A DNA stretch of 64,000 bases from Thermodesulfatator indicus DSM 15286 (GTDB taxonomy: Bacteria > Desulfobacterota > Thermodesulfobacteria > Thermodesulfobacteriales > Thermodesulfatatoraceae). The stretch covers positions 1,975,244 to 2,039,243 of the forward strand of contig NC_015681.1 of NCBI RefSeq assembly GCF_000217795.1, written 5' to 3'. The notes beneath the pieces were generated by a model, which worked only from the letters and a program-made list of their open reading frames with translations, did not search any database and was not told where the DNA came from. Shown piece after piece: positions 1-64,000 of this stretch (its first letter is position 1; each line of letters starts with the position of its first letter). The position numbers and the translations under genes are program-made.

Positions 1-751
1 GGAGGATAACGGCCCGCACTTCATCTTTGGTTATTAAGCCCCTTTCGTAGAGAAATTCTTTTTCTTTTAGGCCAAAGACAGGATTTTTGTTTAACTCTTC
101 AGATATGATAATTACTAGGTTTGGAGTTTTAAAGTCTTTTTGAGAAAAATCAGCTGGTGTTCCGTCTATTATATTTTCTTCAGGGCGGCCTAAACGTTCA
201 GCCACGATCATCTTTATCTGGTAAAGACGAGCTTCTAAAAGGGTGTGGGCAATCCTTTTGGGAGAATTTTCGGAGTCAGTAAGAATTACGAGTTTTTTGT
301 ATTGCCTAACAAGGGCCGGAATATCCTCTAAAGTATGGTTTCTTTCAGTTTTTCGAGAACCGTGAAGGCTAACAAAAAAAGCGCCTTCCCAGAGGATTTT
401 GGCTTCAGCAAAAGCGACCTGGAGGCTCGAAAGGGCAGGAATTAGTTTTATTTCCCGAGGGTCAAAGCGGGTGAGAAATTTTTTACCCACCCCAAAAAAC
501 AAAGGATCTCCTGAAGCCCAAAAGGCTACTTTTTTCTCAGAGGAGAGAGCTTTTTCTACTTCTTCTAAAGCTTCACTGAAGTGTTTGAAAAAAAACCAGT
601 TTTTGTGTGAGAACTTTCTGTGCCAAGGGACGAGTTTATCTTTAAGGTGCAAAGCCGCTACTATTTTATCAGCTTCTTCAAGGGCTTTGTTAATCTCTGA
701 GGTATAATCTTTTACAGGTAAGCCCAAAACCCAAAGTTTTGTCTCTTCCAT
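1..751 (-). CDS. cbiE: CbiE/CbiT fusion, cobalt-precorrin-7 C5-methyltransferase plus start of C15-methyltransferase (3'-truncated by window edge)
   Basis: Read on the minus strand, this gives a 250-codon open frame that runs off the left edge. It begins MEETKLWVLGLP and has the SAM-methyltransferase 'ASGDPLFFGVGKKF' stretch of the CbiE/CobL amino-terminal domain. The last visible residues (EKEFLYERGLITKDEVRA) match the opening of the CbiT domain, where the family has a GLITK-EVR motif, so this is a CbiET (CobL-like) fusion. CbiE methylates C5, and CbiT methylates C15 and decarboxylates, in anaerobic corrin synthesis. The gene is divergent from the btuC-like gene across about 120 bp. The ATG at 751 has only a weak ribosome-binding site; a TTG two codons upstream is possible. 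Confidence 0.85.
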   Translation of the reverse strand, partial: MEETKLWVLGLPVKDYTSEINKALEEADKIVAALHLKDKLVPWHRKFSHKNWFFFKHFSEALEEVEKALSSEKKVAFWASGDPLFFGVGKKFLTRFDPREIKLIPALSSLQVAFAEAKILWEGAFFVSLHGSRKTERNHTLEDIPALVRQYKKLVILTDSENSPKRIAHTLLEARLYQIKMIVAERLGRPEENIIDGTPADFSQKDFKTPNLVIIISEELNKNPVFGLKEKEFLYERGLITKDEVRAVIL

Positions 752-873
752 CTTTGTCAAACTATCGCCCTTGATCCCAAGTGGCAAGATTTTTTTTACA
801 AACCAATCTTGATTAAGCAGGAGTTTTGGTTTGAGGGTTGAAAATTTTTGCCTGTCCCCACTATATTTGGCTT

Positions 874-1848
874 ATGAAAAAAAATAGGCCTCTTCTGGTT
901 TATCTATTCCTTACTTTAGGTCTGATAGGCGCAATTTTTCTGGCCCTTACTCGTGGAGCGGTGAACTTAAACTTTCTTGATCTTTCTCCCGTTGAAAAAG
1001 ACATATTCCTCTACGTGAGGGTACCTCGAGTTCTTCTGGCGGTTCTGGTAGGTGGGGCTCTCGTATTGAGCGGTATTCTTTTTCAATATGTTATGCAAAA
1101 CCCACTGGCCGACTCTTTCACTACCGGAGCTTCAGCTTCGGCGGCGCTGGGAGCCGTAATTGCTATCTTTTTTGGACTTACACATTTTATCTTGCCCTTT
1201 GCCCTGGGTTTCACTTTGCTGGGCCTAGCTATCGTTTACCGCATTGCGTCTTACCAAGGGAGGCTTCTTCCTATAACCATGCTTTTGGCAGGCATTGTTA
1301 TTAGCACTTTTTCTTCCGCCACTATAAGCCTCCTTAAATACCTCAGTGATGATTCGGTTTCTTCCATAGTTTTTTGGCTAATGGGAGGCTTCCAGAATGC
1401 TTCTTACGCCAAAATCGTTCTCCTTGTCGTGACTTTATTGCTAGTGACGTTTAGTCTCTACCGCCGCGCCCTTATGCTTGATCTCATAAGCTTTGACGAA
1501 GCTACGGCCATTTCAAGTGGTGTCCCTGTTTACCGCTTAAGAAAAGAACTACTTTTTTACGGAGCTCTGCTTACGACCTTTGCCGTAGCCTTTTCAGGTA
1601 TAATAGGTTTTGTAGGTTTAATAGTGCCTCATATTTTGCGTCTTTTGGGTTTTTCGCAGGCTAAAAAAATCATACTTACCGGGTTGTTTTCAGGAGCTAT
1701 TTTTATGGTTCTGGCGGACTTATTAAGCCGCACTATACTTCCTCAGGGAGAAGAACTGCCAGTTGGCATTTTAACTTCCAGCATCGGTGGTCTCTTCTTT
1801 CTTTATCTTTTGGTGAAAAGGCGGAAATCCCTTTATGAGTTTGATTAG
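874..1848 (+). CDS. btuC: Vitamin B12/iron-type ABC transporter permease (BtuC/FecCD family)
   Basis: This 324-residue, very hydrophobic FecCD-family permease has the typical 'RVPRVLLAVLVGGALVLSG' and 'GFVGLIVPHILRLL' segments and ends in a basic tail. It would form the inner-membrane channel of an importer together with the ATPase that overlaps its 3' end by 14 bp. The convergent binding-protein gene and the surrounding corrinoid synthesis genes make cobalamin or cobinamide the likely substrate, but siderophore permeases belong to the same family. I chose ATG 874 because the frame upstream (from TTG 838) adds an atypical 12-residue extension. That extension overlaps a short repeat, TTTGCCTGTCCCCA, seen again near 3,385 and 3,426. 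Confidence 0.85.
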   Translation: MKKNRPLLVYLFLTLGLIGAIFLALTRGAVNLNFLDLSPVEKDIFLYVRVPRVLLAVLVGGALVLSGILFQYVMQNPLADSFTTGASASAALGAVIAIFFGLTHFILPFALGFTLLGLAIVYRIASYQGRLLPITMLLAGIVISTFSSATISLLKYLSDDSVSSIVFWLMGGFQNASYAKIVLLVVTLLLVTFSLYRRALMLDLISFDEATAISSGVPVYRLRKELLFYGALLTTFAVAFSGIIGFVGLIVPHILRLLGFSQAKKIILTGLFSGAIFMVLADLLSRTILPQGEELPVGILTSSIGGLFFLYLLVKRRKSLYEFD

Positions 1849-2602
1849 CTTAAAAAAGTTCAGAGTAAAAAAGGGAAGCTTTTACTTAAAAATAGACGAC
1901 CTTTACCTTTCTTCAGGTGAGTTAGTAGCTATATGTGGTCGCAACGGGAGCGGCAAAACTACTTTTATCAAAGCTTTAACGGGCCTTATTCCCTACAAGG
2001 GAAGTTATTTATTAAACAGCCAGGAGTTTAAAAAAATACCTGATAAAGAGAAATATCGTGTTATTTCCTATTTACCTCAGGAAGGGCGTTTAGGGCTCCC
2101 CTTTGATGTTTTCTACGTGGTATTGAGCGGGCGTTTCCCTATAACTGATGGGAAAAAATATAGACCAAAAGATTTCGTGGCCACGGAAAAAATCCTGGAA
2201 AAACTTGAGTTGACTTCCTTTAAAGCAAGACCTTTTCAGCAGCTTTCAGGAGGAGAAAAAAGAAGAGTACTTCTAGTCCGGGCGTTAAACCGTGAAGCTA
2301 AGTTACTTTTTTTAGATGAACCCTTTTCTGGCGTTGATCTTCTCCATCAGCAGAAAATTTTACAATTTTTACGCTTTTACGTGCAAGAACTAAACGCCCT
2401 TGTGTTGGTGGTGGTGCACGAACTGAGTCTGGCTTTAAGACATTTTGACCGGCTACTTTTCTTGGAAAATGGAATGCTTATGGGAGATTTAACCCCAGAA
2501 GAAGTTACCGAAAGTTTTTTGAGCCGTTTAATAGGCCTTCCTACTAAACTTTTGCGCCCCAAAGACCCTAACTTTGATGGTATTTATTTAGTAGGCCGAT
2601 AA
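1835..2602 (+). CDS. btuD: ABC transporter ATP-binding protein (BtuD-like)
   Basis: This is a 255-residue ABC ATPase. Walker A is GRNGSGKT (residues 35-42), the signature is LSGGEKRR (about 136-143), Walker B is LLFLDEP (about 156-162), and the switch histidine is in VVVHE. It overlaps the permease gene by 14 bp, so the two are translationally coupled, and it would power corrinoid uptake with them. Its last 19 bp overlap the end of the convergent btuF-like gene on the other strand. The family also contains siderophore ATPases, so the substrate is inferred from context only. Confidence 0.87.
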   Translation: MSLISLKKFRVKKGSFYLKIDDLYLSSGELVAICGRNGSGKTTFIKALTGLIPYKGSYLLNSQEFKKIPDKEKYRVISYLPQEGRLGLPFDVFYVVLSGRFPITDGKKYRPKDFVATEKILEKLELTSFKARPFQQLSGGEKRRVLLVRALNREAKLLFLDEPFSGVDLLHQQKILQFLRFYVQELNALVLVVVHELSLALRHFDRLLFLENGMLMGDLTPEEVTESFLSRLIGLPTKLLRPKDPNFDGIYLVGR

Positions 2603-3384
2603 TGTTTCCAGAATAAACTGTTAAGCTTAATTACAGCGTCAAAAGAATTAAGGCCAGGTCTTGCAAATTCAATTTCGGGAACTTTTACCACTACCGCTGA
2701 TAAACTCTTAAAATAAGGACGTTCTTTAGGAGGAACAGGGTTTCGGTTCATTGGGCCTTCTTGATACAGATAAAAATCAGGAGAAAGGGCTATAATTTTT
2801 TCTGGGGAAATGAGAACGTGTTTTTTTTGCACGTTTACAGGGTTTATACCTCCAGCTGCACGAATTATGTCCGTGACGATACTTTTTTGCCCAGCTACCT
2901 TTAAAGGTAGGCTTGTTATTTCGTATATAACTTTGGGTTGATAGGGTAAAGGCTTTACCTGTGTAAGTTTAGCCGAGAGCTTGACTATTAATTGACGGGC
3001 TTTTTCCTCTCTGCCAAGGATGTTCCCAAGGTCTTTGATACATTTAAGGATTTCATCGAGCGTGCGCGGGTCGTAACGATAGACTTTAGCGTCAAACCGG
3101 CCCGCCAATTCATCAGGGAAGGCCCGTTTAGAGCCCACTATTAAAACATCAGGACGCAAAGCTTTTATTAACTCCAGGTTAGGGCGTAAATGAGAGCCTA
3201 CTTTAGTAGCTTTAGGGAAGAAATGGTCGTGGCGAGTTACGCCAACGACCTCATCTTCTATGCCCAATGCTTTAATAATCTGACTGGCCCCTGGGTAGAG
3301 AACAACGATTCTTAAAGCGTTAGCCTGTGTAGCCCCTAAAAAAGTCCACCAGAATATAAGGCTAATTAAAAAACATTTTTTCAT
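2584..3384 (-). CDS. btuF: Periplasmic corrinoid-binding protein (BtuF-like)
   Basis: This is a secreted substrate-binding protein of about 266 residues. A signal peptide (MKKCFLISLIFWWTFLGATQANA) is followed by a helical-backbone binding fold: 'RIVVLYPGASQIIKALGIEDEVVGVT', 'LRPDVLIVGS', and 'AAGGINPV'. In BtuF/FhuD proteins this fold delivers substrate to a BtuCD-type transporter. It is encoded convergently to the permease and ATPase genes, with a 19-bp overlap at the 3' ends. I chose the ATG at 3384 because it directly starts the signal peptide. The longer frame from 3408 would put eight extra residues ahead of it, encoded by a GGGGACAGGCAAA repeat. Confidence 0.82.
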   Translation of the reverse strand: MKKCFLISLIFWWTFLGATQANALRIVVLYPGASQIIKALGIEDEVVGVTRHDHFFPKATKVGSHLRPNLELIKALRPDVLIVGSKRAFPDELAGRFDAKVYRYDPRTLDEILKCIKDLGNILGREEKARQLIVKLSAKLTQVKPLPYQPKVIYEITSLPLKVAGQKSIVTDIIRAAGGINPVNVQKKHVLISPEKIIALSPDFYLYQEGPMNRNPVPPKERPYFKSLSAVVVKVPEIEFARPGLNSFDAVIKLNSLFWKHYRPTK

Positions 3385-3446
3385 TTTGCCTGTCCCCAAA
3401 TTTTTCACGAAAATTCTAACTCAAATTTGCCTGTCCCCAAATTTTT
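3385..3446. repeat. Two direct copies of a 21-bp repeat containing TTTGCCTGTCCCCA
   Basis: Two identical 21-bp copies (3385-3405 and 3426-3446) stand 41 bp apart between btuF and the riboswitch. A third, 14-bp match lies at 847-860 just upstream of btuC. On the minus strand the unit reads TGGGGACAGGCAAA, and in btuF it lies immediately before the start codon. No function is evident. The spacing and its confinement here to the btu genes could mean a dispersed REP-like repeat or a binding site. Confidence 0.5.
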
Positions 3447-3483
3447 CTTGAAAAGAAAAGCGAGTTTTGCTAATTAATTTTCT

Positions 3484-3698
3484 TGCCCTAGGTGCCCCGC
3501 TACAACAAACAGAGTTGGGGCGGGGTTAAACGGGAAGTCCGGTGAAAATCCGGCGCTGGCCCGCAACCGTAACCGGGGACGAAAGCCGCTAGGCCCAATT
3601 GGGCGACAGGCCACTGGGGCTTAAGGCCGAAAGGCCAAAGGCCCTGGGAAGGCGCGGTGAGTAGGATGATCCGGAAGCCGGGAGACCGGCCTAGGGCA
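3484..3698 (+). ncRNA. Cobalamin riboswitch (aptamer)
   Basis: The 5' leader of cbiK carries the hallmarks of the cobalamin aptamer: GGGAAGTCCGGTGAAAATCC at 3532-3551, then CTGGCCCGCAACCGTAA, the GCCACTG segment near 3610, and a B12-box-like GCCGGGAGACCGGCC near 3676-3690. A closing stem can be drawn between CCCTAGG (3486-3492) and CCTAGGG (3690-3696). Binding of adenosylcobalamin normally represses the downstream genes, here cbiK-cbiL. Confidence 0.95.
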
Positions 3699-3767
3699 TG
3701 CTAGGACGGGGCTTCGAGGCTTCCTGCCCCGTTCGGGATTAGTCTTCCCGACGGCCCGCCTCGCAAG

Positions 3768-3796
3768 CCCCTCCAAAAATTTTATCAAAGGAGGGG
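3768..3796 (+). promoter_or_regulatory. Shine-Dalgarno-sequestering hairpin of the riboswitch expression platform
   Basis: CCCCTCC (3768-3774) is the exact complement of GGAGGGG (3790-3796), which contains the ribosome-binding site four bases before the cbiK ATG at 3801. The 7-bp stem with a 15-base AU-rich loop would hide the Shine-Dalgarno sequence. This suggests that the riboswitch acts on translation initiation. The alternative pairing that frees the site was not worked out. Confidence 0.7.
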
Positions 3797-3800
3797 TCAT

Positions 3801-4724
3801 ATGTTACACAAAATTTCAACGGTTATTTGTTTGGCATTAGTTCTTTTTTGGGGTGGTTCTGCTTTCGCTCAAATTTTCAAGATGAAACACCCACCGCTTA
3901 AGGAGAAGCCAGCCATTGTCATTGCCGCTTTTGGTACTTCAACAAAGGCACAGGTTACTTTTGATTTGTTTGACAAGCAGCTTCGTCATGAACTTCCGGG
4001 TTATGAAATCCGCTGGGCGTTTACTTCTGATATCATCAGAGCAAAAATGAACAAAATTTATGCCAAAAAGCGCTTGCATAAAAGGCTTTACAGCCTTCAA
4101 GAAGTATTGGCGAAACTCGAAGCGGAAGGTTATCGCCAAGTTGTGGTCCAACCACTTCACATCTTCCCTGGCATCGAATACAAAGAAGTTCTTAACATTT
4201 GTGAGAACTTCCCAGGTCTCCGTATAGTTGTAGGAGAACCTCTTTTTACCCGCTGGGAGACCATTTACGAAGTGTTAAACGTCCTTTCCAAAGAATTTTT
4301 AAAGCCAGAAGAAGGAATAAATATTCTTGCTGCTCACGGAACCGATGTTACTTGTGATACGGCTAATATAACTTATCTGGGACTTGATTGGATTTTGAAT
4401 AACCACTTTCCAAATGTAGTGGTAGCCACTGTAGAAGGGGTTCCTGATGCTGAAAGCATTCTTAAAAAAGCCATTTCTTATCCTGGGGAAAAAGTGAAGT
4501 TTATTCCTATTATGTATGTGGCAGGTGACCACGTTATGAACGACATCTTCGGTGAAGAAGATTCTTGGCGGGCTGAGCTAGAAAAAGCCGGCAAAAAGGC
4601 CCAGTGCGTAACCACTGTTATAAATGGCAAGACTTATTACAAAGGCCTTGGTATGTACCCAGAAGTAAATGAAATCTTTATTGAAGGCATTAAGAGATAT
4701 CTTGAAATTATTGAAAAATTCTAG
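3801..4724 (+). CDS. cbiK: Sirohydrochlorin cobaltochelatase CbiK with signal peptide (periplasmic CbiKp-like)
   Basis: This 307-residue protein is predicted to insert cobalt into sirohydrochlorin. After a clear signal peptide (MLHKISTVICLALVLFWGGSAFAQ) come the family features 'PAIVIAAFGTST', the metal-site histidine region 'VVQPLHIFPGIEYKEV', 'LAAHGTD' and 'MYVAGDHVMND'. A secreted CbiK paralog (CbiKp) is known from Desulfovibrio, where a cytoplasmic copy also exists. Here the secreted form sits in the riboswitch-controlled operon itself, two bases upstream of cbiL. The start follows a strong GGAGGGG site that can be sequestered by the riboswitch. Where this protein meets its substrate, made in the cytoplasm, is not explained by the sequence. 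Confidence 0.9.
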   Translation: MLHKISTVICLALVLFWGGSAFAQIFKMKHPPLKEKPAIVIAAFGTSTKAQVTFDLFDKQLRHELPGYEIRWAFTSDIIRAKMNKIYAKKRLHKRLYSLQEVLAKLEAEGYRQVVVQPLHIFPGIEYKEVLNICENFPGLRIVVGEPLFTRWETIYEVLNVLSKEFLKPEEGINILAAHGTDVTCDTANITYLGLDWILNNHFPNVVVATVEGVPDAESILKKAISYPGEKVKFIPIMYVAGDHVMNDIFGEEDSWRAELEKAGKKAQCVTTVINGKTYYKGLGMYPEVNEIFIEGIKRYLEIIEKF

Positions 4725-4726
4725 CC

Positions 4727-5431
4727 ATGCCTAAGCTCTACGGTGTGGGGGCAGGTCCGGGTGATCCGGACCTACTTACCCTTAAGGCTCTCAAAGTATT
4801 AAATAGCGCTAAGACCATTTTTGTTGCCAGTTCAAGCAAAAACGCCTATTCCTTGGCAGCGAAAGTAGTTTCTTCGCATGTTCCAGAAGGAAAAGAGCTT
4901 AAACCTTTAAGCTTTCCCATGACCTACGATGAAAATGCGCTTTCAAGAGCCTGGAAGGATAATGCCAAGACTGTGTTAAAAGCACTAGCTGAAGGAGATG
5001 TAGCCTTTCTCACTATGGGAGATCCGAGTTTTTATTCAACTTTTGTTTATCTGGCCCGGGAGATAAGAAAGCTCGCTCCTGAAGTTGAAATAGAATTGGT
5101 GCCTGGTATAACCGCGGCGCAAGCGGCTGCAGCCAGGCTCAATTTAAGTCTGGCCGAAGGAGATGAAACTGTATTATTTGCTTCTGGTGCAAAAGGAGGC
5201 CAAATAATAAGAAAATTTGGCGGGCAGGTAAACTCTATAATCCTTTACAAGGTTTATCGTTCTTCAAAAGATATTTACAACGCCTTAAAAGAAAAAGACC
5301 TTCTAGATAAAGTTAAAGGGATTTCCTGTTGTTCCATGCCTGAGGAAAAAGTTTATCCTGATGCATTATCTTTAAAGAACAAAAAGCTCCCTTATTTTAC
5401 CCTCTTCATTGTAGGAGGTAGAAAAATTTAA
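4727..5431 (+). CDS. cbiL: Cobalt-factor II C20-methyltransferase CbiL
   Basis: This 234-residue SAM-dependent tetrapyrrole methylase opens with the family GxGPGDPDLLT motif (MPKLYGVGAGPGDPDLLTLKA). It also has the 'FLTMGDPSFYSTF' and 'VELVPGITAAQAAAARL' motifs typical of CbiL/CobI, which methylate C20 early in corrin synthesis. It follows cbiK by two bases and is its co-transcribed partner under the cobalamin riboswitch. The product of CbiK is the direct substrate of CbiL, which fits the pairing. Confidence 0.92.
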   Translation: MPKLYGVGAGPGDPDLLTLKALKVLNSAKTIFVASSSKNAYSLAAKVVSSHVPEGKELKPLSFPMTYDENALSRAWKDNAKTVLKALAEGDVAFLTMGDPSFYSTFVYLAREIRKLAPEVEIELVPGITAAQAAAARLNLSLAEGDETVLFASGAKGGQIIRKFGGQVNSIILYKVYRSSKDIYNALKEKDLLDKVKGISCCSMPEEKVYPDALSLKNKKLPYFTLFIVGGRKI

Positions 5432-5451
5432 ACCTGGATTTCGGCTTAGTT

Positions 5452-5478
5452 ATTGGGGGTCTGAGGTGAAGCCCCAAT
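5452..5478. terminator. Possible bidirectional terminator between cbiL and cbiD
   Basis: ATTGGGG (5452-5458) and CCCCAAT (5472-5478) form a 7-bp stem between the convergent ends of cbiL and cbiD. There is no strong T-run on either side, so termination is plausible from position but not certain. Confidence 0.4.
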
Positions 5479-5494
5479 ACCTTGCTCCCCAATT

Positions 5495-6595
5495 TTAGTG
5501 TTCCACCCAGGCTAGAGGTTTTCCTGAAAAATCAAACAATATGCCTCGAATAAAAACTTTTCGGTTGGCCATTTGTCTGGCTTCTTTTACGGCTTTTAGA
5601 GTTAATTTTTCCGCCCAAAGGGGCAAAGCTTCTGGTGATTTCTCTTTTAAAGTTTCTAAAAAAAACCTCGCGGTTTGTCCTTCAGCTAAGATATTAATTG
5701 TTTCTTCGGCTACGTTTATTTCTTTAGCCAGCTTTAACATCATTTCTAAAGGTATTTTATTGTGTTTAGCGTGGGTATTGGAAAGCCCTTTAGCTACTTT
5801 AGCCATTTTCCCTACCATTAAGCCCAAGGTTACCCTTTCGAAACCATAAGCTGCTGCTAATTTAAGAGAAAAACCTATAAAATCACCAACTTGAACAAAA
5901 GCTTCCTCAGGGAGCTCAGAGAAAAGCTTTTGACAGAAGGCCTCACTTCTTCCACCTGTAGCAAAAACAACTTCCTTTAGTTTTAAGGTTTTAGCTACGC
6001 GTAAGGCTTTGGCAATGGTGGCCTTGTAAGCTGCTGTAGAAAAAGGAATTACCACTCCTTTAGTGCCCAGAATTGAAAGACCACCTTCTATACCCAGACG
6101 AGGATTCAAAGTCTTTTGGGCTAGTTTATCGCCTTCGGGAACGGAGATAGTGATAATCACGTCTTTCCTCGTTCTTTGAGGTCCAAGCACTTCGCTAATC
6201 ACATTTTCCATCATGCATCGCGGCACAGAAGTGATAGCAGGTTCACCAACCGGCAAACCAAGCCCTGGTTTGGTTACTATACCCACTCCTTCACCGGCTT
6301 TAAAAATAATTTTGCCTGTCCCTTGTTTTAATTCGACTTTTACCTGAATTTCTGCTCCATGGGTGACGTCAGGATCATCTCCGGCATCTTTTATTACCGA
6401 AGCTTTTGCTGAAAAACCATTTTTTGAAATATAAGCAATAGGAATTTTTACATTTTGACCGATTGGAAGAGTAAGTTTTACTGTTCTAGGTTTTTTGCCT
6501 TTAACTATATAAATAAGGGCTGCTTTAAGGGCTCCTGTGGCACAAGTACCTGTAGTAAAGCCCAGCCGACCTTTAACATGTTTGGGAAGTTTCAT
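5495..6595 (-). CDS. cbiD: Cobalt-precorrin-5B C1-methyltransferase CbiD
   Basis: This 366-residue CbiD-family enzyme methylates C1 of cobalt-precorrin-5B. The amino terminus 'GRLGFTTGTCATGALKAAL' is the family signature. Further matches are 'DAGDDPDVTHGAEI', 'GEGVGIVTKPGLGLPVGEPAI' and 'GLSNTHAKHNKIPL'. It starts one base after the cbiC stop and is the last gene of the minus-strand run marC - deacetylase - cbiC - cbiD. Its length is normal for the family and no key motif looks damaged. Confidence 0.94.
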   Translation of the reverse strand: MKLPKHVKGRLGFTTGTCATGALKAALIYIVKGKKPRTVKLTLPIGQNVKIPIAYISKNGFSAKASVIKDAGDDPDVTHGAEIQVKVELKQGTGKIIFKAGEGVGIVTKPGLGLPVGEPAITSVPRCMMENVISEVLGPQRTRKDVIITISVPEGDKLAQKTLNPRLGIEGGLSILGTKGVVIPFSTAAYKATIAKALRVAKTLKLKEVVFATGGRSEAFCQKLFSELPEEAFVQVGDFIGFSLKLAAAYGFERVTLGLMVGKMAKVAKGLSNTHAKHNKIPLEMMLKLAKEINVAEETINILAEGQTARFFLETLKEKSPEALPLWAEKLTLKAVKEARQMANRKVFIRGILFDFSGKPLAWVEH

Positions 6596-6596
6596 T

Positions 6597-7241
6597 TTAT
6601 AACGCTAGCTTAATAAGGGCGTTGACCAGAGCCACCGCTATAGTAGAACCACCCCTAGTGCCCAAAAGGGTAATGTAAGGAGCAGGTGATTTTTCAACCA
6701 ATAAGGCTTTGTACTCTGCTGCACCAACAAAACCTACAGGAACACCAATAATCAAGCTAGGAGGCCTTGCTCCTTTCTCTAAAGCTTTAATTAAGGCTAA
6801 AAGGGCTGTGGGGGCGTTTCCAATAACAAAGATGTCTATATTTTTACTTCTGTCAGAAATTGCTTTTTCCACTGAACAGATGGCCCTGGTTATACCACGC
6901 CTTTGGGCTTCTTTTATAACTTCTTCGTCGTCTATGTAACAGCAGACCTTTCCGCCAAGACGGGAGAGCTCTTTTTGGTTTATTCCTGAAACTACCATTT
7001 TTACGTCACAAAATATGTGGCCTCCTGATTTAAGGGCTTTTATCCCTCGAGACACAGCCAAAGGGTGAAAAACTAAGTCCTTGGCCAAACTTATATCTCC
7101 AGTGGTGTGAATAACTCGTTTTACCAGGGGGAGGGATTCTTCTGGAAAAGAAAGACCCTCTTTAGAGAGTAGATTTTCGATTATGCGAAAACTCTCTTTT
7201 TCTATCTCTTGAGGTTTAAGAATCAAGCTAGCTCCGGCCAA
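6597..7241 (-). CDS. cbiC: Cobalt-precorrin-8 methylmutase CbiC
   Basis: This 214-residue member of the CbiC/CobH family moves a methyl group from C11 to C12 of the corrin ring. The catalytic histidine region 'VKRVIHTTGDIS' is present. So are 'FCDVKMVVSGI', 'IGNAPTALLAL' and the carboxy-terminal 'GTRGGSTIAVALVNAL', all typical of the family. Its first 19 bp overlap the end of the deacetylase gene upstream, and cbiD follows after one base, so the two cbi genes are translated as a unit. Confidence 0.94.
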   Translation of the reverse strand: MAGASLILKPQEIEKESFRIIENLLSKEGLSFPEESLPLVKRVIHTTGDISLAKDLVFHPLAVSRGIKALKSGGHIFCDVKMVVSGINQKELSRLGGKVCCYIDDEEVIKEAQRRGITRAICSVEKAISDRSKNIDIFVIGNAPTALLALIKALEKGARPPSLIIGVPVGFVGAAEYKALLVEKSPAPYITLLGTRGGSTIAVALVNALIKLAL

Positions 7242-8266
7242 AAGTCTTTATGCACAGCTTTTACATAGTTAAGGACTTCTGGTTCTCGGTCTTTTTCTTC
7301 CATTTCTTCAAGTTTATCAGTGGGGATAAGCGAGCGACCAGCAAGTTCAAATAGCACTGCCGCAAGAGAATCGGCTAAACCCTGAAGGCTATATCCCCCT
7401 TCAAGGGTTAAAAGCAGGCGACCATTACAGTGTTTATCCGCTATTTGCTTTACCAGGCGTGCCAAATAAGCCACTCCTATGGGAGTAACCTGCATGCCGC
7501 CTAAAGGATCACCAAAATAAATATCAAAGCCAGCAGAAACAAGGACCAGTTCAGGCTTAAAGCGTTCGGCTATAGGAAGAAGGATTTGACGATATACAGT
7601 TGCATATTCTAGATCTCCACAACCTGCAGGAAGGGGCACGTTTACCGTAAAACCTTTTCCTTCACCTTCACCAATTTCTTCGACGGTTCCCGTTCCCGGA
7701 TAATAAGGATATTGATGAGAAGAAAAGAAAAGGACTTCTCTGTGGTGATAAAAAGATTTCTGGGTGCCGTTTCCATGATGTAGGTCCCAGTCAACAATGA
7801 GAATGCGTTTTAGCCCAAGTTTTTTGAGGGCATAATGAGCCGCTAGAGCCACGTTGTTAAACAGGCAAAAGCCCATGGCTCGATCATACTCGGCGTGATG
7901 GCCCGGTGGCCTAACTAAAGCAAAAACCTGTTTGGCCTGATCAGAAAAAATAGCATCAAGCCCAACAAACTGGGCTCCTACGGCTTTGATGGCTGCTTCG
8001 TAAGACTCTGGGCTGGTAGCTGTATCGGCATCAAGTTGAACACTTTGTCCGCTTGTTTGTTGAACAGTTTTTACATATTCTGGAGAATGATTCCAGGTAA
8101 GCTCTTCAAAAGTGGCTTCTCTTGGAGCTAAAATTTTATAAAGGTTATTTATATCTGGTTTTTCTAAACGGCTGTAAATTTTTTCTAATCTTTCTGGCCT
8201 TTCAGGATGGTATTCCCCTGGGTTATGTTTGAGAAAAATTTCGTCTTTTACAATGGCTATGTTCAT
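7223..8266 (-). CDS. Histone deacetylase/AcuC family amidohydrolase
   Basis: This 347-residue zinc hydrolase belongs to the class II HDAC/acetoin-utilisation family. Visible motifs are 'HPERPERLEKI', 'RPPGHHAEYDRAMGFCLFNNVALAA' (paired histidines), 'RILIVDWDLHHGNGTQ' (metal ligands), 'VSAGFDIYFGDPLGG' and 'LEGGYSLQGL'. Such enzymes remove acetyl or related groups from proteins or small amines. The bacterial substrate is unknown. ATG 8266 is preceded by an ideal AAGGAGG site, so the longer frame back to 8335 is not used. Its 3' end overlaps cbiC, and marC lies upstream in the same direction. Confidence 0.88.
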   Translation of the reverse strand: MNIAIVKDEIFLKHNPGEYHPERPERLEKIYSRLEKPDINNLYKILAPREATFEELTWNHSPEYVKTVQQTSGQSVQLDADTATSPESYEAAIKAVGAQFVGLDAIFSDQAKQVFALVRPPGHHAEYDRAMGFCLFNNVALAAHYALKKLGLKRILIVDWDLHHGNGTQKSFYHHREVLFFSSHQYPYYPGTGTVEEIGEGEGKGFTVNVPLPAGCGDLEYATVYRQILLPIAERFKPELVLVSAGFDIYFGDPLGGMQVTPIGVAYLARLVKQIADKHCNGRLLLTLEGGYSLQGLADSLAAVLFELAGRSLIPTDKLEEMEEKDREPEVLNYVKAVHKDFWPELA

Positions 8267-8282
8267 GTTGGGCCTCCTTGAT

Positions 8283-8918
8283 TTACTTGAGGAGTCCCGG
8301 AAAAAGTTCTCCAAGCCCCTTAGCCATATATTCAACCGAAATAACCGCTAAAATCAATCCCATAATTCTTACAAATAAGTTAGTTCCCGTTCGACCAAGT
8401 ATTTTGGCGATACGGGTAGAATAGAGAAATACCAAACAGGTAATTAGAGAAACGGCCAAAATGGCAATTATTACCTCTAAGCGAAAGCCAAAATCTTTGT
8501 GGCCAGCGGTTAATACCAATACTGTAGTGATGGCCCCAGGGCCGGCTAAGATAGGTACCCCCAAGGGGACAATAGCTACGTCTTCTTTGTGACGACTTTC
8601 TTCCTCTTCTTCTGGACGACTCTTTGTGGCTCTAGGTTGTGCCTGAATCATTTGAAGAGCTATTAATAAGAGGATCAAACCTCCAGCCACCCGGAAAGAA
8701 GCCACAGAAATATTGAAGAAGAATAGCAATTGATCTCCGATTAACGCAAAGGCTGAAAGCACTAAAGCTGCTACAATAGCGGCTTTATAAGCGCTCTTTT
8801 TTCTGCGTTCGGGAGAAAGATCATTCGTTAGCCCTAAAAATAAAGGCACACACCCTATAGGGTCTATAATGATAAAAAGAGGAATAAAAATATGTAAAAA
8901 ACCCTTGATAAATTCCAT
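8283..8918 (-). CDS. MarC family (UPF0056) integral membrane protein
   Basis: This 211-residue membrane protein has about six hydrophobic segments. The family hallmark is near the start: 'FIIIDPIGCVPLFLGLTNDLSPERR'. 'LGVPILAGPGAITTVLVLT' follows in the second half, as usual in MarC/YhgN proteins. The central loop is highly charged. The cellular role of this family is not established. The old link to multiple antibiotic resistance came from map position in E. coli. It is the first gene of the minus-strand run ending in cbiC-cbiD. Confidence 0.85.
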   Translation of the reverse strand: MEFIKGFLHIFIPLFIIIDPIGCVPLFLGLTNDLSPERRKKSAYKAAIVAALVLSAFALIGDQLLFFFNISVASFRVAGGLILLLIALQMIQAQPRATKSRPEEEEESRHKEDVAIVPLGVPILAGPGAITTVLVLTAGHKDFGFRLEVIIAILAVSLITCLVFLYSTRIAKILGRTGTNLFVRIMGLILAVISVEYMAKGLGELFPGLLK

Positions 8919-9142
8919 GGCCTCTTTTTAGAAGATTTTTTGAAATTTGTTAAGGGCTCAAAATAGTTTTTAAGAGACCTTGGAAAATATTTTTTGCCTC
9001 CTCGCAGTGACCAAATGAAAATTGGCCGTTGCCAAATAGCTGTTGGTAAACTTTTAGTTTTTGTATAGTTTTTGCGATCTCTTTCTTAAAATCATTATGA
9101 ATCGTCTTCTATTAGTTTTAAAGTTTAGTAAACTCTTGATTT

Positions 9143-10018
9143 ATGAAACGTTTAGTTGGACTTGAAGAAGAAATCTCTTTTTTGTTAAAAAATTTTTCTC
9201 GCATTCAAAATGAAGCTTTTTATGGCTTTCCGGCAGAAGAGATTTGGCGACGAGGAGAAGAAATAGGCCAGGAAATACTTGTTTTTGAACGCCTTCCTAG
9301 AGCTATGAATTTTCTCCGCCAAAAAATAAAAGAAGACCGCTTTATAAAAAACGGTCTCTCCGTAATGGCCCTTGAAATGACTGCCGCCAAAGGTCGTTTC
9401 ACTCGTACCTGGGTGGCCTCTAAAGGAGGGCTTTGGTTGTCTTTGACTTTATACGACGATTTGATCCCAGAAACAAAAGGATGGTTGCCAATTATCATAG
9501 GTTTTGCCTTGACAGAAACTGTTCAGGCTTATGGAATACCTGCCAGACAAAAATGGATAAATGATGTTTGGATTAACAAAAAGAAATTGGCCGGTGTGTT
9601 AATAGAAAAAAATGTTTGTGCTGGAGAAAGCTGGTATCTGGTCGGAGTAGGGCTAAATGTAAATAATTTTCTTCCTCCAGGGCTTCCGGCGATTTCTTTA
9701 AAAGAATTACTCGGCGAAGAACTTTCTCTTCTAGAGGTTGCCGCTAAATTTTTACTAAACTTACGCAAATATTGGGGTTTGTTAAAAGCCTACGAAATAA
9801 AGCTTATTCAAGAAGAGTCGCTTAAAAATCCGCTGCCAGAAATTTTTAAAAAATTTTCCGATACTATTGGGCGCTACGTGGCCTTTGGGGAGGATTTAAC
9901 CGCCAAAGAAGAGGGCAGAGGATTGGTAGCTGGTATAAATCATCTAGGCCATCTTTTAATTGAACTTCCTTCTGGCAGCCAAATAGAGCTATTTTCCGGC
10001 GAAATTCAATATCTATGA
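9143..10018 (+). CDS. birA: Biotin--[acetyl-CoA-carboxylase] ligase (BPL/LplA fold)
   Basis: This 291-residue protein has a biotin-protein ligase core from about residue 85 on: 'LEMTAAKGRFTRTW', 'GGLWLSLTLY', 'KWINDVWINKKKLAGVLIE' and 'YLVGVGLNVNN'. The last 50 residues look like the small carboxy-terminal domain. It would attach biotin to carboxylase carrier domains. Two motifs deviate from the consensus: the ligand loop is KGRFTRTW where GRGRxGRxW is usual, and KWINDV replaces KWPND. The first 85 residues are not an obvious helix-turn-helix domain, so repressor activity is not indicated. It is monocistronic, flanked by short gaps. Confidence 0.8.
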   Translation: MKRLVGLEEEISFLLKNFSRIQNEAFYGFPAEEIWRRGEEIGQEILVFERLPRAMNFLRQKIKEDRFIKNGLSVMALEMTAAKGRFTRTWVASKGGLWLSLTLYDDLIPETKGWLPIIIGFALTETVQAYGIPARQKWINDVWINKKKLAGVLIEKNVCAGESWYLVGVGLNVNNFLPPGLPAISLKELLGEELSLLEVAAKFLLNLRKYWGLLKAYEIKLIQEESLKNPLPEIFKKFSDTIGRYVAFGEDLTAKEEGRGLVAGINHLGHLLIELPSGSQIELFSGEIQYL

Positions 10019-10145
10019 GTCTTTGTAAAAAACTTGTTTAAGATACTGCTTCCGCGCATTTGCCCTTCGCAGTGACTAAATAGTAACTGGTTAACGGGAT
10101 TAAGGTTTTTTGCTGGCCACTTGAAATTTTGCCGAAAAGAAGGCT

Positions 10146-10865
10146 ATGAAAGAAGATTTTAAAGAAAGAGTAAAGGGCCATCGAGAGCGTTTGAGACGCA
10201 AGTTTCTTGAATATGGACTTGACGCCTTTACTGATGAAGAAGTCCTTGAACTTCTACTTATCTTCGGTACTCCAAGAAAAGATTGTAAACCAGCGGCGAG
10301 AAAAGCTCTGGCCCACTTTGGCGACCTTGCTTCTGTTCTTGAGGCTCCAAAAGAAGAACTATTAAAAATTCCAGGCATTGGCCCCAAAAATATGCTGGCC
10401 ATAAAATTTGTTCACGCTGTGGCCAGAAGGTTTCTTGAAAGGCGTCTTAAAAAACGCCCTTACTTACATTCAGCCAAAGAGGTTTATGAATATCTGGCCC
10501 ACAGTATGATAGATCTTAAAAAAGAAGTTTTTAAAGCTATTTACCTTGATGCCAGAAATCAAATTCTTGCCGTGGAAGACCTTTTTCACGGCACGGTAAA
10601 CGAAAGTGTGGTTTATGCCCGCGAGATAATAGAGCGCGCCCTTCATCATCATGCCAGTGCTCTTGTTATCGCCCATAATCATCCTTCCGGAAACCCTAAA
10701 CCTTCAGGAGCTGATATCCATCTTACTAAACGTCTTTATTTAGCTTCGGCCTTATTAAACTTAAGACTTCTTGATCATCTAATAGTTGCCAAAGAGGGAT
10801 ATTTCAGTTTTGCTGAAGAAGGACTACTTGAAACCATTGCTCAAGAGGTAGCTAAGACCCTATGA
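10146..10865 (+). CDS. radC: RadC family JAB-domain protein
   Basis: This 239-residue RadC-family (DUF2466) protein has an amino-terminal helix-hairpin-helix-like segment ('LKIPGIGPKNMLAIKF') and the carboxy-terminal JAB metalloprotease-like motif 'VIAHNHPSGNPKPSGAD'. The family is widespread; a role in recombinational repair has been questioned and its activity is unknown. Its stop codon overlaps the start of ispH (ATGA arrangement), so the two are coupled. Confidence 0.92.
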   Translation: MKEDFKERVKGHRERLRRKFLEYGLDAFTDEEVLELLLIFGTPRKDCKPAARKALAHFGDLASVLEAPKEELLKIPGIGPKNMLAIKFVHAVARRFLERRLKKRPYLHSAKEVYEYLAHSMIDLKKEVFKAIYLDARNQILAVEDLFHGTVNESVVYAREIIERALHHHASALVIAHNHPSGNPKPSGADIHLTKRLYLASALLNLRLLDHLIVAKEGYFSFAEEGLLETIAQEVAKTL

Positions 10866-12589
10866 AAGTGATAATGGCTAAAAAAGCTGGGTTTTGTATG
10901 GGAGTGCGCCGCGCCGTACAACTGGCTATCAAAGCCTCTTACGAAGCCGAAAAACCAGTTTACACTTACGGCCCTCTTATTCACAACGAACAAGCCCTAA
11001 AGCTTCTTGAAATGCTAGAGGTAAGGCCTATTAAAAAAATTCCTGAAAAGGGCAGGGGGACTATCATTATCCGGGCCCACGGTGTTCCTCCCGAAGATAA
11101 AGAGTTCCTCAAAAAAGCCGGGTTTAAAGTCATTGACGGCACTTGCCCTAGAGTTTCACGGGTGCAGGCCCTGGCCAGACGCTTTAGCCGTGAAGGTTAC
11201 TGGGTGGTAGTTATAGGAGACCCAGACCATGCGGAAGTTAAAGGTATTTTGGGCTATGCAGGCGAAAGAGGTCTCGTGGTTAGCAGTTTTAAAGACTTGG
11301 AGAATCTTCCTCCGCTTGATAAATACGTCATCCTTTCGCAAACCACACAAGACGAGGAGTTTTTCAAGTCAATAGTTGAAGAGTTGCTTTACCGTTATCC
11401 CGGCGGGAAAGTTTATAATACCATTTGTAACGCTACTCATAATCGTCAGCGAGAAGTGCGGCGTCTTTGTAAACTTTGTGATGCTATCGTAGTGGTGGGA
11501 GGAAAACATAGCGCTAACACCAAAAGGCTTGCCTTGATTGCCCAAGAAGAGGGGAAAGACGTCTTTTTAGTAGAAACCGCTGATGAATTGGACCGAGAGG
11601 CCATAAAAAAGTATCGGAAGGTAGGGGTTACTGCTGGAGCCTCAACTCCTAATTGGGTTATAAACCAGGTAATCCGTACTCTTGAAGAAATTCCTTCGCC
11701 TTATGAGTCGTCTTTTCTAAGACAGGGACGGAAGCTCTTGCGTTTTCTATGCGAAAGCAATTTAGCCCTTTGTGTTGGTGTTCTTTTTTTAAGTCTCGCC
11801 GGTCTTTTTATAAATGGTTATCCTTTTGATTTTCGCCTGGCTATTTTAGCTACAGCCTTTCTTTTTAGTGCTCATACAGTTAACCGTCTGGTGGACTTAA
11901 AGTCTCTCCATCTTAATGATCCAGCACGAGCCAAATTTTTAGAGAAAAATCGATTAGTTTTTATTGGTCTGACAATCTTTGGTTTTATTCTGTCTTTAGG
12001 ACTCGCCTTGATTATTGATAAAACGGTTTTTTTGCTTCTGCTTTTAATGACCTTTTTAAGTTTACTTTACAGCTTACCTTTCCTAGGAAGGAAGGACTCT
12101 TTTTCTCCGGTTCAACGGCTGCCAGGAGTGAGAAGCCTTTTCATTGCCTTTGGCTGGTGGATAGTAATAATCTGGCCCATCATTTTAACTTATGGTTATA
12201 AGCCTTCTCTCATATGGTTTGGTTATCTAGTTTTTCTGGTAGCCTTTATGCGAGCAGTACTTTTAGAAGTTCTCGAATTTCAGGGAGATGGCTTTGTAGG
12301 CAAAGAGACTCTTCCTGTGTTCCTTGGAATTGAAAAAACTTTTCTATGTTTGAAAATAACTTCTATTCTTACGGGAATTTTCATTTTAGGCGGATTTTTG
12401 TGGGGTGACTATCCTAATCATTATTTAACTCTATTGGTGGTGCCGATTTACTCTTTCTGGGTGCTCAACCAATATAAAAAAGCCCTTCTTGGCCGCAATC
12501 TTGAACTGGAGGTCTTAGCTGAGGGTCTTCCGGTAGTTACCGGAGGCAGTATTCTAGCTGGGGAGGTTTTAGGCCGCTTTGGACGCTGA
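10862..12589 (+). CDS. ispH: IspH (HMBPP reductase) fused to a UbiA-like prenyltransferase membrane domain
   Basis: Residues 1 to about 280 are a complete IspH, the iron-sulfur enzyme that makes IPP and DMAPP. The three cluster cysteines are at 12 (AGFCMGVRRAV), 95 (DGTCPRV) and 189 (NTICNAT), and 'GVTAGASTPNWVI' is present. Residues about 295-575 form a polytopic membrane domain resembling UbiA prenyltransferases: 'NRLVDLKSLHLNDPARA' resembles the first Asp-rich motif and 'EFQGDGFVGKETLPVFLG' the second. There is no stop or frameshift between the halves. UbiA enzymes use isoprenyl diphosphates, so the fusion joins precursor supply to a likely consumer. Several canonical aspartates are replaced, so transferase activity is uncertain. 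Confidence 0.88.
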   Translation: MKVIMAKKAGFCMGVRRAVQLAIKASYEAEKPVYTYGPLIHNEQALKLLEMLEVRPIKKIPEKGRGTIIIRAHGVPPEDKEFLKKAGFKVIDGTCPRVSRVQALARRFSREGYWVVVIGDPDHAEVKGILGYAGERGLVVSSFKDLENLPPLDKYVILSQTTQDEEFFKSIVEELLYRYPGGKVYNTICNATHNRQREVRRLCKLCDAIVVVGGKHSANTKRLALIAQEEGKDVFLVETADELDREAIKKYRKVGVTAGASTPNWVINQVIRTLEEIPSPYESSFLRQGRKLLRFLCESNLALCVGVLFLSLAGLFINGYPFDFRLAILATAFLFSAHTVNRLVDLKSLHLNDPARAKFLEKNRLVFIGLTIFGFILSLGLALIIDKTVFLLLLLMTFLSLLYSLPFLGRKDSFSPVQRLPGVRSLFIAFGWWIVIIWPIILTYGYKPSLIWFGYLVFLVAFMRAVLLEVLEFQGDGFVGKETLPVFLGIEKTFLCLKITSILTGIFILGGFLWGDYPNHYLTLLVVPIYSFWVLNQYKKALLGRNLELEVLAEGLPVVTGGSILAGEVLGRFGR

Positions 12590-13073
12590 CATTAAATTTA
12601 TGAAAATGGCCTTGGAAGAGGCTAGTTTAGCTGCTGAGGATGAAGAAGTACCAGTGGGAGCGGTTTTGGTATCTGAAAAAGGAGAAATTCTGGCCAAAGC
12701 CCATAATAAGCCTATTTCTCTTTGTGATCCTACTGCCCATGCTGAGATATTAGTATTGCGTGAGGCTTCGAGGAAGATAGGCAATTATCGGCTTTTGGGA
12801 ACTACCCTTTACGTAACCCTGGAACCTTGCCCAATGTGTGCAGGCGCTTTAGTATATGCCAGAGTAAAACGTTTAGTGTTTGGAGCTTTTGATCCTAAGG
12901 CCGGGGCTTGCGGATCAGTGTATAATATAGTTAATGATGCTAGACTAAATCACCGCCTGGAGGTTCTTGGCGGGGTATTAGCTGACGAGGCTTTAGCTCT
13001 TTTAAAAAGTTTCTTTAAGAAAAAACGGAGGGGTGCCCGAGTGGTCGAAGGGGGCGGCCTCGAAAGCCGCTGA
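12579..13073 (+). CDS. tadA: tRNA adenosine(34) deaminase TadA
   Basis: This 164-residue zinc deaminase converts A34 to inosine in tRNA-Arg. The catalytic HAE (residues 54-56) and zinc motif PCPMC (83-87) are present. The gene would start at TTG 12579, overlapping ispH by 11 bp, which keeps the usual amino-terminal helix (IKFMKMALEEA). ATG 12600 would trim it. Its last 15 codons lie inside the tRNA-Ser(CGA) gene, so the protein tail (RRGARVVEGGGLESR) is encoded by tRNA sequence. Confidence 0.9.
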   Translation: MDADIKFMKMALEEASLAAEDEEVPVGAVLVSEKGEILAKAHNKPISLCDPTAHAEILVLREASRKIGNYRLLGTTLYVTLEPCPMCAGALVYARVKRLVFGAFDPKAGACGSVYNIVNDARLNHRLEVLGGVLADEALALLKSFFKKKRRGARVVEGGGLESR

Positions 13074-13118
13074 GGGTCTTTTGGCCCTCCGGGGGTTCGA
13101 ATCCCTCCCCCTCCGCCA
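13027..13118 (+). tRNA. tRNA-Ser(CGA)
   Basis: This is a complete 92-base class II tRNA. The acceptor strand GGAGGGG pairs with CCCCTCC, the anticodon loop is CTCGAAA (anticodon CGA, reading UCG), it has a long variable arm and the T loop GGTTCGAATCC, and CCA is encoded. Its first 47 bases overlap the 3' end of tadA. Confidence 0.96.
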
Positions 13119-13212
13119 GAATAGTGAATAGTTAGTGGCGAATGGCAGCGAGGAAACTTTAATTAATAGTTGCAGAAAGCCGAATATTTCGTTAGTTTAT
13201 TAGCCTACTTGC

Positions 13213-13306
13213 GGAGGGGTGCCCGAGCGGCCGAAGGGGCACGACTGGAAATCGTGTGTGCGGGCTAAACCCCGCACCGTGGGTTCGAATCCCACCCCCT
13301 CCGCCA
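13213..13306 (+). tRNA. tRNA-Ser(GGA)
   Basis: This is a 94-base class II tRNA with acceptor GGAGGGG/CCCCTCC, anticodon loop CTGGAAA (anticodon GGA, reading UCC/UCU), a long variable arm and encoded CCA. The first 20 bases and the acceptor are almost identical to the tRNA-Ser(CGA) upstream, so the pair probably arose by duplication. Confidence 0.96.
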
Positions 13307-13335
13307 TTTTTGACTTCAATCCCAACAAATATGGC

Positions 13336-13431
<96 letters not shown>

Positions 13432-13440
13432 GCCGCCAGT

Positions 13441-13536
13441 GGAAGCGCCAGGGGCCTGGTGGCCCCCCCGGGCTTCAAACCCGGTGCACCGTCGGAGACG
13501 GCGGTGGGTGGGTTCGATTCCCATGCGCTTCCGCCA
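13441..13536 (+). tRNA. selC: tRNA-Sec (UCA), selenocysteine tRNA
   Basis: This is a 96-base tRNA with an eight-base acceptor (GGAAGCGC pairing with GCGCTTCC), anticodon loop CTTCAAA (anticodon UCA, reading UGA), a long variable arm (GCACCGTCGGAGACGGCGGTG) and encoded CCA. The extended acceptor and UCA anticodon are diagnostic of selenocysteine tRNA, so this organism should make selenoproteins. No selA, selB or selD is in the window. The nearby PurM-like gene at 14,879 is HypE, not SelD. Confidence 0.95.
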
Positions 13537-13696
13537 TTTCTGGTTGATTTTAAATAACTGACTCCTTTCACTTAAAACTTCTCGTCCCTCACTTAACTTC
13601 CTTTTTAATTGCCCAATTTATAGTTATTAATCCGAGTGTTTTTTACACGACAAATTATCGCCGCTGACATAATCGCTAAAGCAAAGTAACCTTCGC

Positions 13697-13763
13697 TGTC
13701 ACTGCGAGGCCTTGTTAGAGGTCGAAGCAGTCTCAGGGATTGCTTCGCTTCGCTTGCAATGAC
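13697..13763. repeat. Palindromic dispersed repeat (REP-like; GTCACTGCGAGG ... CTTGCAATGAC ends)
   Basis: A 67-bp element has inverted ends: GTCACTGCGAGG at the left and GCTTGCAATGAC at the right, with GTCGAAGCAGTCTC and GATTGCTTCGCTTCGC between. Similar palindromes are a common class of dispersed intergenic repeat in deltaproteobacteria. Single-ended remnants are visible at 8,997, 10,065 and 26,639. It lies in the 335-bp gap between tRNA-Sec and amrS, which otherwise holds nothing I recognise. Confidence 0.7.
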
Positions 13764-13871
13764 TAAATTGTCGCCTATTTAGTGACTTCATTAATAACAG
13801 CCTACATAATTTTTAGTTTACAAAAGTCATTTAATGCCTAATTTGAAAGTAAAGAAGCGAGGAGGGAGAAT

Positions 13872-14888
13872 ATGCGAGAGGCCTTACTTTACGAAAAGCT
13901 TCCTGATAAAAGCGTAAAGTGTCATCTTTGCAACCACTACTGCCATATTCAGCCTGGTAAGTTTGGTATATGTCACGTACGCTTTAATGAAAATGGTGTG
14001 CTTTACACCTTGGTTTACGGAAAGATTATCGCCAAGCACGTTGACCCTATTGAAAAGAAGCCTCTTTTTCACTTTCTGCCAGGCTCAAGGAGTTTTTCCA
14101 TTGGCACGGTGGGGTGCAACTTTCAGTGTGACTTCTGCCAAAACTATGAAATATCCCAATATCCACGTATAGAAGGTAAAGTAATAGGAGAGCAAGCCAC
14201 TCCTCAAGAAGTGCTAGAGGCGGCCTTGGCTACGGCCTGCCAGACCATCTCTTATACGTACAACGAACCTACTGTATTTTTTGAGTTCGCCCTTGACTGT
14301 GCTAAGTTAGCCAGCCAGAAAGGCTTAAAAAATGTCTTTGTCTCAAATGGCTACATGACCAAAGAAGCCCTTGATTTGATTTATCCAGATTTACACGCGG
14401 CTAATGTTGACCTTAAGGCCTTTCGCGATGAGTTCTATCGCAAGCACTGTAAAGCCCGCCTGGCTCCGGTTCTTGAAACTTTAAAACATCTCAAAAAACA
14501 GGGTGTTTGGCTTGAGGTTACCACTCTTATTATTCCTGGAGAAAATGACGATCCGGCTGAACTAAAAGACATTGCTTGCTTTATAAGAGATGAACTAGGG
14601 CCGGAAACACCCTGGCATGTAACCCGCTTCTATCCTACTTACCAACTACTAACGCGGCCTCCTACACCGGTTGAGACCCTTAAAATGGCTTATGAGATTG
14701 GCAAAAAGGAAGGATTAAAGTATGTATATACGGGAAATGTGCCAGGCCTTGAAGCTGAAAATACCTATTGCTGGAAGTGTGATAGTCTTCTTATTGAGAG
14801 ATATGGCTTTATGATCCATAGCTTCAAAATAACGCCTGAGGGAACTTGTCCTTCTTGCGGAGCAAAAATAGACGGCATATGGGAATAG
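13872..14888 (+). CDS. amrS: AmmeMemoRadiSam system radical SAM enzyme (AmrS)
   Basis: This 338-residue radical SAM protein has the cluster motif CNFQCDFC (CxxxCxxC) near residue 80. Preceding it are the family-typical 'CHLCNHYCHIQPGKFGICHVR' cysteines, and a carboxy-terminal zinc-ribbon-like CWKC...CPSCG. This domain order fits the AmrS (PflA-related) family, whose reaction is not known. ATG 13872 follows a strong GGAGGGAG site. It overlaps hypE by 10 bp, so the two are coupled. The usual partners Memo and AMMECR1 are not adjacent. Confidence 0.88.
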   Translation: MREALLYEKLPDKSVKCHLCNHYCHIQPGKFGICHVRFNENGVLYTLVYGKIIAKHVDPIEKKPLFHFLPGSRSFSIGTVGCNFQCDFCQNYEISQYPRIEGKVIGEQATPQEVLEAALATACQTISYTYNEPTVFFEFALDCAKLASQKGLKNVFVSNGYMTKEALDLIYPDLHAANVDLKAFRDEFYRKHCKARLAPVLETLKHLKKQGVWLEVTTLIIPGENDDPAELKDIACFIRDELGPETPWHVTRFYPTYQLLTRPPTPVETLKMAYEIGKKEGLKYVYTGNVPGLEAENTYCWKCDSLLIERYGFMIHSFKITPEGTCPSCGAKIDGIWE

Positions 14889-15880
14889 ACGAGATAATTC
14901 TTTTAGAGCACGGAAGCGGTGGTAAGGCCTCACAAAGGCTCCTTGAAAAAGTATTTTTGCCCTACTTTAGAGAGGTCCCTTTGCTTGACGCCGCAACACT
15001 TTCACTTGGCAAACAAAACTTAGCTTTCACTACTGATAGCTTTGTAGTTGATCCGATTTTTTTCCCCGGGGGAGATATCGGTTCTCTTGCCGTGCACGGT
15101 ACGGTAAATGACCTTTCTATGGTAGGGGCAAAGCCCGTTTATCTTTCAGCGGCTTTTATTCTTGAAGAAGGTCTTCCCATGGAGGATTTGAAACGCGTAG
15201 TGGAGTCCATGGCTTTGGCGGCGGAAAAGGCTGGAGTAAAAATCGTTTGTGGTGACACTAAGGTAGTGCCTCGCGGCAAGGGAGACAAAGTCTTCATAAA
15301 CACCTGTGGCCTGGGGCTAATTCCCGAGGGACTAACTCTTTCTCCCCAAAACATAACTCCAGGAGATAAAGTTCTTGTTTCAGGACCTATTGCTGACCAC
15401 GGCCTTACTATTTTGGCTTCGCGGGAAAATTTAGGACTTGAAGGCTTAAAAAGCGATTCACAGGCCTTAAATCACGTGGTGGAAGCGCTAATTTCCCGCT
15501 TTTCAACCCAAATAAAAGCAATGCGAGATCCCACTCGCGGAGGCTTGGCTTCGGTGCTTCACGAATTTTCAGAAGCGGCTAAAGTAGGTATTTTTCTTGA
15601 AGAGGAGTCCATTCCCATTAGACCCCAGGTAAAAGCTGGCTGCGAAATCCTCGGTCTTGACCCGCTTTATCTGGCTTGTGAAGGACGTTTTGTAGTGGTC
15701 TGCCCGGGTGACATAGTAAGTGATGTGCGTGATTTTCTTAAGCAATTTCCCGAAAGCGAAGAGGCGGAAATTATTGGGGAAGTTGTTGCAGAGCCAAAAG
15801 GCGTATTTTTAAAAACTGTCTTTGGCGGAACACGCCCGGTGCCGCCACTAAGTGGCGAGCCTTTGCCGCGTATCTGTTAA
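14879..15880 (+). CDS. hypE: Hydrogenase maturation protein HypE
   Basis: This 333-residue PurM-like protein dehydrates the thiocarboxamide on its own carboxy-terminal cysteine to make the cyanide ligand of [NiFe]-hydrogenases. Signatures are 'LEHGSGGKASQRLLEKVF', 'TTDSFVVDPIFFPGGDIGSLAVHGTVNDLSM', 'GDTKVVPRGKGDKVFINT' and 'RDPTRGGLASVLHE'. The chain ends in the required PRIC. SelD also has this fold, but these motifs and the PRIC end fix the call. ATG 14879 is used; it overlaps the amrS stop. No other hyp gene is in the window. Confidence 0.95.
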   Translation: MGIDEIILLEHGSGGKASQRLLEKVFLPYFREVPLLDAATLSLGKQNLAFTTDSFVVDPIFFPGGDIGSLAVHGTVNDLSMVGAKPVYLSAAFILEEGLPMEDLKRVVESMALAAEKAGVKIVCGDTKVVPRGKGDKVFINTCGLGLIPEGLTLSPQNITPGDKVLVSGPIADHGLTILASRENLGLEGLKSDSQALNHVVEALISRFSTQIKAMRDPTRGGLASVLHEFSEAAKVGIFLEEESIPIRPQVKAGCEILGLDPLYLACEGRFVVVCPGDIVSDVRDFLKQFPESEEAEIIGEVVAEPKGVFLKTVFGGTRPVPPLSGEPLPRIC

Positions 15881-15945
15881 ATCGTTGCAAGTGTTTCAGC
15901 TTGCGCTATGTTTTTAACCTACTTTTTTAAAGAGGAGGAAAAACT

Positions 15946-17163
15946 GTGTCTAAAATGTCGCCTGAAGAGCAGCTTGAGTATCTCAAACGCGGTGTAGTGG
16001 ATATCATTGAGGAAAAAGAGTTGCTGGAAAAGCTTAAACGGGCCGAAAAGACAGGAAAGCCTCTTAAAATAAAGGCCGGTTTTGACCCCACCGCTCCTGA
16101 TCTTCACCTGGGGCATACCGTTCTTTTGCGAAAGATGCGCCACTTTCAAGACCTAGGCCACGAAGTCTATTTCCTCATCGGAGATTTTACCGCCATGATC
16201 GGCGATCCTTCTGGGCGCTCTGATACTAGACCTCCTCTTACCAGGGAACAGGTTCTGGAAAACGCCAAAACCTATGAAGCCCAGGTCTTTAAAATTCTTG
16301 ATCCGGAAAAGACGAAAGTAGCTTTCAATAGTGAGTGGATGTCTAAGTTTACCGCTGAGGATTTTATCAGGCTTTGTGCCAAATATACCGTGGCCCGCAT
16401 GCTTGAGCGTGATGACTTTAAAAAGCGCTTTGAATCTCATCGTCCCATTGCTATTCACGAGCTGATTTACCCTTTGATACAGGCTTACGATTCCGTAGCC
16501 CTAGAAGCTGATGTTGAGCTTGGTGGCACCGACCAGCTTTTTAATCTTCTGGTAGGTCGGGACATTCAGCGGGAGTACAGCCAGGAGCCACAAATTGTGA
16601 TGACTGTGCCTATCTTAGAGGGCCTTGACGGTGTTCAGAAGATGAGTAAGTCCCTTGGCAATTATATTGGTATTACTGAGCCGCCACAGGAGATGTTCGG
16701 TAAAATCATGTCTATTAGTGACGAACTTATGTGGCGTTATTACGAGCTTTTAACCGATGTTCCTCTTGACCAGATAGCCAGGTGGAAAGAAGAAGCCGCT
16801 TCTGGCAAGATTAATCCTAAAGATTTGAAAATTAATCTCGCTAAAATAATTGTCGCTCAATATCACTCAGAAGAAGCGGCTGAAAAAGCAGCCCAAGAGT
16901 TTGAAAAAGTCTTTGCCAAAGGCGGTTTACCAGAAGATATACCACAAGTAGAGGTGCCGGCTGGCGAAGTTTGGCTTCCCCGATTTTTAAAAGAACAGGG
17001 TCTGGTAAAAAGCACCTCTGAAGCGAGAAGGCTTATCTCTCAGGGCGGTGTACACCTTGACGGAGAAAAAGTTCGCCAGGAAGATATTTTATTTGAAGCT
17101 GGCCACGAGTACGTTTTGCGGGTAGGTAAAAAAAGATTTTTGAAAATACTGGTAAAGGCTTAG
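15946..17163 (+). CDS. tyrS: Tyrosyl-tRNA synthetase
   Basis: This 405-residue class I synthetase has HLGH (in '[24 protein letters not shown]') and KMSKS (in '[13 protein letters not shown]'), the ATP-site signatures. The catalytic domain is followed by a carboxy-terminal S4-like RNA-binding domain (about residues 345-405, '[20 protein letters not shown]'). It charges tRNA-Tyr. The GTG start at 15946 is preceded by GAGGAGG at a good distance. It appears to be a single-gene unit after hypE. Confidence 0.95.
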
Positions 17164-17203
17164 AAATTTTAGTCACCATTAGGCCCCTTGGGGGCCAAAC
17201 AAG

Positions 17204-18313
17204 TTATTTTCGGAAGAAGAAAAGTTTTTTGTTTTGAGAAGCGGCGCCTAGTTCTTGAAATTTCTGAGCAAAAGGTAGTAAACGGCGCTCAAAAGAACCT
17301 ACTAGTTGTTCATATTGTCTGGTAGTTCTTTCAAGGGCCTTGCCGAGGTCTTCTAGATGTTTGCTTACGTTTTCCAGGCGGTTATACATTTCTCTTGAAG
17401 TCTGGATAAGTTCCTGGGCGTTTTCTATAAGAGCAGTTTCCTGCCAGCTAACGGCCACGGCTTTTAACATGGCCAGAAGTGAAAAAGGTGTAGCTAGAAT
17501 CACTTTTCTTTCCGCAGCAAACTCAAAAATATTTGGGTCTTCCCGAAAGGCTGCGGAAAGCAGGCTTTCGGCAGGTAAAAAGAGAATTACAAAGTCCGGT
17601 GTACGTTTGAGTTCCTTGCGCAAGGCCTCCCAATAAGCCTTCTGAGACAAGCTTTTAATGTGTTCTTTTATGGCTTTAGCGACATTTTTCCCCTGATTTA
17701 GCACCGGCGCTTTGGCATCAACGGCTAAAACCCTTTCTCCTGGGAGATGCACCACGAGGTCAGGCCTCAAACCCTTGCTTGTAGTAACTTGGGGGCTAAA
17801 ATCGCAATGTTCTAGGAGCCCAGCTACTTCTACCAGGCGCTTTAGTTGAATTTCTCCCCAGTGGCCCCTTTGTTGGGGATTTTGAAAAATGCTTTTAAGG
17901 AGCGAGGTCTCTTTTTCAAGTCTTGGCAAGTGTTCTTCAACAAGTGTTTTTAGTCGTTCTTCAAGTTGGCCGTAAGCTTTGGCGCGTTCAGTTTCAAGAA
18001 GTTTTATTTGTTTTTCAAGATTTTTTAAACTTTCGCTTAAAGGAATAGTCAGTTTTTCAAAATGTTTTTCGCGGGCCTCAAAAATCTCTCGGGTTAAATG
18101 GCTAAGAACTTGGGTATTTCTTTCAATTATTTGACCAGAAAGAGCTTCAAGGTTTTGACTTATGTGTTTGGCTATTTCTTGAGAAAGTTTTTCTTTTTCG
18201 CCTTTTAAGTATTGAACCTGGTCTTTTAAGAGCCCTACTTCTCTTTGCCTAATTATCCAGGCCAGGCCAAAGCCTACAGTAAATCCTCCAAACCCTAAGA
18301 CAATTTCCCACAT
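17204..18313 (-). CDS. rmuC: RmuC family DNA recombination protein
   Basis: This 369-residue protein has one amino-terminal membrane segment (IVLGFGGFTVGFGLAWII), a long coiled coil (about residues 25-150), then the RmuC domain. That domain includes 'NPQQRGHWGEIQLKRLVEVAGLLEHCDF', 'RPDLVVHLPGERVLAVDAKAPV' and 'VILATPFSLLAMLKAVA'. RmuC limits certain recombination events in E. coli; the domain has a nuclease-like fold with the D...DAK residues visible here. It converges on tyrS, with a 40-bp gap between the stops. Confidence 0.93.
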   Translation of the reverse strand: MWEIVLGFGGFTVGFGLAWIIRQREVGLLKDQVQYLKGEKEKLSQEIAKHISQNLEALSGQIIERNTQVLSHLTREIFEAREKHFEKLTIPLSESLKNLEKQIKLLETERAKAYGQLEERLKTLVEEHLPRLEKETSLLKSIFQNPQQRGHWGEIQLKRLVEVAGLLEHCDFSPQVTTSKGLRPDLVVHLPGERVLAVDAKAPVLNQGKNVAKAIKEHIKSLSQKAYWEALRKELKRTPDFVILFLPAESLLSAAFREDPNIFEFAAERKVILATPFSLLAMLKAVAVSWQETALIENAQELIQTSREMYNRLENVSKHLEDLGKALERTTRQYEQLVGSFERRLLPFAQKFQELGAASQNKKLFFFRK

Positions 18314-18659
18314 ATAATTTCTTTCTCCGCTTTTGAAAAACTTTCAAAAAATACTAGACCTTTTAAAGGAAAAATTCTATTAAAAAAGTATGAGAGAAAC
18401 AAATCCAATCAATGTGAGCCTTTTAATAGGGCTCAATGAGCATTGTTACAAAAAGCAAAGTAATTTCCGGGCTGTTTTTTGTTGGAAATTGGTTAGTTCA
18501 TTATTTCACAATCTAATAATCTTCTTTTTAATCGCTAGTTACGAATTAGACCTTTATTATTAGAAGATAGTTAAAAATTTGTTAGTGAAAAAATTAACAA
18601 TCTGTTGACGCCAATGTACTAGGGCATTAAAAAAACAAAATCTATATAAGGAGGTTTTT
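18314..18659. other. Intergenic region between rmuC and the ilv operon
   Basis: This 346-bp AT-rich gap lies between divergent genes. It holds a small hairpin near 18417-18436 (GAGCC / GGCTC stem), the ilv promoter candidate near 18605, and the Shine-Dalgarno sequence AAGGAGG at 18649-18655. No convincing leader peptide rich in branched-chain codons was seen. Confidence 0.4.
18605..18633 (+). promoter_or_regulatory. Candidate sigma-70-type promoter for DUF465-ilvB-ilvN
   Basis: TTGACG at 18605-18610 and TAAAAA at 18628-18633 are separated by 17 bases, close to the standard -35/-10 arrangement. The position, 27 bp upstream of the ATG, would give a very short leader. Confidence 0.4.
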
Positions 18660-18893
18660 ATGGACAGAGAAAAAGAATTAATTGCCAAGTATGCTGAGCA
18701 GCACGAAGAGCTCCGCAAACTTGTAGAAGAACACCGCGCTTTAGATCAACAGCTTGAGGAATTTCACCGTCGTCCATATCTTACAGCGGAAGAGGAAGTA
18801 GAAAAGAAAAAGATTCAGATTAAAAAATTGGCCTTAAAGGATCAAATTTTAGCTATGGTGGAAAAATATCGCCAAATGGAGGAGAGTAAATAG
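18660..18893 (+). CDS. DUF465 (YdcH-like) coiled-coil protein
   Basis: This 77-residue, charged, entirely helical protein has the DUF465 pattern: 'EQHEELRKLVEEHRALDQQLEEF' followed by 'KKKIQIKKLALKDQILAMVEKY', where the family has LKKxKLxLKDEI. Function unknown. It follows a strong AAGGAGG site, and its last base is shared with the GTG start of ilvB, so it is co-translated with the acetolactate synthase genes. Confidence 0.85.
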   Translation: MDREKELIAKYAEQHEELRKLVEEHRALDQQLEEFHRRPYLTAEEEVEKKKIQIKKLALKDQILAMVEKYRQMEESK

Positions 18894-20596
18894 TGGCTAA
18901 GAAAATGACCGGTGCTCAGATCGTTGTTGAGGCCCTGAGAAGAGAAGGGGTTGACATTATTTTTGGTTATCCTGGTGGTGCGGTAATTGACATTTATGAC
19001 GAACTTTACCGCACTGAAGACATTAAGCACGTTCTGGTAAGGCATGAGCAAGGGGCGACCCACGCCGCTGATGGCCTGGCTCGCTCTACGGGAAAGGTAG
19101 GTGTTTGCCTGGTTACCTCTGGCCCTGGAGCCACTAATACGGTCACTGGTATTGCTACGGCCTACATGGATTCTATCCCTATGGTCATTCTTACTGGTCA
19201 GGTGCCAACCAAGCTCATTGGTAACGACGCCTTCCAGGAGGTTGACATCACTGGTATCACTCGGCCGTGCACTAAACACAACTTTCTGGTCAAGCGGGTA
19301 GAAGACCTGGCCTGGACCTTAAAAGCTGCTTTTCATATTGCCCGTACCGGTCGTCCTGGTCCTGTGTTGGTTGACTTACCAAAAGATGTTCAGCAGGCGA
19401 AAACCGAATTTCACTGGCCAGATGAAATAAGGCTTCGCAGTTATAATCCCAATTATGAACCTAACAAGCGCCAGGTGGAAAAGACTTATCGCTTGCTTGA
19501 GGCCTCAACCCGGCCTGTTTTCTTAATTGGCGGAGGAGTTATTGCCTCCGGTGCCCACGAGGAAGTTAGAGAACTGGCCGAACTTCTTCACATCCCGGTT
19601 ACTATGACCCTTATGGGGCTTGGTGGGTTCCCTGGCACCCACGAGTATTCTTTAGGGATGCTCGGTATGCACGGAACCTACTACGCCAATATGGCGGTAG
19701 CCAATAGCGACCTTATCATCGCCGTAGGAGCCCGTTTTGATGATCGGGTTACCGGCAAAGTAGATGCCTTTGCTCCTATGGCCAAAATTGTCCACATTGA
19801 CATTGACCCTACTTCTATCCAGAAAAATGTCCGGGTAGATGTGCCTATAGTGGGCGATTGTAAGCGGTCACTGGCCAAGCTCCTCGAGGTCGTTAAGAGT
19901 GTGGCCCGTCCGAGCAAACTTTGGAAAGAACAGTTCAAGGAATGGTGGGAACAGATTGATATATGGCGTCGTCGCTATCCTCTTTCTTACAAGCAAGAAG
20001 GAGATTACATCAAGCCTCAGTTTGTTATTGAAAAGATGTACGAGCTCACCAAAGGTGATGCCATTGTTTCTACTGAGGTTGGTCAAAACCAGATGTGGAC
20101 TGCCCAGTTCTGGAAATTTGATAGGCCGCGGACACTTCTTTCTTCAGGTGGGCTTGGTACCATGGGTTACGGTTTCCCTGCGGCAATCGGCGCCCAGATG
20201 GCCCATCCTGATAAGCTGGTTATAGATTTCGCTGGTGATGGTTCTATTCAGATGAATATTCAAGAGATGGCCACGGCCATTGACCAGCGTTTGCCTATTA
20301 AAGTGATTATTCTTAATAATGGCTTTCTCGGTATGGTGCGTCAATGGCAGGAACTGTTTTACGATAGGCGTTACTCATCGGTTGAGTTTGCTACTATTCC
20401 TGATTTTGTCAAATTAGCTGAAGCTTACGGTGCAGTTGGCCTTAGGGCCACCAAACCCGAGGAAGTTGAACCGGTTTTAAAGAAGGCCCTTGAGACCAAA
20501 AATTTGGTGTTTGTTGATATTCACATTGCCCCTGAAGAAGGCGTTTTTCCCATGGTTCCCGCTGGTCGGGCTACTACGGAAATGATTCTGGTATAA
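18893..20596 (+). CDS. ilvB: Acetolactate synthase, large (catalytic) subunit
   Basis: This 567-residue TPP enzyme catalyses the first common step of valine, leucine and isoleucine synthesis. It has the amino-terminal PYR domain ('GVDIIFGYPGGAVIDIYDEL', 'RHEQGATHAADGLARSTGKVGVC', including the catalytic Glu). The central FAD-binding domain follows ('AVGARFDDRVTGK'), then the PP domain with the TPP/Mg motif 'GDGSIQMNIQEM...ILNN'. The GTG start at 18893 is preceded by GGAGGAG. ilvN follows after 10 bp. Confidence 0.96.
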   Translation: MAKKMTGAQIVVEALRREGVDIIFGYPGGAVIDIYDELYRTEDIKHVLVRHEQGATHAADGLARSTGKVGVCLVTSGPGATNTVTGIATAYMDSIPMVILTGQVPTKLIGNDAFQEVDITGITRPCTKHNFLVKRVEDLAWTLKAAFHIARTGRPGPVLVDLPKDVQQAKTEFHWPDEIRLRSYNPNYEPNKRQVEKTYRLLEASTRPVFLIGGGVIASGAHEEVRELAELLHIPVTMTLMGLGGFPGTHEYSLGMLGMHGTYYANMAVANSDLIIAVGARFDDRVTGKVDAFAPMAKIVHIDIDPTSIQKNVRVDVPIVGDCKRSLAKLLEVVKSVARPSKLWKEQFKEWWEQIDIWRRRYPLSYKQEGDYIKPQFVIEKMYELTKGDAIVSTEVGQNQMWTAQFWKFDRPRTLLSSGGLGTMGYGFPAAIGAQMAHPDKLVIDFAGDGSIQMNIQEMATAIDQRLPIKVIILNNGFLGMVRQWQELFYDRRYSSVEFATIPDFVKLAEAYGAVGLRATKPEEVEPVLKKALETKNLVFVDIHIAPEEGVFPMVPAGRATTEMILV

Positions 20597-20606
20597 GGAG
20601 AAGCGT

Positions 20607-21101
20607 ATGGAAAGAAAACACACCCTTTCAGTGCTGGTGGAAAATACTCCTGGAGCCCTGGCTCGTATTGTAGGGCTTTTTTCAGGTAGAGGTTTTAATA
20701 TTGATAGTCTGTGTGTGGCTCCAACGCTTGATCCCACTCTTTCGCACTTAACCCTGGTTACCCACGGTGATGAGCTAATAATAGAGCAAATTATCAAGCA
20801 GCTCCACCGTTTAGTGGATGTTTATAAAGTCGTTGATGTTACCGAAGAGGCTGAATTTGTTGAAAGGGAAATGGCTCTTATAAAGGTTAAGGCTGAAAAA
20901 GAAACACGGGCTGAAGTTTTACGCATGTGCGATATTTTCCGCTGCAAGGTGGTTGATGTAAGCCCGAGGACTTACACCATAGAGGTAACGGGGCCAGAGA
21001 GTAAGCTTAAAGCAGTAATTGAGCTTTTAAGGCCTTTAGGCATCAAAGAAATAGTCCGCACCGGTCTTATTGCCATGAAGCGTGAAAAAAAGGGCATTTA
21101 A
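20607..21101 (+). CDS. ilvN: Acetolactate synthase, small (regulatory) subunit
   Basis: This 164-residue regulatory partner has an amino-terminal ACT domain ('HTLSVLVENTPGALARIVGLFSGRGFNIDSL') that normally binds valine for feedback control. The carboxy-terminal domain follows ('EMALIKVKAEKETRAEVLRMCDIFRCKVVDV...IEVTG'). Full length for the family. It is the last gene of the ilv operon, with a hairpin terminator just downstream. Confidence 0.96.
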   Translation: MERKHTLSVLVENTPGALARIVGLFSGRGFNIDSLCVAPTLDPTLSHLTLVTHGDELIIEQIIKQLHRLVDVYKVVDVTEEAEFVEREMALIKVKAEKETRAEVLRMCDIFRCKVVDVSPRTYTIEVTGPESKLKAVIELLRPLGIKEIVRTGLIAMKREKKGI

Positions 21102-21119
21102 ACCATAATTACTTTTTTA

Positions 21120-21163
21120 AAGGGGTAGGTGAGATTATTATTGCCTACCCCTTAATTGTTTCT
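21120..21163 (+). terminator. Rho-independent-like terminator after ilvN
   Basis: AAGGGGTAGG (21120-21129) and CCTACCCCTT (21144-21153) form a 10-bp stem with a 14-base loop, followed by AATTGTTTCTT. It separates the ilv operon from the P-type ATPase gene. Confidence 0.7.
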
Positions 21164-21177
21164 TAAAACTTAAAGAT

Positions 21178-23850
21178 GTGACTAAATTACCTCCAAATCC
21201 CCATAGCCTTACTTTAGAGGAACTTTTCAAGCTTTTAGAGACTTCAATAACAGGGCTTTCCGTCGCTGAAGCGAAAAAGCGCCTTGATACTTACGGCCCT
21301 AATGAATTGGAAGAAGCTCCTAAAAAATCTCCCTTAAAACTATTCCTGGCCCAGTTTGCCAACGTATTGATTTTTATTCTTCTTATCGCGGCTAGCATTT
21401 CTTTTTTAGTGGGAGACGAAATTGAAGCGGTGGTCATATTATTGATAGTCCTGGCCTGTGGGGTGCTTGGTTTTATCCAGGAATGGAAGGCTGATAAGGC
21501 TCTTGCCGCCCTAAAAGAAATGGCCGCTCCAGAGGCCATAGTAATTCGTGAAGGAAAACACCTGAAAATTCCTGCCCGTGAAGTGGTTCCAGGAGATATC
21601 CTGGTGCTTGCGGCTGGAGACAAGGTGGCTGCAGATGTGCGTCTCGTTGAAAGCATTAATCTCAAAATAGACGAGGCCCCGTTTACTGGGGAATCAGTTC
21701 CGGTAAGTAAAGACGCTTCTTTAGTTTTGCCTCCAGAAACACCTCTTCCTGATAGGCGTAACATGGCCTTTGCTGGTACCACGGTGATTAACGGCCGAGG
21801 TCTTGGCCTGGTAGTGGCCACGGGAAAAGCCACAGAGTTTGGAAAAATAGCTCACATGCTTAAAGGGGTTGAAGAAGAAAAGACCCCTCTTGAAAAGAGG
21901 CTTGCGGTTATTGGCCGCTGGCTAGGGGTTTTGTCACTTATAGTGGCCGCGGTGGCCGCGGCCTTTGGCATAATGCGCGGGCACTCCTGGCTTGAGATGT
22001 TTCTCTGGGGCGTTTCCCTCGCGGTGGCGGCGGTGCCAGAGTCTTTACCAGCCGTTGTTACCGCTGCTCTGGCCATTGGAGTTTCACGCATGGCCAAACG
22101 CAGGGCCATTGTCAAACGTTTGCCTGCTGTAGAAACCCTGGGCTCCACCACCGTTATCTGCACGGACAAAACGGGCACGCTTACCAAAAACGAAATGACC
22201 GTTAAGAAGATATGGGCCGGGGATAAACTCTTTGAAATTACCGGGACCGGCTACGAAACCAAGGGCCAGATCCTTTATAAAGGAAAGCCAGTTGATATCT
22301 TTCACCACCCGGATCTTTATCACACCCTTTTGGTTGGGCTTCTTTGTAACGACGCTCGCCTGGAAGATGGCAAGTTTATAGGCGATCCTACCGAAATCGC
22401 CCTTCTGGTGGCGGGCCTTAAAGCTGGCCTTAATCCAGAGGCCTTTGAAAGAGTAGCGGAAGTCCCCTTTGATAGTGACCGCAAGAGAATGAGCGTGGTG
22501 GTGCGCGAAAAGGCAAACGGGCGCTATTTGATTTTGACCAAGGGTTCTCTTGAGAGCCTTCTTGGTATTTCTTCACACTATCAAAAAGACGATAAAATTT
22601 TCCCACTAAACGCCCAGGAAAAGCAAAAAATAGCCCAGATGACAGACGCAATGGCAGACGAAGCCTTAAGGGTTATGGCCTTTGCTTTTCGCGAAGTAGA
22701 GAGCGTGCCCTCAGAAAATGAAATAGAAAGAGATCTCATTTTCTGTGGCCTTCAGGGTATGATTGACCCCCCGCGTCCAGAGGTGCGAGAAGCGGTTAAA
22801 AAGTGCCATGAGGCCGGCATCAGAGTGATTATGATCACTGGTGACCACGCTAAAACAGCGCTGACTATTGGTTATGACCTGGGTATCGTGCCTGAGAAAA
22901 GACCTGCATTTGCTTTGACAGCGAGGGAGCTTGAAAACCTTTCTGACCACGAGCTAAAAGAAAAACTGAAAAAGGTTTCTGTTTTTGCCAGAGTCTCTCC
23001 GGCTCACAAGTTGCGCTTGGTTAAACTTTTAAAAGAGGACGGACACATTGTAGCCATGACTGGCGACGGGGTGAACGACGCTCCGGCCTTAAAAGCCGCA
23101 GACATTGGTATTGCCATGGGGATTACCGGCACTCAGGTGGCTAAAGAGGCTTCGGATATTATCCTTGCCGATGATAACTTTGCCACTATTGTGGCCGCGG
23201 TGGAAGAAGGCCGCACTATCTTTGATAACATAAAGAAGTACATGCTCTTTTTGTTGAGCTTTAACCTTTCAGAGATCTTGGTGTTAATAGCAGGCTTTTT
23301 AAAAGGGCTCGCTCTACCGCTTACGGCTATTCACATTCTCTGGATTAATCTGGTAACAAACGGTCCACCAGCACTGGCTTTGGGAGTTGACCCTCCTGCT
23401 CCAGACCTCATGAAACGGCCTCCAAGGCCTCCTCAGGAAGGCGTTTTTACCAGAAGATTGGTGGCCTTAATCGGGGCCTTTTCTGTCCTAATAGCCTTCT
23501 TTTTATTGCCGGTCTTTGTTTATGGTTTTTCTGCTTCACAATCGGTAATCTTTTCGCAGACAGTTCTTTTTACCGGTTTTGTATTTATGGCCGTAGCTGT
23601 GGCTTATGTTTCGCGTTCAGAGTACTTAAATATCTGGCGCTACAATCCTTTAGCTAACAAGTGGTTGAATTTGAGTGTCCTTTTTATGGTGGCCTCGCAA
23701 ATTATGATCGTGCAATGTCCGTTTTTTAATAAGTATTTGCATACGGTTCCTATTTCAGAGAAGTGGTGGTTTATACTTGCTGCGTTGGCTTTATTTTATA
23801 TTTTCCCTGCAGAAATTTTGAAAAGCCTCATAAGCCGCTTCTTTCGTTAG
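21178..23850 (+). CDS. Cation-translocating P-type ATPase (PMR1/Ca2+-type, P2 class)
   Basis: This 890-residue P2-type ATPase has in order: the amino-terminal cation-ATPase domain, two membrane helices, the actuator domain ('DEAPFTGESVPVSK'), and TM4 with PESLP ('AAVPESLPAVVTAALAIGVSRM'). The phosphorylated aspartate is at residue 330 (CTDKTGTLT), followed by the nucleotide-binding domain and the hinge 'AMTGDGVNDAPALKAADIGIAMG'. Carboxy-terminal membrane helices close the chain. It pumps cations outward; Ca2+ is the usual guess for this class, but Na+ or Mn2+ cannot be excluded. The start is GTG 21178; the ATG two bases earlier hits a stop at once. Confidence 0.9.
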   Translation: MTKLPPNPHSLTLEELFKLLETSITGLSVAEAKKRLDTYGPNELEEAPKKSPLKLFLAQFANVLIFILLIAASISFLVGDEIEAVVILLIVLACGVLGFIQEWKADKALAALKEMAAPEAIVIREGKHLKIPAREVVPGDILVLAAGDKVAADVRLVESINLKIDEAPFTGESVPVSKDASLVLPPETPLPDRRNMAFAGTTVINGRGLGLVVATGKATEFGKIAHMLKGVEEEKTPLEKRLAVIGRWLGVLSLIVAAVAAAFGIMRGHSWLEMFLWGVSLAVAAVPESLPAVVTAALAIGVSRMAKRRAIVKRLPAVETLGSTTVICTDKTGTLTKNEMTVKKIWAGDKLFEITGTGYETKGQILYKGKPVDIFHHPDLYHTLLVGLLCNDARLEDGKFIGDPTEIALLVAGLKAGLNPEAFERVAEVPFDSDRKRMSVVVREKANGRYLILTKGSLESLLGISSHYQKDDKIFPLNAQEKQKIAQMTDAMADEALRVMAFAFREVESVPSENEIERDLIFCGLQGMIDPPRPEVREAVKKCHEAGIRVIMITGDHAKTALTIGYDLGIVPEKRPAFALTARELENLSDHELKEKLKKVSVFARVSPAHKLRLVKLLKEDGHIVAMTGDGVNDAPALKAADIGIAMGITGTQVAKEASDIILADDNFATIVAAVEEGRTIFDNIKKYMLFLLSFNLSEILVLIAGFLKGLALPLTAIHILWINLVTNGPPALALGVDPPAPDLMKRPPRPPQEGVFTRRLVALIGAFSVLIAFFLLPVFVYGFSASQSVIFSQTVLFTGFVFMAVAVAYVSRSEYLNIWRYNPLANKWLNLSVLFMVASQIMIVQCPFFNKYLHTVPISEKWWFILAALALFYIFPAEILKSLISRFFR

Positions 23851-23881
23851 ATACCTTTGATTTCCGCTTGAGCGTAAATCT

Positions 23882-23896
23882 CAGGGCTTCGCCCTG
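23882..23896. repeat. Short perfect hairpin CAGGGCTTCGCCCTG
   Basis: A 6-bp stem with a TTC loop lies 32 bp past the ATPase stop, in the gap before aroE. It lacks a T-run, so it is either a weak terminator or a fragment of a dispersed GC-rich repeat. Confidence 0.35.
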
Positions 23897-24003
23897 AAAC
23901 CCTAGAAAGTAAATTTTGGGGGGCTTTGGGGGCTGTGCCTTCCAATGTCTTTTCACACAAAAAAGCTTTTCTTTTCTGATAACTCTAAGTAAAGTTTTTT
24001 GAT

Positions 24004-24825
24004 ATGGACACTTATGGAATTATAGGTTGGCCGGTTGCACACTCTTTGTCTCCGGCTATGCACAATGCGGCCTTTAAAAGCCTGGGTATAAGGGCTGTTT
24101 ATGGGCTTTTGCCCCTTGCTCCGGAGAATCTGGCTGAGGGAATAAAAGGCATAAGGGCCCTAAACATAAAAGGTGTTTCTGTTACTGTGCCTCACAAGGA
24201 AACTGTCATGCCTTTGCTTGATGAGATAGACCCGGTGGCCAGCGAAATCGGCGCGGTAAACACCATAGTAAATAAAGACGGGCGGCTTTTAGGTTTTAAT
24301 ACCGATTGGATTGGTGTTAAAAAGGCGCTAGAAGAAAAAATAGCTATTTCTGGCCAAAAGGCCGTAGTCGTAGGTGCTGGTGGAGCGGCCAAAGCGGTGG
24401 TTTACGCCCTGATAAAAGAAGGGGCGTCAGTGGCTATTTATAACCGCACCTTTGAAAAAGCTAAAAGACTTGCCCAAACTTTGGGTGGTGTGGCTTTACC
24501 CTGGGAAGAATTAGCAAGTGCTTCAGGTGATATTCTCATTCAGACCACCAGTGTAGGCTTAAAAGAAGATAAAAGCCCGGTGCCCAAAGAAGTGCTTTCG
24601 CGCTTCAAGTTAGTGATGGACATTGTTTATCAACCTTTAAAAACCCGTCTTTTGAGAGAGGCTGAAGAGGCCGGCTGTGAAACCATAGATGGCCTTTCCA
24701 TGTTGGTTTACCAAGGGATTGAACAATTTTATCTATGGTTTGGAGCGCGGCCTCAAGCTTCTTTGATGAGGGAAGCGGCCGAAAAAGAACTTTTAGGAGA
24801 AAAAAATGACCAAGCGCGAAATTAA
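24004..24825 (+). CDS. aroE: Shikimate dehydrogenase
   Basis: This 273-residue enzyme reduces 3-dehydroshikimate with NADPH. Substrate-site motifs are 'YGIIGWPVAHSLSPAMHNAAF' and 'GVSVTVPHKETV' with the catalytic lysine. The cofactor loop is 'VVVGAGGAAKAVVYAL' and 'NRTFEKA', and 'LSMLVYQGIEQF' is near the end. It is the first gene of aroE-aroA-aroK and overlaps aroA by 20 bp. Confidence 0.95.
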   Translation: MDTYGIIGWPVAHSLSPAMHNAAFKSLGIRAVYGLLPLAPENLAEGIKGIRALNIKGVSVTVPHKETVMPLLDEIDPVASEIGAVNTIVNKDGRLLGFNTDWIGVKKALEEKIAISGQKAVVVGAGGAAKAVVYALIKEGASVAIYNRTFEKAKRLAQTLGGVALPWEELASASGDILIQTTSVGLKEDKSPVPKEVLSRFKLVMDIVYQPLKTRLLREAEEAGCETIDGLSMLVYQGIEQFYLWFGARPQASLMREAAEKELLGEKNDQARN

Positions 24826-26080
24826 GCCGCTTAAAGGGCCGATAGAGGCCCTGGTAAAAGTGCCTGGCTCAAAGAGTATTACCCAGAGGGCTTTGATTTG
24901 TGCGGCGCTGGCTGAAGGGGAATCAATTTTGGAAGATGCCCTCCGAAGCGAAGACCCAGATCTCCTGGCCCAGGCACTGGCCGCTACTGGAGTCAGGGTA
25001 GAGTTTTCTGAAACCGCTTTGAAGATAGGCGGTATAGGTGGAAGCCCGAGACTTAGCGGCAAAGAAATTTTTATGGGCAACAATGGTACAGGTGCCCGGT
25101 TTTTCCTGGCTTATGCTTCTCTGGGTAAAGGTACTCCCATTGTCTTGACCGGGACTAAAAGGCTTTGCGAACGGCCTTTTAAGTCCCTGATAGAGGCTTT
25201 GCGCGCTTGGGGAGCCTCTCTTTCCTGCCTTGAAAAGGAAGGTTTTTTGCCGATTAAAATAGCCGGTGGTGGGCTTTCTGGAGGTGAGGTTAGCCTTTCT
25301 GTTTCAGAAAGTAGTCAGTTTCTTTCAGCCCTATTATTGGTAGGGCCTTATACCAGGGAGCCAGCGGTTATTAAACTTTCAAGTCCGTTGGTTTCTCGCC
25401 CTTATGTGGATCTGACGCTAGCGGTTATGGAGATTTTTGGGGCTGAAGTTGAAGAAAGAGAAGAGACTTTTTTAGTTCACCAGCAAAAATATCAGGCTAG
25501 GCATTATCAAATAGAAGCTGATGCCTCAAGTGCCTCTTATTTTTTGGCGGCGGCAGCTTTAGTAGGTGGTCAGGTTACCGTGGCTAACCTACCTAAGGAT
25601 TCTCTTCAGGGAGATGCGGCCTTTGCTGGTATTCTTTCACGCATGGGTTGTGAAGTTACTTATGATAAGGGAGTTACAGTCACACGAGATCCTAAAATCT
25701 CCCTCAGAGGGATAGACATAAACATGGGACGCTATCCGGATCTTGTGCCAACGCTTGCGGTGGTTGCCGCCAAAGCCAAAGGTAAGACCATAATCAGAGG
25801 CGTCCCCCACCTGCGCTTTAAAGAGACTGATAGGCTAAAGGCCGTGGCCACCGAACTTCGCAAGTGTGAGGTGCCAGTAGAAGAGCTTGAAGACGGCTTA
25901 ATCATAGAGGGCACAGACAATATAAAAGGTGCTGAGATTGAAACCTATGACGACCATCGTATAGCTATGGCCTTTGCTATTTTAGGCCTGGTGGTGGAAG
26001 GCATGGTTATCTTAAACCCTGGGTGTGTGGCCAAGTCTTTTCCAAACTTCTGGGAGATTCTCGGGACTCTTTACGCATGA
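24806..26080 (+). CDS. aroA: 3-phosphoshikimate 1-carboxyvinyltransferase (EPSP synthase)
   Basis: This 424-residue two-domain enzyme condenses shikimate 3-phosphate with PEP. Landmarks are 'VPGSKSITQRALICAALAEG', the 'GNNGTGARFFLAYASLG' loop, 'RPYVDLTLAVM', 'EADASSASYFLAAAAL' and 'DDHRIAMAFAILGL'. In the PEP loop the usual GNAGTxxR reads GNNGTGAR, with an asparagine for the common alanine. It overlaps aroE upstream and shares its stop (ATGA) with the start of aroK. Confidence 0.95.
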   Translation: MTKREIKPLKGPIEALVKVPGSKSITQRALICAALAEGESILEDALRSEDPDLLAQALAATGVRVEFSETALKIGGIGGSPRLSGKEIFMGNNGTGARFFLAYASLGKGTPIVLTGTKRLCERPFKSLIEALRAWGASLSCLEKEGFLPIKIAGGGLSGGEVSLSVSESSQFLSALLLVGPYTREPAVIKLSSPLVSRPYVDLTLAVMEIFGAEVEEREETFLVHQQKYQARHYQIEADASSASYFLAAAALVGGQVTVANLPKDSLQGDAAFAGILSRMGCEVTYDKGVTVTRDPKISLRGIDINMGRYPDLVPTLAVVAAKAKGKTIIRGVPHLRFKETDRLKAVATELRKCEVPVEELEDGLIIEGTDNIKGAEIETYDDHRIAMAFAILGLVVEGMVILNPGCVAKSFPNFWEILGTLYA

Positions 26081-26604
26081 AAGTAATTTTGATTGGCTTT
26101 AGGGCTACAGGAAAGACTTCAGTTGGGCGGGAGCTTGCTAACCGCCTGGGTCTGCCCTTTTTAGACCTTGACGAATATATCGTTGAGAAGGCTGGTAAAA
26201 GTATCGCGGAAATCGTAGAAGAAAAGGGCTGGCCTTATTTTAGAGAGCTTGAAAAAGCTGCCCTTTACGAGATGAGTAAGAGAGATAACCTGGTCCTGGC
26301 CCTTGGCGGTGGTTCGGTGATGCACGCTGACGAAATGGATCTTCTTAAGGCCAACAGTTCTATCATATGGTTGAAAGCTCTTCCAGAAGCAGTTCTCTCT
26401 CGCCTGGAAAAAGACGAAAAAACCTGTGCCTTCAGGCCTTCTCTTACCGATAAAAGCTTACAGGAGGAAGTAGCCTGTATCCTTGTCCAACGAGAGCCTC
26501 TCTATCAGCGTTACGCCGATCTTATTGTTGAGACAGACCACTTAACCACTGAGGAAGTAGTAGAAAAAATTATAGAATTTCTCCGTCGTGCAGGAGTGGT
26601 CTAA
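26077..26604 (+). CDS. aroK: Shikimate kinase
   Basis: This 175-residue P-loop kinase phosphorylates shikimate. The loop is 'GFRATGKTSVGRELA' (GxxxTGKT), followed by the shikimate site 'FLDLDEYIVEKAGKSIAEI', 'FRELEK' and 'VLALGGGSVM', then the LID arginine region. ATG 26077 overlaps the aroA stop. The longer frame from 26023 only reads aroA sequence. It is the last gene before the presumed boundary of the integrated element. Confidence 0.95.
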   Translation: MKVILIGFRATGKTSVGRELANRLGLPFLDLDEYIVEKAGKSIAEIVEEKGWPYFRELEKAALYEMSKRDNLVLALGGGSVMHADEMDLLKANSSIIWLKALPEAVLSRLEKDEKTCAFRPSLTDKSLQEEVACILVQREPLYQRYADLIVETDHLTTEEVVEKIIEFLRRAGVV

Positions 26605-26711
26605 TTGAAGTTACTTGACTAAGCTAGCCACCAGCCTTGTCACTACGAGGAGTTTTAGGCCACAGAGCAGTTTTTAGCGAAGATAAAGGGCAGGGAAAAA
26701 CCTTGTTTAAG

Positions 26712-26740
26712 TTGCAGCAAGGCTTTAAATATGTTAATAG
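26712..26740 (+). promoter_or_regulatory. Candidate promoter of tRNA-Leu
   Basis: TTGCAG (26712-26717) and TAATAG (26735-26740) stand 17 bases apart, ending 12 bases before the tRNA. The fit to consensus is moderate. Confidence 0.4.
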
Positions 26741-26752
26741 TCTCCAAGATTT

Positions 26753-26840
26753 GCCCGGGTGGCGGAACTGGTAGACGCAGGGGACTTAAAATCCCCTGGG
26801 GTAATACCCCGTGCCGGTTCGACTCCGGCCCCGGGCACCA
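26753..26840 (+). tRNA. tRNA-Leu(UAA), probable attachment site of the integrated element
   Basis: This is an 88-base class II tRNA with acceptor GCCCGGG/CCCGGGC, anticodon loop CTTAAAA (anticodon UAA), a long variable arm and encoded CCA. All genes of the conjugative element begin downstream of its 3' end, and base composition and gene type change here. Integration into the 3' end of a tRNA is usual for such elements, but the second copy of the attachment core is not in the window. Confidence 0.95.
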
Positions 26841-26984
26841 GGCTTTTCCGGATATATCAATACTTACCGGTCCTCTTTGCACAATTCCCTTTCACGGAAT
26901 TTCGTGGCATTTCATGACCAAATTGTCTGCGATTTGCAGGCAATTCTCAGGCAATTCTCCCGCCGAGAGAAGGTACTCAGGATG

Positions 26985-27181
26985 TATCCGGACAAAACTT
27001 TTGTCCGGACATTTACAAAAAAATTCTGTCCAGACTTTTTTGTCTGGACACAATTTTTTGTCCGGACAGATAAGATAAAATTTTTTGTCTGGACAGATAA
27101 GATAAGAATAGAAAAGACAAGAATAGAATATATAAATATTTCTCTCTCTAATAATAAGGGCTGAAACTTTTTGTCCGGACA
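26985..27181. repeat. Array of seven TGTCYGGACA palindromes (operators or iterons)
   Basis: Near-identical 10-bp palindromes start at 26985 (TATCCGGACA), 27002, 27027 (TGTCCAGACT), 27041, 27059, 27086 and 27172. Most are preceded by a run of T. Two lie in a longer direct repeat ending GACAGATAAGATAA. The last one is flanked by an inverted repeat of AATATTTCTCTCTC (about 27135 and 27210). The array lies 145 bp from the tRNA-Leu end in non-coding DNA. Such clusters serve as iterons, as arm sites of integrases, or as repressor operators; the sequence alone does not decide. Confidence 0.8.
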
Positions 27182-27334
27182 AAAGTCCGCCATTCCGAAA
27201 GGATTTTTTTGAGAGAGAGAAATATTTTTATAAGCTTTTAGAGAGAAGAATATTTGTTTCTTCCGGTTAATCTCCGGGGCCTGTTCAACGATTCAAAAGG
27301 ATTTTCTCCCGGTCAAGGGAACATTTTACGCATG

Positions 27335-27540
27335 TTTTTTAGCACCGGTGCTAAAAAGACATAGGCGTTAAAAAGACACCGGTGCTAAAAAAGCACTTGA
27401 TCCCCTAATACCATTATCAATACATACTATATACCAATACCAATATAAATATAAGTATAGTTGGTATATACAGAACACGGGTGCTGGCTTGACACACGTA
27501 CCGAATTGACACCGGTGGCAGAAAGGTAATTTGACACCTA
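27335..27540. repeat. Second family of repeats: AGCACCGGTGCT palindromes and TTGACAC boxes
   Basis: A 20-bp perfect palindrome centred on CCGG (core TAGCACCGGTGCTA, 27340-27353) is followed by a copy GACACCGGTGCTAAAAA at 27375. Degenerate copies lie at about 27475 (AACACGGGTGCT) and 27509 (GACACCGGTGGC). TTGACAC recurs at 27489, 27506 and 27531. An inverted repeat TATATACCAA / TTGGTATATA lies near 27429 and 27460. These lie upstream of the partition operon and could be its operators or the centromere. They are distinct from the TGTCYGGACA array. Confidence 0.65.
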
Positions 27541-27575
27541 TGCAATTTTGATACCGATAGCATTCGGTTATACCC

Positions 27576-27593
27576 GCCGAAATTTCAAAAAAA
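27576..27593 (+). promoter_or_regulatory. Degenerate copy of the transfer-promoter core motif
   Basis: GCCGAAATTTCAAAAAAA differs by one deleted A from GCCGAAAATTTCAAAAAA, the first part of the 53-bp core found upstream of the tra operons. It stands 103 bp before the first gene of the partition operon, so the same factor may act on both. Confidence 0.4.
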
Positions 27594-27696
27594 CACTCCT
27601 GATTTTTTTTTCTTCTGGAATTAGAGGCACTTATGTTCAGGGTTGACCTGTTATTCAGTGCGTAAAAAGCGGAATAGCAGGAGGTGCAACAGGGTC

Positions 27697-28545
27697 ATGG
27701 GTGTAATTGTTTACGGTACGACGGGCCGGACGGTTGAGTTTATTGTTCAGAGGGACGGGATTGTACTTACAGACGGAGATGGCACGAGGTTTTATTCAGC
27801 TGATCCGTTAGAGATCGGAGAGGTGGCACTGCTAGCGCTAACTGGTCAGGGCCCCGAGGGATCGAAAGCCTGGGCTGCGGCGGAGGGAGAGCGGCTCTTG
27901 CGTGCATACTGGTTTTTAAGTACGCCCGGTCCCGGGGCATTAAGGGAACTGGTTGCCAGGGTGTCCGCCGGTGTAGAGACTAACGATCTCATTAGGGAGA
28001 TGGAGAGACTTGCTCAGGGTTTTACGAAAAGGCCCATATTCGGTTTTCGTGAGGAACGGTTGCAAATTGAGGTTTTAACCGGCGGAGAGGATTCATCAGA
28101 AAAAGCAACCGGCGAGGGAAGGGGTAGCTATCCGGTATGGCTTTTCGGGCGATTTGAGCTTTCGGAGCTGGTGAGGGAAGCGGCCGGTGCTGCCCGGGAG
28201 CGTCTGAGGGAGGAGAAGTTACGTCTGGTTGGAGGAATGGGCGTGGTTAGCACGGATGATGGCTCGGGGCCTGGGTTGGTAGCCGGGAATGCAGGGGTAC
28301 TCAGGCTTTCGGAGGACATGTTTCGTAAACTCAGAGCCTTTCTTTTGAAGGTTCTGTATCAGGAGTACGGGGGGTATTTTCGTGAAGGGACGCTTTCGGC
28401 TTATGTACCCGGGCGGGAGTTAAGGAAGGTGCGTCGCAGCGGAGAGGATTTCTGGAGAGCGGGAGTAGTGATTGATATTGCCGGCCGACGGGTCAGGTTT
28501 ACCTCACCGGCTGAGGTAGCCAGGCTCCTTATTTTTTTAATTTAG
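27697..28545 (+). CDS. Hypothetical protein, first gene of the partition operon
   Basis: This 282-residue soluble protein of unknown family has no signal peptide or membrane segment. It starts MGVIVYGTTGRTVEFIVQRDGI and is rich in Gly, Arg and Glu, with a glycine-rich low-complexity stretch near residues 185-205. ATG 27697 is chosen over the frame start at 27643 because GGAGGT and a second AGG lie upstream of it. The ParM-like gene follows after 9 bp in the same direction. Context suggests a role in maintenance or replication of the element; nothing in the sequence shows which. Confidence 0.7.
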   Translation: MGVIVYGTTGRTVEFIVQRDGIVLTDGDGTRFYSADPLEIGEVALLALTGQGPEGSKAWAAAEGERLLRAYWFLSTPGPGALRELVARVSAGVETNDLIREMERLAQGFTKRPIFGFREERLQIEVLTGGEDSSEKATGEGRGSYPVWLFGRFELSELVREAAGAARERLREEKLRLVGGMGVVSTDDGSGPGLVAGNAGVLRLSEDMFRKLRAFLLKVLYQEYGGYFREGTLSAYVPGRELRKVRRSGEDFWRAGVVIDIAGRRVRFTSPAEVARLLIFLI

Positions 28546-28554
28546 GGGGTTTTT

Positions 28555-29490
28555 ATGAAAGTACTTGTTTTTGATCCGGGATACGGCGATGTGAAGTGTG
28601 CACTGGTAGACACCGTGTCCGGTGAGGAACCCAGGCTATTCAAGTTTCCTACGTTGGTAGCTCGTGCTCGCGGTGGACTTGATTTCGGAGAGGGTAGCGG
28701 AGAAATTTTCTGGGCCGGGGAGAAGTGGCTGGTGGGAGAGGAGGCCGCACGGGCCGGACGGGTTGTATCAACCACAACGGATGGATTTTTAGAGAGATAC
28801 CTGCCGCTTCTTCTTGTTCGGGCATTACTTGAGAGCGGGGATAAAGAAGGCGTTGACGAGGTGGTGATAGCCGTAAGTCTTCATGATTGGCCGAGAAGGG
28901 AAGTTTTTGAGCGAGCAGCGGGGCGGCTCATGGTAAATGACCGCAGTTATTCCCACCGGGTACGGCTTATACCCCAGGGTTACGGGATATGGCTTGAGAC
29001 GCTATCGCCCTGGGACGGGATAGTTGTGGATATAGGTTTTCGTACGGTGGATGTTCTGGTTTTTGTTGACGGGAAGCCCGATGGCCGTCGCAGTTTTGGT
29101 GTAGCGGGAATGGGGGTGGTGGATTTTATTTCCGAGGCAGCGAAAATACTTTCGGCGAAGGCCCGGGTGGAGTTTTCTCCCGGAGAGGTGGCACATTTTC
29201 TACAGGAGGGCAATCCCGTTTTCAGGAGGTTCGGGGTGGAGGAGGAGCTCAAGTCGCGTGCCGGGGAATGGTCAGCAAGGCTCTGGACGAGTCTTATTGC
29301 GAAGGAAGACTTTAGCAGGGCCATGGCCCTACTGGGAAGGGTGGTGATAGCCGGTGGCGGAGCACGTTTTTTTGTAAAGCCGGATGAGGAGACGGCGGTA
29401 GATATGCAGGTTCTTGATGAAGAGCCTGAATTTGCGAATGTGAGGGGTTTTGCGCTCAGGCTACTGGAGGGTGGCGGTGAAGAAGAATAG
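28555..29490 (+). CDS. parM: ParM/StbA-like actin-family plasmid segregation ATPase
   Basis: This 311-residue protein has the three actin-fold motifs: phosphate 1 'VFDPGYGDVKCALVD' at the amino terminus, phosphate 2 'GIVVDIGFRTVDVLVFVDG' (about residue 158), and the adenosine motif 'VVIAGGGARFF' (about 265). ParM-type filaments push apart plasmid copies. Actin-type partition genes also occur in integrative elements (srpM of SXT/R391). It has a good ribosome-binding site (GGGGG) and overlaps the next small gene, as parM and parR often do. Confidence 0.82.
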   Translation: MKVLVFDPGYGDVKCALVDTVSGEEPRLFKFPTLVARARGGLDFGEGSGEIFWAGEKWLVGEEAARAGRVVSTTTDGFLERYLPLLLVRALLESGDKEGVDEVVIAVSLHDWPRREVFERAAGRLMVNDRSYSHRVRLIPQGYGIWLETLSPWDGIVVDIGFRTVDVLVFVDGKPDGRRSFGVAGMGVVDFISEAAKILSAKARVEFSPGEVAHFLQEGNPVFRRFGVEEELKSRAGEWSARLWTSLIAKEDFSRAMALLGRVVIAGGGARFFVKPDEETAVDMQVLDEEPEFANVRGFALRLLEGGGEEE

Positions 29491-29827
29491 GTACATGCGA
29501 ATTGTCCTTGATGATGATCTTTTATTTTTGAAGAGTTTAAACGGCGTCGGGACGGTGTTTAACCGTGTATTTCGCAGGATTTTTGATGAGATTCGGGCCA
29601 GCGGGGAGGATGGGATTACAACCTGGAATGCGCTGGTTGAGGGAAGGATAGGAATTACGATTTTGCTTGAGACGGAAGAGGGGCTATGCAAGTCCCGGGT
29701 GAAAGAGGCAATGGGTAAGGAAAGGCGGGTTAAGAGGGGGGTTACGGAGAACGGTGAAGGACAATCCCGGAAACATTCGTCTCTAGAGGCTCTAATGGCC
29801 CGTGTCAGGAATTTTGATCTGGAGTGA
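29477..29827 (+). CDS. Small basic protein, candidate ParR-type adaptor
   Basis: This 116-residue basic protein overlaps the ParM-like gene by 14 bp. The GTG at 29477 has GGAGG at the right distance; ATG 29495 is an alternative. It has a likely ordered first half ('YMRIVLDDDLLFLKSLN') and a basic, disordered-looking tail. In ParMRC systems the gene after parM encodes ParR, a ribbon-helix-helix protein that binds the centromere and the filament end. Position and size fit, but no clear ribbon-helix-helix motif is recognisable. Confidence 0.55.
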   Translation: MKKNRYMRIVLDDDLLFLKSLNGVGTVFNRVFRRIFDEIRASGEDGITTWNALVEGRIGITILLETEEGLCKSRVKEAMGKERRVKRGVTENGEGQSRKHSSLEALMARVRNFDLE

Positions 29828-29888
29828 TTGATGCTTCGGGGGAAACCGGCCTCGGTTCACGCCTTACCCTACGTATATGGGACCCCTG

Positions 29889-30064
29889 AATCCGGAAAAG
29901 GCGGCACAGAGCGGCCGGGAAAGGCGGCCCGGGCCGCCTTTTTCTTTTTCGGGGTGCCGAAAATTTCAAAAAATCGGGTAAAAAAGGGGTATTTTTTTAA
30001 AAAAAGGGACCCTTCTCACCCCCTCTCACAGGTTACATTTTCTCCCATGAAAAAAAATTGTTTA
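29889..30064 (+). repeat. 176-bp inverted repeat, copy A: terminator plus transfer-operon promoter region
   Basis: By eye it is identical over 176 bp to the reverse complement of 59806-59981. It contains, in order, an intrinsic terminator (29920-29950), the 53-bp core (29953-30005), a pyrimidine-rich box TCTCACCCCCTCTCACA (30014-30030), and the ATG plus first six codons of the next gene. It ends transcription from the partition operon and would start that of the dsbC-tra operon. Confidence 0.9.
29920..29950 (+). terminator. Strong intrinsic terminator inside repeat copy A
   Basis: A perfect 22-bp palindrome with core GGCGGCCCGGGCCGCC is followed by TTTTTCTTTTTC. It would stop readthrough from the partition operon. 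The same palindrome at 59929-59950 insulates the traC operon on the other strand. Confidence 0.85.
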
Positions 30065-30256
30065 TTCGTTTTACTTATGCTGGGACTGGTATTTTGCGAA
30101 AAACCGTATGTTTTTTCCAGGGGAGAAGCGGTTCCTGTTTTTACCCCTACATGGGTAGTCATTCCCACTGCCTCATGTGAGCAAAAAAATGAAAAACAGC
30201 CGCGGTTTCGTATTCCCCTAGAAATAAAAGTAAAGGAGAAGGAGAGCGGTAGATGA
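30047..30256 (+). CDS. Small secreted or lipid-anchored protein, first ORF of the tra operon
   Basis: This 69-residue frame begins MKKNCLFVLLMLGLVFCEKP, which looks like a signal peptide with a possible lipobox cysteine at residue 17. The rest is short and unremarkable. It overlaps dsbC by 4 bp. No Shine-Dalgarno sequence precedes the ATG (the bases are TTTTCTCCC), so its translation is doubtful. Its first six codons lie inside the 176-bp repeat and are also present, then broken, upstream of traC. Confidence 0.5.
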   Translation: MKKNCLFVLLMLGLVFCEKPYVFSRGEAVPVFTPTWVVIPTASCEQKNEKQPRFRIPLEIKVKEKESGR

Positions 30257-31035
30257 GAAAATATTTACCAATAGCCTGCTTTTTCCTTTTGATAATAGCG
30301 ATTCAGGCAGAAGCTGCGGATGAAAATTTCGTAAAATTATGCAGGGAATCCTTCAAAAGGGATTTTCCCGTATCCGCCGAAAAGGCCCGGATTTTACCTT
30401 CCCCCGTCAGGGGACTATGTGAGCTGCATCTCGGGCTAAATGTAGTCTATTATGCTCCACCGTCCGAACCCGATAAAAAGGGCTATCTTCTTGTGGGGGA
30501 AATTTACACGCCGGAGGGAAAAAATATCACCGTTGAAGCCCGTGAGCGCCTGGCAACCGATGTTGTAAAAAAACTTGATTTATCGAAGGCTATAAAGATA
30601 GGAACCGGCCCCGTTAAAGTAATAGAGTTTACCGATCCCGACTGTCCCTTCTGTCGTCGTCTTGAGAGGTTTTTCGCTCAAAATCCGGAATTAACCGCAA
30701 AGATTACCAGATATGTGTTTCTCTATCCTCTAACGAAGCTACATCCCGGGGCAGAAAAACACGCCCGCTGGATTCTATGTCAGAAAGAGCCCGATAAAGC
30801 GCTGGTTGACCTGATGATAGGTAAAATTGTCAAACCTGAAATTTCTGAACAATGTGATCTTCAGAGTGTAGAGGAACATCTCTCATATTCTCGAAACATA
30901 GCCGGAGAACTCGGTATTCGCGGTACCCCTTTCCTTATTGCGGGTAGAACGGTGGTTTCGGGGTTTAATCCCGGCCTGATTTATACCGGCATTAATCGGT
31001 GGCTTCGCGCGGAGCACGCTAAAAATAAACATTAA
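30253..31035 (+). CDS. dsbC: DsbC-like periplasmic disulfide isomerase
   Basis: This 260-residue exported thioredoxin-fold protein has a signal peptide to about residue 22, a dimerisation region, then the active site DPDCPFCRR (CPFC at 131-134) and the cis-proline loop GIRGTPFLI near 220. F-type systems commonly carry a DsbC or TrbB to fold the Cys-rich TraN, TraU and TraH. Those proteins here are very cysteine-rich, which supports the link. It overlaps the small upstream ORF by 4 bp, and the pilin gene follows after 12 bp. Confidence 0.85.
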   Translation: MRKYLPIACFFLLIIAIQAEAADENFVKLCRESFKRDFPVSAEKARILPSPVRGLCELHLGLNVVYYAPPSEPDKKGYLLVGEIYTPEGKNITVEARERLATDVVKKLDLSKAIKIGTGPVKVIEFTDPDCPFCRRLERFFAQNPELTAKITRYVFLYPLTKLHPGAEKHARWILCQKEPDKALVDLMIGKIVKPEISEQCDLQSVEEHLSYSRNIAGELGIRGTPFLIAGRTVVSGFNPGLIYTGINRWLRAEHAKNKH

Positions 31036-31047
31036 GGAGGTGTGTTT

Positions 31048-31452
31048 ATGGAGAGGTGTCGGTATTTTTTTATGATGGCCGAGGCTGCCTCGGTCTGGCT
31101 TTCCGAAGGGGTCAGGAAGGTTTCTTCTCTGACCCGGGGGATGTCACCTGCGCATGCTCTGATGTTCTTCGTAATGTTGACTTTCGGTCTCATTTTCGCA
31201 GCGGACGCCTTCGCCTGGACTACTCCTACACCGGGTTCCTTTCTCTATGATGTTTATGATCTTGGGGTTAACAAAATTCTTAAAGGGCCATTAGGTTTTC
31301 TACTGGGTATGGGATGTGCCTCCTTCGGAGGATCGCGTCTGGTAGGGCTTCACGACAGAGGCTCCGTTCCCGCAGGTATCGGGACGCTACTTTTCGGAGG
31401 ATGTCTTATAAAGCTCGATTCTATTACTCAATCTCTCGGATTTTATGTGTAA
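31048..31452 (+). CDS. traA: Candidate conjugative pilin TraA (prepilin)
   Basis: This 134-residue protein has a long leader of about 58 residues with a hydrophobic segment ending FAADAFA, a likely signal-peptidase site. A mature part of about 75 residues follows, with two glycine-rich hydrophobic stretches (GPLGFLLGMGCASFGGS, GIGTLLFGGCLIKL). This long-leader, two-helix layout and the place directly before traL match F-type propilin, although the sequence is not close to F TraA. ATG 31048 follows AAGGAGG. Confidence 0.72.
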   Translation: MERCRYFFMMAEAASVWLSEGVRKVSSLTRGMSPAHALMFFVMLTFGLIFAADAFAWTTPTPGSFLYDVYDLGVNKILKGPLGFLLGMGCASFGGSRLVGLHDRGSVPAGIGTLLFGGCLIKLDSITQSLGFYV

Positions 31453-31464
31453 TAAGGAGGTGAG

Positions 31465-31746
31465 ATGATGAACGGGGCGGTAGGGCAGGGTTTCCCGAGA
31501 TATTTACACCGGCCCTATCGCCTCCTGTGGTTTGAAAGAGATGAGCTCGGACTTATGGCCGGTCTGTATGTCATCTCCGTGTTTACTACTTTCAAACTTC
31601 TTTTATTGATACCGCCGGCCGTTATCTTCTTTCGCAAGGAAAAGAGAAAGCGACCCAGGGGCTTTGTCGTTCATATCTTTTATCGTCTCGGCTTAACTTC
31701 TTTTAGAGGTTATCCCGGAAGCTTTGTAAAAAAATTGCGTGGATAG
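31465..31746 (+). CDS. traL: T4SS pilus assembly protein TraL
   Basis: This 93-residue protein has the family opening 'FPRYLHRPYRLLWFERDELGLM' (consensus IPRYLDEPxRxxFWxxDE), two hydrophobic segments and a basic tail. F TraL (91 residues) is the VirB3-like inner-membrane component needed for pilus extension. AAGGAGG precedes the double ATG (31465/31468). traE overlaps its end. Confidence 0.88.
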   Translation: MMNGAVGQGFPRYLHRPYRLLWFERDELGLMAGLYVISVFTTFKLLLLIPPAVIFFRKEKRKRPRGFVVHIFYRLGLTSFRGYPGSFVKKLRG

Positions 31747-31750
31747 AGTC

Positions 31751-32350
31751 ATGAAATATGATGTTTTTTTAAATCGTACGGCCAATTTGATAGGAGAAAA
31801 TAGGCTGCTCAAATTTGTCATAGTAGTACTTGCAATTTCTAATATAATTTTCGGGTTCCTGACTTTCAGAGCAGTATCATATCAAAAGGTTGTATTAATT
31901 CCCATTGGTTTGAAAAATCCGATAGAGCTTACGGGTGATTATTTAAGTGAAGCTTACGTCCTTGAAATGGCCAGGATGATCTTTGATCTGGCTTTTAATT
32001 ATTCTCCGGCAACAATTAAAGCACAATACGAATTATTACTTACCATGTGGGATCCCGAAACTTATCCTCGATATCGTCGCAAGTTTTCGGCTATTGAAGA
32101 CGAGGCTCAAACGGGAAAACTGGTTTCCGTTTTTATCCCCCAATCTATACAGCATGATCCCAAAAGGAAAATAATACGTGCCACGGGCAAACATGTTCTT
32201 CTCCTGGAAGGAGAAAAGGTTGCCGAAAGTAAGATGGCCGAATTCGCTTTTACTTACCGGATAAGGGCCGGACGCCTTTTTATAAAGGATATGGGGGAAT
32301 GGAGTGAAGTCAAAGGAACCATCCCCTCTGAACAGGGAGGTCAAACATGA
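31751..32350 (+). CDS. traE: T4SS pilus assembly protein TraE
   Basis: This inner-membrane, VirB8-like component has about 200 residues. The layout is a short cytoplasmic start ('NRTANLIGENRLLKF'), one membrane segment ('VIVVLAISNIIFGFLTFRAV') and a periplasmic domain. Size and order match F TraE (188 residues). Start is ATG 31751; a GTG at 31739 inside traL is also possible. It overlaps traK by 4 bp. Confidence 0.85.
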   Translation: MKYDVFLNRTANLIGENRLLKFVIVVLAISNIIFGFLTFRAVSYQKVVLIPIGLKNPIELTGDYLSEAYVLEMARMIFDLAFNYSPATIKAQYELLLTMWDPETYPRYRRKFSAIEDEAQTGKLVSVFIPQSIQHDPKRKIIRATGKHVLLLEGEKVAESKMAEFAFTYRIRAGRLFIKDMGEWSEVKGTIPSEQGGQT

Positions 32351-33249
32351 GATACATTTTTTTAACAGTGATGATATTTCTGGCTCTTCCCGTATCGTCA
32401 TTTGCCGTGTGTCCCGGAGGAACATGTACACCTGTAACTCAGGGTCCCGCAAAAACTGCCGAAGATCAATCTGATACTGTCTCGAAAATTATCCCTTTTT
32501 CCGTAATTAAAGCGGCACAGAAAGCTTATTACCGGGAAAAAAAGAGAACCGCGGGTAAAAGCTACGATGTTCTACCCCCGGTGATATTGCGGCCGGAACG
32601 TATTCAATGGATAAAAATTTCATCTACCGATGTTAATCGTATCGTATGCACAAACGGTAAAATTACCGATGTTTTTTATTCAGTTGAAAAAGGTATAAAA
32701 GTTCAAACAGCAGGACATGAAGCCTACCTTAAATTACAGGTAAAGGTCCTTCCGGACGGTAAGGTGGAGTATTCCTCCATTCCGACCGAGGTATATGTGG
32801 TCTGTGGCGGAAATACTTATGGTTTTATAGGAAGACCGTACCGTATACCCTCCCGCACAATTTATCTTGTAAATCCGGCAGCCGATGCCGCCAAAAATGC
32901 CGAACTCTATGCCGGAGATATAGATAAGGCTGTTGTTTCTATCCTCAAAAAAGTATTTTCCGACCGTATTCCCCCGGGCTGGGAAAAAGTAGATCCAGTT
33001 ATTATGGGAAAATCTTTTTCGAACATCCGTCTTCGCGAACTGGCCCGATACCGTATTACCGGAATAGGTATAACGGTCAGAGTTCTTACTATTACGGCTA
33101 AACAAAAAACAAGAGTACTTGAAAAGGATCTTCTGAGATCGGATATTACCGTAAATCCTATAGCCATATCCCTTGAAAAGACAAATCTTAGTCCGTCGGA
33201 GACGACCAGGGCTGTTATTATAGAAAAAATCCCGGAGGTGCAGTCATGA
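32347..33249 (+). CDS. traK: T4SS outer-membrane core protein TraK
   Basis: This 300-residue exported protein, VirB9/secretin-like, has a signal peptide to about residue 20 (PVSSFA) and then a beta-rich chain. 'RIVCTNGKITDVFYSVEKGIKVQ' and 'TEVYVVCGGNTYGFIGRP' are the TraK landmarks. With TraV and TraB it forms the envelope-spanning core. It is longer than F TraK (242) because of an amino-terminal insert. It overlaps both neighbours by 4 bp. Confidence 0.87.
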   Translation: MRYIFLTVMIFLALPVSSFAVCPGGTCTPVTQGPAKTAEDQSDTVSKIIPFSVIKAAQKAYYREKKRTAGKSYDVLPPVILRPERIQWIKISSTDVNRIVCTNGKITDVFYSVEKGIKVQTAGHEAYLKLQVKVLPDGKVEYSSIPTEVYVVCGGNTYGFIGRPYRIPSRTIYLVNPAADAAKNAELYAGDIDKAVVSILKKVFSDRIPPGWEKVDPVIMGKSFSNIRLRELARYRITGIGITVRVLTITAKQKTRVLEKDLLRSDITVNPIAISLEKTNLSPSETTRAVIIEKIPEVQS

Positions 33250-34484
33250 TCAATAAACTCCGGGAAAAATTTGAAAATCTGGATCCCGAAAAGAAACAGC
33301 AAATCATAAGAATCCTTCTGGTCCTGGGAGTAATTATTATTGCCTTTTATGCCTATCAATCGAGAAACCAGGAACCCGTTCAAAAAAAGAAGGAACAACC
33401 CGGCTTTAAAGAAGTCCAGCCGAGACTCGGATACCTGGAAAAATCCCTTTATTACGAGACAACGGCCCGGGTCAAGGCACTGGAAAAACGACTGGATCGT
33501 TTGAGCCTTGAATTGAAAGCCATTAATCAAAAACTGAGTGAGCAAAATCAGTCGCAAAAATCCGATACTTTTAAAGAAATAGAATCCCTTCGCAGGGAAA
33601 TAGAAAGTTTGAGAAAAGGACAACCGGTAAGCGGTATATCACCCGGATTTTCCGCACCTCCTCCCCCGGGAGGAAAATCTTCCGAAACCGTTCGTAAAAA
33701 ACCTCAGATCCTGGGAGATATAGGACATTCCGCTTCCCCTGCGGAAAAAGGTCTTTCCGAACAAAAGAAAAAGAAAAAAAACGGGAGTGAAGAAAGTGTT
33801 TATCTTCCTCCGTCACTGATAGAGGCGGATCTTATTTCCGGTTTTGCCGCACCGACAATGGAAGCCGCAAAAACCGAACCTGTTCGGGCATTTTTGAGAT
33901 TGAGAGATCTCGCCATACTGCCAAATGAAGTTAAACAGGACCTCAAAGGTTGTTTTGTCATCGCCGAAGTACGCGGTAATCTGGCAGATGAAAGAGCGCA
34001 TCTTCGTCTCTTACGTCTTTCCTGCATTGCACGCGACGGGGCTTCGGTCATAGACGAAAAGGTAAAGGGATTCGTGGTCGATGAAGACGGGAAGATCGGT
34101 CTCAGGGGCCGCGTGGTCACCAGAGCAGGCGCCCTTCTGGCCAGATCCTTTATCGCAAGTTTTCTTCAGGGATTCGGAGAAGCATACGAACAGTCTGCCT
34201 ACGATCTTACTACAACGGCTACGGGACAGATCCGTACCCTGAATCCGGGTAATGCGGTTAGAACAGGTGTCGGTAAGGGGATAGCTTCCGCCTCTCAAAA
34301 TCTTTCCCGGTTCTACCTGGATATGGCCCGCCAGGCCTTCCCGGTAATAGAAGTGGGAGCCGAAAAAAGGGTGGTAGTCGTATTTGATGAAGGAGTTGAA
34401 TTACATATCAAAAAACACTGCCTCGGAGGTAAAGATGGCTGTCTTAAAACAAAAGACAAAATACTTTCCCTCGCGGGACTATAA
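33246..34484 (+). CDS. traB: T4SS core scaffold protein TraB (VirB10-like)
   Basis: This 412-residue VirB10-family protein has a short cytoplasmic start, one membrane helix ('ILLVLGVIIIAFYAY'), a coiled coil (about residues 65-125) and a proline-rich linker. The conserved periplasmic domain follows ('FLRLRDLAILPNEVKQDLKGCFVIAEVRGNLADERAHLRL', 'GFVVDEDGKIGLRGRVVTRAGALLARSF'). It connects inner and outer membranes in the transfer channel. Its last 50 bp overlap traV. Confidence 0.9.
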   Translation: MINKLREKFENLDPEKKQQIIRILLVLGVIIIAFYAYQSRNQEPVQKKKEQPGFKEVQPRLGYLEKSLYYETTARVKALEKRLDRLSLELKAINQKLSEQNQSQKSDTFKEIESLRREIESLRKGQPVSGISPGFSAPPPPGGKSSETVRKKPQILGDIGHSASPAEKGLSEQKKKKKNGSEESVYLPPSLIEADLISGFAAPTMEAAKTEPVRAFLRLRDLAILPNEVKQDLKGCFVIAEVRGNLADERAHLRLLRLSCIARDGASVIDEKVKGFVVDEDGKIGLRGRVVTRAGALLARSFIASFLQGFGEAYEQSAYDLTTTATGQIRTLNPGNAVRTGVGKGIASASQNLSRFYLDMARQAFPVIEVGAEKRVVVVFDEGVELHIKKHCLGGKDGCLKTKDKILSLAGL

Positions 34485-35022
34485 GTTATTGTTACTGTTT
34501 TTTCTCTTTCCGCTTATATACGGATGCGGCATGACTCCATACAGGAGTGATTTTTCCTGCCCTCCAACCTATAGCGGGATTTGTGCTTCCCCCATTGATG
34601 CGTATAACGATTCGGTAAATGATATTGACCCCAGGCAGTTTGATCCGCGATGGCAGAAAAAACGTAAAAAATGGGAAGAAAAAAATAAAGAACTACTTGA
34701 AGCCAGAAAACAGGCAGCTCTGAAAAAACAGGAATCTTCGGCCGAGGCCCCGAACTACCGGGCCGAACTATTCAGAGAACTCAGAGACCTTATTGAAGCG
34801 CCTGAAACTCCGGTGGTCATACCGCCTAAAATCGTGCGGGCCCTCGTTCTGGGAACACCTGATGGAAAAATGTATGTTGCTCCTCATTATGTGTTTTTTA
34901 TGCTTGATGAACCCCGCTGGGTACTCAGGAAAATACCCGAAAGGCTGATTCCGGCATCGTTTACCGTTTCTACTTCCCAAAAGTCGAGGACTGCCGGGGA
35001 GGTTCGGGTAAATGCAAAATGA
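34435..35022 (+). CDS. traV: T4SS outer-membrane lipoprotein TraV
   Basis: This 195-residue lipoprotein has the lipobox LIYGC at about residue 31 and then the family's cysteine motif 'DFSCPPTYSGICASPIDAYN'. A charged linker and a carboxy-terminal 'APHYVFFMLDEPRWVL' segment follow. TraV anchors the core complex with TraK in the outer membrane (VirB7-like). ATG 34435 is preceded by GGAGGT; the longer frame from 34384 only reads traB. Confidence 0.85.
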   Translation: MAVLKQKTKYFPSRDYKLLLLFFLFPLIYGCGMTPYRSDFSCPPTYSGICASPIDAYNDSVNDIDPRQFDPRWQKKRKKWEEKNKELLEARKQAALKKQESSAEAPNYRAELFRELRDLIEAPETPVVIPPKIVRALVLGTPDGKMYVAPHYVFFMLDEPRWVLRKIPERLIPASFTVSTSQKSRTAGEVRVNAK

Positions 35023-35398
35023 CGCGAAAAAAAACGGGCAATCCCGCATTAATCCCGGATTTTTAGACCTATTTTTGATCGTGGTCCTGTTGATTTCGGT
35101 CGTTCTCTATGTCTACCACCGCACGGTGATACAACCCCTGCGTCGGGAGCTGGCACCCTCGCGGATCTATGTGGTGGATATTGATTCTCTGGTGAAACGT
35201 TTCCGTACCGAAGCCGTAGAACGGGCCATCGCCGGAGAGAAAGTCTCCCCCGACGAAGTGGCCGCAAGAGCCCGACTGGCTCTTGACCGAATTCTGAGTT
35301 CCGTTCCTGAAAACGCCGTTGTTCTTGATGCCCGCTGCGTCCTGAAAGGGGGTATATCTATAGGCCCGAAGGGAGGAAATAATGTTATCCGGAAATAA
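35012..35398 (+). CDS. trbI: TrbI-like T4SS inner-membrane protein
   Basis: This 128-residue protein has one amino-terminal membrane helix ('FLDLFLIVVLLISVVLYVYH') and a helical periplasmic part, ending in 'AVVLDARCVLKGG'. That fits F-type TrbI, which is also 128 residues and influences pilus retraction. It overlaps traV by 11 bp and the peptidase gene by 17 bp. The call rests on topology, length, position and a moderate match. Confidence 0.75.
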   Translation: MQNDAKKNGQSRINPGFLDLFLIVVLLISVVLYVYHRTVIQPLRRELAPSRIYVVDIDSLVKRFRTEAVERAIAGEKVSPDEVAARARLALDRILSSVPENAVVLDARCVLKGGISIGPKGGNNVIRK

Positions 35399-35885
35399 AA
35401 AATTCCCGCTATCATTTATTATGTTTACTTCCTGTGTTCTATCTATATTCCTTATATCCCAAAAATTAATATTTTCCGCTACTCCCTCGGCGGGAGTACG
35501 TTTTATGCTCAGGCACCCCTGTCCATCCGTTCTTCACAGGTTTGATCTGGTGGAAATCTATCCTCCTGAAAACGACCCTTTCGTTCCCGACGGAATCAAA
35601 CTCGTTAAACACGCCGCCTGCTTCCCGGGGGAAAAGATCGTCCGGGAAGGCAAACGTTTTTTCTGTCTTACCCGTGAAGGCCTGAGACTCGATCTCGGAC
35701 CCATAAAGTTTCGCGCAAAAGACGGCCGCCCCCTCACCCCCTGGCTTTCCGATGGGGCCTCATCCGTTATACCGGAAGGATATCTCTTCGTAATAGGGGA
35801 TAAATCTCCTCATTCCTACGATTCCCGATACTTCGGTCCAATATCCCGAAAGAGGGTTATCTCATGTCCCGTACCGCTCTTCTAA
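35382..35885 (+). CDS. S26-family signal peptidase of the transfer system (TrhF/TraF-protease type)
   Basis: This 167-residue membrane-anchored serine peptidase has the likely catalytic serine 36 in 'TPSAGVRFM' and lysine 76 in 'KLVKHAACFPGEKI'. The typical 'GDKSPHSYDSRYFGPI' box is near the end. Relatives (RP4 TraF, R27 TrhF) cut or circularise pilin, so the TraA-like prepilin encoded 4 kb upstream is the likely substrate. It overlaps trbI and the next traF gene. Confidence 0.85.
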   Translation: MLSGNKKFPLSFIMFTSCVLSIFLISQKLIFSATPSAGVRFMLRHPCPSVLHRFDLVEIYPPENDPFVPDGIKLVKHAACFPGEKIVREGKRFFCLTREGLRLDLGPIKFRAKDGRPLTPWLSDGASSVIPEGYLFVIGDKSPHSYDSRYFGPISRKRVISCPVPLF

Positions 35886-36694
35886 TCATTATTTTATTTT
35901 TATTATTTCAGACCCCTGTCTGGGCGGGATGGTACTCGGCCGAACCTCCTGCTACCGGCCACAGGGGCTGGTACGCCTATGAAAAATACAAAAAAACTCA
36001 GGAGACAAAACAAAACTCAGGCGAACGGCCCGTCCGCCAACCGAAAATCCACTGGCCTACCTATGAAGAGGTCCTGAAGATGAAACCCTCGGACCTCAAA
36101 AAATGGCTACAAAAGGCTACAGAAGAAGCCGTAGCTGATCCCTCAGAAAAAAATGTGACCCGCTGGGCTATATATATGAAAGCTGCCCGGGAAAAATCCG
36201 TACGCTTTGCGGGTTCTCTGTCCTTTGTACTCCTGAAACACCCGGAACTCTCTTACGCTCCAGATTTCCCGATTACCTATCAGGCCTCACGCGCTCTCTC
36301 CCGGGCCAGGTACCTGAAAATAAACTCCTTCCTGCAAAAAATAAGAGACCGGTTCGCCCTGATTCTTCTTGTTTCCAGCCGTTCACCCCTTTCCGAACCG
36401 GCCCAAAAAATCTGCCGTAAATTTGCGGATGAAACCGGCTGGAAACTGGTAGTCGTGGATGCCGACTCGCGTCCGGATATAGCAAAACGTCTGGGAGCTA
36501 AATATGTCCCTCAGGCCTTTATTATCTCACGTGATCCGGGAATTTCGCCTTTACCGGTTATGGCCGGAGCCGAGGCCCTTCCGGTGCTGCGGCAAAACGT
36601 CTACACCGTCGCCCGTATCGCCCTCGGTGAAATCTCTCCCGCCGAATTCGGTACCCATAGCGTCAGCGGACTCGTCCCGGCAAAACAGCATTAA
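35864..36694 (+). CDS. traF: F-type conjugal transfer protein TraF (thioredoxin-like)
   Basis: This 276-residue exported protein has a signal peptide ending PVWA, an amino-terminal region 'GWYSAEPPATGHRGWYAYEK' typical of TraF, and a carboxy-terminal thioredoxin fold ('WKLVVVDADSRPDIAKRLGAKYVPQAFII'). The CxxC active site is absent, as usual for TraF. It acts in the periplasm in pilus assembly, with TraH and TraW. Its stop overlaps by 4 bp the stop of a PIN toxin gene on the other strand. Confidence 0.87.
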   Translation: MSRTALLIIILFLLFQTPVWAGWYSAEPPATGHRGWYAYEKYKKTQETKQNSGERPVRQPKIHWPTYEEVLKMKPSDLKKWLQKATEEAVADPSEKNVTRWAIYMKAAREKSVRFAGSLSFVLLKHPELSYAPDFPITYQASRALSRARYLKINSFLQKIRDRFALILLVSSRSPLSEPAQKICRKFADETGWKLVVVDADSRPDIAKRLGAKYVPQAFIISRDPGISPLPVMAGAEALPVLRQNVYTVARIALGEISPAEFGTHSVSGLVPAKQH

Positions 36695-37092
36695 TCCTCG
36701 AAAAAGGCTTCAAGTTCTCGGGGAGAAATAATTTTTAGCCCTTCAATGCTGCCAATTTCCAGAAGGTCTTTGTCTCCGCTTACGAGATAATCGACTTTAG
36801 CTGAAAGGGCGCAAGCTAGAATCTGATCATCGTCCTGGTCTCGGCAAACCCCTTGAATCTTTTTAGTGGGATGAATGACCTCCGAGGCTTCCAGTATCAT
36901 CTCAAGGGCTTCTCTAACAAGGGCCCGGGGAGCTTTGATCTTGTGTAAAAGTATCCTTTCGAACTCCTCAAGAATCGTCGGGCAGACGAAAAGCTCGAAT
37001 TCTTTTCGGCGGGCACGGGTAAGGAGCACCGAGCATAATCCCTCAGTGAGGAATGCCGCTATCAAGACATTGGTGTCAAAGACCACTCTCAT
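36691..37092 (-). CDS. PIN-domain toxin (VapC-like ribonuclease)
   Basis: This 133-residue PIN domain has the acidic residues in place: 'VFDTNVLIAAFL' at the start, 'ILEEFERIL', 'CRDQDDDQILACAL' and 'DYLVSGDKDLLEI'. Such proteins cleave RNA and are held in check by a cognate antitoxin. The upstream RHH gene overlaps it by 4 bp. The pair interrupts the tra gene order between traF and traH on the opposite strand. Confidence 0.88.
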   Translation of the reverse strand: MRVVFDTNVLIAAFLTEGLCSVLLTRARRKEFELFVCPTILEEFERILLHKIKAPRALVREALEMILEASEVIHPTKKIQGVCRDQDDDQILACALSAKVDYLVSGDKDLLEIGSIEGLKIISPRELEAFFED

Positions 37093-37307
37093 GAGATTTG
37101 CTCAAAAATATCCTCTTCCGTCAATAAGCCCGCCTTTTTAGCCATGGGCCTGAGCTGCTTTTTGAGGCGTTTCATACGTGCTTCCCAGAGGTAAAGGCTC
37201 ACCGATTCTCGCACGATATCGCTTTTGTTACGCCCCGTTTCCCTGGCAAAGGCCTCCAGTTCCCTGGCCAATTTTTCGGGAAGGCTCACAGACAAAACCG
37301 CTCGCAT
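37089..37307 (-). CDS. Ribbon-helix-helix antitoxin of the PIN toxin
   Basis: This 72-residue protein has the RHH fold at the start: a beta strand 'RAVLSVSLPEKLARELEAF' followed by 'GRNKSDIVRESVSLYLWEARM'. The carboxy-terminal part would bind the PIN toxin. GGAGGTGA precedes the ATG. Upstream are four GGTATC boxes in two helically phased pairs that could be its operator. Confidence 0.87.
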   Translation of the reverse strand: MRAVLSVSLPEKLARELEAFARETGRNKSDIVRESVSLYLWEARMKRLKKQLRPMAKKAGLLTEEDIFEQIS

Positions 37308-37357
37308 TTTATCACCTCCACTACATTTTAATACAATAAAGAGAATTTCATGTCAAT

Positions 37358-37434
37358 GGTATCGCTATGGTATCCCGGTATGGAAATGGAATAGGATGGC
37401 GTGAAAATGGTTTTTCCTGGTATCTGCTGGTATC
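37358..37434 (-). promoter_or_regulatory. Candidate antitoxin operator: four GGTATC boxes
   Basis: GGTATC occurs at 37358, 37369, 37419 and 37429, that is two pairs with 11- and 10-bp spacing, directly upstream of the RHH antitoxin gene. Pairs on one face of the helix are what RHH dimers bind. Confidence 0.5.
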
Positions 37435-37445
37435 AAGTAATTCCC

Positions 37446-38342
37446 TTAATCTTGTAGGTGAAAGTTAAGATCCCTCTGCTGGTGGGATGGCAAAACTCGC
37501 AAGACTTTTAAAATTTTATAATCCTTGTGTACAAAAGTTCCAAGCTCCGGGTCATAAACCTGTTTGATCTCTATCTCCACTTCTAAGGCATCTCCCTTGC
37601 CGAAACGAACCAGGCCCTTTTCAACTTTTTCCATAAATTCTTCATCTAACATAGCAGCGTGCACCTTATGGCCTTTAAAAACGATGAACCATTTGTAATC
37701 ACGCTCAAAAGAAGGCTTAATAATGTGTATGGTAGTTACCTCTTTGGTAACACGTTCTTCTTCTGTCTCTTTAATGAGGAGCCTGGCCAAATAAGGAAAC
37801 TCTTCCCTTGTGGCCCTGAAGAGAAGTTTTTCATTTTCTTTCAAGCTGAAGGCCTCCACCTCCAGAGCCTGTTCCAGGGAGCTAAAGCCCTTCTGTATTT
37901 CGTTTCGGACCTCAACTTTTGAGTTGTATATATTGAAAACAACCTTATTAACAATATTTTGCTTACCTTCCTGATTGGTAACAATCACCCCTTGACCTTT
38001 CTCTCTTATCTCTCGCGGGGGCTCTCCCTTAAGGAACCTATGTAGCTCGAGGATATTTACGAAAACCTGGAGGCAATCTCTGGCATAGCCCAAAAAATGG
38101 CCTTGAAAAAGATTGCCTGAAATAGTAGCCAGAAAGGCAAGATCAACTAAAAATGACCCTTTCCGCGTTTCGCGCACAGCAATCAATAGTTCAAATTCCG
38201 GGTGTAAGGTGAGGCTGACTTCTTTTAAAGCCTTACATAAACTGCCCAGCGATGAAATAAATGGAAAAACATCAAAATAAAGGAGATCACCCTCATATTC
38301 AAAAGAAAACTCGTGAGAGCTCAAGCTCTGTTTCATTGCCAA
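37446..38342 (-). CDS. Hypothetical protein, 298 residues
   Basis: This soluble-looking protein has no signal peptide. One stretch, 'GSFLVDLAFLATISGNLFQGHFLGYARDCLQVFVNILELHRFLKG', could be a helical hairpin, and it is followed by 'GVIVTNQEGKQNIVNKVVFNIYNS'. This pattern recalls widespread uncharacterised bacterial proteins that I cannot name. It is transcribed away from traH, and its upstream flank carries the 53-bp core in the orientation seen at the two main tra promoters. It is therefore probably expressed with transfer, or it is cargo that captured the promoter. The start could also be ATG 38336. Confidence 0.75.
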   Translation of the reverse strand: MAMKQSLSSHEFSFEYEGDLLYFDVFPFISSLGSLCKALKEVSLTLHPEFELLIAVRETRKGSFLVDLAFLATISGNLFQGHFLGYARDCLQVFVNILELHRFLKGEPPREIREKGQGVIVTNQEGKQNIVNKVVFNIYNSKVEVRNEIQKGFSSLEQALEVEAFSLKENEKLLFRATREEFPYLARLLIKETEEERVTKEVTTIHIIKPSFERDYKWFIVFKGHKVHAAMLDEEFMEKVEKGLVRFGKGDALEVEIEIKQVYDPELGTFVHKDYKILKVLRVLPSHQQRDLNFHLQD

Positions 38343-38401
38343 AACCCTTTATGGAACCGACTTTTTTATATTTTTTTCCTCCTCCCCTGTCAATAAAAAC
38401 A

Positions 38402-38454
38402 TTTTTTTAAAAAAATACCCCTTTTTTACCCGATTTTTTGAAATTTTCGGCACC
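38402..38454 (-). promoter_or_regulatory. Third copy (C) of the 53-bp transfer-promoter core
   Basis: Identical by eye over 53 bp to the cores at 29953-30005 and 59865-59917: TTTTTTTAAAAAAATACCCC at one end and GAAATTTTCGGCACC at the other. The orientation is towards the minus-strand gene at 38342, opposite to traH. Beyond it, on the traH side, TTCACTCCCC and TGTGTTACCTTTCT resemble the box TCTCACCCCC and GGTTACATTTTCT of the long repeats. The element may act in both directions. Confidence 0.75.
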
Positions 38455-38515
38455 TTCACTCCCCCCCCACTGTGTTACCTTTCTTAAAGTTTAATAAACT
38501 CCCGGGAGGTCTGTT

Positions 38516-40012
38516 ATGACTTTGCGACTAAAAATAGTCTTCCTCCTGTTTTTACTTCTATTTCTGAAAACTGCAGCTCACGCCGACTGGGTTGAAGACT
38601 GGCTCAATAACTCCGTTACCTCCTATACCGGCCCCTCATATATCGAGGCCGGACGCCGCGGCTACCTCTCCTTCGGCTCCGTCTCAACCCGTACCCTTAT
38701 GACCACCGATCGCCTCATTACCTTTACCCCTCCCTCAATTAACTTCGGATGCGGCGGTATAGATATATTCATGGGTGGCTTCTCATTCCTTGATTTCGAT
38801 TACCTTGTGGATAAATTCCAGCGCATAATCTCCGCAGCTCCGGCCTTCGCCTTTGAATACGCCCTACGCTCAATCTGCGAACAGTGCGGTACCATTGTTG
38901 ATGCCATGAATGCGGCTCAGGACCTGCTTAACTCTCTCCAGCTAAACGACTGCCAGGCCTCGCGCTGGCTCGGCTACTATCTGGCCTCTAAAGCGGGCTT
39001 TAACCCGGAAGCGCAAAAAGAAAAAACCAAAACCGAAGCCTCTAAACTGGCAACACTTGCCGGAACCGTCAGGAGCTGGAAAGATTGGCTGGATCAACAT
39101 CTAAAAACCGTCGCTGTCCCCGGACAGCTCTCCTCTACCGAAAACCAGGAACTTAATAGAGATTGCCCCTCCTACATAAATGATCTCCTTAATTCAGGAT
39201 CCCTTATCCATTACGTGTATCAGACAAGATTCTCAACTTACGGACAGGAGCTGGAAGCCGTCCTCAGAGGATATCTCGGCGATGTGGTTTTCTATCAGAA
39301 CAACGGCCGCTGGATGGTAAATGTAATACCCGGTTGCGGAAGTAAAAATGTATCCAACCCCCTTGAGGTTCTTATAACCGGAAAAACCCTGGTAAATCCC
39401 CTTAAAACAAGCCCGTCGTCTCCTCTTGATATAACCCTGGGAACACAGCAATGTACCGAATACCAATCCTTCTTCCCGAACGCAAAACCCCTTATTGATA
39501 TAATCAAAGATACCCTGGAGTCGGCTTACATAAAAACTATCAATCATCAGGCCCTTACTCCGACGGAAATGAATCTTATGGCTATGCTCCCGGCTCCCGT
39601 TTACAACTACATAAAACAACTCTATATCTATGATGCCCCTACCTTCGCTCTAACCCACATCTCGGATATTGCTGCTGAAGGATTTGCATATACCCTCCTC
39701 ACTATGGTCTACGCAGAGGCCCAGAAAGCCGCCTCTGTTATCAACGAATACCTCAATAGATGCGAAAATGAACTCTCCGCCGATAAGTCATGCATCATCT
39801 GTACCCAGGGAGAAGGTCTCAGGGCCTATCTGAAAGCCTTTCAAACGACCATCATTGATAAAATCAAAAACGCCAGATCAAACTGGGAAGATGTCGTGGA
39901 CAAGCTCTCTTCGCATGCTGATCTAATTCAGGTCCTGCGCGAAACTTCAACCGAAGCCATAAGATCTCAACTTCTTGAATATGATTCACCCCGTAAGGGA
40001 GGTAACCAGTAA
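38516..40012 (+). CDS. traH: Conjugal transfer protein TraH
   Basis: This 498-residue exported protein has a signal peptide to about residue 24 (AAHADW). Landmarks of TraH are 'GPSYIEAGRRGYLSFGSVSTR', 'PPSINFGCGGIDIFMGGFSFLDFDYLV' and 'CEQCGTIVDAMNAAQDLLNSL'. It works in the outer membrane/periplasm in F-type pilus assembly, with TraF and TraW. GGGAGG precedes the ATG. It shares its last base with the start of traG. Confidence 0.92.
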   Translation: MTLRLKIVFLLFLLLFLKTAAHADWVEDWLNNSVTSYTGPSYIEAGRRGYLSFGSVSTRTLMTTDRLITFTPPSINFGCGGIDIFMGGFSFLDFDYLVDKFQRIISAAPAFAFEYALRSICEQCGTIVDAMNAAQDLLNSLQLNDCQASRWLGYYLASKAGFNPEAQKEKTKTEASKLATLAGTVRSWKDWLDQHLKTVAVPGQLSSTENQELNRDCPSYINDLLNSGSLIHYVYQTRFSTYGQELEAVLRGYLGDVVFYQNNGRWMVNVIPGCGSKNVSNPLEVLITGKTLVNPLKTSPSSPLDITLGTQQCTEYQSFFPNAKPLIDIIKDTLESAYIKTINHQALTPTEMNLMAMLPAPVYNYIKQLYIYDAPTFALTHISDIAAEGFAYTLLTMVYAEAQKAASVINEYLNRCENELSADKSCIICTQGEGLRAYLKAFQTTIIDKIKNARSNWEDVVDKLSSHADLIQVLRETSTEAIRSQLLEYDSPRKGGNQ

Positions 40013-43000
40013 TGCTTAACTTTCCCATAACCGTTCACGGCGAATTCGAAACCATGAGACAGGTCCTCGTCTTCATCTCTTCCCTTGTCGGATCCTCCGC
40101 ATATAAAGGGGGTATTACCGCCTTCTTCATCCTCGCCCTTACCCTCACCATGGCCACAGGTATGTTTGACCTCCTTTTCGGAGACCAGCGAAGCCTTACC
40201 TCCTGGGTCAAACTATTTTTCGTGGCAATTTTCCTCTATGCCGCCTTTCTTTCCGGTTCGGCAAGAGTCGCCCTGTATGACGATGTCACCGGACGCTCCC
40301 ATGTCCAGGGAAATATTCCTCCCGGTATCGCTGCCATGATGGCCATACCTAACTGGGTGGCAACCGAGTTCGAAGACCTGATAACAAGCTACCTCGCCCC
40401 TTCTCTCCCTATATCTCCCTTTGCATACGAGTACGGTATTAAAATGATAGGAGAATCATACAGCGGTGAAATGGCTACCGCTCTTGCCAATATAATAGAC
40501 CCCCAGATGTGGGAGTCCGCCGGAAACTATGTTCGGGATTGCGTAGCCCTGCTTGCCGCACGTGAAGCTTCCTATGCCAAAAAACTTTACTCCGGCGATA
40601 ACCCCTACCGGGCCTGGAGTGAAGCCATAAATTACTTCTTCTATACCTATACATCACTGGATTCAAACGGTAATCCCCTCCCGCCGGGAACCCCTAACGA
40701 AAGTGTTTCCTGCAAAGAAGCCTGGGATAGACTTGATAAATATTTCCAGAATACACGCTGGCAGGAAGTGGTGGACAAATTCTGTACACTTATGCACTAC
40801 GGGACCGATGCAACCTCTATCTCCGCCTGCCGGGATACCATGTCAACCGTCTTCAGCCGCTACGTTATAAACGGACTTACCGTCTCCCCGGAAAATATCG
40901 CTAAAAATGTATTCGCCGGAAAAGTATTTTACTCATTCCTTTCCTCTCTTGACCCCTCCGTGGAAGCCGCTCGTATCGCATCCTTTGCAAGGGCTCAGGC
41001 TGAGCTCTCCGGAAAAGGAATCGTCGCTCAGGAATGGCTGCCGGTTATGAAAACCATTTTCTACATTCTCGCCTGTTCCCTGATTCCCCTCGCTCTTATA
41101 TTCATAGGCACGGGAACCGGCCCCGTTAAATTCCTGGCGGGAATTTTCCTCTGGTGGGCCGTGTGGTGCGGTATGGATGCCTTAATGTATTGCCTGTGGA
41201 TATCCCGGGCGGACGGTATCTTTCAGGTCGTTAGCGACGGCGCACGACTCGGACTCCACGGACTCGAAGAACTATGGTTCCTATCCTCTAAAGCCTTCGC
41301 CCTTCTCGGTGGTATGAGAAGTTTCGGATTTATGCTAGCGGGTGCATTCGTGTATACCGTCTTCCGTTTCGGTGGCTCCGTTATGGCCCACTTCGCCTCC
41401 GCTATGGTAGGCTCCCTTTCCTCCGGTGCATCTAAAGCCGCCGGCTATGTCTCCGCCGAGGAAGAAGGCTGGATGAAAACCTATCAGGCCCTCGGAAAAT
41501 ACGCTAAAGAAGCCGCAAGTATCCGTATGACCGGCTCCATGAACTACTTTGACAGAAAAGCCTTCGCTGAAGCCGCCGAAACCGCCTCCAATGTAAAAGG
41601 CTTTGAAGGCTTTCGTTCAGCCGTAGGTTCTAATGTGCTTGATCTGATGTCCAGAGCACGCACCGGTGGACTCATCCAGTCAACAGCACGCGGATCCGCC
41701 GCCGCAAACGTTCCTTTATCCGCTCTTGCCGGATACTACGGTATTGAACTCGGAAAGAACGTACTAACCGCCGCCGAACTTAAACAACAGGCCCGGGTGG
41801 CCGGCTTCTCCTCCGTATGGGACTATCTTTCCGCCGTGGCCGAAGGTAAGGCCGGCTCACAGGTGGCGGAAGCCCTTCGCTGGAACCAGATGAAAGGCTT
41901 CTTTTCAGGAGCCGCCCCAACCGATCTGGCCGGCTGGCTCTCCGGTAAACAGCTCCCCTCCTTTGCTATAGAACGCAAACTTTCTGAATGGACGGGACTT
42001 TCAACCTACAACTTTTCCGACCTTAAAGTTAAAGACTTCGCCTGGAATACCGAAAACGGAACCCCCTCTCTCCTACAACTTGCAGGAACCATGAATAAAC
42101 AACAGCTTCTTACCATGGCGGATGAACTGAAAACAAAAGGCCTCGTCAATACCGCCGAAGGACTGAGGCGTATTGCCGAAAAATACGGCGCCGCTGATGT
42201 TGACCTTACCCTGGGACCCGATGGAAAACTCGCCCATTTGAACGTCAACGCCGGCTCCGAGGCCAGGAGCTACGACCTATACCACGATAAAGATCTGACC
42301 AATCTTGAAAATTACAGAACCGGTAACATGGCTCTTTCAGCAAAAACAGGGGAAGGTCGCGAAATCCTTCAGGGACTCAGAGCTCAGGCTCTTAAACGGG
42401 GCTGGACAAATGCCGTAAAATATATTGACGGGCTCCTTGCAAACCCCGAAAGGTCCGCCCACCTCCGCTGGAACACCGATAAAAACGGTAACCTGGCCTC
42501 ACTTGAGGTGCTTGAGGGAGCACAGTGGAAGAGGCTTGATACGGGACTCAATGATACCTCCCTTAAAAAGTCTCGCGGTATCTCCTATGAAAACTGGAAC
42601 GGTTCTTTTCAGCTGGGTAATAGTGGATATGTTGTCCACGGCGCAAAATCCCTGGAGTATGACCCCCATACAGGCCGCTTTGCTATAAAAGATGCACTGG
42701 TTATGGATCTCGCCGGCAATACCTTCATTGCCGACCTGGCAGGTAAGGGAAGGGCTATTAAAGACCAGGATGGAAATATCACCGGCATCAGGGTCGATGA
42801 CATCAAGAATCTTGCCAGAGAAACGTTTGTGCGCAAACACGATGTTCGTTTGCCGGAATTTAATCTTACACCGGAAAAAGCCCTTAATCTCGCCAAAAAT
42901 CCTATAAAACTCGTGGATACCCTTGAAAAATATAAGGATAATCCTTTGCTTAGGCAGGCTTTTGTGACCGAGTTTTCAAACAAACTAGCACAGGGAGTAC

Positions 43001-43584
43001 AAACTTCCATAGGCGATATCTCCTTTAAAGATAGCGCGGGTAAAGAACAGCGTGAAATAGTTTCTGCATCTGCGAGTGTTAAAACTGCCGGAAGTAGCGG
43101 CCTGGATGTGGGTTCCGTCGGAACAATAATTCCCCAACCCCTGGCCAGGTTTCTTAAGTCTTTTAACTACGGTGGACAGGCGAGTCTGAAATATGAGCAA
43201 GCAAATATCGACAGAAAAATTGAAAGTGCAGAGGCTGCTTACAGGGTGATAGCCTCGGCCGTAAGACACAGACTAAATGAAGCCTACCGGGAAGCCCTGG
43301 AAACAGGAAGCAATGCTTCACTTGATATAGCGGCTATAAGTATTTTCAGTGCGGTAAATTCCCTTGAAGAACGAGCCGAACAGGCTGTTGATAAACATAT
43401 TAATATGGAAAAAAATAGCGGGAAAACCGACCTCACCGGCACTACGCCAACCGAATATGGTACCGGAAGTAAGATGAAGATGATGCGTCTCGGCGAAAAA
43501 ATAGATGTAAGGGGAATAGATCCGAAACAACAGGTCCCTTATAAGGTTGTTGATACCGACGAACTTATGAAAAAAGATAATTAA
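40012..43584 (+). CDS. traG: Conjugal transfer/mating-pair stabilisation protein TraG
   Basis: This 1190-residue inner-membrane protein starts with membrane helices ('GGITAFFILALTLTMATGMFDLLF', 'KLFFVAIFLYAAFLSGSA'). After a periplasmic stretch come further helices at about residues 345-480 ('IFYILACSLIPLALIFIGTG'). A long, hydrophilic carboxy-terminal domain follows. F TraG (938 residues) has this layout and acts in pilus assembly, mating-pair stabilisation and entry exclusion. The extra length is mostly in the carboxy-terminal half. It follows traH with a one-base overlap; its stop overlaps a minus-strand gene by 4 bp. Confidence 0.88.
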   Translation: MLNFPITVHGEFETMRQVLVFISSLVGSSAYKGGITAFFILALTLTMATGMFDLLFGDQRSLTSWVKLFFVAIFLYAAFLSGSARVALYDDVTGRSHVQGNIPPGIAAMMAIPNWVATEFEDLITSYLAPSLPISPFAYEYGIKMIGESYSGEMATALANIIDPQMWESAGNYVRDCVALLAAREASYAKKLYSGDNPYRAWSEAINYFFYTYTSLDSNGNPLPPGTPNESVSCKEAWDRLDKYFQNTRWQEVVDKFCTLMHYGTDATSISACRDTMSTVFSRYVINGLTVSPENIAKNVFAGKVFYSFLSSLDPSVEAARIASFARAQAELSGKGIVAQEWLPVMKTIFYILACSLIPLALIFIGTGTGPVKFLAGIFLWWAVWCGMDALMYCLWISRADGIFQVVSDGARLGLHGLEELWFLSSKAFALLGGMRSFGFMLAGAFVYTVFRFGGSVMAHFASAMVGSLSSGASKAAGYVSAEEEGWMKTYQALGKYAKEAASIRMTGSMNYFDRKAFAEAAETASNVKGFEGFRSAVGSNVLDLMSRARTGGLIQSTARGSAAANVPLSALAGYYGIELGKNVLTAAELKQQARVAGFSSVWDYLSAVAEGKAGSQVAEALRWNQMKGFFSGAAPTDLAGWLSGKQLPSFAIERKLSEWTGLSTYNFSDLKVKDFAWNTENGTPSLLQLAGTMNKQQLLTMADELKTKGLVNTAEGLRRIAEKYGAADVDLTLGPDGKLAHLNVNAGSEARSYDLYHDKDLTNLENYRTGNMALSAKTGEGREILQGLRAQALKRGWTNAVKYIDGLLANPERSAHLRWNTDKNGNLASLEVLEGAQWKRLDTGLNDTSLKKSRGISYENWNGSFQLGNSGYVVHGAKSLEYDPHTGRFAIKDALVMDLAGNTFIADLAGKGRAIKDQDGNITGIRVDDIKNLARETFVRKHDVRLPEFNLTPEKALNLAKNPIKLVDTLEKYKDNPLLRQAFVTEFSNKLAQGVQTSIGDISFKDSAGKEQREIVSASASVKTAGSSGLDVGSVGTIIPQPLARFLKSFNYGGQASLKYEQANIDRKIESAEAAYRVIASAVRHRLNEAYREALETGSNASLDIAAISIFSAVNSLEERAEQAVDKHINMEKNSGKTDLTGTTPTEYGTGSKMKMMRLGEKIDVRGIDPKQQVPYKVVDTDELMKKDN

Positions 43585-43883
43585 TCGTTATCTAGTATCC
43601 CTCTCGCAGGATCTAATTCGTAATCAACGTAATCACACCAATCATCCCATAACCACTCTTCCTGTCTTTTTAACCATTCTTCCTCCCGAAGGGGGCAGCA
43701 GGGACAGCAGGGCTCCGGCTCTCCCGGTTCCGCAAGCTCTCGGAAAAACTCCTTTAAGCCCTCCTTGGCCTCGGCCAGGTCGTCAAGGGCCGTACCCTCA
43801 CGGGCCCGGATTTCCATTATCTCCTCCGGAGTAGGCTCGTCCTCTAAAAATTTGTCTATCCACCTGCTCAGTAATTTAAACAT
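43581..43883 (-). CDS. Small acidic protein with a CCPCCP cluster
   Basis: This 100-residue, very acidic protein is of unknown family. An amino-terminal helix (MFKLLSRWIDKFL) and an acidic helix are followed by 'EPCCPCCPLREEEW' and a tryptophan-rich tail. The four cysteines could bind a metal. It is convergent with traG (4-bp overlap of stops). The upstream flank carries TCTCACCCCCTCTTACA at 43888-43904, one base different from the box in the 176-bp repeats. Confidence 0.6.
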   Translation of the reverse strand: MFKLLSRWIDKFLEDEPTPEEIMEIRAREGTALDDLAEAKEGLKEFFRELAEPGEPEPCCPCCPLREEEWLKRQEEWLWDDWCDYVDYELDPARGILDND

Positions 43884-43964
43884 TTCCTCTCACCCCCTCT
43901 TACATGCATTATCGGCCCGGATGGGGATGGTGTCAAGGTCCCGCAGTGTTCCTGGAAATTGTTG

Positions 43965-44840
43965 TTATCCAAAAAAGGATTTTTGTACACCTTTAGCTTT
44001 TAGTCTTTCATTTAAAAGATCAAATTTATATTCTTTTATATCATTTCCTTTTTCTCTCAGCTCTTGAATTTTCTGTTGAAGTGGTGTTTTCAATATTTTT
44101 GATATAATTGTATTAAGTCCTTTAATTGATTTATCCAGTTCTTTCATTACTTCGTTAGCGAGCTCTTTGTAAAGGTTTCTTTCTATTTCTTTTTTGATAT
44201 TTGCCAAAGGAGAATCAGTCTTTGGAATAATATCAGCACATATTATTAACAGATGAAAAGCATCATAAAGCTGTTTAGCTATTGGATTTTCTATCTTATT
44301 TGTATCTCCAGCTTTTCGCCCATCTTTCATATCGATTTTTTCTCTACTTTCATTTTTATTGTCGCTAGAAGGAGGTTTTTTCGGTGATTTTAAAGGATCA
44401 AATATTGGCAAATGTGGTAATTGCAATAAATCCAAGAATTGTTCTGCCGCGTCATAACCACAAAAGAAATAACCATTGTCTTCAAAATTTTGTCTATTTT
44501 TAAACCAAAAACAGTAATAACGATCCGTTAATATATGACCCGTACAACTAATTTTTTTCTGTCCATATAGTAATCGAACATGAGCAACTGGCTTTAAATT
44601 ATATTCTTTTATTACCTTTTTTCTGGTGCTAGTACCTCTGCAATAAATCTTTCCTATTATTTTTACATTTGAAGCACGAGGATGATTTCTTCCTTTTTTA
44701 GGTTTAAATATTACTTTAGCATCTTTTTCTGGGACGCCCATTATAATATCTCCAATATTAAAAAAGCGATCTATCTTGTCCTCTCCAACAATAACTCCAT
44801 ATTCCTTTTTGCTATAATAGTACTTAATCTTCCCTAACAT
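43965..44840 (-). CDS. Cold-shock-domain protein with long carboxy-terminal extension
   Basis: Residues 1-62 form a cold-shock/OB domain: 'GKIKYYYSKKEYGVIVGEDKIDRFFNIGDII' and 'KVIFKPKKGRNHPRASNVKII' follow the CSD pattern. The aromatic RNP1 residues are only partly kept (YGVIVGED for GFGFI). About 230 residues of unknown, lysine-rich sequence follow, with a helical tail. It starts 13 bp after the stop of the exonuclease-like gene and has an AAGG site, so the two are one operon. The AT-rich composition contrasts with the tra genes. Nucleic-acid binding is likely; the role is unknown. Confidence 0.7.
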   Translation of the reverse strand: MLGKIKYYYSKKEYGVIVGEDKIDRFFNIGDIIMGVPEKDAKVIFKPKKGRNHPRASNVKIIGKIYCRGTSTRKKVIKEYNLKPVAHVRLLYGQKKISCTGHILTDRYYCFWFKNRQNFEDNGYFFCGYDAAEQFLDLLQLPHLPIFDPLKSPKKPPSSDNKNESREKIDMKDGRKAGDTNKIENPIAKQLYDAFHLLIICADIIPKTDSPLANIKKEIERNLYKELANEVMKELDKSIKGLNTIISKILKTPLQQKIQELREKGNDIKEYKFDLLNERLKAKGVQKSFFG

Positions 44841-44853
44841 AATTATAACCTTG

Positions 44854-46179
44854 CTACTTAATACTTATTCCCAATAGAATACCAGCAATAAATGCTATAA
44901 ATGTTAGAATAAATCCGTAGAAAATTACTTTTCGTTTAGTTTCTTTATTGTTTTTTAGATATATGTCCTTAAGTTCCGTTTTTTCTTTCTCATAATCTTT
45001 CATAAATTTTTCGAGTTCCTCTTCTTTCAATCTTTTTTCTGCTTCCAAACGCCCGAGTTTTTCTCTATTTTCCGAAATTTCTCTGTTCAATCTTCTTATC
45101 TGTTCTTCTTTTTCCTTTAAGTTTGTCTCTTTTTCCCTTATTTTCCTTTTAAGCTCTTCGTTTTCTCCTTTATGTTTTGCCAGTTCTTGGCGGGTCTCAT
45201 TCATCTCCTGAACAAGACGTTGCCTTTCCTTTTCTCTTTCTTCTTTTTCTTTTTCAAGAGCTACCAATTTCCCTCGGAGCTCCTCGGCTGCCTTCTCTTG
45301 CCTTCGCCTCTGTATCTCCAAAGCTATATAATTACCCGCCTCAGTAGGTGTCGTAGTAACTACATCGGAAAATATTTCTATTAGATAACCCCTGTTTTCC
45401 GTATGTCCCAGCCCGAGAATTTTGAAAGACTCTTTGGCCGCCCAAGCCTCAACCACTCTTAGATCGTTAAACACCTCAAACTGAACGTCCTCTCCTCCAC
45501 CGCGCAACATTACCAATACAGTCCCTTGGGCCTCGTTTATGGCTTGGACTATTTCCTCCGCAGAATCTATCTTCACGGGAATGGTTCTATAATTTTTAAT
45601 AAATTCCCGGACCGACTCCAGTTTCCCTTCAAAATCCTGATAGGCCGTATCTACTAGAGGTCGTATGACGGTAATGCTGATATCATCCGGGAAAAGCCTT
45701 TTATAATGAGGAAATCTCTTCCAGAGTTCTATCAGGTTGATTTCCTTTTTTTGGGTCTCCAAAAACTCTTCATCAGCTTTTTGTATCAGATCCAAAAAAT
45801 TTACTTTTATAATAGGTTTTAAGGAATATGCGTCTACTTTTAAATTAATAGTTCCTAAAATATATGTGTCACTTTCAAACTCCTCTATATCATTTTTAAA
45901 AATATCTTCGACAAGTCTGGGAGGAATCCATATATCTATCGTAGATCCTTCCTCTGAAAAAAGTTTTCCAAAATAATAATATTTTCCCTTCTGTTTCCGA
46001 CTTAGCCGAACTGTCCCCCTTATTTTTATCTGATTTAAATAAGGTTCTTTAAACTTTTCCGTTAAAGAATGAAAACAACTATCAACAAAATTGTAGAGTT
46101 CTTCTACAGAGTCAAAATATCGGTATAATTCTCCATTATTCGTGTCTGGATAAAAATTATTCTCCATCCCCTTATCCAT
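44854..46179 (-). CDS. Exonuclease VII large-subunit-like protein (XseA-like) with coiled coil and C-terminal membrane anchor
   Basis: This 441-residue protein opens with an OB-like domain ('IKIRGTVRLSRKQKGKYYYFGKLF', about residues 50-90). A region matching the XseA catalytic domain follows: 'ITVIRPLVDTAYQDFEGKL', 'VLVMLRGGGEDVQFEVFNDLRVVEAW' and 'ILGLGHTENRGYLIEIFSDVVTTTPTEAGNYI' (XseA: RGGGSxEDLxxFN, GHETDxTxxDxxAD.RAPTPxxAAE). Of residues reported essential in E. coli, the Asp in YQDF, Arg226 and His259 are kept, but the GHETD aspartate is Asn262. A long charged coiled coil (about 290-410) leads to a membrane helix (416-438). ExoVII has a coiled coil that binds XseB, but no membrane anchor. 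No xseB is seen here. Start is ATG 46179; the frame extends upstream only through a poor TTG. Confidence 0.75.
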   Translation of the reverse strand: MDKGMENNFYPDTNNGELYRYFDSVEELYNFVDSCFHSLTEKFKEPYLNQIKIRGTVRLSRKQKGKYYYFGKLFSEEGSTIDIWIPPRLVEDIFKNDIEEFESDTYILGTINLKVDAYSLKPIIKVNFLDLIQKADEEFLETQKKEINLIELWKRFPHYKRLFPDDISITVIRPLVDTAYQDFEGKLESVREFIKNYRTIPVKIDSAEEIVQAINEAQGTVLVMLRGGGEDVQFEVFNDLRVVEAWAAKESFKILGLGHTENRGYLIEIFSDVVTTTPTEAGNYIALEIQRRRQEKAAEELRGKLVALEKEKEEREKERQRLVQEMNETRQELAKHKGENEELKRKIREKETNLKEKEEQIRRLNREISENREKLGRLEAEKRLKEEELEKFMKDYEKEKTELKDIYLKNNKETKRKVIFYGFILTFIAFIAGILLGISIK

Positions 46180-46251
46180 TTTATTTGTAATTTTTAAAAT
46201 TATTAGATAATTATTTAGGTATATGTCAAGATAATATACAACAAGGGACAA

Positions 46252-46832
46252 AAGATATGAAAAAGCAATTTATACGTATAAAGGTTTGGCAAATAGATTG
46301 AAGAGAAAGATCTTTTATCTATAAGTATCTATTTTTCGACTTTGAGATTCCATAAAATCTTCTTCTCTAAGGATATTTTTAGCTCTTTCAATATCTTCTT
46401 CAGTAGTTCAGTAGTCCACCATATTGGATCATCTAGACGAAGAAGATTATAAAAACCGTTAAGGGTCCAAATTGCATGTTGAATTCACAAGCCCTTTCTC
46501 GTTTTCCCTGGCAATTCGGCAAGCCAGTAGAGGGGGTCGGTCTAGGAGAGGGGCTCGCCTTATCTCACGACACGCCAGAGCTTTTCCAGTGCTGCAAGGG
46601 TGCCCCAGACGGCGACAAGGAGAAACATGCACCCCGAATAATCATCAAAATCCGAATCATCGGCGGAGAGGAGGCCGCCGGAGTATTTTTACGGAATTTT
46701 AAGATCATGCCTCAAGAAAAAATAAATTGACAAAATCTTTGATGATTTTTATAAAATGAAAGGTCAGTTCCACTTGAACTTTTCATAAAAAGTATAGTTT
46801 AGGAATTACATTAGGAAATTCTCTTTGAAAAA
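46252..46832. other. 581-bp intergenic region in the cargo island
   Basis: This gap separates the divergent exonuclease-like and peptidase-like genes. The outer parts are AT-rich. The middle (46476-46730) is GC-richer and holds an 84-codon plus-strand frame (MLNSQALSRFPWQFGKPVEG...) without a good ribosome-binding site. It could be a relic of a degraded gene, and I do not claim it as a CDS. Confidence 0.4.
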
Positions 46833-48149
46833 ATGAAATTAAAAGAAAAAAAATATCTATTAAAGGAAATAGGTAATGATCTAAAAATTGATAAAAAATT
46901 ACTAGAAAACTATCTATTACCTAGAATTGCTTGTCTTTACGATTTATCTAAATATTTTTTGGTTGAAAAATATACCCAAAGAGAATGGAAAGAATTAATA
47001 ACTCTTCATTATATAAATACTCTGTATTCTCCTTCAAATGAAGTTTTTAGAATTCATTTTTTTATCAAAAATTCTGTAGAACCAGAAAATTATCTCGGTT
47101 TTATTACCTTAAGAGATTTGCCTGAACCAAATGCGTTGCTTTCTTTTGTTTATCCTAACTTTCCGATTTTTCTTCCACAGTATAAGAAAAAATTCCAAAT
47201 GGAAGATACAAAATTTTTTGTAATGGATTATCCTAAGCCCGTCCATCTTTCCTTTAAGGAAATGTTCATTCAGACTTTTCCTTTTTACTCCCAAGATGGT
47301 GTAGTTGCTAGATGTGCGCATGCTGATATTGTAATGGTTTGTAAATATTTACATAAAAAATGGAATTTTAATAGTGTTCATATTCATGATATAGTGAATA
47401 GTTATTCTTTTTATCGAACAAAACTCTTCCCTAGTGATGGTTTATTAATTTATCAAATTGCAGAGATTTTTGCTAACAATAGGATAGATATATGTATAAA
47501 AAGATATGGCGATTTTAAAAAAGACTTCCTAAATATTTTAGATTCTGTAATTGAAAGTGGCTTTCCTGTAATTTTAGCTACTAAACAACATGTTAGTGTA
47601 TTGATTGGTCATACTTTAAAGAATAATAGTGAAAAGGATTATATAATCTATGACGATTCTGGGTATTTTCTATAAGAATTTTTCGGAAAAGAGCCTAGCT
47701 TTTTTGCAATAGTATCTAAGGACGATATTCAAAAACTTTTAGATGATAGTTCTTATCTTATTTTCCCGGAACCTAATAGAGTGTTTTTCCCTTATCCCAG
47801 ACTTAAAGAAGCTTTTGAAGCATATATTTATTCTACTATAAAATCTTTTATAGCAGAAAATAATTTAGGTAAACTACAAAAAGTTAGAACTCTCATAGCA
47901 GAAAATAGTGTAATAAAGACTTTTTTGAAAGAAAATGCTAAATTCATTGTAAATGAAAATAATTTTAATTTATTTCTGGATCAGAATTTGCCACATTTCC
48001 TGTGGTATTTAGAAGTATATTTACAAAATTTAAATGGTATTTTAGCTTTTTCGGCGGATCCAACTAAACATATTTTTACAGTTTATTCACCTTTTTTTGA
48101 TTTTACGGCCCTGCTTACAAAACCTCTAGGAATTTTATCTTGTTACTAA
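46833..48149 (+). pseudogene. C39-like cysteine peptidase gene interrupted by an in-frame TAA
   Basis: The frame is open from 46833 to 48149 except for one TAA at 47673-47675; both parts are in the same frame, so this is not a frameshift. The first part (280 residues) has papain/C39-like motifs: Gln154 and Cys161 in 'SQDGVVARCAHADIVMV', His253 in 'GFPVILATKQHVSVLIGHT' and Asp274 in 'YIIYDDSG'. The stop falls six residues after this aspartate. The second part (157 codons: EFFGKEPSFFAIVSKDD...) continues smoothly. It may be a nonsense mutant (CAA to TAA fits), a truncated but active peptidase, or a sequencing error. A small gene follows. Composition is AT-rich. Confidence 0.65.
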
Positions 48150-48172
48150 AAATAAAAAGGAGGAAAAATTCA

Positions 48173-48361
48173 GTGAAAAACATGTTAAAAGAGACCGAAC
48201 AAATGGAAACACTAAAGATACTAGCTGACCGGATACAAAACAATTGGAATGACCCCGATTTTTTAAACAAAGCTAGAGATAATTATTTAAAGGCATCTAA
48301 AGAGATATCTAAGAAAGAATTCAGCTCCTGGCAGAATTCAATTTGGGTTTGGGTAAGATAA
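48173..48361 (+). CDS. Small hypothetical protein downstream of the peptidase-like gene
   Basis: This 62-residue charged, helical protein (KNMLKETEQMETLKILADRI...) starts at GTG 48173 after AAGGAGG. It lies 23 bp past the end of the interrupted gene and in the same direction. No family recognised. Position suggests a partner or immunity protein for the peptidase, but nothing in the sequence tests this. It is convergent with ssb (36-bp gap). Confidence 0.6.
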   Translation: MKNMLKETEQMETLKILADRIQNNWNDPDFLNKARDNYLKASKEISKKEFSSWQNSIWVWVR

Positions 48362-48396
48362 ACATCCGGCATTTTTTCTCCTTAACAAAATTTATC

Positions 48397-48804
48397 CTAA
48401 AACGGAAGATCTTCATCGGGAGGTGGCTCATCCGGGAAAGTTTCAGAGCTATCTCCTCCACTATTACCATGTTCATCCCGGCGGCCAAGCATCTGCATGT
48501 TTACTGCCACTATTTCTGTAACATAACGTTTTATGCCGTCCCGGTCTTCATAGGAACGGGTCTGAAGCCGTCCTTCTATATAGACCTGGCGTCCTTTAGA
48601 CAAATATTCCCCGCAGATTTCGGCCAGTTTGCCGAAAGCCACTATGCGATGCCATACCGTTCTTTCTTGCCGCTGACCGTTTTTGTCAGTCCAGCGTTCG
48701 GATGTGGCCAGGTTAAAAGTAGATACCGGCTGGCCATCGGGGGTGTAACGGACCTCCGGATCCGCTCCCAGGCGTCCTATAAGGATGACTTTGTTCACAC
48801 TCAT
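48397..48804 (-). CDS. ssb: Single-stranded DNA-binding protein
   Basis: This 135-residue SSB has the OB fold '[35 protein letters not shown]', then '[31 protein letters not shown]'. The acidic tail ends DEDLPF, the protein-interaction tip. Conjugative elements often carry their own SSB to coat incoming strands. It is the last gene of the minus-strand traC operon. GGAGGT lies just upstream. Confidence 0.95.
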
Positions 48805-48831
48805 AAAATACCTCCTTCCAAATCAAATTTT

Positions 48832-49512
48832 TTATAATGAACCCCTTACCTCCTCTACAAAACGGTTTCTCCTTTCTATACGTGATGAAACGAAATATGA
48901 AATGCTAAGAGGAAGCACGGCGGATATTGTTGCAAAAACAAAAATCCAGGGTGCCGCTGAAACTAAAATCCCGGCTATTATTTCCACCGTCGGAGCTACA
49001 GACGGAATTCTCTCGTAAAAAAGATCAACCAGGCCGGAATTCGGAAGCAGTATATAAAGGGTAAAAGAGAGGAGGAAAGAACCCACGATTAACCAGGTAG
49101 CCCTGATCCCGGATGCATAACGGGCTATAAATGAAGAAAGCTTTCCCGTCGCTCTCGTTGCCCCCCAGGCAAGAATAGCCGGAGGTACCAGCAGAGGAAG
49201 AGCAAGACAGAAAACCGCCATTACCACGGCAGGGATATGTGACAGTTCTCCGGCAAAGGGTACCAGAATGTTTTTACGCACGGCCTCAATAAGAAATACA
49301 ATCACCACCAGAAATATAAGTTCCTCCCTTGCGATACGGGCCATAACCTCTCGTACCGCTCGTCGTCTCTCGGCACCGTAAACATCAAGAGTAATTTCAT
49401 CCGCCCGTTCATAGGCCTCCCTTGAAGCCCACATTTGAAGATCATTAATCACCTCAAGTAAGCCTGCGGGAAGGTTTTTCCCCCCGGATTCGATTATGAC
49501 CGTATCGGACAT
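48832..49512 (-). CDS. Hypothetical polytopic membrane protein
   Basis: This 226-residue protein has a cytoplasmic amino-terminal 65 residues and about four hydrophobic segments ('ELIFLVVIVFLIEAV', 'IPAVVMAVFCLALPLLVPPAILAW', 'TWLIVGSFLLSFTLYILL', 'IIAGILVSAAPWIFVFATISAVLPL'). It ends in a basic tail. No family recognised. It lies in the minus-strand transfer operon between ssb and two small genes, and may be an accessory envelope component. Confidence 0.7.
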   Translation of the reverse strand: MSDTVIIESGGKNLPAGLLEVINDLQMWASREAYERADEITLDVYGAERRRAVREVMARIAREELIFLVVIVFLIEAVRKNILVPFAGELSHIPAVVMAVFCLALPLLVPPAILAWGATRATGKLSSFIARYASGIRATWLIVGSFLLSFTLYILLPNSGLVDLFYERIPSVAPTVEIIAGILVSAAPWIFVFATISAVLPLSISYFVSSRIERRNRFVEEVRGSL

Positions 49513-49513
49513 A

Positions 49514-49774
49514 TCAACCTCCCGTTAGCTTTGCGGCAAGAAGATATAGAAAATCCGAAAAAACCAGACCCGCCGTAAGTAAATAGCTTAAAAAAGCCGC
49601 TCGAAAATTCTTTTCTACTATCCAGAGCCAGCCGGAAAGCCCGGCCATTACGGGAGCAAATAACAGAAATGGCCTTCCGGCAAAACTTCCCAAAAGTTCT
49701 TTCAGTAAGTCCATCCTGAGAATAAGAACTAATGAAGAAACAAATATTACGGTAAAAAATATTTTCTTTATCAT
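49514..49774 (-). CDS. Small membrane protein
   Basis: This 86-residue protein has three hydrophobic segments, starting MIKKIFFTVIFVSSLVLIL. No family recognised. It starts inside the end of the upstream 60-residue gene (4-bp overlap), and the next gene follows after one base, so it is co-translated within the transfer operon. Confidence 0.65.
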   Translation of the reverse strand: MIKKIFFTVIFVSSLVLILRMDLLKELLGSFAGRPFLLFAPVMAGLSGWLWIVEKNFRAAFLSYLLTAGLVFSDFLYLLAAKLTGG

Positions 49775-49953
49775 TTGTCCTGAATCTCCCGTTTTTCTTC
49801 GGATTCATTATCTTCTTCAACTAGAAATATAGGAACCTCCGGATCAAAATTTCTTATTATAAGGGCTTTTTTACGGGCCTTTTGCCTGAGTTTTGCAATT
49901 TCTTCCTCCGAGAGACCACCGGTTTTTATGACTATTTCATACCTCTCTTTCAT
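49771..49953 (-). CDS. Small charged cytoplasmic protein
   Basis: This 60-residue, highly charged protein has the pattern 'YEIVIKTGGLSEEEIAKLRQKARKKALIIRNFDPEVPIFLVEE'. It has a good site (GGAGGAAACG) upstream, lies 10 bp after traU and overlaps the next gene by 4 bp. No family recognised. Confidence 0.6.
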   Translation of the reverse strand: MKERYEIVIKTGGLSEEEIAKLRQKARKKALIIRNFDPEVPIFLVEEDNESEEKREIQDK

Positions 49954-49963
49954 CGTTTCCTCC

Positions 49964-50956
49964 TCATGGCGTCCATATCAGACAGCAATTCACCTTGCGG
50001 AATACGATGAAGGCAAAATTATCGGTCCCCTTTTCAAGCGGCGGTGCCTGTCCCGCCTCCCAGAGGGGCGAGGGCTCGCCTATACGTATGGCACTTCCGG
50101 TATTGGCCTTCGGACGTACTATTTGAAGCCGATAATGTGATTTGATCCAGATCGGCGTTTGAACACAGCTACAGGGTGAAACCGCCCTATCACAAAGAAG
50201 TAACTCTCTATTAAGCTTATAAAGCAATCTTCCCGCTACGGCAGCCGCTCCCAGAATTTTGTTCCCCGTTGCTACCCGGCCCGTAAGAGGATATGCGCTC
50301 CCCCATTGCCCCATACACCAAAAAAGTTCGTCACGGGGAAGACCGAATGCCGCAGCCGTAGCATCCGCGGTGCATGCAAGCTGTAAAAGGGCATTGCCGA
50401 AAACCAGGGCCTCGGGATTGAGGATAAGGCTTTGCATGTCGTTCTGCCACAGAGGATCAAGTTCCGTCATATAAGCCACATCCCAGCCTCCTGACTCCAC
50501 ACAGGGTATATCGGTTAGCAGACCTAAAATTCCCCATACGGGAAAAACTATATAGTGGGCCTGGGCAAAATAATGGGGGGAATTTGCACCGTATCCAGTT
50601 CCCACCAGGGTTCCCCTTGCGGTTCGGGATGTTATACCTCCCATATCTACTCCCTCGGCCACCATACACCAGGGATCCGACACCACCTCAAGAATTCTAT
50701 AGGGTTCCCAGAAGGAAACCGAAATACCCGGTACAGGAATTCCGGCAGGTCCCGGACAGAAACATACGGGCGAGGAGAGAGCATCAGCATCCGGCATGTC
50801 GGATCCGAGTACGGTTATACCGCCTATCTTTATCGGGAAAGCGCAGCTCCAGCATACGTCCGTAACCGGATTAACAAAACGGGGATCACAAAGAGAAAAA
50901 GCTTTCCCGCTGAATATAAATATCCCCAAAAAGACTACAAAGAAGACCCTATTCAT
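49964..50956 (-). CDS. traU: Conjugal transfer protein TraU
   Basis: This 330-residue exported protein has the same length as F TraU. A signal peptide (to SGKAFS) is followed by the cysteine-rich TraU chain: 'CDPRFVNPVTDVCWSCAFPIKIGGI', 'SSPVCFCPG', 'SFWEPYRILEVVSDPWCM' and 'ELDPLWQNDM'. It acts in the periplasm in DNA transfer. Its start overlaps the kinase gene by 8 bp. Confidence 0.93.
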   Translation of the reverse strand: MNRVFFVVFLGIFIFSGKAFSLCDPRFVNPVTDVCWSCAFPIKIGGITVLGSDMPDADALSSPVCFCPGPAGIPVPGISVSFWEPYRILEVVSDPWCMVAEGVDMGGITSRTARGTLVGTGYGANSPHYFAQAHYIVFPVWGILGLLTDIPCVESGGWDVAYMTELDPLWQNDMQSLILNPEALVFGNALLQLACTADATAAAFGLPRDELFWCMGQWGSAYPLTGRVATGNKILGAAAVAGRLLYKLNRELLLCDRAVSPCSCVQTPIWIKSHYRLQIVRPKANTGSAIRIGEPSPLWEAGQAPPLEKGTDNFAFIVFRKVNCCLIWTP

Positions 50957-51584
50957 CGGTCCCTCCCGGAATGATCAAAAACTCGGTTTCTCCCGGCGAA
51001 GTAAAAAGAATTAGATCCCCATTATTTTCTTCAAGAAGTTGTTTTACTATACTTAGCCCCCGCCCCCTTCCTTCTCCTTTAGTGGAAAAACCTTTCGTGA
51101 ATATCCCGGGTAAGAGAACGGGATCAATCGAGTTTCCATCATTACGAACCGTTACGGCCGGGGATACCGAACCACCGTAATCGCCGGTATAGTAACCGCA
51201 CCTTACCGTCACCCTGGAGGCAGCCGCTTCCAGGGCATTTAAAACGATATTGTGAATTATGCGTAAAAAAACAAATTTGTTTATGGACACGGGAAGGGGA
51301 ATATCGGCTGTTTCTATTTCCAGGTTTATTTTTCGTGCCCGGGCTATCGGCTTGATATCTATCAGGGAGTTCCGGACCATCTGTGACAGATTTTTTATAT
51401 TGACATGAGAGCTCTTACCATCGAGAAGATCCAGGGATTGTTCCAGGGCCGTTTTGACTTTTATGAGCGCGGATATGTCTTTGTTATCATTTTCGGCCTT
51501 TTGTAAATATATTTTAAGTATTTCCAGTGCTCCCCATATTTTATTTCGCAAATCATGATCAAGATCCGGCTGTATTAGCTGCAC
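50949..51584 (-). CDS. Stand-alone histidine-kinase core protein within the tra operon
   Basis: This 211-residue protein has no membrane segment or sensor domain. The first helix holds a phospho-acceptor-like 'DLDHDLRNKIWGALEIL'. The HATPase domain follows, with N box 'LRIIHNIVLNALEAA', G1-like 'VRNDGNSID' and G2 'GKGFSTKGEGRGRGLSIVKQLLEE'. It could phosphorylate a response regulator or act as a bare ATPase; no regulator gene is in the window. It overlaps the trbC-traW gene by 26 bp and traU by 8 bp, so it is made with the transfer machinery. Confidence 0.75.
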   Translation of the reverse strand: MQLIQPDLDHDLRNKIWGALEILKIYLQKAENDNKDISALIKVKTALEQSLDLLDGKSSHVNIKNLSQMVRNSLIDIKPIARARKINLEIETADIPLPVSINKFVFLRIIHNIVLNALEAAASRVTVRCGYYTGDYGGSVSPAVTVRNDGNSIDPVLLPGIFTKGFSTKGEGRGRGLSIVKQLLEENNGDLILFTSPGETEFLIIPGGTDE

Positions 51585-52779
51585 CGTTACCTCCTTTTAT
51601 CTCCTTCGGACCGAACTCTTTAACTTCGAGAACTTCTCCTTTACGACGTACGAGACAGGGTGTAGCGGCACACCAGCCTTTCCGGGCCAGTGTTTCCCCG
51701 GAAAAGACCGGACGTCCTACGACTCCGGAAAGCTTTCGGGCATCGCCTCCCAGCGCCCACACCGAAAGATGCGGGTCTTCGGAAACCATCCTTCGGGCGA
51801 AGGCCACTTCCTTTTGCCTGGTACCGTTTATGAGAAGGACTTCGAACGGTACCGACGGAGCGTATTCCAGGGGATTAAATCTGTAGCCCCGGGGATAGAG
51901 TATCTCTCCCGTTTTCGGATCCCTGACGTCAAAGGGAAGCTCGTATTCCGGTTTGACTACCTTGAATCGGGTCTCTTTTGCCGGAGGAAGTAGTTTAGCT
52001 CCGGGAAGATATGTAAACTCCCGTACCCGCCGGGCAAAAAAGGCCCTCATTTTTTCCGGATTCGGGAAGGCCCTTTCGGCGGCCTCCTTTATTTCGGCAA
52101 GAGCATCCCTTTCGGCGAACTCGAAGACCGCACCGAAACGCTTGCCGCACTCGTGCTCACGGATTTTTCCCAGGAGAAACGGAAGGGGTGCGTCCCCGTA
52201 AACCGTGCAGGATCCGTCCTTCGTTTTTAGGGCCGGAACGGCGAAAACACCTCGGGCGGCGTTGGGATCCACCGATATCGCCACCGGCCTCAAATTGTCC
52301 CCGGATAAGCCGACCGAAGGGTCTTTTAAGGCTATTTTTAAATAGAATTCGATAGTGGGACGTATTTTCTTCATGCCGCCGACGAATCCACGCACCACCG
52401 GAACGATCTCCACTCCCTTCTTTCTCAATCTTTCTATCTGAGCCATGTAGGTTCTTAGGGTTTCCGTCGGTACCGAGGACGATATAATCAGATAATATCT
52501 TTTCTTTATAAAATTCTTTGAACCGGGGGATCTTTTCCCGGGTGGCTTCTTCTCTTTCAGAAGATCTCTATTTTTCTCTATAGCTATGCCGGCCGATGTC
52601 CGGGCCCGGGAAATAGCTTCTCTATAGTGTGGTCCCTTCTTCATTTCTTCCAGGGATTTTTCCGCAATCTTCCGGGCTTCCGAAAGATGGGGGTTGTTAT
52701 CCGGAGGTTGTGCTCTACTTCCTCCGGATAGTAAGAGAAAACATATAAGTAAAAGAAACCTATTTACTAGCGGACGCAT
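51559..52779 (-). CDS. traW: TrbC-TraW fusion protein
   Basis: This 406-residue exported protein has a signal peptide to about residue 23 and a charged linker. A TrbC domain (about 95-215) follows: 'YYLIISSSVPTETLRTYMAQIERL', 'VVPVVRGFVGGMKKIRPTIEFY', 'GSCTVYGDAPL'. A TraW domain (about 225-390) completes it: 'YELPFDVRDPKTGEILYPRGYRFNPLEYA', 'FEVLLINGTRQKEVAFARRM'. In F these are separate periplasmic proteins that interact in pilus assembly. Its start overlaps the lipoprotein gene by 20 bp. Confidence 0.85.
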   Translation of the reverse strand: MRPLVNRFLLLICFLLLSGGSRAQPPDNNPHLSEARKIAEKSLEEMKKGPHYREAISRARTSAGIAIEKNRDLLKEKKPPGKRSPGSKNFIKKRYYLIISSSVPTETLRTYMAQIERLRKKGVEIVPVVRGFVGGMKKIRPTIEFYLKIALKDPSVGLSGDNLRPVAISVDPNAARGVFAVPALKTKDGSCTVYGDAPLPFLLGKIREHECGKRFGAVFEFAERDALAEIKEAAERAFPNPEKMRAFFARRVREFTYLPGAKLLPPAKETRFKVVKPEYELPFDVRDPKTGEILYPRGYRFNPLEYAPSVPFEVLLINGTRQKEVAFARRMVSEDPHLSVWALGGDARKLSGVVGRPVFSGETLARKGWCAATPCLVRRKGEVLEVKEFGPKEIKGGNGAANTAGS

Positions 52780-53824
52780 TTTTTCTGATAAATTTTTTGA
52801 TAAAATTCAAAGAACGCCTTTCCGTATAATTCCTTGCATATTTATTTGCCTCTTCTATAGTGGATAGGACCTGACGGACTTCTTCTGCGGGGAGATTTTT
52901 CTTTTTATGAACAAAGTAAAGTATGGCAAAAGCTCGACCCTCTGCTTTTGCCACCCTTACAAGTTCCTGACCCGCAGGATTTTCTCTTTGCAGATATTTG
53001 CTACAATAAGAGATAACTTCATGAAGTCCCTTTTCAGAATCTTTAAGTATTTCTTTCCCAGGATCGGTGAGAATCATTAAACACCTGTCTCTATCCGAGG
53101 CACCCGATTTAAGAAACTTTTCCGCGCGGGAATCACGGGTTAAATGTTTCCAGATATCATGAGTAAGGCCCATAGCCGATATGGCACTATCAATGGCCAG
53201 AAAAAACGGCATTTTGAATCCGAGTTTTGCTCCCAGAATTTTGCTTCCCTCGTTGTGAAATTCCATAATATCCATCATGCCTGCTATGCTTATCTGATTT
53301 CTAAGGAAGGAAAAATCGGGAAGGTTTTTTTGATGCGACGCTATAATCAATCGCAAATAGTCATCAACACCCTGAATCTCGGCTACCCGACCATTACGTC
53401 CGAGTATATAAAAATATGGAAAACTATATGCTCTTGATCTATATAAAGATTGAATTACGGCTCTTACGGTTTCCGGATCACGAACCGGTTTTCTTCCCAA
53501 GGAGATACGTACCTTTTTAAACAGGTCATCTGATAGTTCTCCGGTTTCCGTCCATTTTAAAAATTCCTCTTCTTTACCACGAGGAAGGTTCAGTAATACG
53601 GTTAGCTCCTCTTTTTGATTTCCGGACACAGGAGAGGAAAATATGATCAGATAATTTTTCTTGTCGATTAGTAAGCCAACATCTGTTCTATCATCGGTGA
53701 AGTTAATATTCCGTATTGCCGAAAGGGTTTCGGGACTATTGATGGGTTTCTGTTTTCCTGTTGTACAGGACGTTGCCAGAGATGTTACCAAAAAAAATAA
53801 AAATAATAAAAAGATCTTTTTCAT
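52760..53824 (-). CDS. Hypothetical lipoprotein of the transfer operon
   Basis: This 354-residue protein has a clear lipobox at residues 17-20 (LATSC). The remainder looks soluble and includes 'YFYILGRNGRVAEIQGVDDYLRLII'. No family recognised. It sits between the traN-like genes and trbC-traW, so an envelope role in mating is likely. GGGAGAGG precedes the ATG. Confidence 0.7.
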   Translation of the reverse strand: MKKIFLLFLFFLVTSLATSCTTGKQKPINSPETLSAIRNINFTDDRTDVGLLIDKKNYLIIFSSPVSGNQKEELTVLLNLPRGKEEEFLKWTETGELSDDLFKKVRISLGRKPVRDPETVRAVIQSLYRSRAYSFPYFYILGRNGRVAEIQGVDDYLRLIIASHQKNLPDFSFLRNQISIAGMMDIMEFHNEGSKILGAKLGFKMPFFLAIDSAISAMGLTHDIWKHLTRDSRAEKFLKSGASDRDRCLMILTDPGKEILKDSEKGLHEVISYCSKYLQRENPAGQELVRVAKAEGRAFAILYFVHKKKNLPAEEVRQVLSTIEEANKYARNYTERRSLNFIKKFIRKNASASK

Positions 53825-53837
53825 GGCCTCTCCCTCC

Positions 53838-55337
53838 TTAACGAATATTATTTTTGAAATTTTCCAGATTTTGCTGAAGATTTTGCTGTATAGTTTCCTG
53901 CGTTTTAGTTTCTATGTCTCCGTACCATTCGGAAAGATCTATGCGGGAAAAATCGAGCATCTGAAACTCCTGAGGCGAAAACCCCCTACAATCCGGATAA
54001 TCCGTTGTTCCCCAGCCGCTGAAGGTGTCAAGCTGTGCTCGACCCTGTTCATGGATTATGCGCGCAAGTTTGGAGTTAAAACAGCAATAAACATTGGCCT
54101 TCTGAACACATCCGACAATAGGTAACTTCTTAACGCATTTTTTTCCGATGTAATGACATAAGCCGAGTTCGTTATATGCAGCCGTCATTACGTCGTCCTC
54201 GCTACAACCGCCGAAAAGAATTTTCATGGCGAAGTCCATGGCAAAATTTAGAGCTATCTGTGTAATAATACCTGTAGGAGTGAGCCCCAGACCATTCTGA
54301 AGAGCAGATATGATTGCATTGGTAACACTTTCCCCGTTATTAAACGCAGTAATAGCAGCATTTATGGCCGTTGGAGACCAATCAAAATTGGAGGCTACTT
54401 CTAAAGCACTTGCTCCGGCCGAAAGCGCCTGGTATGCGTTAAGGGTCTGCGATGCCAGGGAAATAGCATCTTTGACCCTGGATATTACGGCAAAAGTTCC
54501 ACCCAGAGAAGTTAACTGATTATTCAGTTCCTGTACCACTTCGTCATCAGCATCGCAGCAGTTGTGGAAACCGGTCTGGATTCCGGATCGTCTGCACATC
54601 ATCGGGCGGCCGTTGAATATGTAAATTTGTCCCAGACATTCGCCTGTAGCCGGATCCGTAGCTCCATCGTCCTGATAATAAGAAAAATCTGTGTATTCAT
54701 CCTCATAATTGTCAGGGCTTCCCATATCAATACATTCGGTGCCGCCTTCTATAGGACACTGCCAGGTTTGAGTGCAGACGGCTGTTTCTACACAAGCACT
54801 TTGGCAGGTGGAATAATCATCGTAGGTTTTGTCGGTTAGATTACATCGGTAAAAAGTCGTTGTGGTTGTTTGCGTGCAATTTTCCTGACACTCGGAAAGG
54901 GTCTGGTACGGGGTGCCGTTTAGGGAACACACGTATGCCCAAACGAGACAATCAGGATCCTCCGGGTTAGGACAAATTAAAATTTCTTGTTCTTCACAGC
55001 TTCCGCTTTCACTAGTTGTGGTCGATTCTTCTGTACAGCTACCCTTTATGCTGCACCGATTGTTCTCGTCGCAGGGATAGTTACCAAGCGGACACCGGAA
55101 GACTTGCTGACACTGATAGAGTTCATTTTCACCGTCTCCGTCGGTATCGGCCGAGCACATGTAGGTCCCCGATTCGATACAATCCACACCGGGACATAAG
55201 AGGCTGCATTCGTCTGCGGTCGCAAAGGTTTGAAGCGTCCTGGGGCAGAGCCATTCAGCCACCGCCCAATGAGGAAGCGCCAGAAGCCAGAAAAGCAAAA
55301 TGGTCAGTATTTTTATTTTTTCGTTCCGTCCGAACAT
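53838..55337 (-). CDS. traN: TraN-like mating-pair protein (carboxy-terminal TraN domain)
   Basis: This 499-residue, very cysteine-rich protein has its own signal peptide (ending WAVAEW). The amino-terminal half is a series of Cys repeats. The second half has the TraN landmarks: 'GFHNCCDADDEVV', 'NELGLCHYIGKKCVKKLPIVGCVQKANVYCCFNSKLARIIHEQGRAQL' and 'CRGFSPQEFQMLDFSRIDLSEWYGDI'. TraN is an outer-membrane adhesin that stabilises mating pairs. The preceding gene, overlapping by 25 bp, seems to carry the other half of the usual single protein. Confidence 0.87.
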   Translation of the reverse strand: MFGRNEKIKILTILLFWLLALPHWAVAEWLCPRTLQTFATADECSLLCPGVDCIESGTYMCSADTDGDGENELYQCQQVFRCPLGNYPCDENNRCSIKGSCTEESTTTSESGSCEEQEILICPNPEDPDCLVWAYVCSLNGTPYQTLSECQENCTQTTTTTFYRCNLTDKTYDDYSTCQSACVETAVCTQTWQCPIEGGTECIDMGSPDNYEDEYTDFSYYQDDGATDPATGECLGQIYIFNGRPMMCRRSGIQTGFHNCCDADDEVVQELNNQLTSLGGTFAVISRVKDAISLASQTLNAYQALSAGASALEVASNFDWSPTAINAAITAFNNGESVTNAIISALQNGLGLTPTGIITQIALNFAMDFAMKILFGGCSEDDVMTAAYNELGLCHYIGKKCVKKLPIVGCVQKANVYCCFNSKLARIIHEQGRAQLDTFSGWGTTDYPDCRGFSPQEFQMLDFSRIDLSEWYGDIETKTQETIQQNLQQNLENFKNNIR

Positions 55338-57259
55338 ATCATGTCCACCGTGGCCTGCCTGAGGGATTCCATCGCACCGTAGACTTCGTTAAATTCGTTC
55401 AGGCACTGGCAGTCCTTGACTATGGTCTCTCCCGGATTCACGGGGCATGTTCCGTCGATGCAGGTGCGGTAGATGTAGGTCACCGAGGTGGGATCGGTGC
55501 GATAGTCCGCGGTAGTGGTCGTCGCGCCGGCTTGGGCCCGATCCTCGGTAAGCATTAATTTACAGGCCTTGATGCAGGTTTCGCCGGTTTCGATATTCAA
55601 GTCCACGGATCCGGTTCCGGTTATAGGATCCGTGTATGTCCAGGTCCCGCCCCCTTCTGTAAGGGTTTCCGCGATGGTGTCAGCTCTCGAAACGTCGGGA
55701 TCGTGGGTAGGGGTTCCCGTACATACATAGGTGCGTTCGATTTTCCACCAGTCGTGGCATACGGCGGAGGGAATGTTCAACTTCAAATACACAATTAAAG
55801 AACCGTTAGCCCAACCGTTACAGGCTCCCTCGTTGTTCAGGGAAACGTACAATTCTTTTTGTTCGGATCCCGTATCGCCCTGATAGGAACCTTTGGATGG
55901 GTCTGTTCCATCTGTATGCCCTATGGTCACGCTTTCTACGACCGTTCCGTCCAATTTTATCGTGACCGTAGGGTCGTCGGGAATGTCCCAGGAAACCTCA
56001 AATTCTCCACAGACCTGATAGTTAAAAACGTCACCGCAGGAATTTGTTTGCGTTCTTGCGAGGGATACCCGCCATAAACCGTTTCCTTGATAAGAAACAC
56101 TCTGTATTTGTCCTGGATAGCAAAGACTGCATCCACCATCTGTCGTTATGTCACCCTGACAATTCGCTACACAATTTGCAAAATCCGCAGGATTAAAGGT
56201 TACGCATGAATCTACAGGACTCACACCTGTAGGATTGAAATTCCTGTAGGTAGTTACGGATAAGCCGTTTACGTCGTAGACTTTTTCCTCTTCCAGATAA
56301 CAATCGGAACGGTTTTCCAAGGCCGAACAGGAATCCGCAATATCCTCCGTCAATTTACAATTCGACACGTAAACATTTCTGACCTTCTGACAGGTAAGCC
56401 TTTCTCCATTGGTAAAGGCGGGACTCCCGGTCAGCAAAGTATAAAAAGAGTCGGAATCCGCACTCTGGGAAAGGACTTCGTTTTCGGCTTGAGTCGATAA
56501 AAGGGCGGCATTCTGATAGAGGTCCTCCGGTTTATCAAATCCGTAAGTAGAAAAGGTCCCCTGAGTTAATGAACAATTACCGACATTCTGGGCGTAGTAG
56601 CGGATTGCAATGCCATCAATCTTTGCCTCGGCTACAGAAAGCCTGGGATCGGCCGCAGCCATGGCTCCGGCGACCCCTCCACCGAGGGATCTAAGAACCT
56701 GATCCTTGAAGGTGAGAAAACCGGCCTGTGTACAACCCGTATTTATACAATAGCAACCTCCGAGATCGGACGGACTGACTTCTTCCGCACTTAGTTCCTC
56801 GTTTTCAAACTTCCATTTATACCAGTGACAGTTATTCCAGGTTCCCGCGTCACATTTAACGAAACCGTTCGCACATATCCCGGAGACGGGACCCGGGATT
56901 TGGTATTGTTTTTCGAAATTCCCGTCGAAATCCACGTCGTAGGTTACAGAAATAAAATTGAGATCTCCGGTGGGACCCGGCTGCACGAGTATTTCAAAAA
57001 GACTTAATGTTCCGGGACAATTTATGCGAGCGGTTCCTTGTTGTGATCCGTCAAGCGTTTTAAGTGTAGTGTTACCGGTGTAAAGTGCTTGGGTTATTTT
57101 TTTAAAACCTTCCTCCGAAGCCCAGGATTTTCTTACCTGTGAACCTATATCCGTTCCGGCCGATACGGGATCACCGGCCGTAACGGATCCGGCTGTACAC
57201 AGACCCAGTATAAACACTGCCGTAATTATTTTAATTCTTAAGAAACTTCTCCATTTCAT
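55313..57259 (-). CDS. TraN-like cysteine-rich outer-membrane protein (amino-terminal part type)
   Basis: This exported protein of about 648 residues has a signal peptide ending SVTAG and many cysteines. 'AGTDIGSQVRKSWASEEGFKKITQAL' and 'GTWNNCHWYKWKF' resemble the first part of large deltaproteobacterial TraN proteins. The typical carboxy-terminal TraN domain is absent and lies in the next gene. Both genes have signal peptides, so TraN may act here as two subunits. ATG 57259 is chosen. The frame could start at TTG 57277, and either way it overlaps traC. Confidence 0.72.
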   Translation of the reverse strand: MKWRSFLRIKIITAVFILGLCTAGSVTAGDPVSAGTDIGSQVRKSWASEEGFKKITQALYTGNTTLKTLDGSQQGTARINCPGTLSLFEILVQPGPTGDLNFISVTYDVDFDGNFEKQYQIPGPVSGICANGFVKCDAGTWNNCHWYKWKFENEELSAEEVSPSDLGGCYCINTGCTQAGFLTFKDQVLRSLGGGVAGAMAAADPRLSVAEAKIDGIAIRYYAQNVGNCSLTQGTFSTYGFDKPEDLYQNAALLSTQAENEVLSQSADSDSFYTLLTGSPAFTNGERLTCQKVRNVYVSNCKLTEDIADSCSALENRSDCYLEEEKVYDVNGLSVTTYRNFNPTGVSPVDSCVTFNPADFANCVANCQGDITTDGGCSLCYPGQIQSVSYQGNGLWRVSLARTQTNSCGDVFNYQVCGEFEVSWDIPDDPTVTIKLDGTVVESVTIGHTDGTDPSKGSYQGDTGSEQKELYVSLNNEGACNGWANGSLIVYLKLNIPSAVCHDWWKIERTYVCTGTPTHDPDVSRADTIAETLTEGGGTWTYTDPITGTGSVDLNIETGETCIKACKLMLTEDRAQAGATTTTADYRTDPTSVTYIYRTCIDGTCPVNPGETIVKDCQCLNEFNEVYGAMESLRQATVDMICSDGTKK

Positions 57260-59795
57260 GGTCTCTTTTATCAGCAAGCTCCCTCAGGGTAGAAATAAGA
57301 CTTCCCTTTTCGCGGGCCAGGGCCTCGACATGTGCCCATTCGTCGGCATCCGAGGTACAGAGCCAGTACAGGAATCCGTCGGCAACCACACGGATTATCC
57401 CTAACCCGTAGGGAGACTTAATTCCTATTTCCGTATACCGGGGACGAGCCGAGGAAATCGAAGAAAGGAGACCACCGGCCTCTTTGAACGGTAATATCTG
57501 TTTTTCGATGGCTTCATTGTACTGATCACTGGGGAGCATAAAAAGAAAACTACTGTTTCCTATTATGGCCTGTCCGGCTGCACCTATTCTTTCCAGGTCC
57601 AGGGGGCCCTGGAAGACCGTAATGGTGCTGCCGTTAAATTTTCTGGCTCTGCGATAGGCTTCCTCCACTACCTCGCCAAACAGGTTGTGAGCTCCCCCGC
57701 CTGACTCTACAAGGGTAACACCGCATTCATCAAAAAGCAGAACTTTGGGTATACTGCGTTCCAGCAGGTAGAGGGTTGCGGTTGCCGCATTAAGACAGGT
57801 CATTGTAACAGCACGTAAAAGAGGTTTAATCCTTTTTATTCTTTCCATTTCCAGGACAACGAAAGCCTCGGACGAAAAGAAATCAAAGCTAGCCGGACCG
57901 TTAAAAAACCGTCCGTAAGAACCTTTGCCGGTCCATTCCGTCAGGTTGAAAGCAAGGTTCTGGGCCGCATGAACTAGATCTGACCTGCAGGTACTTTCAT
58001 CGGGACATATCTCCTCCAGCTCATCCTTTGCAAGATCGGTAAATCTTGTCAAATACAGGTAAACCTTATCCACATCCGCGGATTTACCGAATTCTCGCCA
58101 GGCCCACCGAACGGCTCCCCTCAAAATATTGGCTTCCGTATCTGTAGCGTTTCCGCCTGTATGAGAGTAAATCATACAACCGTATAAAGCCGCTATTGTG
58201 TCAAGATGATGCATTCTTTCACTTTCGGACTCAGGATCTGAACCCTCGGGAACCAGTGAAAAGGGATTTAAAGAAAGGTTTTCCTCTCCTAAATCGATAT
58301 AACGACCATTTAAAAGCTTACATAGTTTCCGGTAGGAATAACCGACATCAAAAATCCAGCAGGCTGCTCCCGCGGCGTACATGGATAAAACGTAAAGATT
58401 CATGAGAAAGGATTTGCCGCCTCCCGAGGTTCCCATCACGCATATATTTTTGTTCGTGGCGGCTTTATCGAAGGGGTCGAAGGGGACGAATTGTCCCTTG
58501 CGGGATATGAAGACGATATGTGGTTTTCCTCCACCGCAGTAGTCTACAATTACCGGCAATAAATTTGCTACCTGGTCAGAGCGAGCGAGAAAATGTCTAT
58601 CAATCCTCTCAAGATTAGCTCCCTCGTGATAAAAACCGAAGGGTAAAGAGGATATAAAAAGAGGTAAAAGGATATCCTTTTCTTCCTGAGGCACAAAACC
58701 CTTTGAGGATATCATCCTTTTAGCACGTTTGATTGCGGAAATACATTTAGAGTCATCTTCGTCCCAGAACCAGAAGATCGGAACGGCATATAAAAATTTT
58801 TCTCCTTTTTCGATCTCGTTAACCGCCCATAGATGTTCCTGGGCATATTCACCTATGAAACGAGTTATAAGAGAATCTTCCTTCTCAACCTGTCTTTTAA
58901 AAAGAAAAGCTTTTGAACGAATTGTATTTGCAACGTCAGGATCGTTTACAAAGAAAACGGTGTATAAGAAATGGACGGGTATCTGATTGCTATCATCAAG
59001 AGAACCTCTATTTCCTCCGAAAAGTTCCGACATTTTAAAAACATTTACATCAGAAGCTACCTGTTTAAATGAAAGGGCCCTGTAATTCAGAGGACCTATT
59101 TTGAGTTTATCCCGTTCTACCTCTACAGATGTTTCCGAAAGAATAAGGTGATCATAAAGCGGCCTTAAAGGATCCCAGTAAAGATTCGGTTCAGTACGGC
59201 CGTTGAACAATACAAAAAAGGTATAAAGCAGCCTTTCCGGGCTGAATTCTTCCGGGAAAAGATATGCCCCTTTTAACCCCTCCCTTACAACCGTCTTAAA
59301 ATCTTGAATGTCTTCGAGATTTTTTTCGTCCCTGAAAGGGGCTTTGAAGGAAAAAAGCAGTCTAAATCTTCTAAGGGGAGTTCCCAGAAGATGGGGAATT
59401 CCCTTTGTCCATTTTTTAAGATGCCCGGCGTATCGTTTTATCGTTTCCTCAAGGAGCGGGTTTTCCGAAACCCTGGTTTTAAGCTTCTCATATTGCTCTA
59501 TTTCGGGATCAAGAGCGGGAAAAGATAACAGGGTAACGGATAGCACAGATTCCTGAGGAAGTGAATCAAGAATTCCCGTGAGATTTTGTATAATCTGTTC
59601 ATCCGCACCCGGAAGGGGAGATGTTTCAAGAATAAATCCGGCCGTCCCGTCTCTGTTTATATAGATACCTTTCTCGGGATCATAAGCCAAATAGGGTAAC
59701 CACCGCGAAAGGGTATAGCGTGTGGTTGCTTTTTCAATTTCATCAACGGTAACGGATGCAAAAGGATTAGCAACTCGCCCGATAAAAGATAACAT
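57231..59795 (-). CDS. traC: T4SS ATPase TraC (VirB4 family)
   Basis: This 854-residue ATPase has the amino-terminal TraC domain, Walker A 'VMGTSGGGKSFLMN' (about residue 455) and Walker B 'KVLLFDECGV' (about 685). 'GGNATDTEANILRGAV' and the arginine-rich motif 'EEAYRRARKFNGSTITVFQ' are also present. It powers pilus assembly at the inner membrane. It is the first gene of the minus-strand operon, with AAGGGGAG before the ATG, 11 bp inside from repeat copy B. In F, traC lies mid-operon; here it starts a separate inverted block. Confidence 0.94.
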   Translation of the reverse strand: MLSFIGRVANPFASVTVDEIEKATTRYTLSRWLPYLAYDPEKGIYINRDGTAGFILETSPLPGADEQIIQNLTGILDSLPQESVLSVTLLSFPALDPEIEQYEKLKTRVSENPLLEETIKRYAGHLKKWTKGIPHLLGTPLRRFRLLFSFKAPFRDEKNLEDIQDFKTVVREGLKGAYLFPEEFSPERLLYTFFVLFNGRTEPNLYWDPLRPLYDHLILSETSVEVERDKLKIGPLNYRALSFKQVASDVNVFKMSELFGGNRGSLDDSNQIPVHFLYTVFFVNDPDVANTIRSKAFLFKRQVEKEDSLITRFIGEYAQEHLWAVNEIEKGEKFLYAVPIFWFWDEDDSKCISAIKRAKRMISSKGFVPQEEKDILLPLFISSLPFGFYHEGANLERIDRHFLARSDQVANLLPVIVDYCGGGKPHIVFISRKGQFVPFDPFDKAATNKNICVMGTSGGGKSFLMNLYVLSMYAAGAACWIFDVGYSYRKLCKLLNGRYIDLGEENLSLNPFSLVPEGSDPESESERMHHLDTIAALYGCMIYSHTGGNATDTEANILRGAVRWAWREFGKSADVDKVYLYLTRFTDLAKDELEEICPDESTCRSDLVHAAQNLAFNLTEWTGKGSYGRFFNGPASFDFFSSEAFVVLEMERIKRIKPLLRAVTMTCLNAATATLYLLERSIPKVLLFDECGVTLVESGGGAHNLFGEVVEEAYRRARKFNGSTITVFQGPLDLERIGAAGQAIIGNSSFLFMLPSDQYNEAIEKQILPFKEAGGLLSSISSARPRYTEIGIKSPYGLGIIRVVADGFLYWLCTSDADEWAHVEALAREKGSLISTLRELADKRDHEMEKFLKN

Positions 59796-59805
59796 TTTCT
59801 CCCCT

Positions 59806-59981
59806 TAAACAATTTTTTTTCATGGGAGAAAATGTAACCTGTGAGAGGGGGTGAGAAGGGTCCCTTTTTTTAAAAAAATACCCCTTTTTTACCCGATTTT
59901 TTGAAATTTTCGGCACCCCGAAAAAGAAAAAGGCGGCCCGGGCCGCCTTTCCCGGCCGCTCTGTGCCGCCTTTTCCGGATT
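59806..59981 (-). repeat. 176-bp inverted repeat, copy B: terminator plus promoter region of the traC operon
   Basis: The exact reverse complement (by eye) of 29889-30064. On the minus strand it has the GGCGGCCCGGGCCGCC terminator, the 53-bp core (59865-59917) and the box TCTCACCCCCTCTCACA. It then has an ATG (59823) with the first six codons of the small ORF found after copy A. This frame here continues for only 12 more codons, across the traC start. The copy therefore includes coding sequence moved from the other operon. Confidence 0.9.
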
Positions 59982-59996
59982 TTCTAAAACGTGGTT

Positions 59997-60236
59997 TTAA
60001 AGGGCTGCGTAGTTGACCTCCACCTCTTCCAGGCAGGTCACCCTACGACCTTCTTTTTCGATGTCGGAGTTTAAAATTTTTTCCACTACTTCCGGTTCAA
60101 AATATTGTTCCCCGCATTCTACACATACGAATGCAGGGACGTTTTTAACGACTATATATTTGTCCTTTTTCCTGAATTCGTAATCAATTTTTCTTTCCGA
60201 CATTTGTCCTCCGCAAAGTGGACACGTCAGCTTCAT
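59997..60236 (-). CDS. MqsA/YgiT-type zinc-finger antitoxin
   Basis: This 79-residue protein has the YgiT-type zinc finger 'CPLCGGQMSERKIDYEF...VKNVPAFVCVECGEQYFEPEVVEKI', in which two CxxC pairs bind zinc. There is no carboxy-terminal helix-turn-helix, so it is the short form common with DUF4258 toxins. ATG 60236 overlaps the toxin stop (ATGA). The frame upstream to 60269 only reads the toxin gene. Confidence 0.87.
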   Translation of the reverse strand: MKLTCPLCGGQMSERKIDYEFRKKDKYIVVKNVPAFVCVECGEQYFEPEVVEKILNSDIEKEGRRVTCLEEVEVNYAAL

Positions 60237-60508
60237 GTTTTCTTCCTCCTTCTGAAACCATCCTCCCATAAGGAAGGATCGGGTTCATAGACCGTTATTA
60301 TGTATTTTACACCTTCGGGGTCTTCAGCCAAGACGACGTGAAGTGGCCGACCTTCCGGAAAACCGAGAACCAGTCGGCTGGGAAACGGTTTGTCGTGGCG
60401 GTATTCCTTGATTGTCTCTCCAGACGAAATTGTCTTTTTAACTTCTTCAACAGATATTTTACGCTCTCGCATCTTTTCCAGCGCGTGTCTGCTGAAAAGC
60501 AGTTTCAT
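60233..60508 (-). CDS. DUF4258-domain putative toxin
   Basis: This 91-residue protein has the DUF4258 layout: 'FSRHALEKMRERKISVEEVKKTISSG', 'RLVLGFPEGRPLHVVLAED' and 'KYIITVYEPDPSLWEDGFRRR'. Proteins of this RelE/BrnT-like type pair with short MqsA-like zinc-finger antitoxins, as here, with the toxin gene first. The pair probably stabilises the element. Confidence 0.85.
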   Translation of the reverse strand: MKLLFSRHALEKMRERKISVEEVKKTISSGETIKEYRHDKPFPSRLVLGFPEGRPLHVVLAEDPEGVKYIITVYEPDPSLWEDGFRRRKKT

Positions 60509-60524
60509 GAACTACCTCCGATTT

Positions 60525-61421
60525 TCAGGCTGCTTTCTTCTCCTCAGAAGCTTCTACCATCCCGGCCTGTTCCAGGAGCCAGTCGCAGGCCTCCTGAGCC
60601 AGCCGGGCCGCTGTGAAGATAGCTTTTGTATCTTTTTCCAGTACCCGGATCCACGATCCTATGTATTCCGGGTGCTGGAGTTTTCGGATGTCGAGACCTA
60701 CGTGGGCCCCTAGAAAGGCGGAGCCCATTTCCGCTACAAGCTCTTCCATCGCATAGGCCCGGTCTCCGAATCTGCCCGAGAGGTCGCGATTCAGACGGCT
60801 CGGATGTCCGGTCCAATGCGTTATTTCATGAAAGGCCGTGGCGTAGAAGTCGTCCCTCGACCTGAACGCACGACGTGGTGGTAGGACGATTACGTCCCGC
60901 TCGGGATAATAGACTGCTTGGCCTCCCCACCTTATTCTAGGGAGGGAAAGCAGCCTTTCGGCCGATAACAGAACATCAGCGGGTGTAACCCTTTCCCTGG
61001 TTTCCGGGAGGCGCAGATTCTCGCACTGTTCCACGTTAAAGACCGTATAGGCCCGGGCGAAGGGAACTTTTCTGACCACGGGTTCTCCTGTTTCCGCGTC
61101 GTAGACAGGTTTGCCCTCGTGATCCTTTTCTTGGACCTCGACGAATTTCCAGAAGATCACGGCCGTCCCTTTTTCCCCGGGACTCACGTATCCGCCGAGC
61201 TTTCTCGCTTCCCTGTATGTGAGCCAGAGGTTTGATGTGAAACCCCTTTTCCAGGCGGCGATGTTCAAAAGCAATACGTTGATCCCTCGGTAGGTTCGAC
61301 CGTAGAAGGCGTTTCTGTGCCCTCCTGTGGTGGCGGTTTTCCATGGCCTGATCCAGGGACCGATTCCCTTTTTCAAGGTCTCAATGACCATCTGTGTGAC
61401 TTCTTTGTAAACGTTCTTCAT
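60525..61421 (-). CDS. ardC: ArdC-like antirestriction protein (ssDNA-binding domain plus zincin)
   Basis: This 298-residue protein has an amino-terminal ssDNA-binding domain of the ArdC type: 'YKEVTQMVIETLKKGIGPWIRPWK', 'GRTYRGINVLLL', 'YVSPGEKGTAVIFWKF'. A zinc-metallopeptidase domain follows with HEITH in 'FYATAFHEITHWTGH' (about residue 197) and 'YAMEELVAEMGSAFL'. ArdC proteins protect entering single strands from host defences. ATG 61421 follows GGAGGGAG. A strong hairpin element lies 35 bp upstream. Confidence 0.9.
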   Translation of the reverse strand: MKNVYKEVTQMVIETLKKGIGPWIRPWKTATTGGHRNAFYGRTYRGINVLLLNIAAWKRGFTSNLWLTYREARKLGGYVSPGEKGTAVIFWKFVEVQEKDHEGKPVYDAETGEPVVRKVPFARAYTVFNVEQCENLRLPETRERVTPADVLLSAERLLSLPRIRWGGQAVYYPERDVIVLPPRRAFRSRDDFYATAFHEITHWTGHPSRLNRDLSGRFGDRAYAMEELVAEMGSAFLGAHVGLDIRKLQHPEYIGSWIRVLEKDTKAIFTAARLAQEACDWLLEQAGMVEASEEKKAA

Positions 61422-61455
61422 GGCTCCCTCCTTCGGCGAGATTTTTCCGGCCGGA

Positions 61456-61515
61456 GGAGGGAGAGCGGAATGATCCCCCAACCGGGGGAAGCTCTCGCCT
61501 CCCCCGGCCGGGGAG
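61456..61515 (-). promoter_or_regulatory. Structured hairpin element 1, upstream of ardC
   Basis: On the plus strand: GGAGGGAGAGC, CCCCCAACCGGGGG inside a GAGAGC/GCTCTC outer stem, then a separate hairpin CTCCCCCGGCCGGGGAG. The same order of motifs, with compensating differences, occurs at 62889-62947. On the minus strand it forms the leader of ardC. It could be a single-strand promoter active in the recipient, or a regulatory RNA leader. Confidence 0.6.
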
Positions 61516-61541
61516 ATGGGTTGTTTCAGTTTCAGGAAATA

Positions 61542-62189
61542 TTACTTTACGACATCGGGATTGAGGGGTTCAAGGTACTCCCCGCCCATTCGGACGAGAA
61601 GAACTTCCCGTTTGTTCGCCAGATTGACCAGATCCTCAGGTATGTTAAAAGCAGCCAGAACAGGAATAATTTTTTTATTCTCATATTCGGGTTTGTATAT
61701 AATCAGATTTTTAAGTTTTGTCTTGAAGTCATCAAAGTGCTCGGCTCTGAGCTGACTCTTAACTTCAGCCACAAACGCGACATCTTTTCCGTCCTTATCT
61801 TCAGCTATTACAATAACATCATACTGGTTGTACATTCCGTCCTTCTTGTATTCCACATTAAGCATTCTTTCTTTTACTTTATAGCCTAGATTTTTGACCA
61901 GATAGGGGATGCCCGGTGCGAAGATGTCCTCGGTCAAAGTTCCCAGCCGGTTGGCGAGATCTCCCCATTTCTTGTTTATTTCATCCTTGAAGGCCTTCAT
62001 CTCATCCTTAAAATCTTTGAATTCACGGCTTAGGCCTTCGTGATATTTTCGTAGTTCAAGGACCGCCATTAAATTGTCTGTAGAAATTTGGCGCAATAAT
62101 TCCAGCTCTTTAATGGTACGATCTACTTTTTCTTCTTGATTTTTTAGTTCCTGTTTTATCTCCTGAATTTCCATGGCTATTTCTCTCAC
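61542..62189 (-). CDS. PD-(D/E)XK nuclease-like protein (DUF3782-type) with coiled coil
   Basis: This 215-residue protein has a coiled-coil amino-terminal half (to about residue 85). A nuclease-fold-like domain follows with 'YDVIVIAEDKDGKDVAFVAEVKSQL', where D and ExK are the usual catalytic residues. This arrangement matches DUF3782-type proteins of unknown role. GTG 62189 has GGAGGT at the right distance. It lies between ardC and a DUF736-like gene in the presumed leading region. Confidence 0.7.
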   Translation of the reverse strand: MREIAMEIQEIKQELKNQEEKVDRTIKELELLRQISTDNLMAVLELRKYHEGLSREFKDFKDEMKAFKDEINKKWGDLANRLGTLTEDIFAPGIPYLVKNLGYKVKERMLNVEYKKDGMYNQYDVIVIAEDKDGKDVAFVAEVKSQLRAEHFDDFKTKLKNLIIYKPEYENKKIIPVLAAFNIPEDLVNLANKREVLLVRMGGEYLEPLNPDVVK

Positions 62190-62301
62190 GTTTTTACCTC
62201 CATTCTATATCGAAAGACTTTAATAGTCCATTTCAAATCGCTCCTCATAAGCAGCCTCAAGGCCATATTTCCAGAACGGGAGTGGCCGTAAAAACGTTTC
62301 C

Positions 62302-62320
62302 TCCCCCGACGGGGCGAGTT
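62302..62320 (-). terminator. GC-rich hairpin after the DUF736-like gene
   Basis: CTCCCCCGACGGGGCGAG just past the stop at 62321 forms a CCCC/GGGG stem. On the minus strand it is followed by GGAAACGTTTTTACGG, so it may terminate this gene. It also resembles the second hairpin of the two structured elements nearby. Confidence 0.4.
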
Positions 62321-62734
62321 TTAAAATTCATTGTCGGCGGATTCCGCGGTGGTTTCTTGTTCTTTGGGAGAATCCGCAAAACGTACAATTACGTAATCGG
62401 CACCATTTTCCGATTTTTTACCATTAACCGCGAAGATATTTACCGGAATTCCCAGAATGTTCCCCGAAAGGAAACTTCTTTTTTTATTTTTATTCTTTTT
62501 GAGCCAGAAGGCACCTATTTGTTTTTTTTCGCAATATAATACGAAGTCGGGATGTTTGTCAGATTCTTTTTCTTCCTCACGGAATAGAGCCACCGAAACT
62601 CTGCCGAGCGGTCCCAGATCAAGCCGACCGCCCTTATACTTTTTCCCTTCATCCATAACCCGGTTCCATAAAGAACCGATTTTAACGAGTTTTTCTTTTT
62701 TTACCTCTTTGTTGTTTTGTCCTTTCTTTGTCAT
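62321..62734 (-). CDS. DUF736-like protein
   Basis: This 137-residue protein has a conserved-looking core 'KIGSLWNRVMDEGKKYKGGRLDLGPLGRVSVALF', similar to DUF736 (IGxLW...GKKYLxGxLDLG), and 'DFVLYCEKKQIGAFWLKK'. Such genes are common next to plasmid transfer genes; the function is unknown. ATG 62734 follows AAGGAGGGAGGAG. A 200-bp hairpin-rich tract lies upstream. Confidence 0.6.
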   Translation of the reverse strand: MTKKGQNNKEVKKEKLVKIGSLWNRVMDEGKKYKGGRLDLGPLGRVSVALFREEEKESDKHPDFVLYCEKKQIGAFWLKKNKNKKRSFLSGNILGIPVNIFAVNGKKSENGADYVIVRFADSPKEQETTAESADNEF

Positions 62735-62824
62735 AACTCCTCCCTCCTTACGTAAATTTTTCTCCACCCGTCGCACGGTGTGGCCGGAGGGCCACTAGGC
62801 CGCCGCGCTTACACCGACCGAAAA

Positions 62825-63027
62825 CCTCTGCGCGGGTAGGGGAGAACCCGGCCCACACGCAGAGGGTCATGCGGCGGGCGGAGACCGAAGGAGGGAGAAG
62901 CCCCCAACAGCGGGGGAAACCTCCTGGTCTCCCCCGCCGCGGGGGATAATACGATCCGACGGAGATTCCGTCGGGCAATATCTTATCCCGGAACAACCGG
63001 GATCAGCTCTCCACCGCCTGTGGCGGT
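62825..63027. other. Hairpin-rich non-coding tract (includes structured element 2, 62889-62947)
   Basis: The 468-bp gap between the HD-domain gene and the DUF736-like gene is packed with inverted repeats. They are CCTCTGCG/CGCAGAGG (62825/62858), GGAGACC/GGTCTCC (62880/62926) enclosing AGGAGG/CCTCCT and CCCCC/GGGGG, CCCCGC/GCGGGG, CCGACGGA/TCCGTCGG (62956/62967), ATCCCGG/CCGGGAT (62985/62997) and ACCGCC/GGCGGT (63013/63022). It then turns AT-rich to 63200. Candidates are oriT, a single-strand initiation site or promoter, or a structured RNA. Confidence 0.6.
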
Positions 63028-63202
63028 AGAGCCTCAAACAAAACCGAATTTTCAAAGAACCGAAAGCAAACAAAAAATTTTGAAATTATTTTAGCTACAT
63101 GAAACAAGAAAATAGGTGCGAAGTTTTTTCAAAACTTTGTTTTTTACTTCGTTTTTTTAAAAAATTTTGTACCATTACAGGAATGATCAGGAATGAAATT
63201 TG

Positions 63203-64000
63203 CTAGTCACCGGGCGGTGAGCTCCCCGGCGGGGCCACCCCCTTAATCCTAAGATCCGCGATTACGGGATGCGATTTTCTTTGTTTTTCCAGTTCATCGA
63301 TCGGGATTCCGAAAGCATCCGCTTTTACGGGAATATAAAATGTTCTGGTGTAGTCGTTTTTCTTGGGATTCCAGACCCAGAAAAAATTTCCGTAAAAGCT
63401 TTCGGAAACAAGTTTTTCCGCCGCCCATCCCCTGCGCCGGATTTCGTCGTAAAAACTCTGTAAACAGCTCTTTTTAATGGGTTTTTCGGTTGAGTGGTAG
63501 AAGGAGTCGTCGAGACCTATTTCACGGGCGGTTTCGCTGATGGCCAGATGTAAACTTTCAGCCTGTATGTAGACGATTCCGTCCGGCTGAGAAAAGGCTA
63601 CGAAGGAACCGTTAGGAAGCACCTGATTTACCGGAATTTTTGCGAAAACCCTCTCCAGGGGAAAACTATCGGGGATGGATCTGGTTTCCGGCTTACCGGA
63701 GATAGTTTCCGGACGCACCACAGGCGGCGAAAATTTTTCTCCGGCGAGCCTTTCGGCCTCCTCTTCCCGGGCTTCTTTATCGGCCCTGATTAAAATTTCA
63801 AGCTCCACCGGTGTCTTTTCATCTATACGTTCGTGATGCCTCTTCACGATATCCGTAAGGGCCTCCCGCCAGGGATGATCTCTGAGGAGCTTACCCAGTA
63901 AGGCGGCCGAGTGCAGGGAATGGCTTGCCGTTGAGTAATCTTCACCCGAAACGGAGGGAAGTTTTCCGAGGTCGTGGGCCAGGGCACAGAGGATCAGCCG
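63203..64000 (-). CDS. HD-domain protein, possible MobH/TraI_2 relaxase (5' part outside window)
   Basis: This open frame enters from the right edge and is read on the minus strand. The first visible residues are 'LILCALAHDLGKLPSV', then 'HSLHSAALLGKLL' and 'VKRHHERIDEKTP', the HD-hydrolase pattern with its metal ligands. The last about 150 residues look like a winged-helix domain ('NGSFVAFSQPDGIVYIQAESLHLAISETAREIG', 'FYIPVKADAFGIP'). MobH relaxases (TraI_2) combine an HD-type domain with a TraI_2_C domain and are typical partners of F-type ICE systems, so this is the best candidate for the relaxase. Only the carboxy-terminal part is visible. Confidence 0.65.
   Translation of the reverse strand, partial: RLILCALAHDLGKLPSVSGEDYSTASHSLHSAALLGKLLRDHPWREALTDIVKRHHERIDEKTPVELEILIRADKEAREEEAERLAGEKFSPPVVRPETISGKPETRSIPDSFPLERVFAKIPVNQVLPNGSFVAFSQPDGIVYIQAESLHLAISETAREIGLDDSFYHSTEKPIKKSCLQSFYDEIRRRGWAAEKLVSESFYGNFFWVWNPKKNDYTRTFYIPVKADAFGIPIDELEKQRKSHPVIADLRIKGVAPPGSSPPGD

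Follow-up and report, generated by a model that had tools for sequence, protein, structure and literature searches.

Exonuclease VII (ExoVII) is a soluble repair enzyme formed by XseA and XseB. It is metal-independent and acts on the ends of ssDNA. Four residues of XseA, D155, R205, H238, and D241, are reportedly needed for catalysis. No description of a membrane-anchored ExoVII was found in the literature searched. To our knowledge, few systems attack DNA at its entry, and those that do (SNIPE, Zorya) are recent. SNIPE is a nuclease bound to the membrane that cleaves phage DNA while it is being injected; its tether prevents self-damage, and the untethered form is toxic (PMC13190303). In Kiwa, another membrane-linked defense, the KwaB protein binds DNA without cleaving it (PMC12904381).

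A two-gene unit that includes an ExoVII-like gene was analyzed in a 64,000-nucleotide stretch of the Thermodesulfatator indicus genome, referred to here as the window. The unit consists of the following genes:

44854..46179, minus strand: P0001, tail-anchored XseA-like protein (gene 1), 441 aa
43965..44840, minus strand: P0002, partner protein (gene 2), 291 aa, starting 13 bp past the gene 1 stop

Both genes and their 13-bp spacing agree with the original prediction for this locus. The motif AAGG precedes the ATG of gene 2.

Like SNIPE (PMC13190303), P0001 has a single-pass, membrane-tethered nuclease architecture with a cytoplasmic head, the side of the head being predicted for P0001. SNIPE combines a GIY-YIG nuclease with DUF4041 and an N-terminal anchor, whereas neither P0001 nor P0002 has such Pfam matches. 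Our best reading, by analogy, is that the unit would work like SNIPE but is not SNIPE. Qat, Lamassu, and other known systems were considered and rejected as identities for the unit: the PADLOC matches were limited to coiled coils and to weak hits on CSD_V and PDC-M14A, and neither protein is a core protein of such a system.

The unit is carried by an integrative conjugative element

The unit is found in an F-type integrative conjugative element (ICE) of 47.2 kb, which has 56-bp att repeats at tRNA-Leu. The host genome is complete (2.32 Mb). The left end of the element is as follows:

26785..26840, plus strand: attL, 56-bp repeat, at the 3' end of tRNA-Leu(TAA) (26753-26840)

A second, exact copy of the repeat lies 47,205 bp downstream, beyond the window (L110), where a tRNA gene was not found. 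Just inside this copy is an ORF of 347 residues (L110, 8977-10020), judged by eye to be tyrosine-integrase-like. The element is integrated and conjugative, and its ends are defined. The patch containing the unit is flanked by the element's traG and ssb. TraE, TraK, TraB/TrbI, TraH, and TraG are encoded on one flank, and Ssb, TraU, TraW, TraN, TraC, and ArdC on the other. With transfer genes present and the att repeats bounding the element, the proposed placement of the unit as cargo of a conjugative element holds. A traG relative is present in genome G029, where the contig stops just past traG.

The unit (43965-46179) has a GC content of 0.336 compared to 0.449 for the window, which puts it in the lowest 3% among stretches of equal size and fits the description of it as AT-rich. 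The low-GC patch extends to ~48.2 kb and includes two further plus-strand ORFs. Promoter and terminator scans of the unit gave nothing above shuffled expectation.

One explanation for this location is that the unit serves the element's own transfer by trimming or handling ICE ssDNA at the membrane during conjugation. Its place within the transfer region, with traG on one side and ssb on the other, fits this explanation, as does the presence of two relatives of P0001 on mobilizable or conjugative plasmids. However, the GC content (0.34 vs 0.45), the strand opposite to the adjoining traH-traG, and the absence of close relatives from most of the phylum give the unit the look of a passenger, and we find a transfer function quite improbable. 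The unit looks like accessory cargo, or passenger DNA, of the 47-kb ICE.

Gene 1 encodes a divergent ExoVII large-subunit homolog

Judged from its sequence and predicted structure, P0001 is a genuine but divergent homolog of the ExoVII large subunit. A profile search had been named beforehand as the test of the proposed XseA relation. P0001 matched PF02601 with an E-value of 7e-19 and 68.9 bits, above the gathering cut-off of 35.9. The match to TIGR00237 (E 5e-15) reached 55.6 bits, far below the equivalog cut-off of 180. In a profile-profile comparison (hhalign) using P0001 and three tail-anchored relatives as the query, residues 26-293 aligned with canonical XseA at 99.6% probability. This alignment includes the OB region, in keeping with the OB-like domain that had been proposed.

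The top fold match to the AlphaFold model of P0001 was E. coli ExoVII (8txr, the H238A form), with a Foldseek E-value of 2.7e-10 and a VIA Z of 17.1 compared to 10.5 for the next row. The model was built with eight viral-contig XseA proteins as the alignment and leans to canonical XseA since canonical XseA was in that alignment. Its confident core spans residues ~165-280, and the N-terminus and tail are poorly modelled. The parts of P0001 are as follows:

45775..46104, minus strand: N-terminal OB-like region, residues ~26-135, from the profile-profile alignment, with low AlphaFold confidence and no Pfam hit
45301..45687, minus strand: ExoVII catalytic region, residues ~165-293, with D182, R226 (RGGG), H259, N262, and TPTEAG at 277-282
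44950..45348, minus strand: long predicted helix or coiled coil, residues 278-410 (~130 residues), from the AlphaFold model
44872..44928, minus strand: predicted C-terminal transmembrane tail, residues 418-436, with KETKRK before it and GISIK after it

P0001 shares with canonical XseA (PF02601, TIGR00237; 8txr) the OB region and catalytic core, the RGGG and GH motifs, and the long helix. It differs in its distance from the equivalog family and in lacking the RGYS segment, a local XseB, and the Asp equivalent to D241. Three of the four catalytic residues are kept, with D182, R226, and H259 being equivalent to D155, R205, and H238; D241 is replaced by N262, which is the Asn predicted in place of the GHETD aspartate. 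The C-terminal RGYS segment that follows the coiled coil in canonical XseA is absent and the membrane tail is found instead, while RGY is invariant in 9/9 canonical XseA proteins. Ordinary XseA and XseB are encoded elsewhere in the host genome. As predicted, there is no XseB in the window, and the only genome copy above the cut-off adjoins the chromosomal xseA. Relatives of P0001 were not found in viral contigs and phages.

The very long coiled coil that was proposed appears in the model as one helix (278-410), and 58% of residues 287-415 are charged. The membrane helix predicted at the carboxy terminus is also well marked. The tail helix (418-436; 19 residues, within the last 35) has a mean Kyte-Doolittle value of 2.64, which was equalled in only 1 of 20,000 shuffles. 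Because the basic KETKRK precedes the tail and five residues follow it, the positive-inside rule predicts a cytoplasmic head. From this charge pattern, the head would stand up to ~20 nm off the inner membrane.

P0001 belongs to a small tail-anchored family

Tail hydrophobicity was compared across 45 XseA-like proteins. Nine were tail-anchored (≥1.58) and 36 were canonical (≤1.09). The nine divide into a divergent set and a haloarchaeal one. The divergent set, without a neighboring XseB, consists of P0001, proteins on plasmids of Sulfuricystis, Azospira, and Paenibacillus, and a protein from genome G224. Three additional tail-anchored members, beyond the nine, were found in the family of G224, which is in the same phylum. 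The haloarchaeal plasmid proteins (L015, L084, L085, and L086) are like P0001 in ending with a membrane helix. Unlike P0001, they keep an adjacent XseB and the catalytic Asp, are annotated as ordinary xseA, and form a separate branch nested among canonical XseA. A candidate from genome G163 (L041/L070) was excluded from the family since it lacks the membrane tail. By sequence comparison, the membrane tail is shared across the family and not unique to P0001, and the Asn is not unique to it either. The family of tail-anchored XseA-like proteins to which P0001 belongs is small.

The tree branches joining P0001, L069, and L007/L008 are well supported but very long, and the tree program cautions that joins of this kind may be spurious. 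Among 395 genomes of the phylum, clear family-level matches were found only in T. indicus itself and G224, making gene 1 rare and patchy. The chromosomal contexts of two tail-anchored members, L096 and L097, look ordinary.

Asn is found at position 262 in P0001, L007, L008, L014, and L095, while Asp is kept there in L069, L096, L097, and the haloarchaeal proteins. The Asn-bearing pair L007/L008 has a dN/dS of 0.08, suggesting that the Asn is not mere decay. Another possible explanation is that P0001 is a catalytically dead, membrane-tethered scaffold or sensor. The Asn would abolish cutting, the OB region and core would bind DNA ends, and the partner would signal or act. N262 stands in place of a reportedly catalytic Asp, its presence in four relatives fits this explanation, and KwaB of Kiwa is an earlier case of a defense protein that binds DNA but does not cleave it. 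Against this, H259, R226, and D182 are kept in P0001, and the tail-anchored L069, L096, and L097 keep the Asp. In addition, activity may survive the Asn because the change is mild and ExoVII does not depend on a metal. We regard a dead sensor as unlikely.

Gene 2 joins a cold-shock-like N-terminus to a separate module

P0002 has two parts:

44655..44840, minus strand: weak cold-shock-like domain, residues 1-62, with degenerate RNP motifs (KEYGVI for KGYGFI)
43965..44666, minus strand: defense-island module, residues ~59-291, with conserved LTD.YYCF, CG..A, and F.PL and a helical C-terminus

The original prediction described the partner as a cold-shock-domain protein, which is correct only in part. 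The N-terminus has a weak likeness to PF00313 (E 0.03), with 14.6 bits compared to a gathering cut-off of 27. Matches to CSD_V (E 0.007) and a Thermotoga CSP (E 0.006) are also weak but consistent. This part may form an OB barrel with RNP1 and RNP2; the motifs are degenerate, with RNP1 reading KEYGVI, and the model confidence is ~30. Burkholderia CSD proteins match only the N-terminal 62-75 residues of P0002. The retron CSD effectors (Se72 family, PADLOC CSD_V) are weakly similar to the same domain, but membership of P0002 in that family was rejected at 9.9 bits compared to the family cut-off of 82. From these similarities, the gene 2 product is a putative nucleic-acid-binding protein.

What had been overlooked is that residues ~59-291 form a separate, widespread module. 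This ~205-residue module has 34-44% identity to standalone proteins of ~200-220 residues. These are found on plasmids of Vibrio, Staphylococcus, Lysinibacillus, and others, and on contigs of Paenibacillus, Brevibacillus, Cytobacillus, Robertmurraya, Staphylococcus, and a Neisseriaceae bacterium. The cold-shock part is missing from all of the standalone copies. Purifying selection acts on the module (dN/dS 0.10-0.21), which is rare: within one family, 4 of 198 genomes carry it, and two of these four were seeds. No family covers the module in Pfam, NCBIfam, PADLOC, and PHROG scans, which gave only weak, partial matches. Model confidence is ~80-95 across most of residues 70-150 and 181-291. The best fold match (VIA Z 5.7) is not convincing and falls under the typical level for unmatched models, which does not in itself show a new fold. 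A search for phage relatives of P0002 found none.

The module lies near defense genes in other bacteria

Recognized defense genes were found within a few kilobases of the module at 10 of 23 loci, a count that describes the neighbors examined and is not a test against random genes. This proximity supports the defense flavor proposed for the unit. Among the known systems near the module in other bacteria are Qat, Lamassu, and Gabija, along with Hachiman-like and restriction genes. QatB, QatC, and QatD are directly upstream of the module at L022, and the same order was read from sequence similarity and gene order at L023 and L025. QatABCD is by the module at L099, where QatBCD was read in the same way. 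LmuA and LmuB (L034), GajA (L098), a HamB-like helicase with a DrmC-like protein (L024), MkoC-like and E1-E2-like proteins (L031), a type IIG restriction-methylase (L012), and the SIR2 protein PDC-S25 (L021) are near further copies.

In the Qat operons of Paenibacillus and Brevibacillus (L022, L023, L025, and L099), the module comes directly after QatD, like a fifth Qat gene.

The module represents a compact, patchy family near at least seven kinds of defense gene, and the searches of Pfam, NCBIfam, PADLOC, and PHROGs gave no name for it. A defense screen could take it up as a concrete candidate.

The two genes were found together only at this locus

Co-occurrence in other genomes had been set beforehand as the test of a conserved two-gene system, and the results do not support such a system. 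No XseA-like gene was found near module copies in the first set of loci or at L098 and L099. Ten genomes with the module have XseA at ordinary scores only, and three plasmids with the module have no XseA. Conversely, among 11 genomes or records that encode a tail-anchored XseA, none contained the module. Within the searches made, which were not exhaustive, the pair occurs together only in T. indicus, and this weakens the claim of conservation.

What still hints at a partnership is the operon-like arrangement, together with the putative nucleic-acid-binding domain fused to the module. The two could be unrelated, adjacent cargo genes, with the XseA-like protein acting alone and the partner being a separate one-gene defense item. 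Every other module copy and every other tail-anchored XseA was found apart, as this explanation expects. It is harder to reconcile with the 13-bp spacing on one strand and with the fusion of the module to a cold-shock-like part, which was seen only here among the copies and suggests adaptation to a nucleic-acid partner. Unrelated genes are, in our judgment, fairly unlikely.

As an observation, an ExoVII-like, membrane-tailed gene with a partner was confirmed. The interpretation was supported in its ExoVII relation, tail, missing local XseB, Asn, ICE cargo, and defense flavor, but not in its conserved pair.

Proposed action on DNA at the membrane

We favor, tentatively and with somewhat less than even confidence, the reading that the unit is an ICE-borne defense or exclusion cargo acting on DNA at the membrane, with the gene 2 product sensing or presenting the target. 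We rate it ahead of a dead sensor, a transfer role, and two unrelated genes. It draws on the homology of P0001, its hydrophobic tail, its three kept catalytic residues, the module's defense neighborhood, the purifying selection on relatives, and the precedent of SNIPE. The data themselves show the homology, the tail, the Asn, the ICE location, that neighborhood, and that selection, from which topology, partnership, substrate, cutting, and a defense outcome are inferred. An ICE with ArdC anti-restriction is a further context counted in its favor. Counted against it are the uniqueness of the pair, the change in one of four reported catalytic residues, the ordinary-looking context of L096 and L097, the purely descriptive nature of the 10/23 count, and the lack of a promoter above shuffles.

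Under the defense or exclusion reading, gene 1 would have lost the canonical C-terminal segment, along with a local XseB, and gained a long helical stalk and a membrane tail in their place. The head would bind, and probably trim, ssDNA ends at the entry point of foreign DNA, while tethering would keep it away from the chromosome. The entering DNA could be met through conjugation, transformation, or phage infection, and the gene 2 product may sense or present the target.

A mobile-element XseA-like lineage in which a membrane tail has taken the place of the canonical C-terminus points to a role other than repair, perhaps an attack on entering DNA. More broadly, tail-anchored XseA-like proteins could be recurrent membrane-tethered ssDNA nucleases of mobile elements, directed against incoming conjugative or phage DNA. 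Here, one of them would have gained as its partner a nucleic-acid-binding form of the widespread, hitherto unnamed defense-island module. This wider proposal is a doubtful one at present.

Other open reading frames of the element

Two AT-rich, plus-strand ORFs adjoin the unit (46833-47675 and 47781-48149) and are possibly a single, broken gene. The first is papain/C39-like by eye, with a Cys-His-Asp pattern; it has no Pfam family above the cut-off and no plasmid homolog. Between traG and the unit is a minus-strand ORF (43581-43883) of 100 residues. Its product is acidic and cysteine-containing (CCPCCP), without a family match, and a consensus-like promoter (TTGACA-17-GATAAT) lies upstream. The ArdC-type anti-restriction protein of the same element is encoded at 60525-61478 on the minus strand. 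Close to the element's left end, an actin-like (ALP/MreB-like) protein is encoded at 28555-29490 on the plus strand, which suggests a plasmid-like segregation function within the integrated element.
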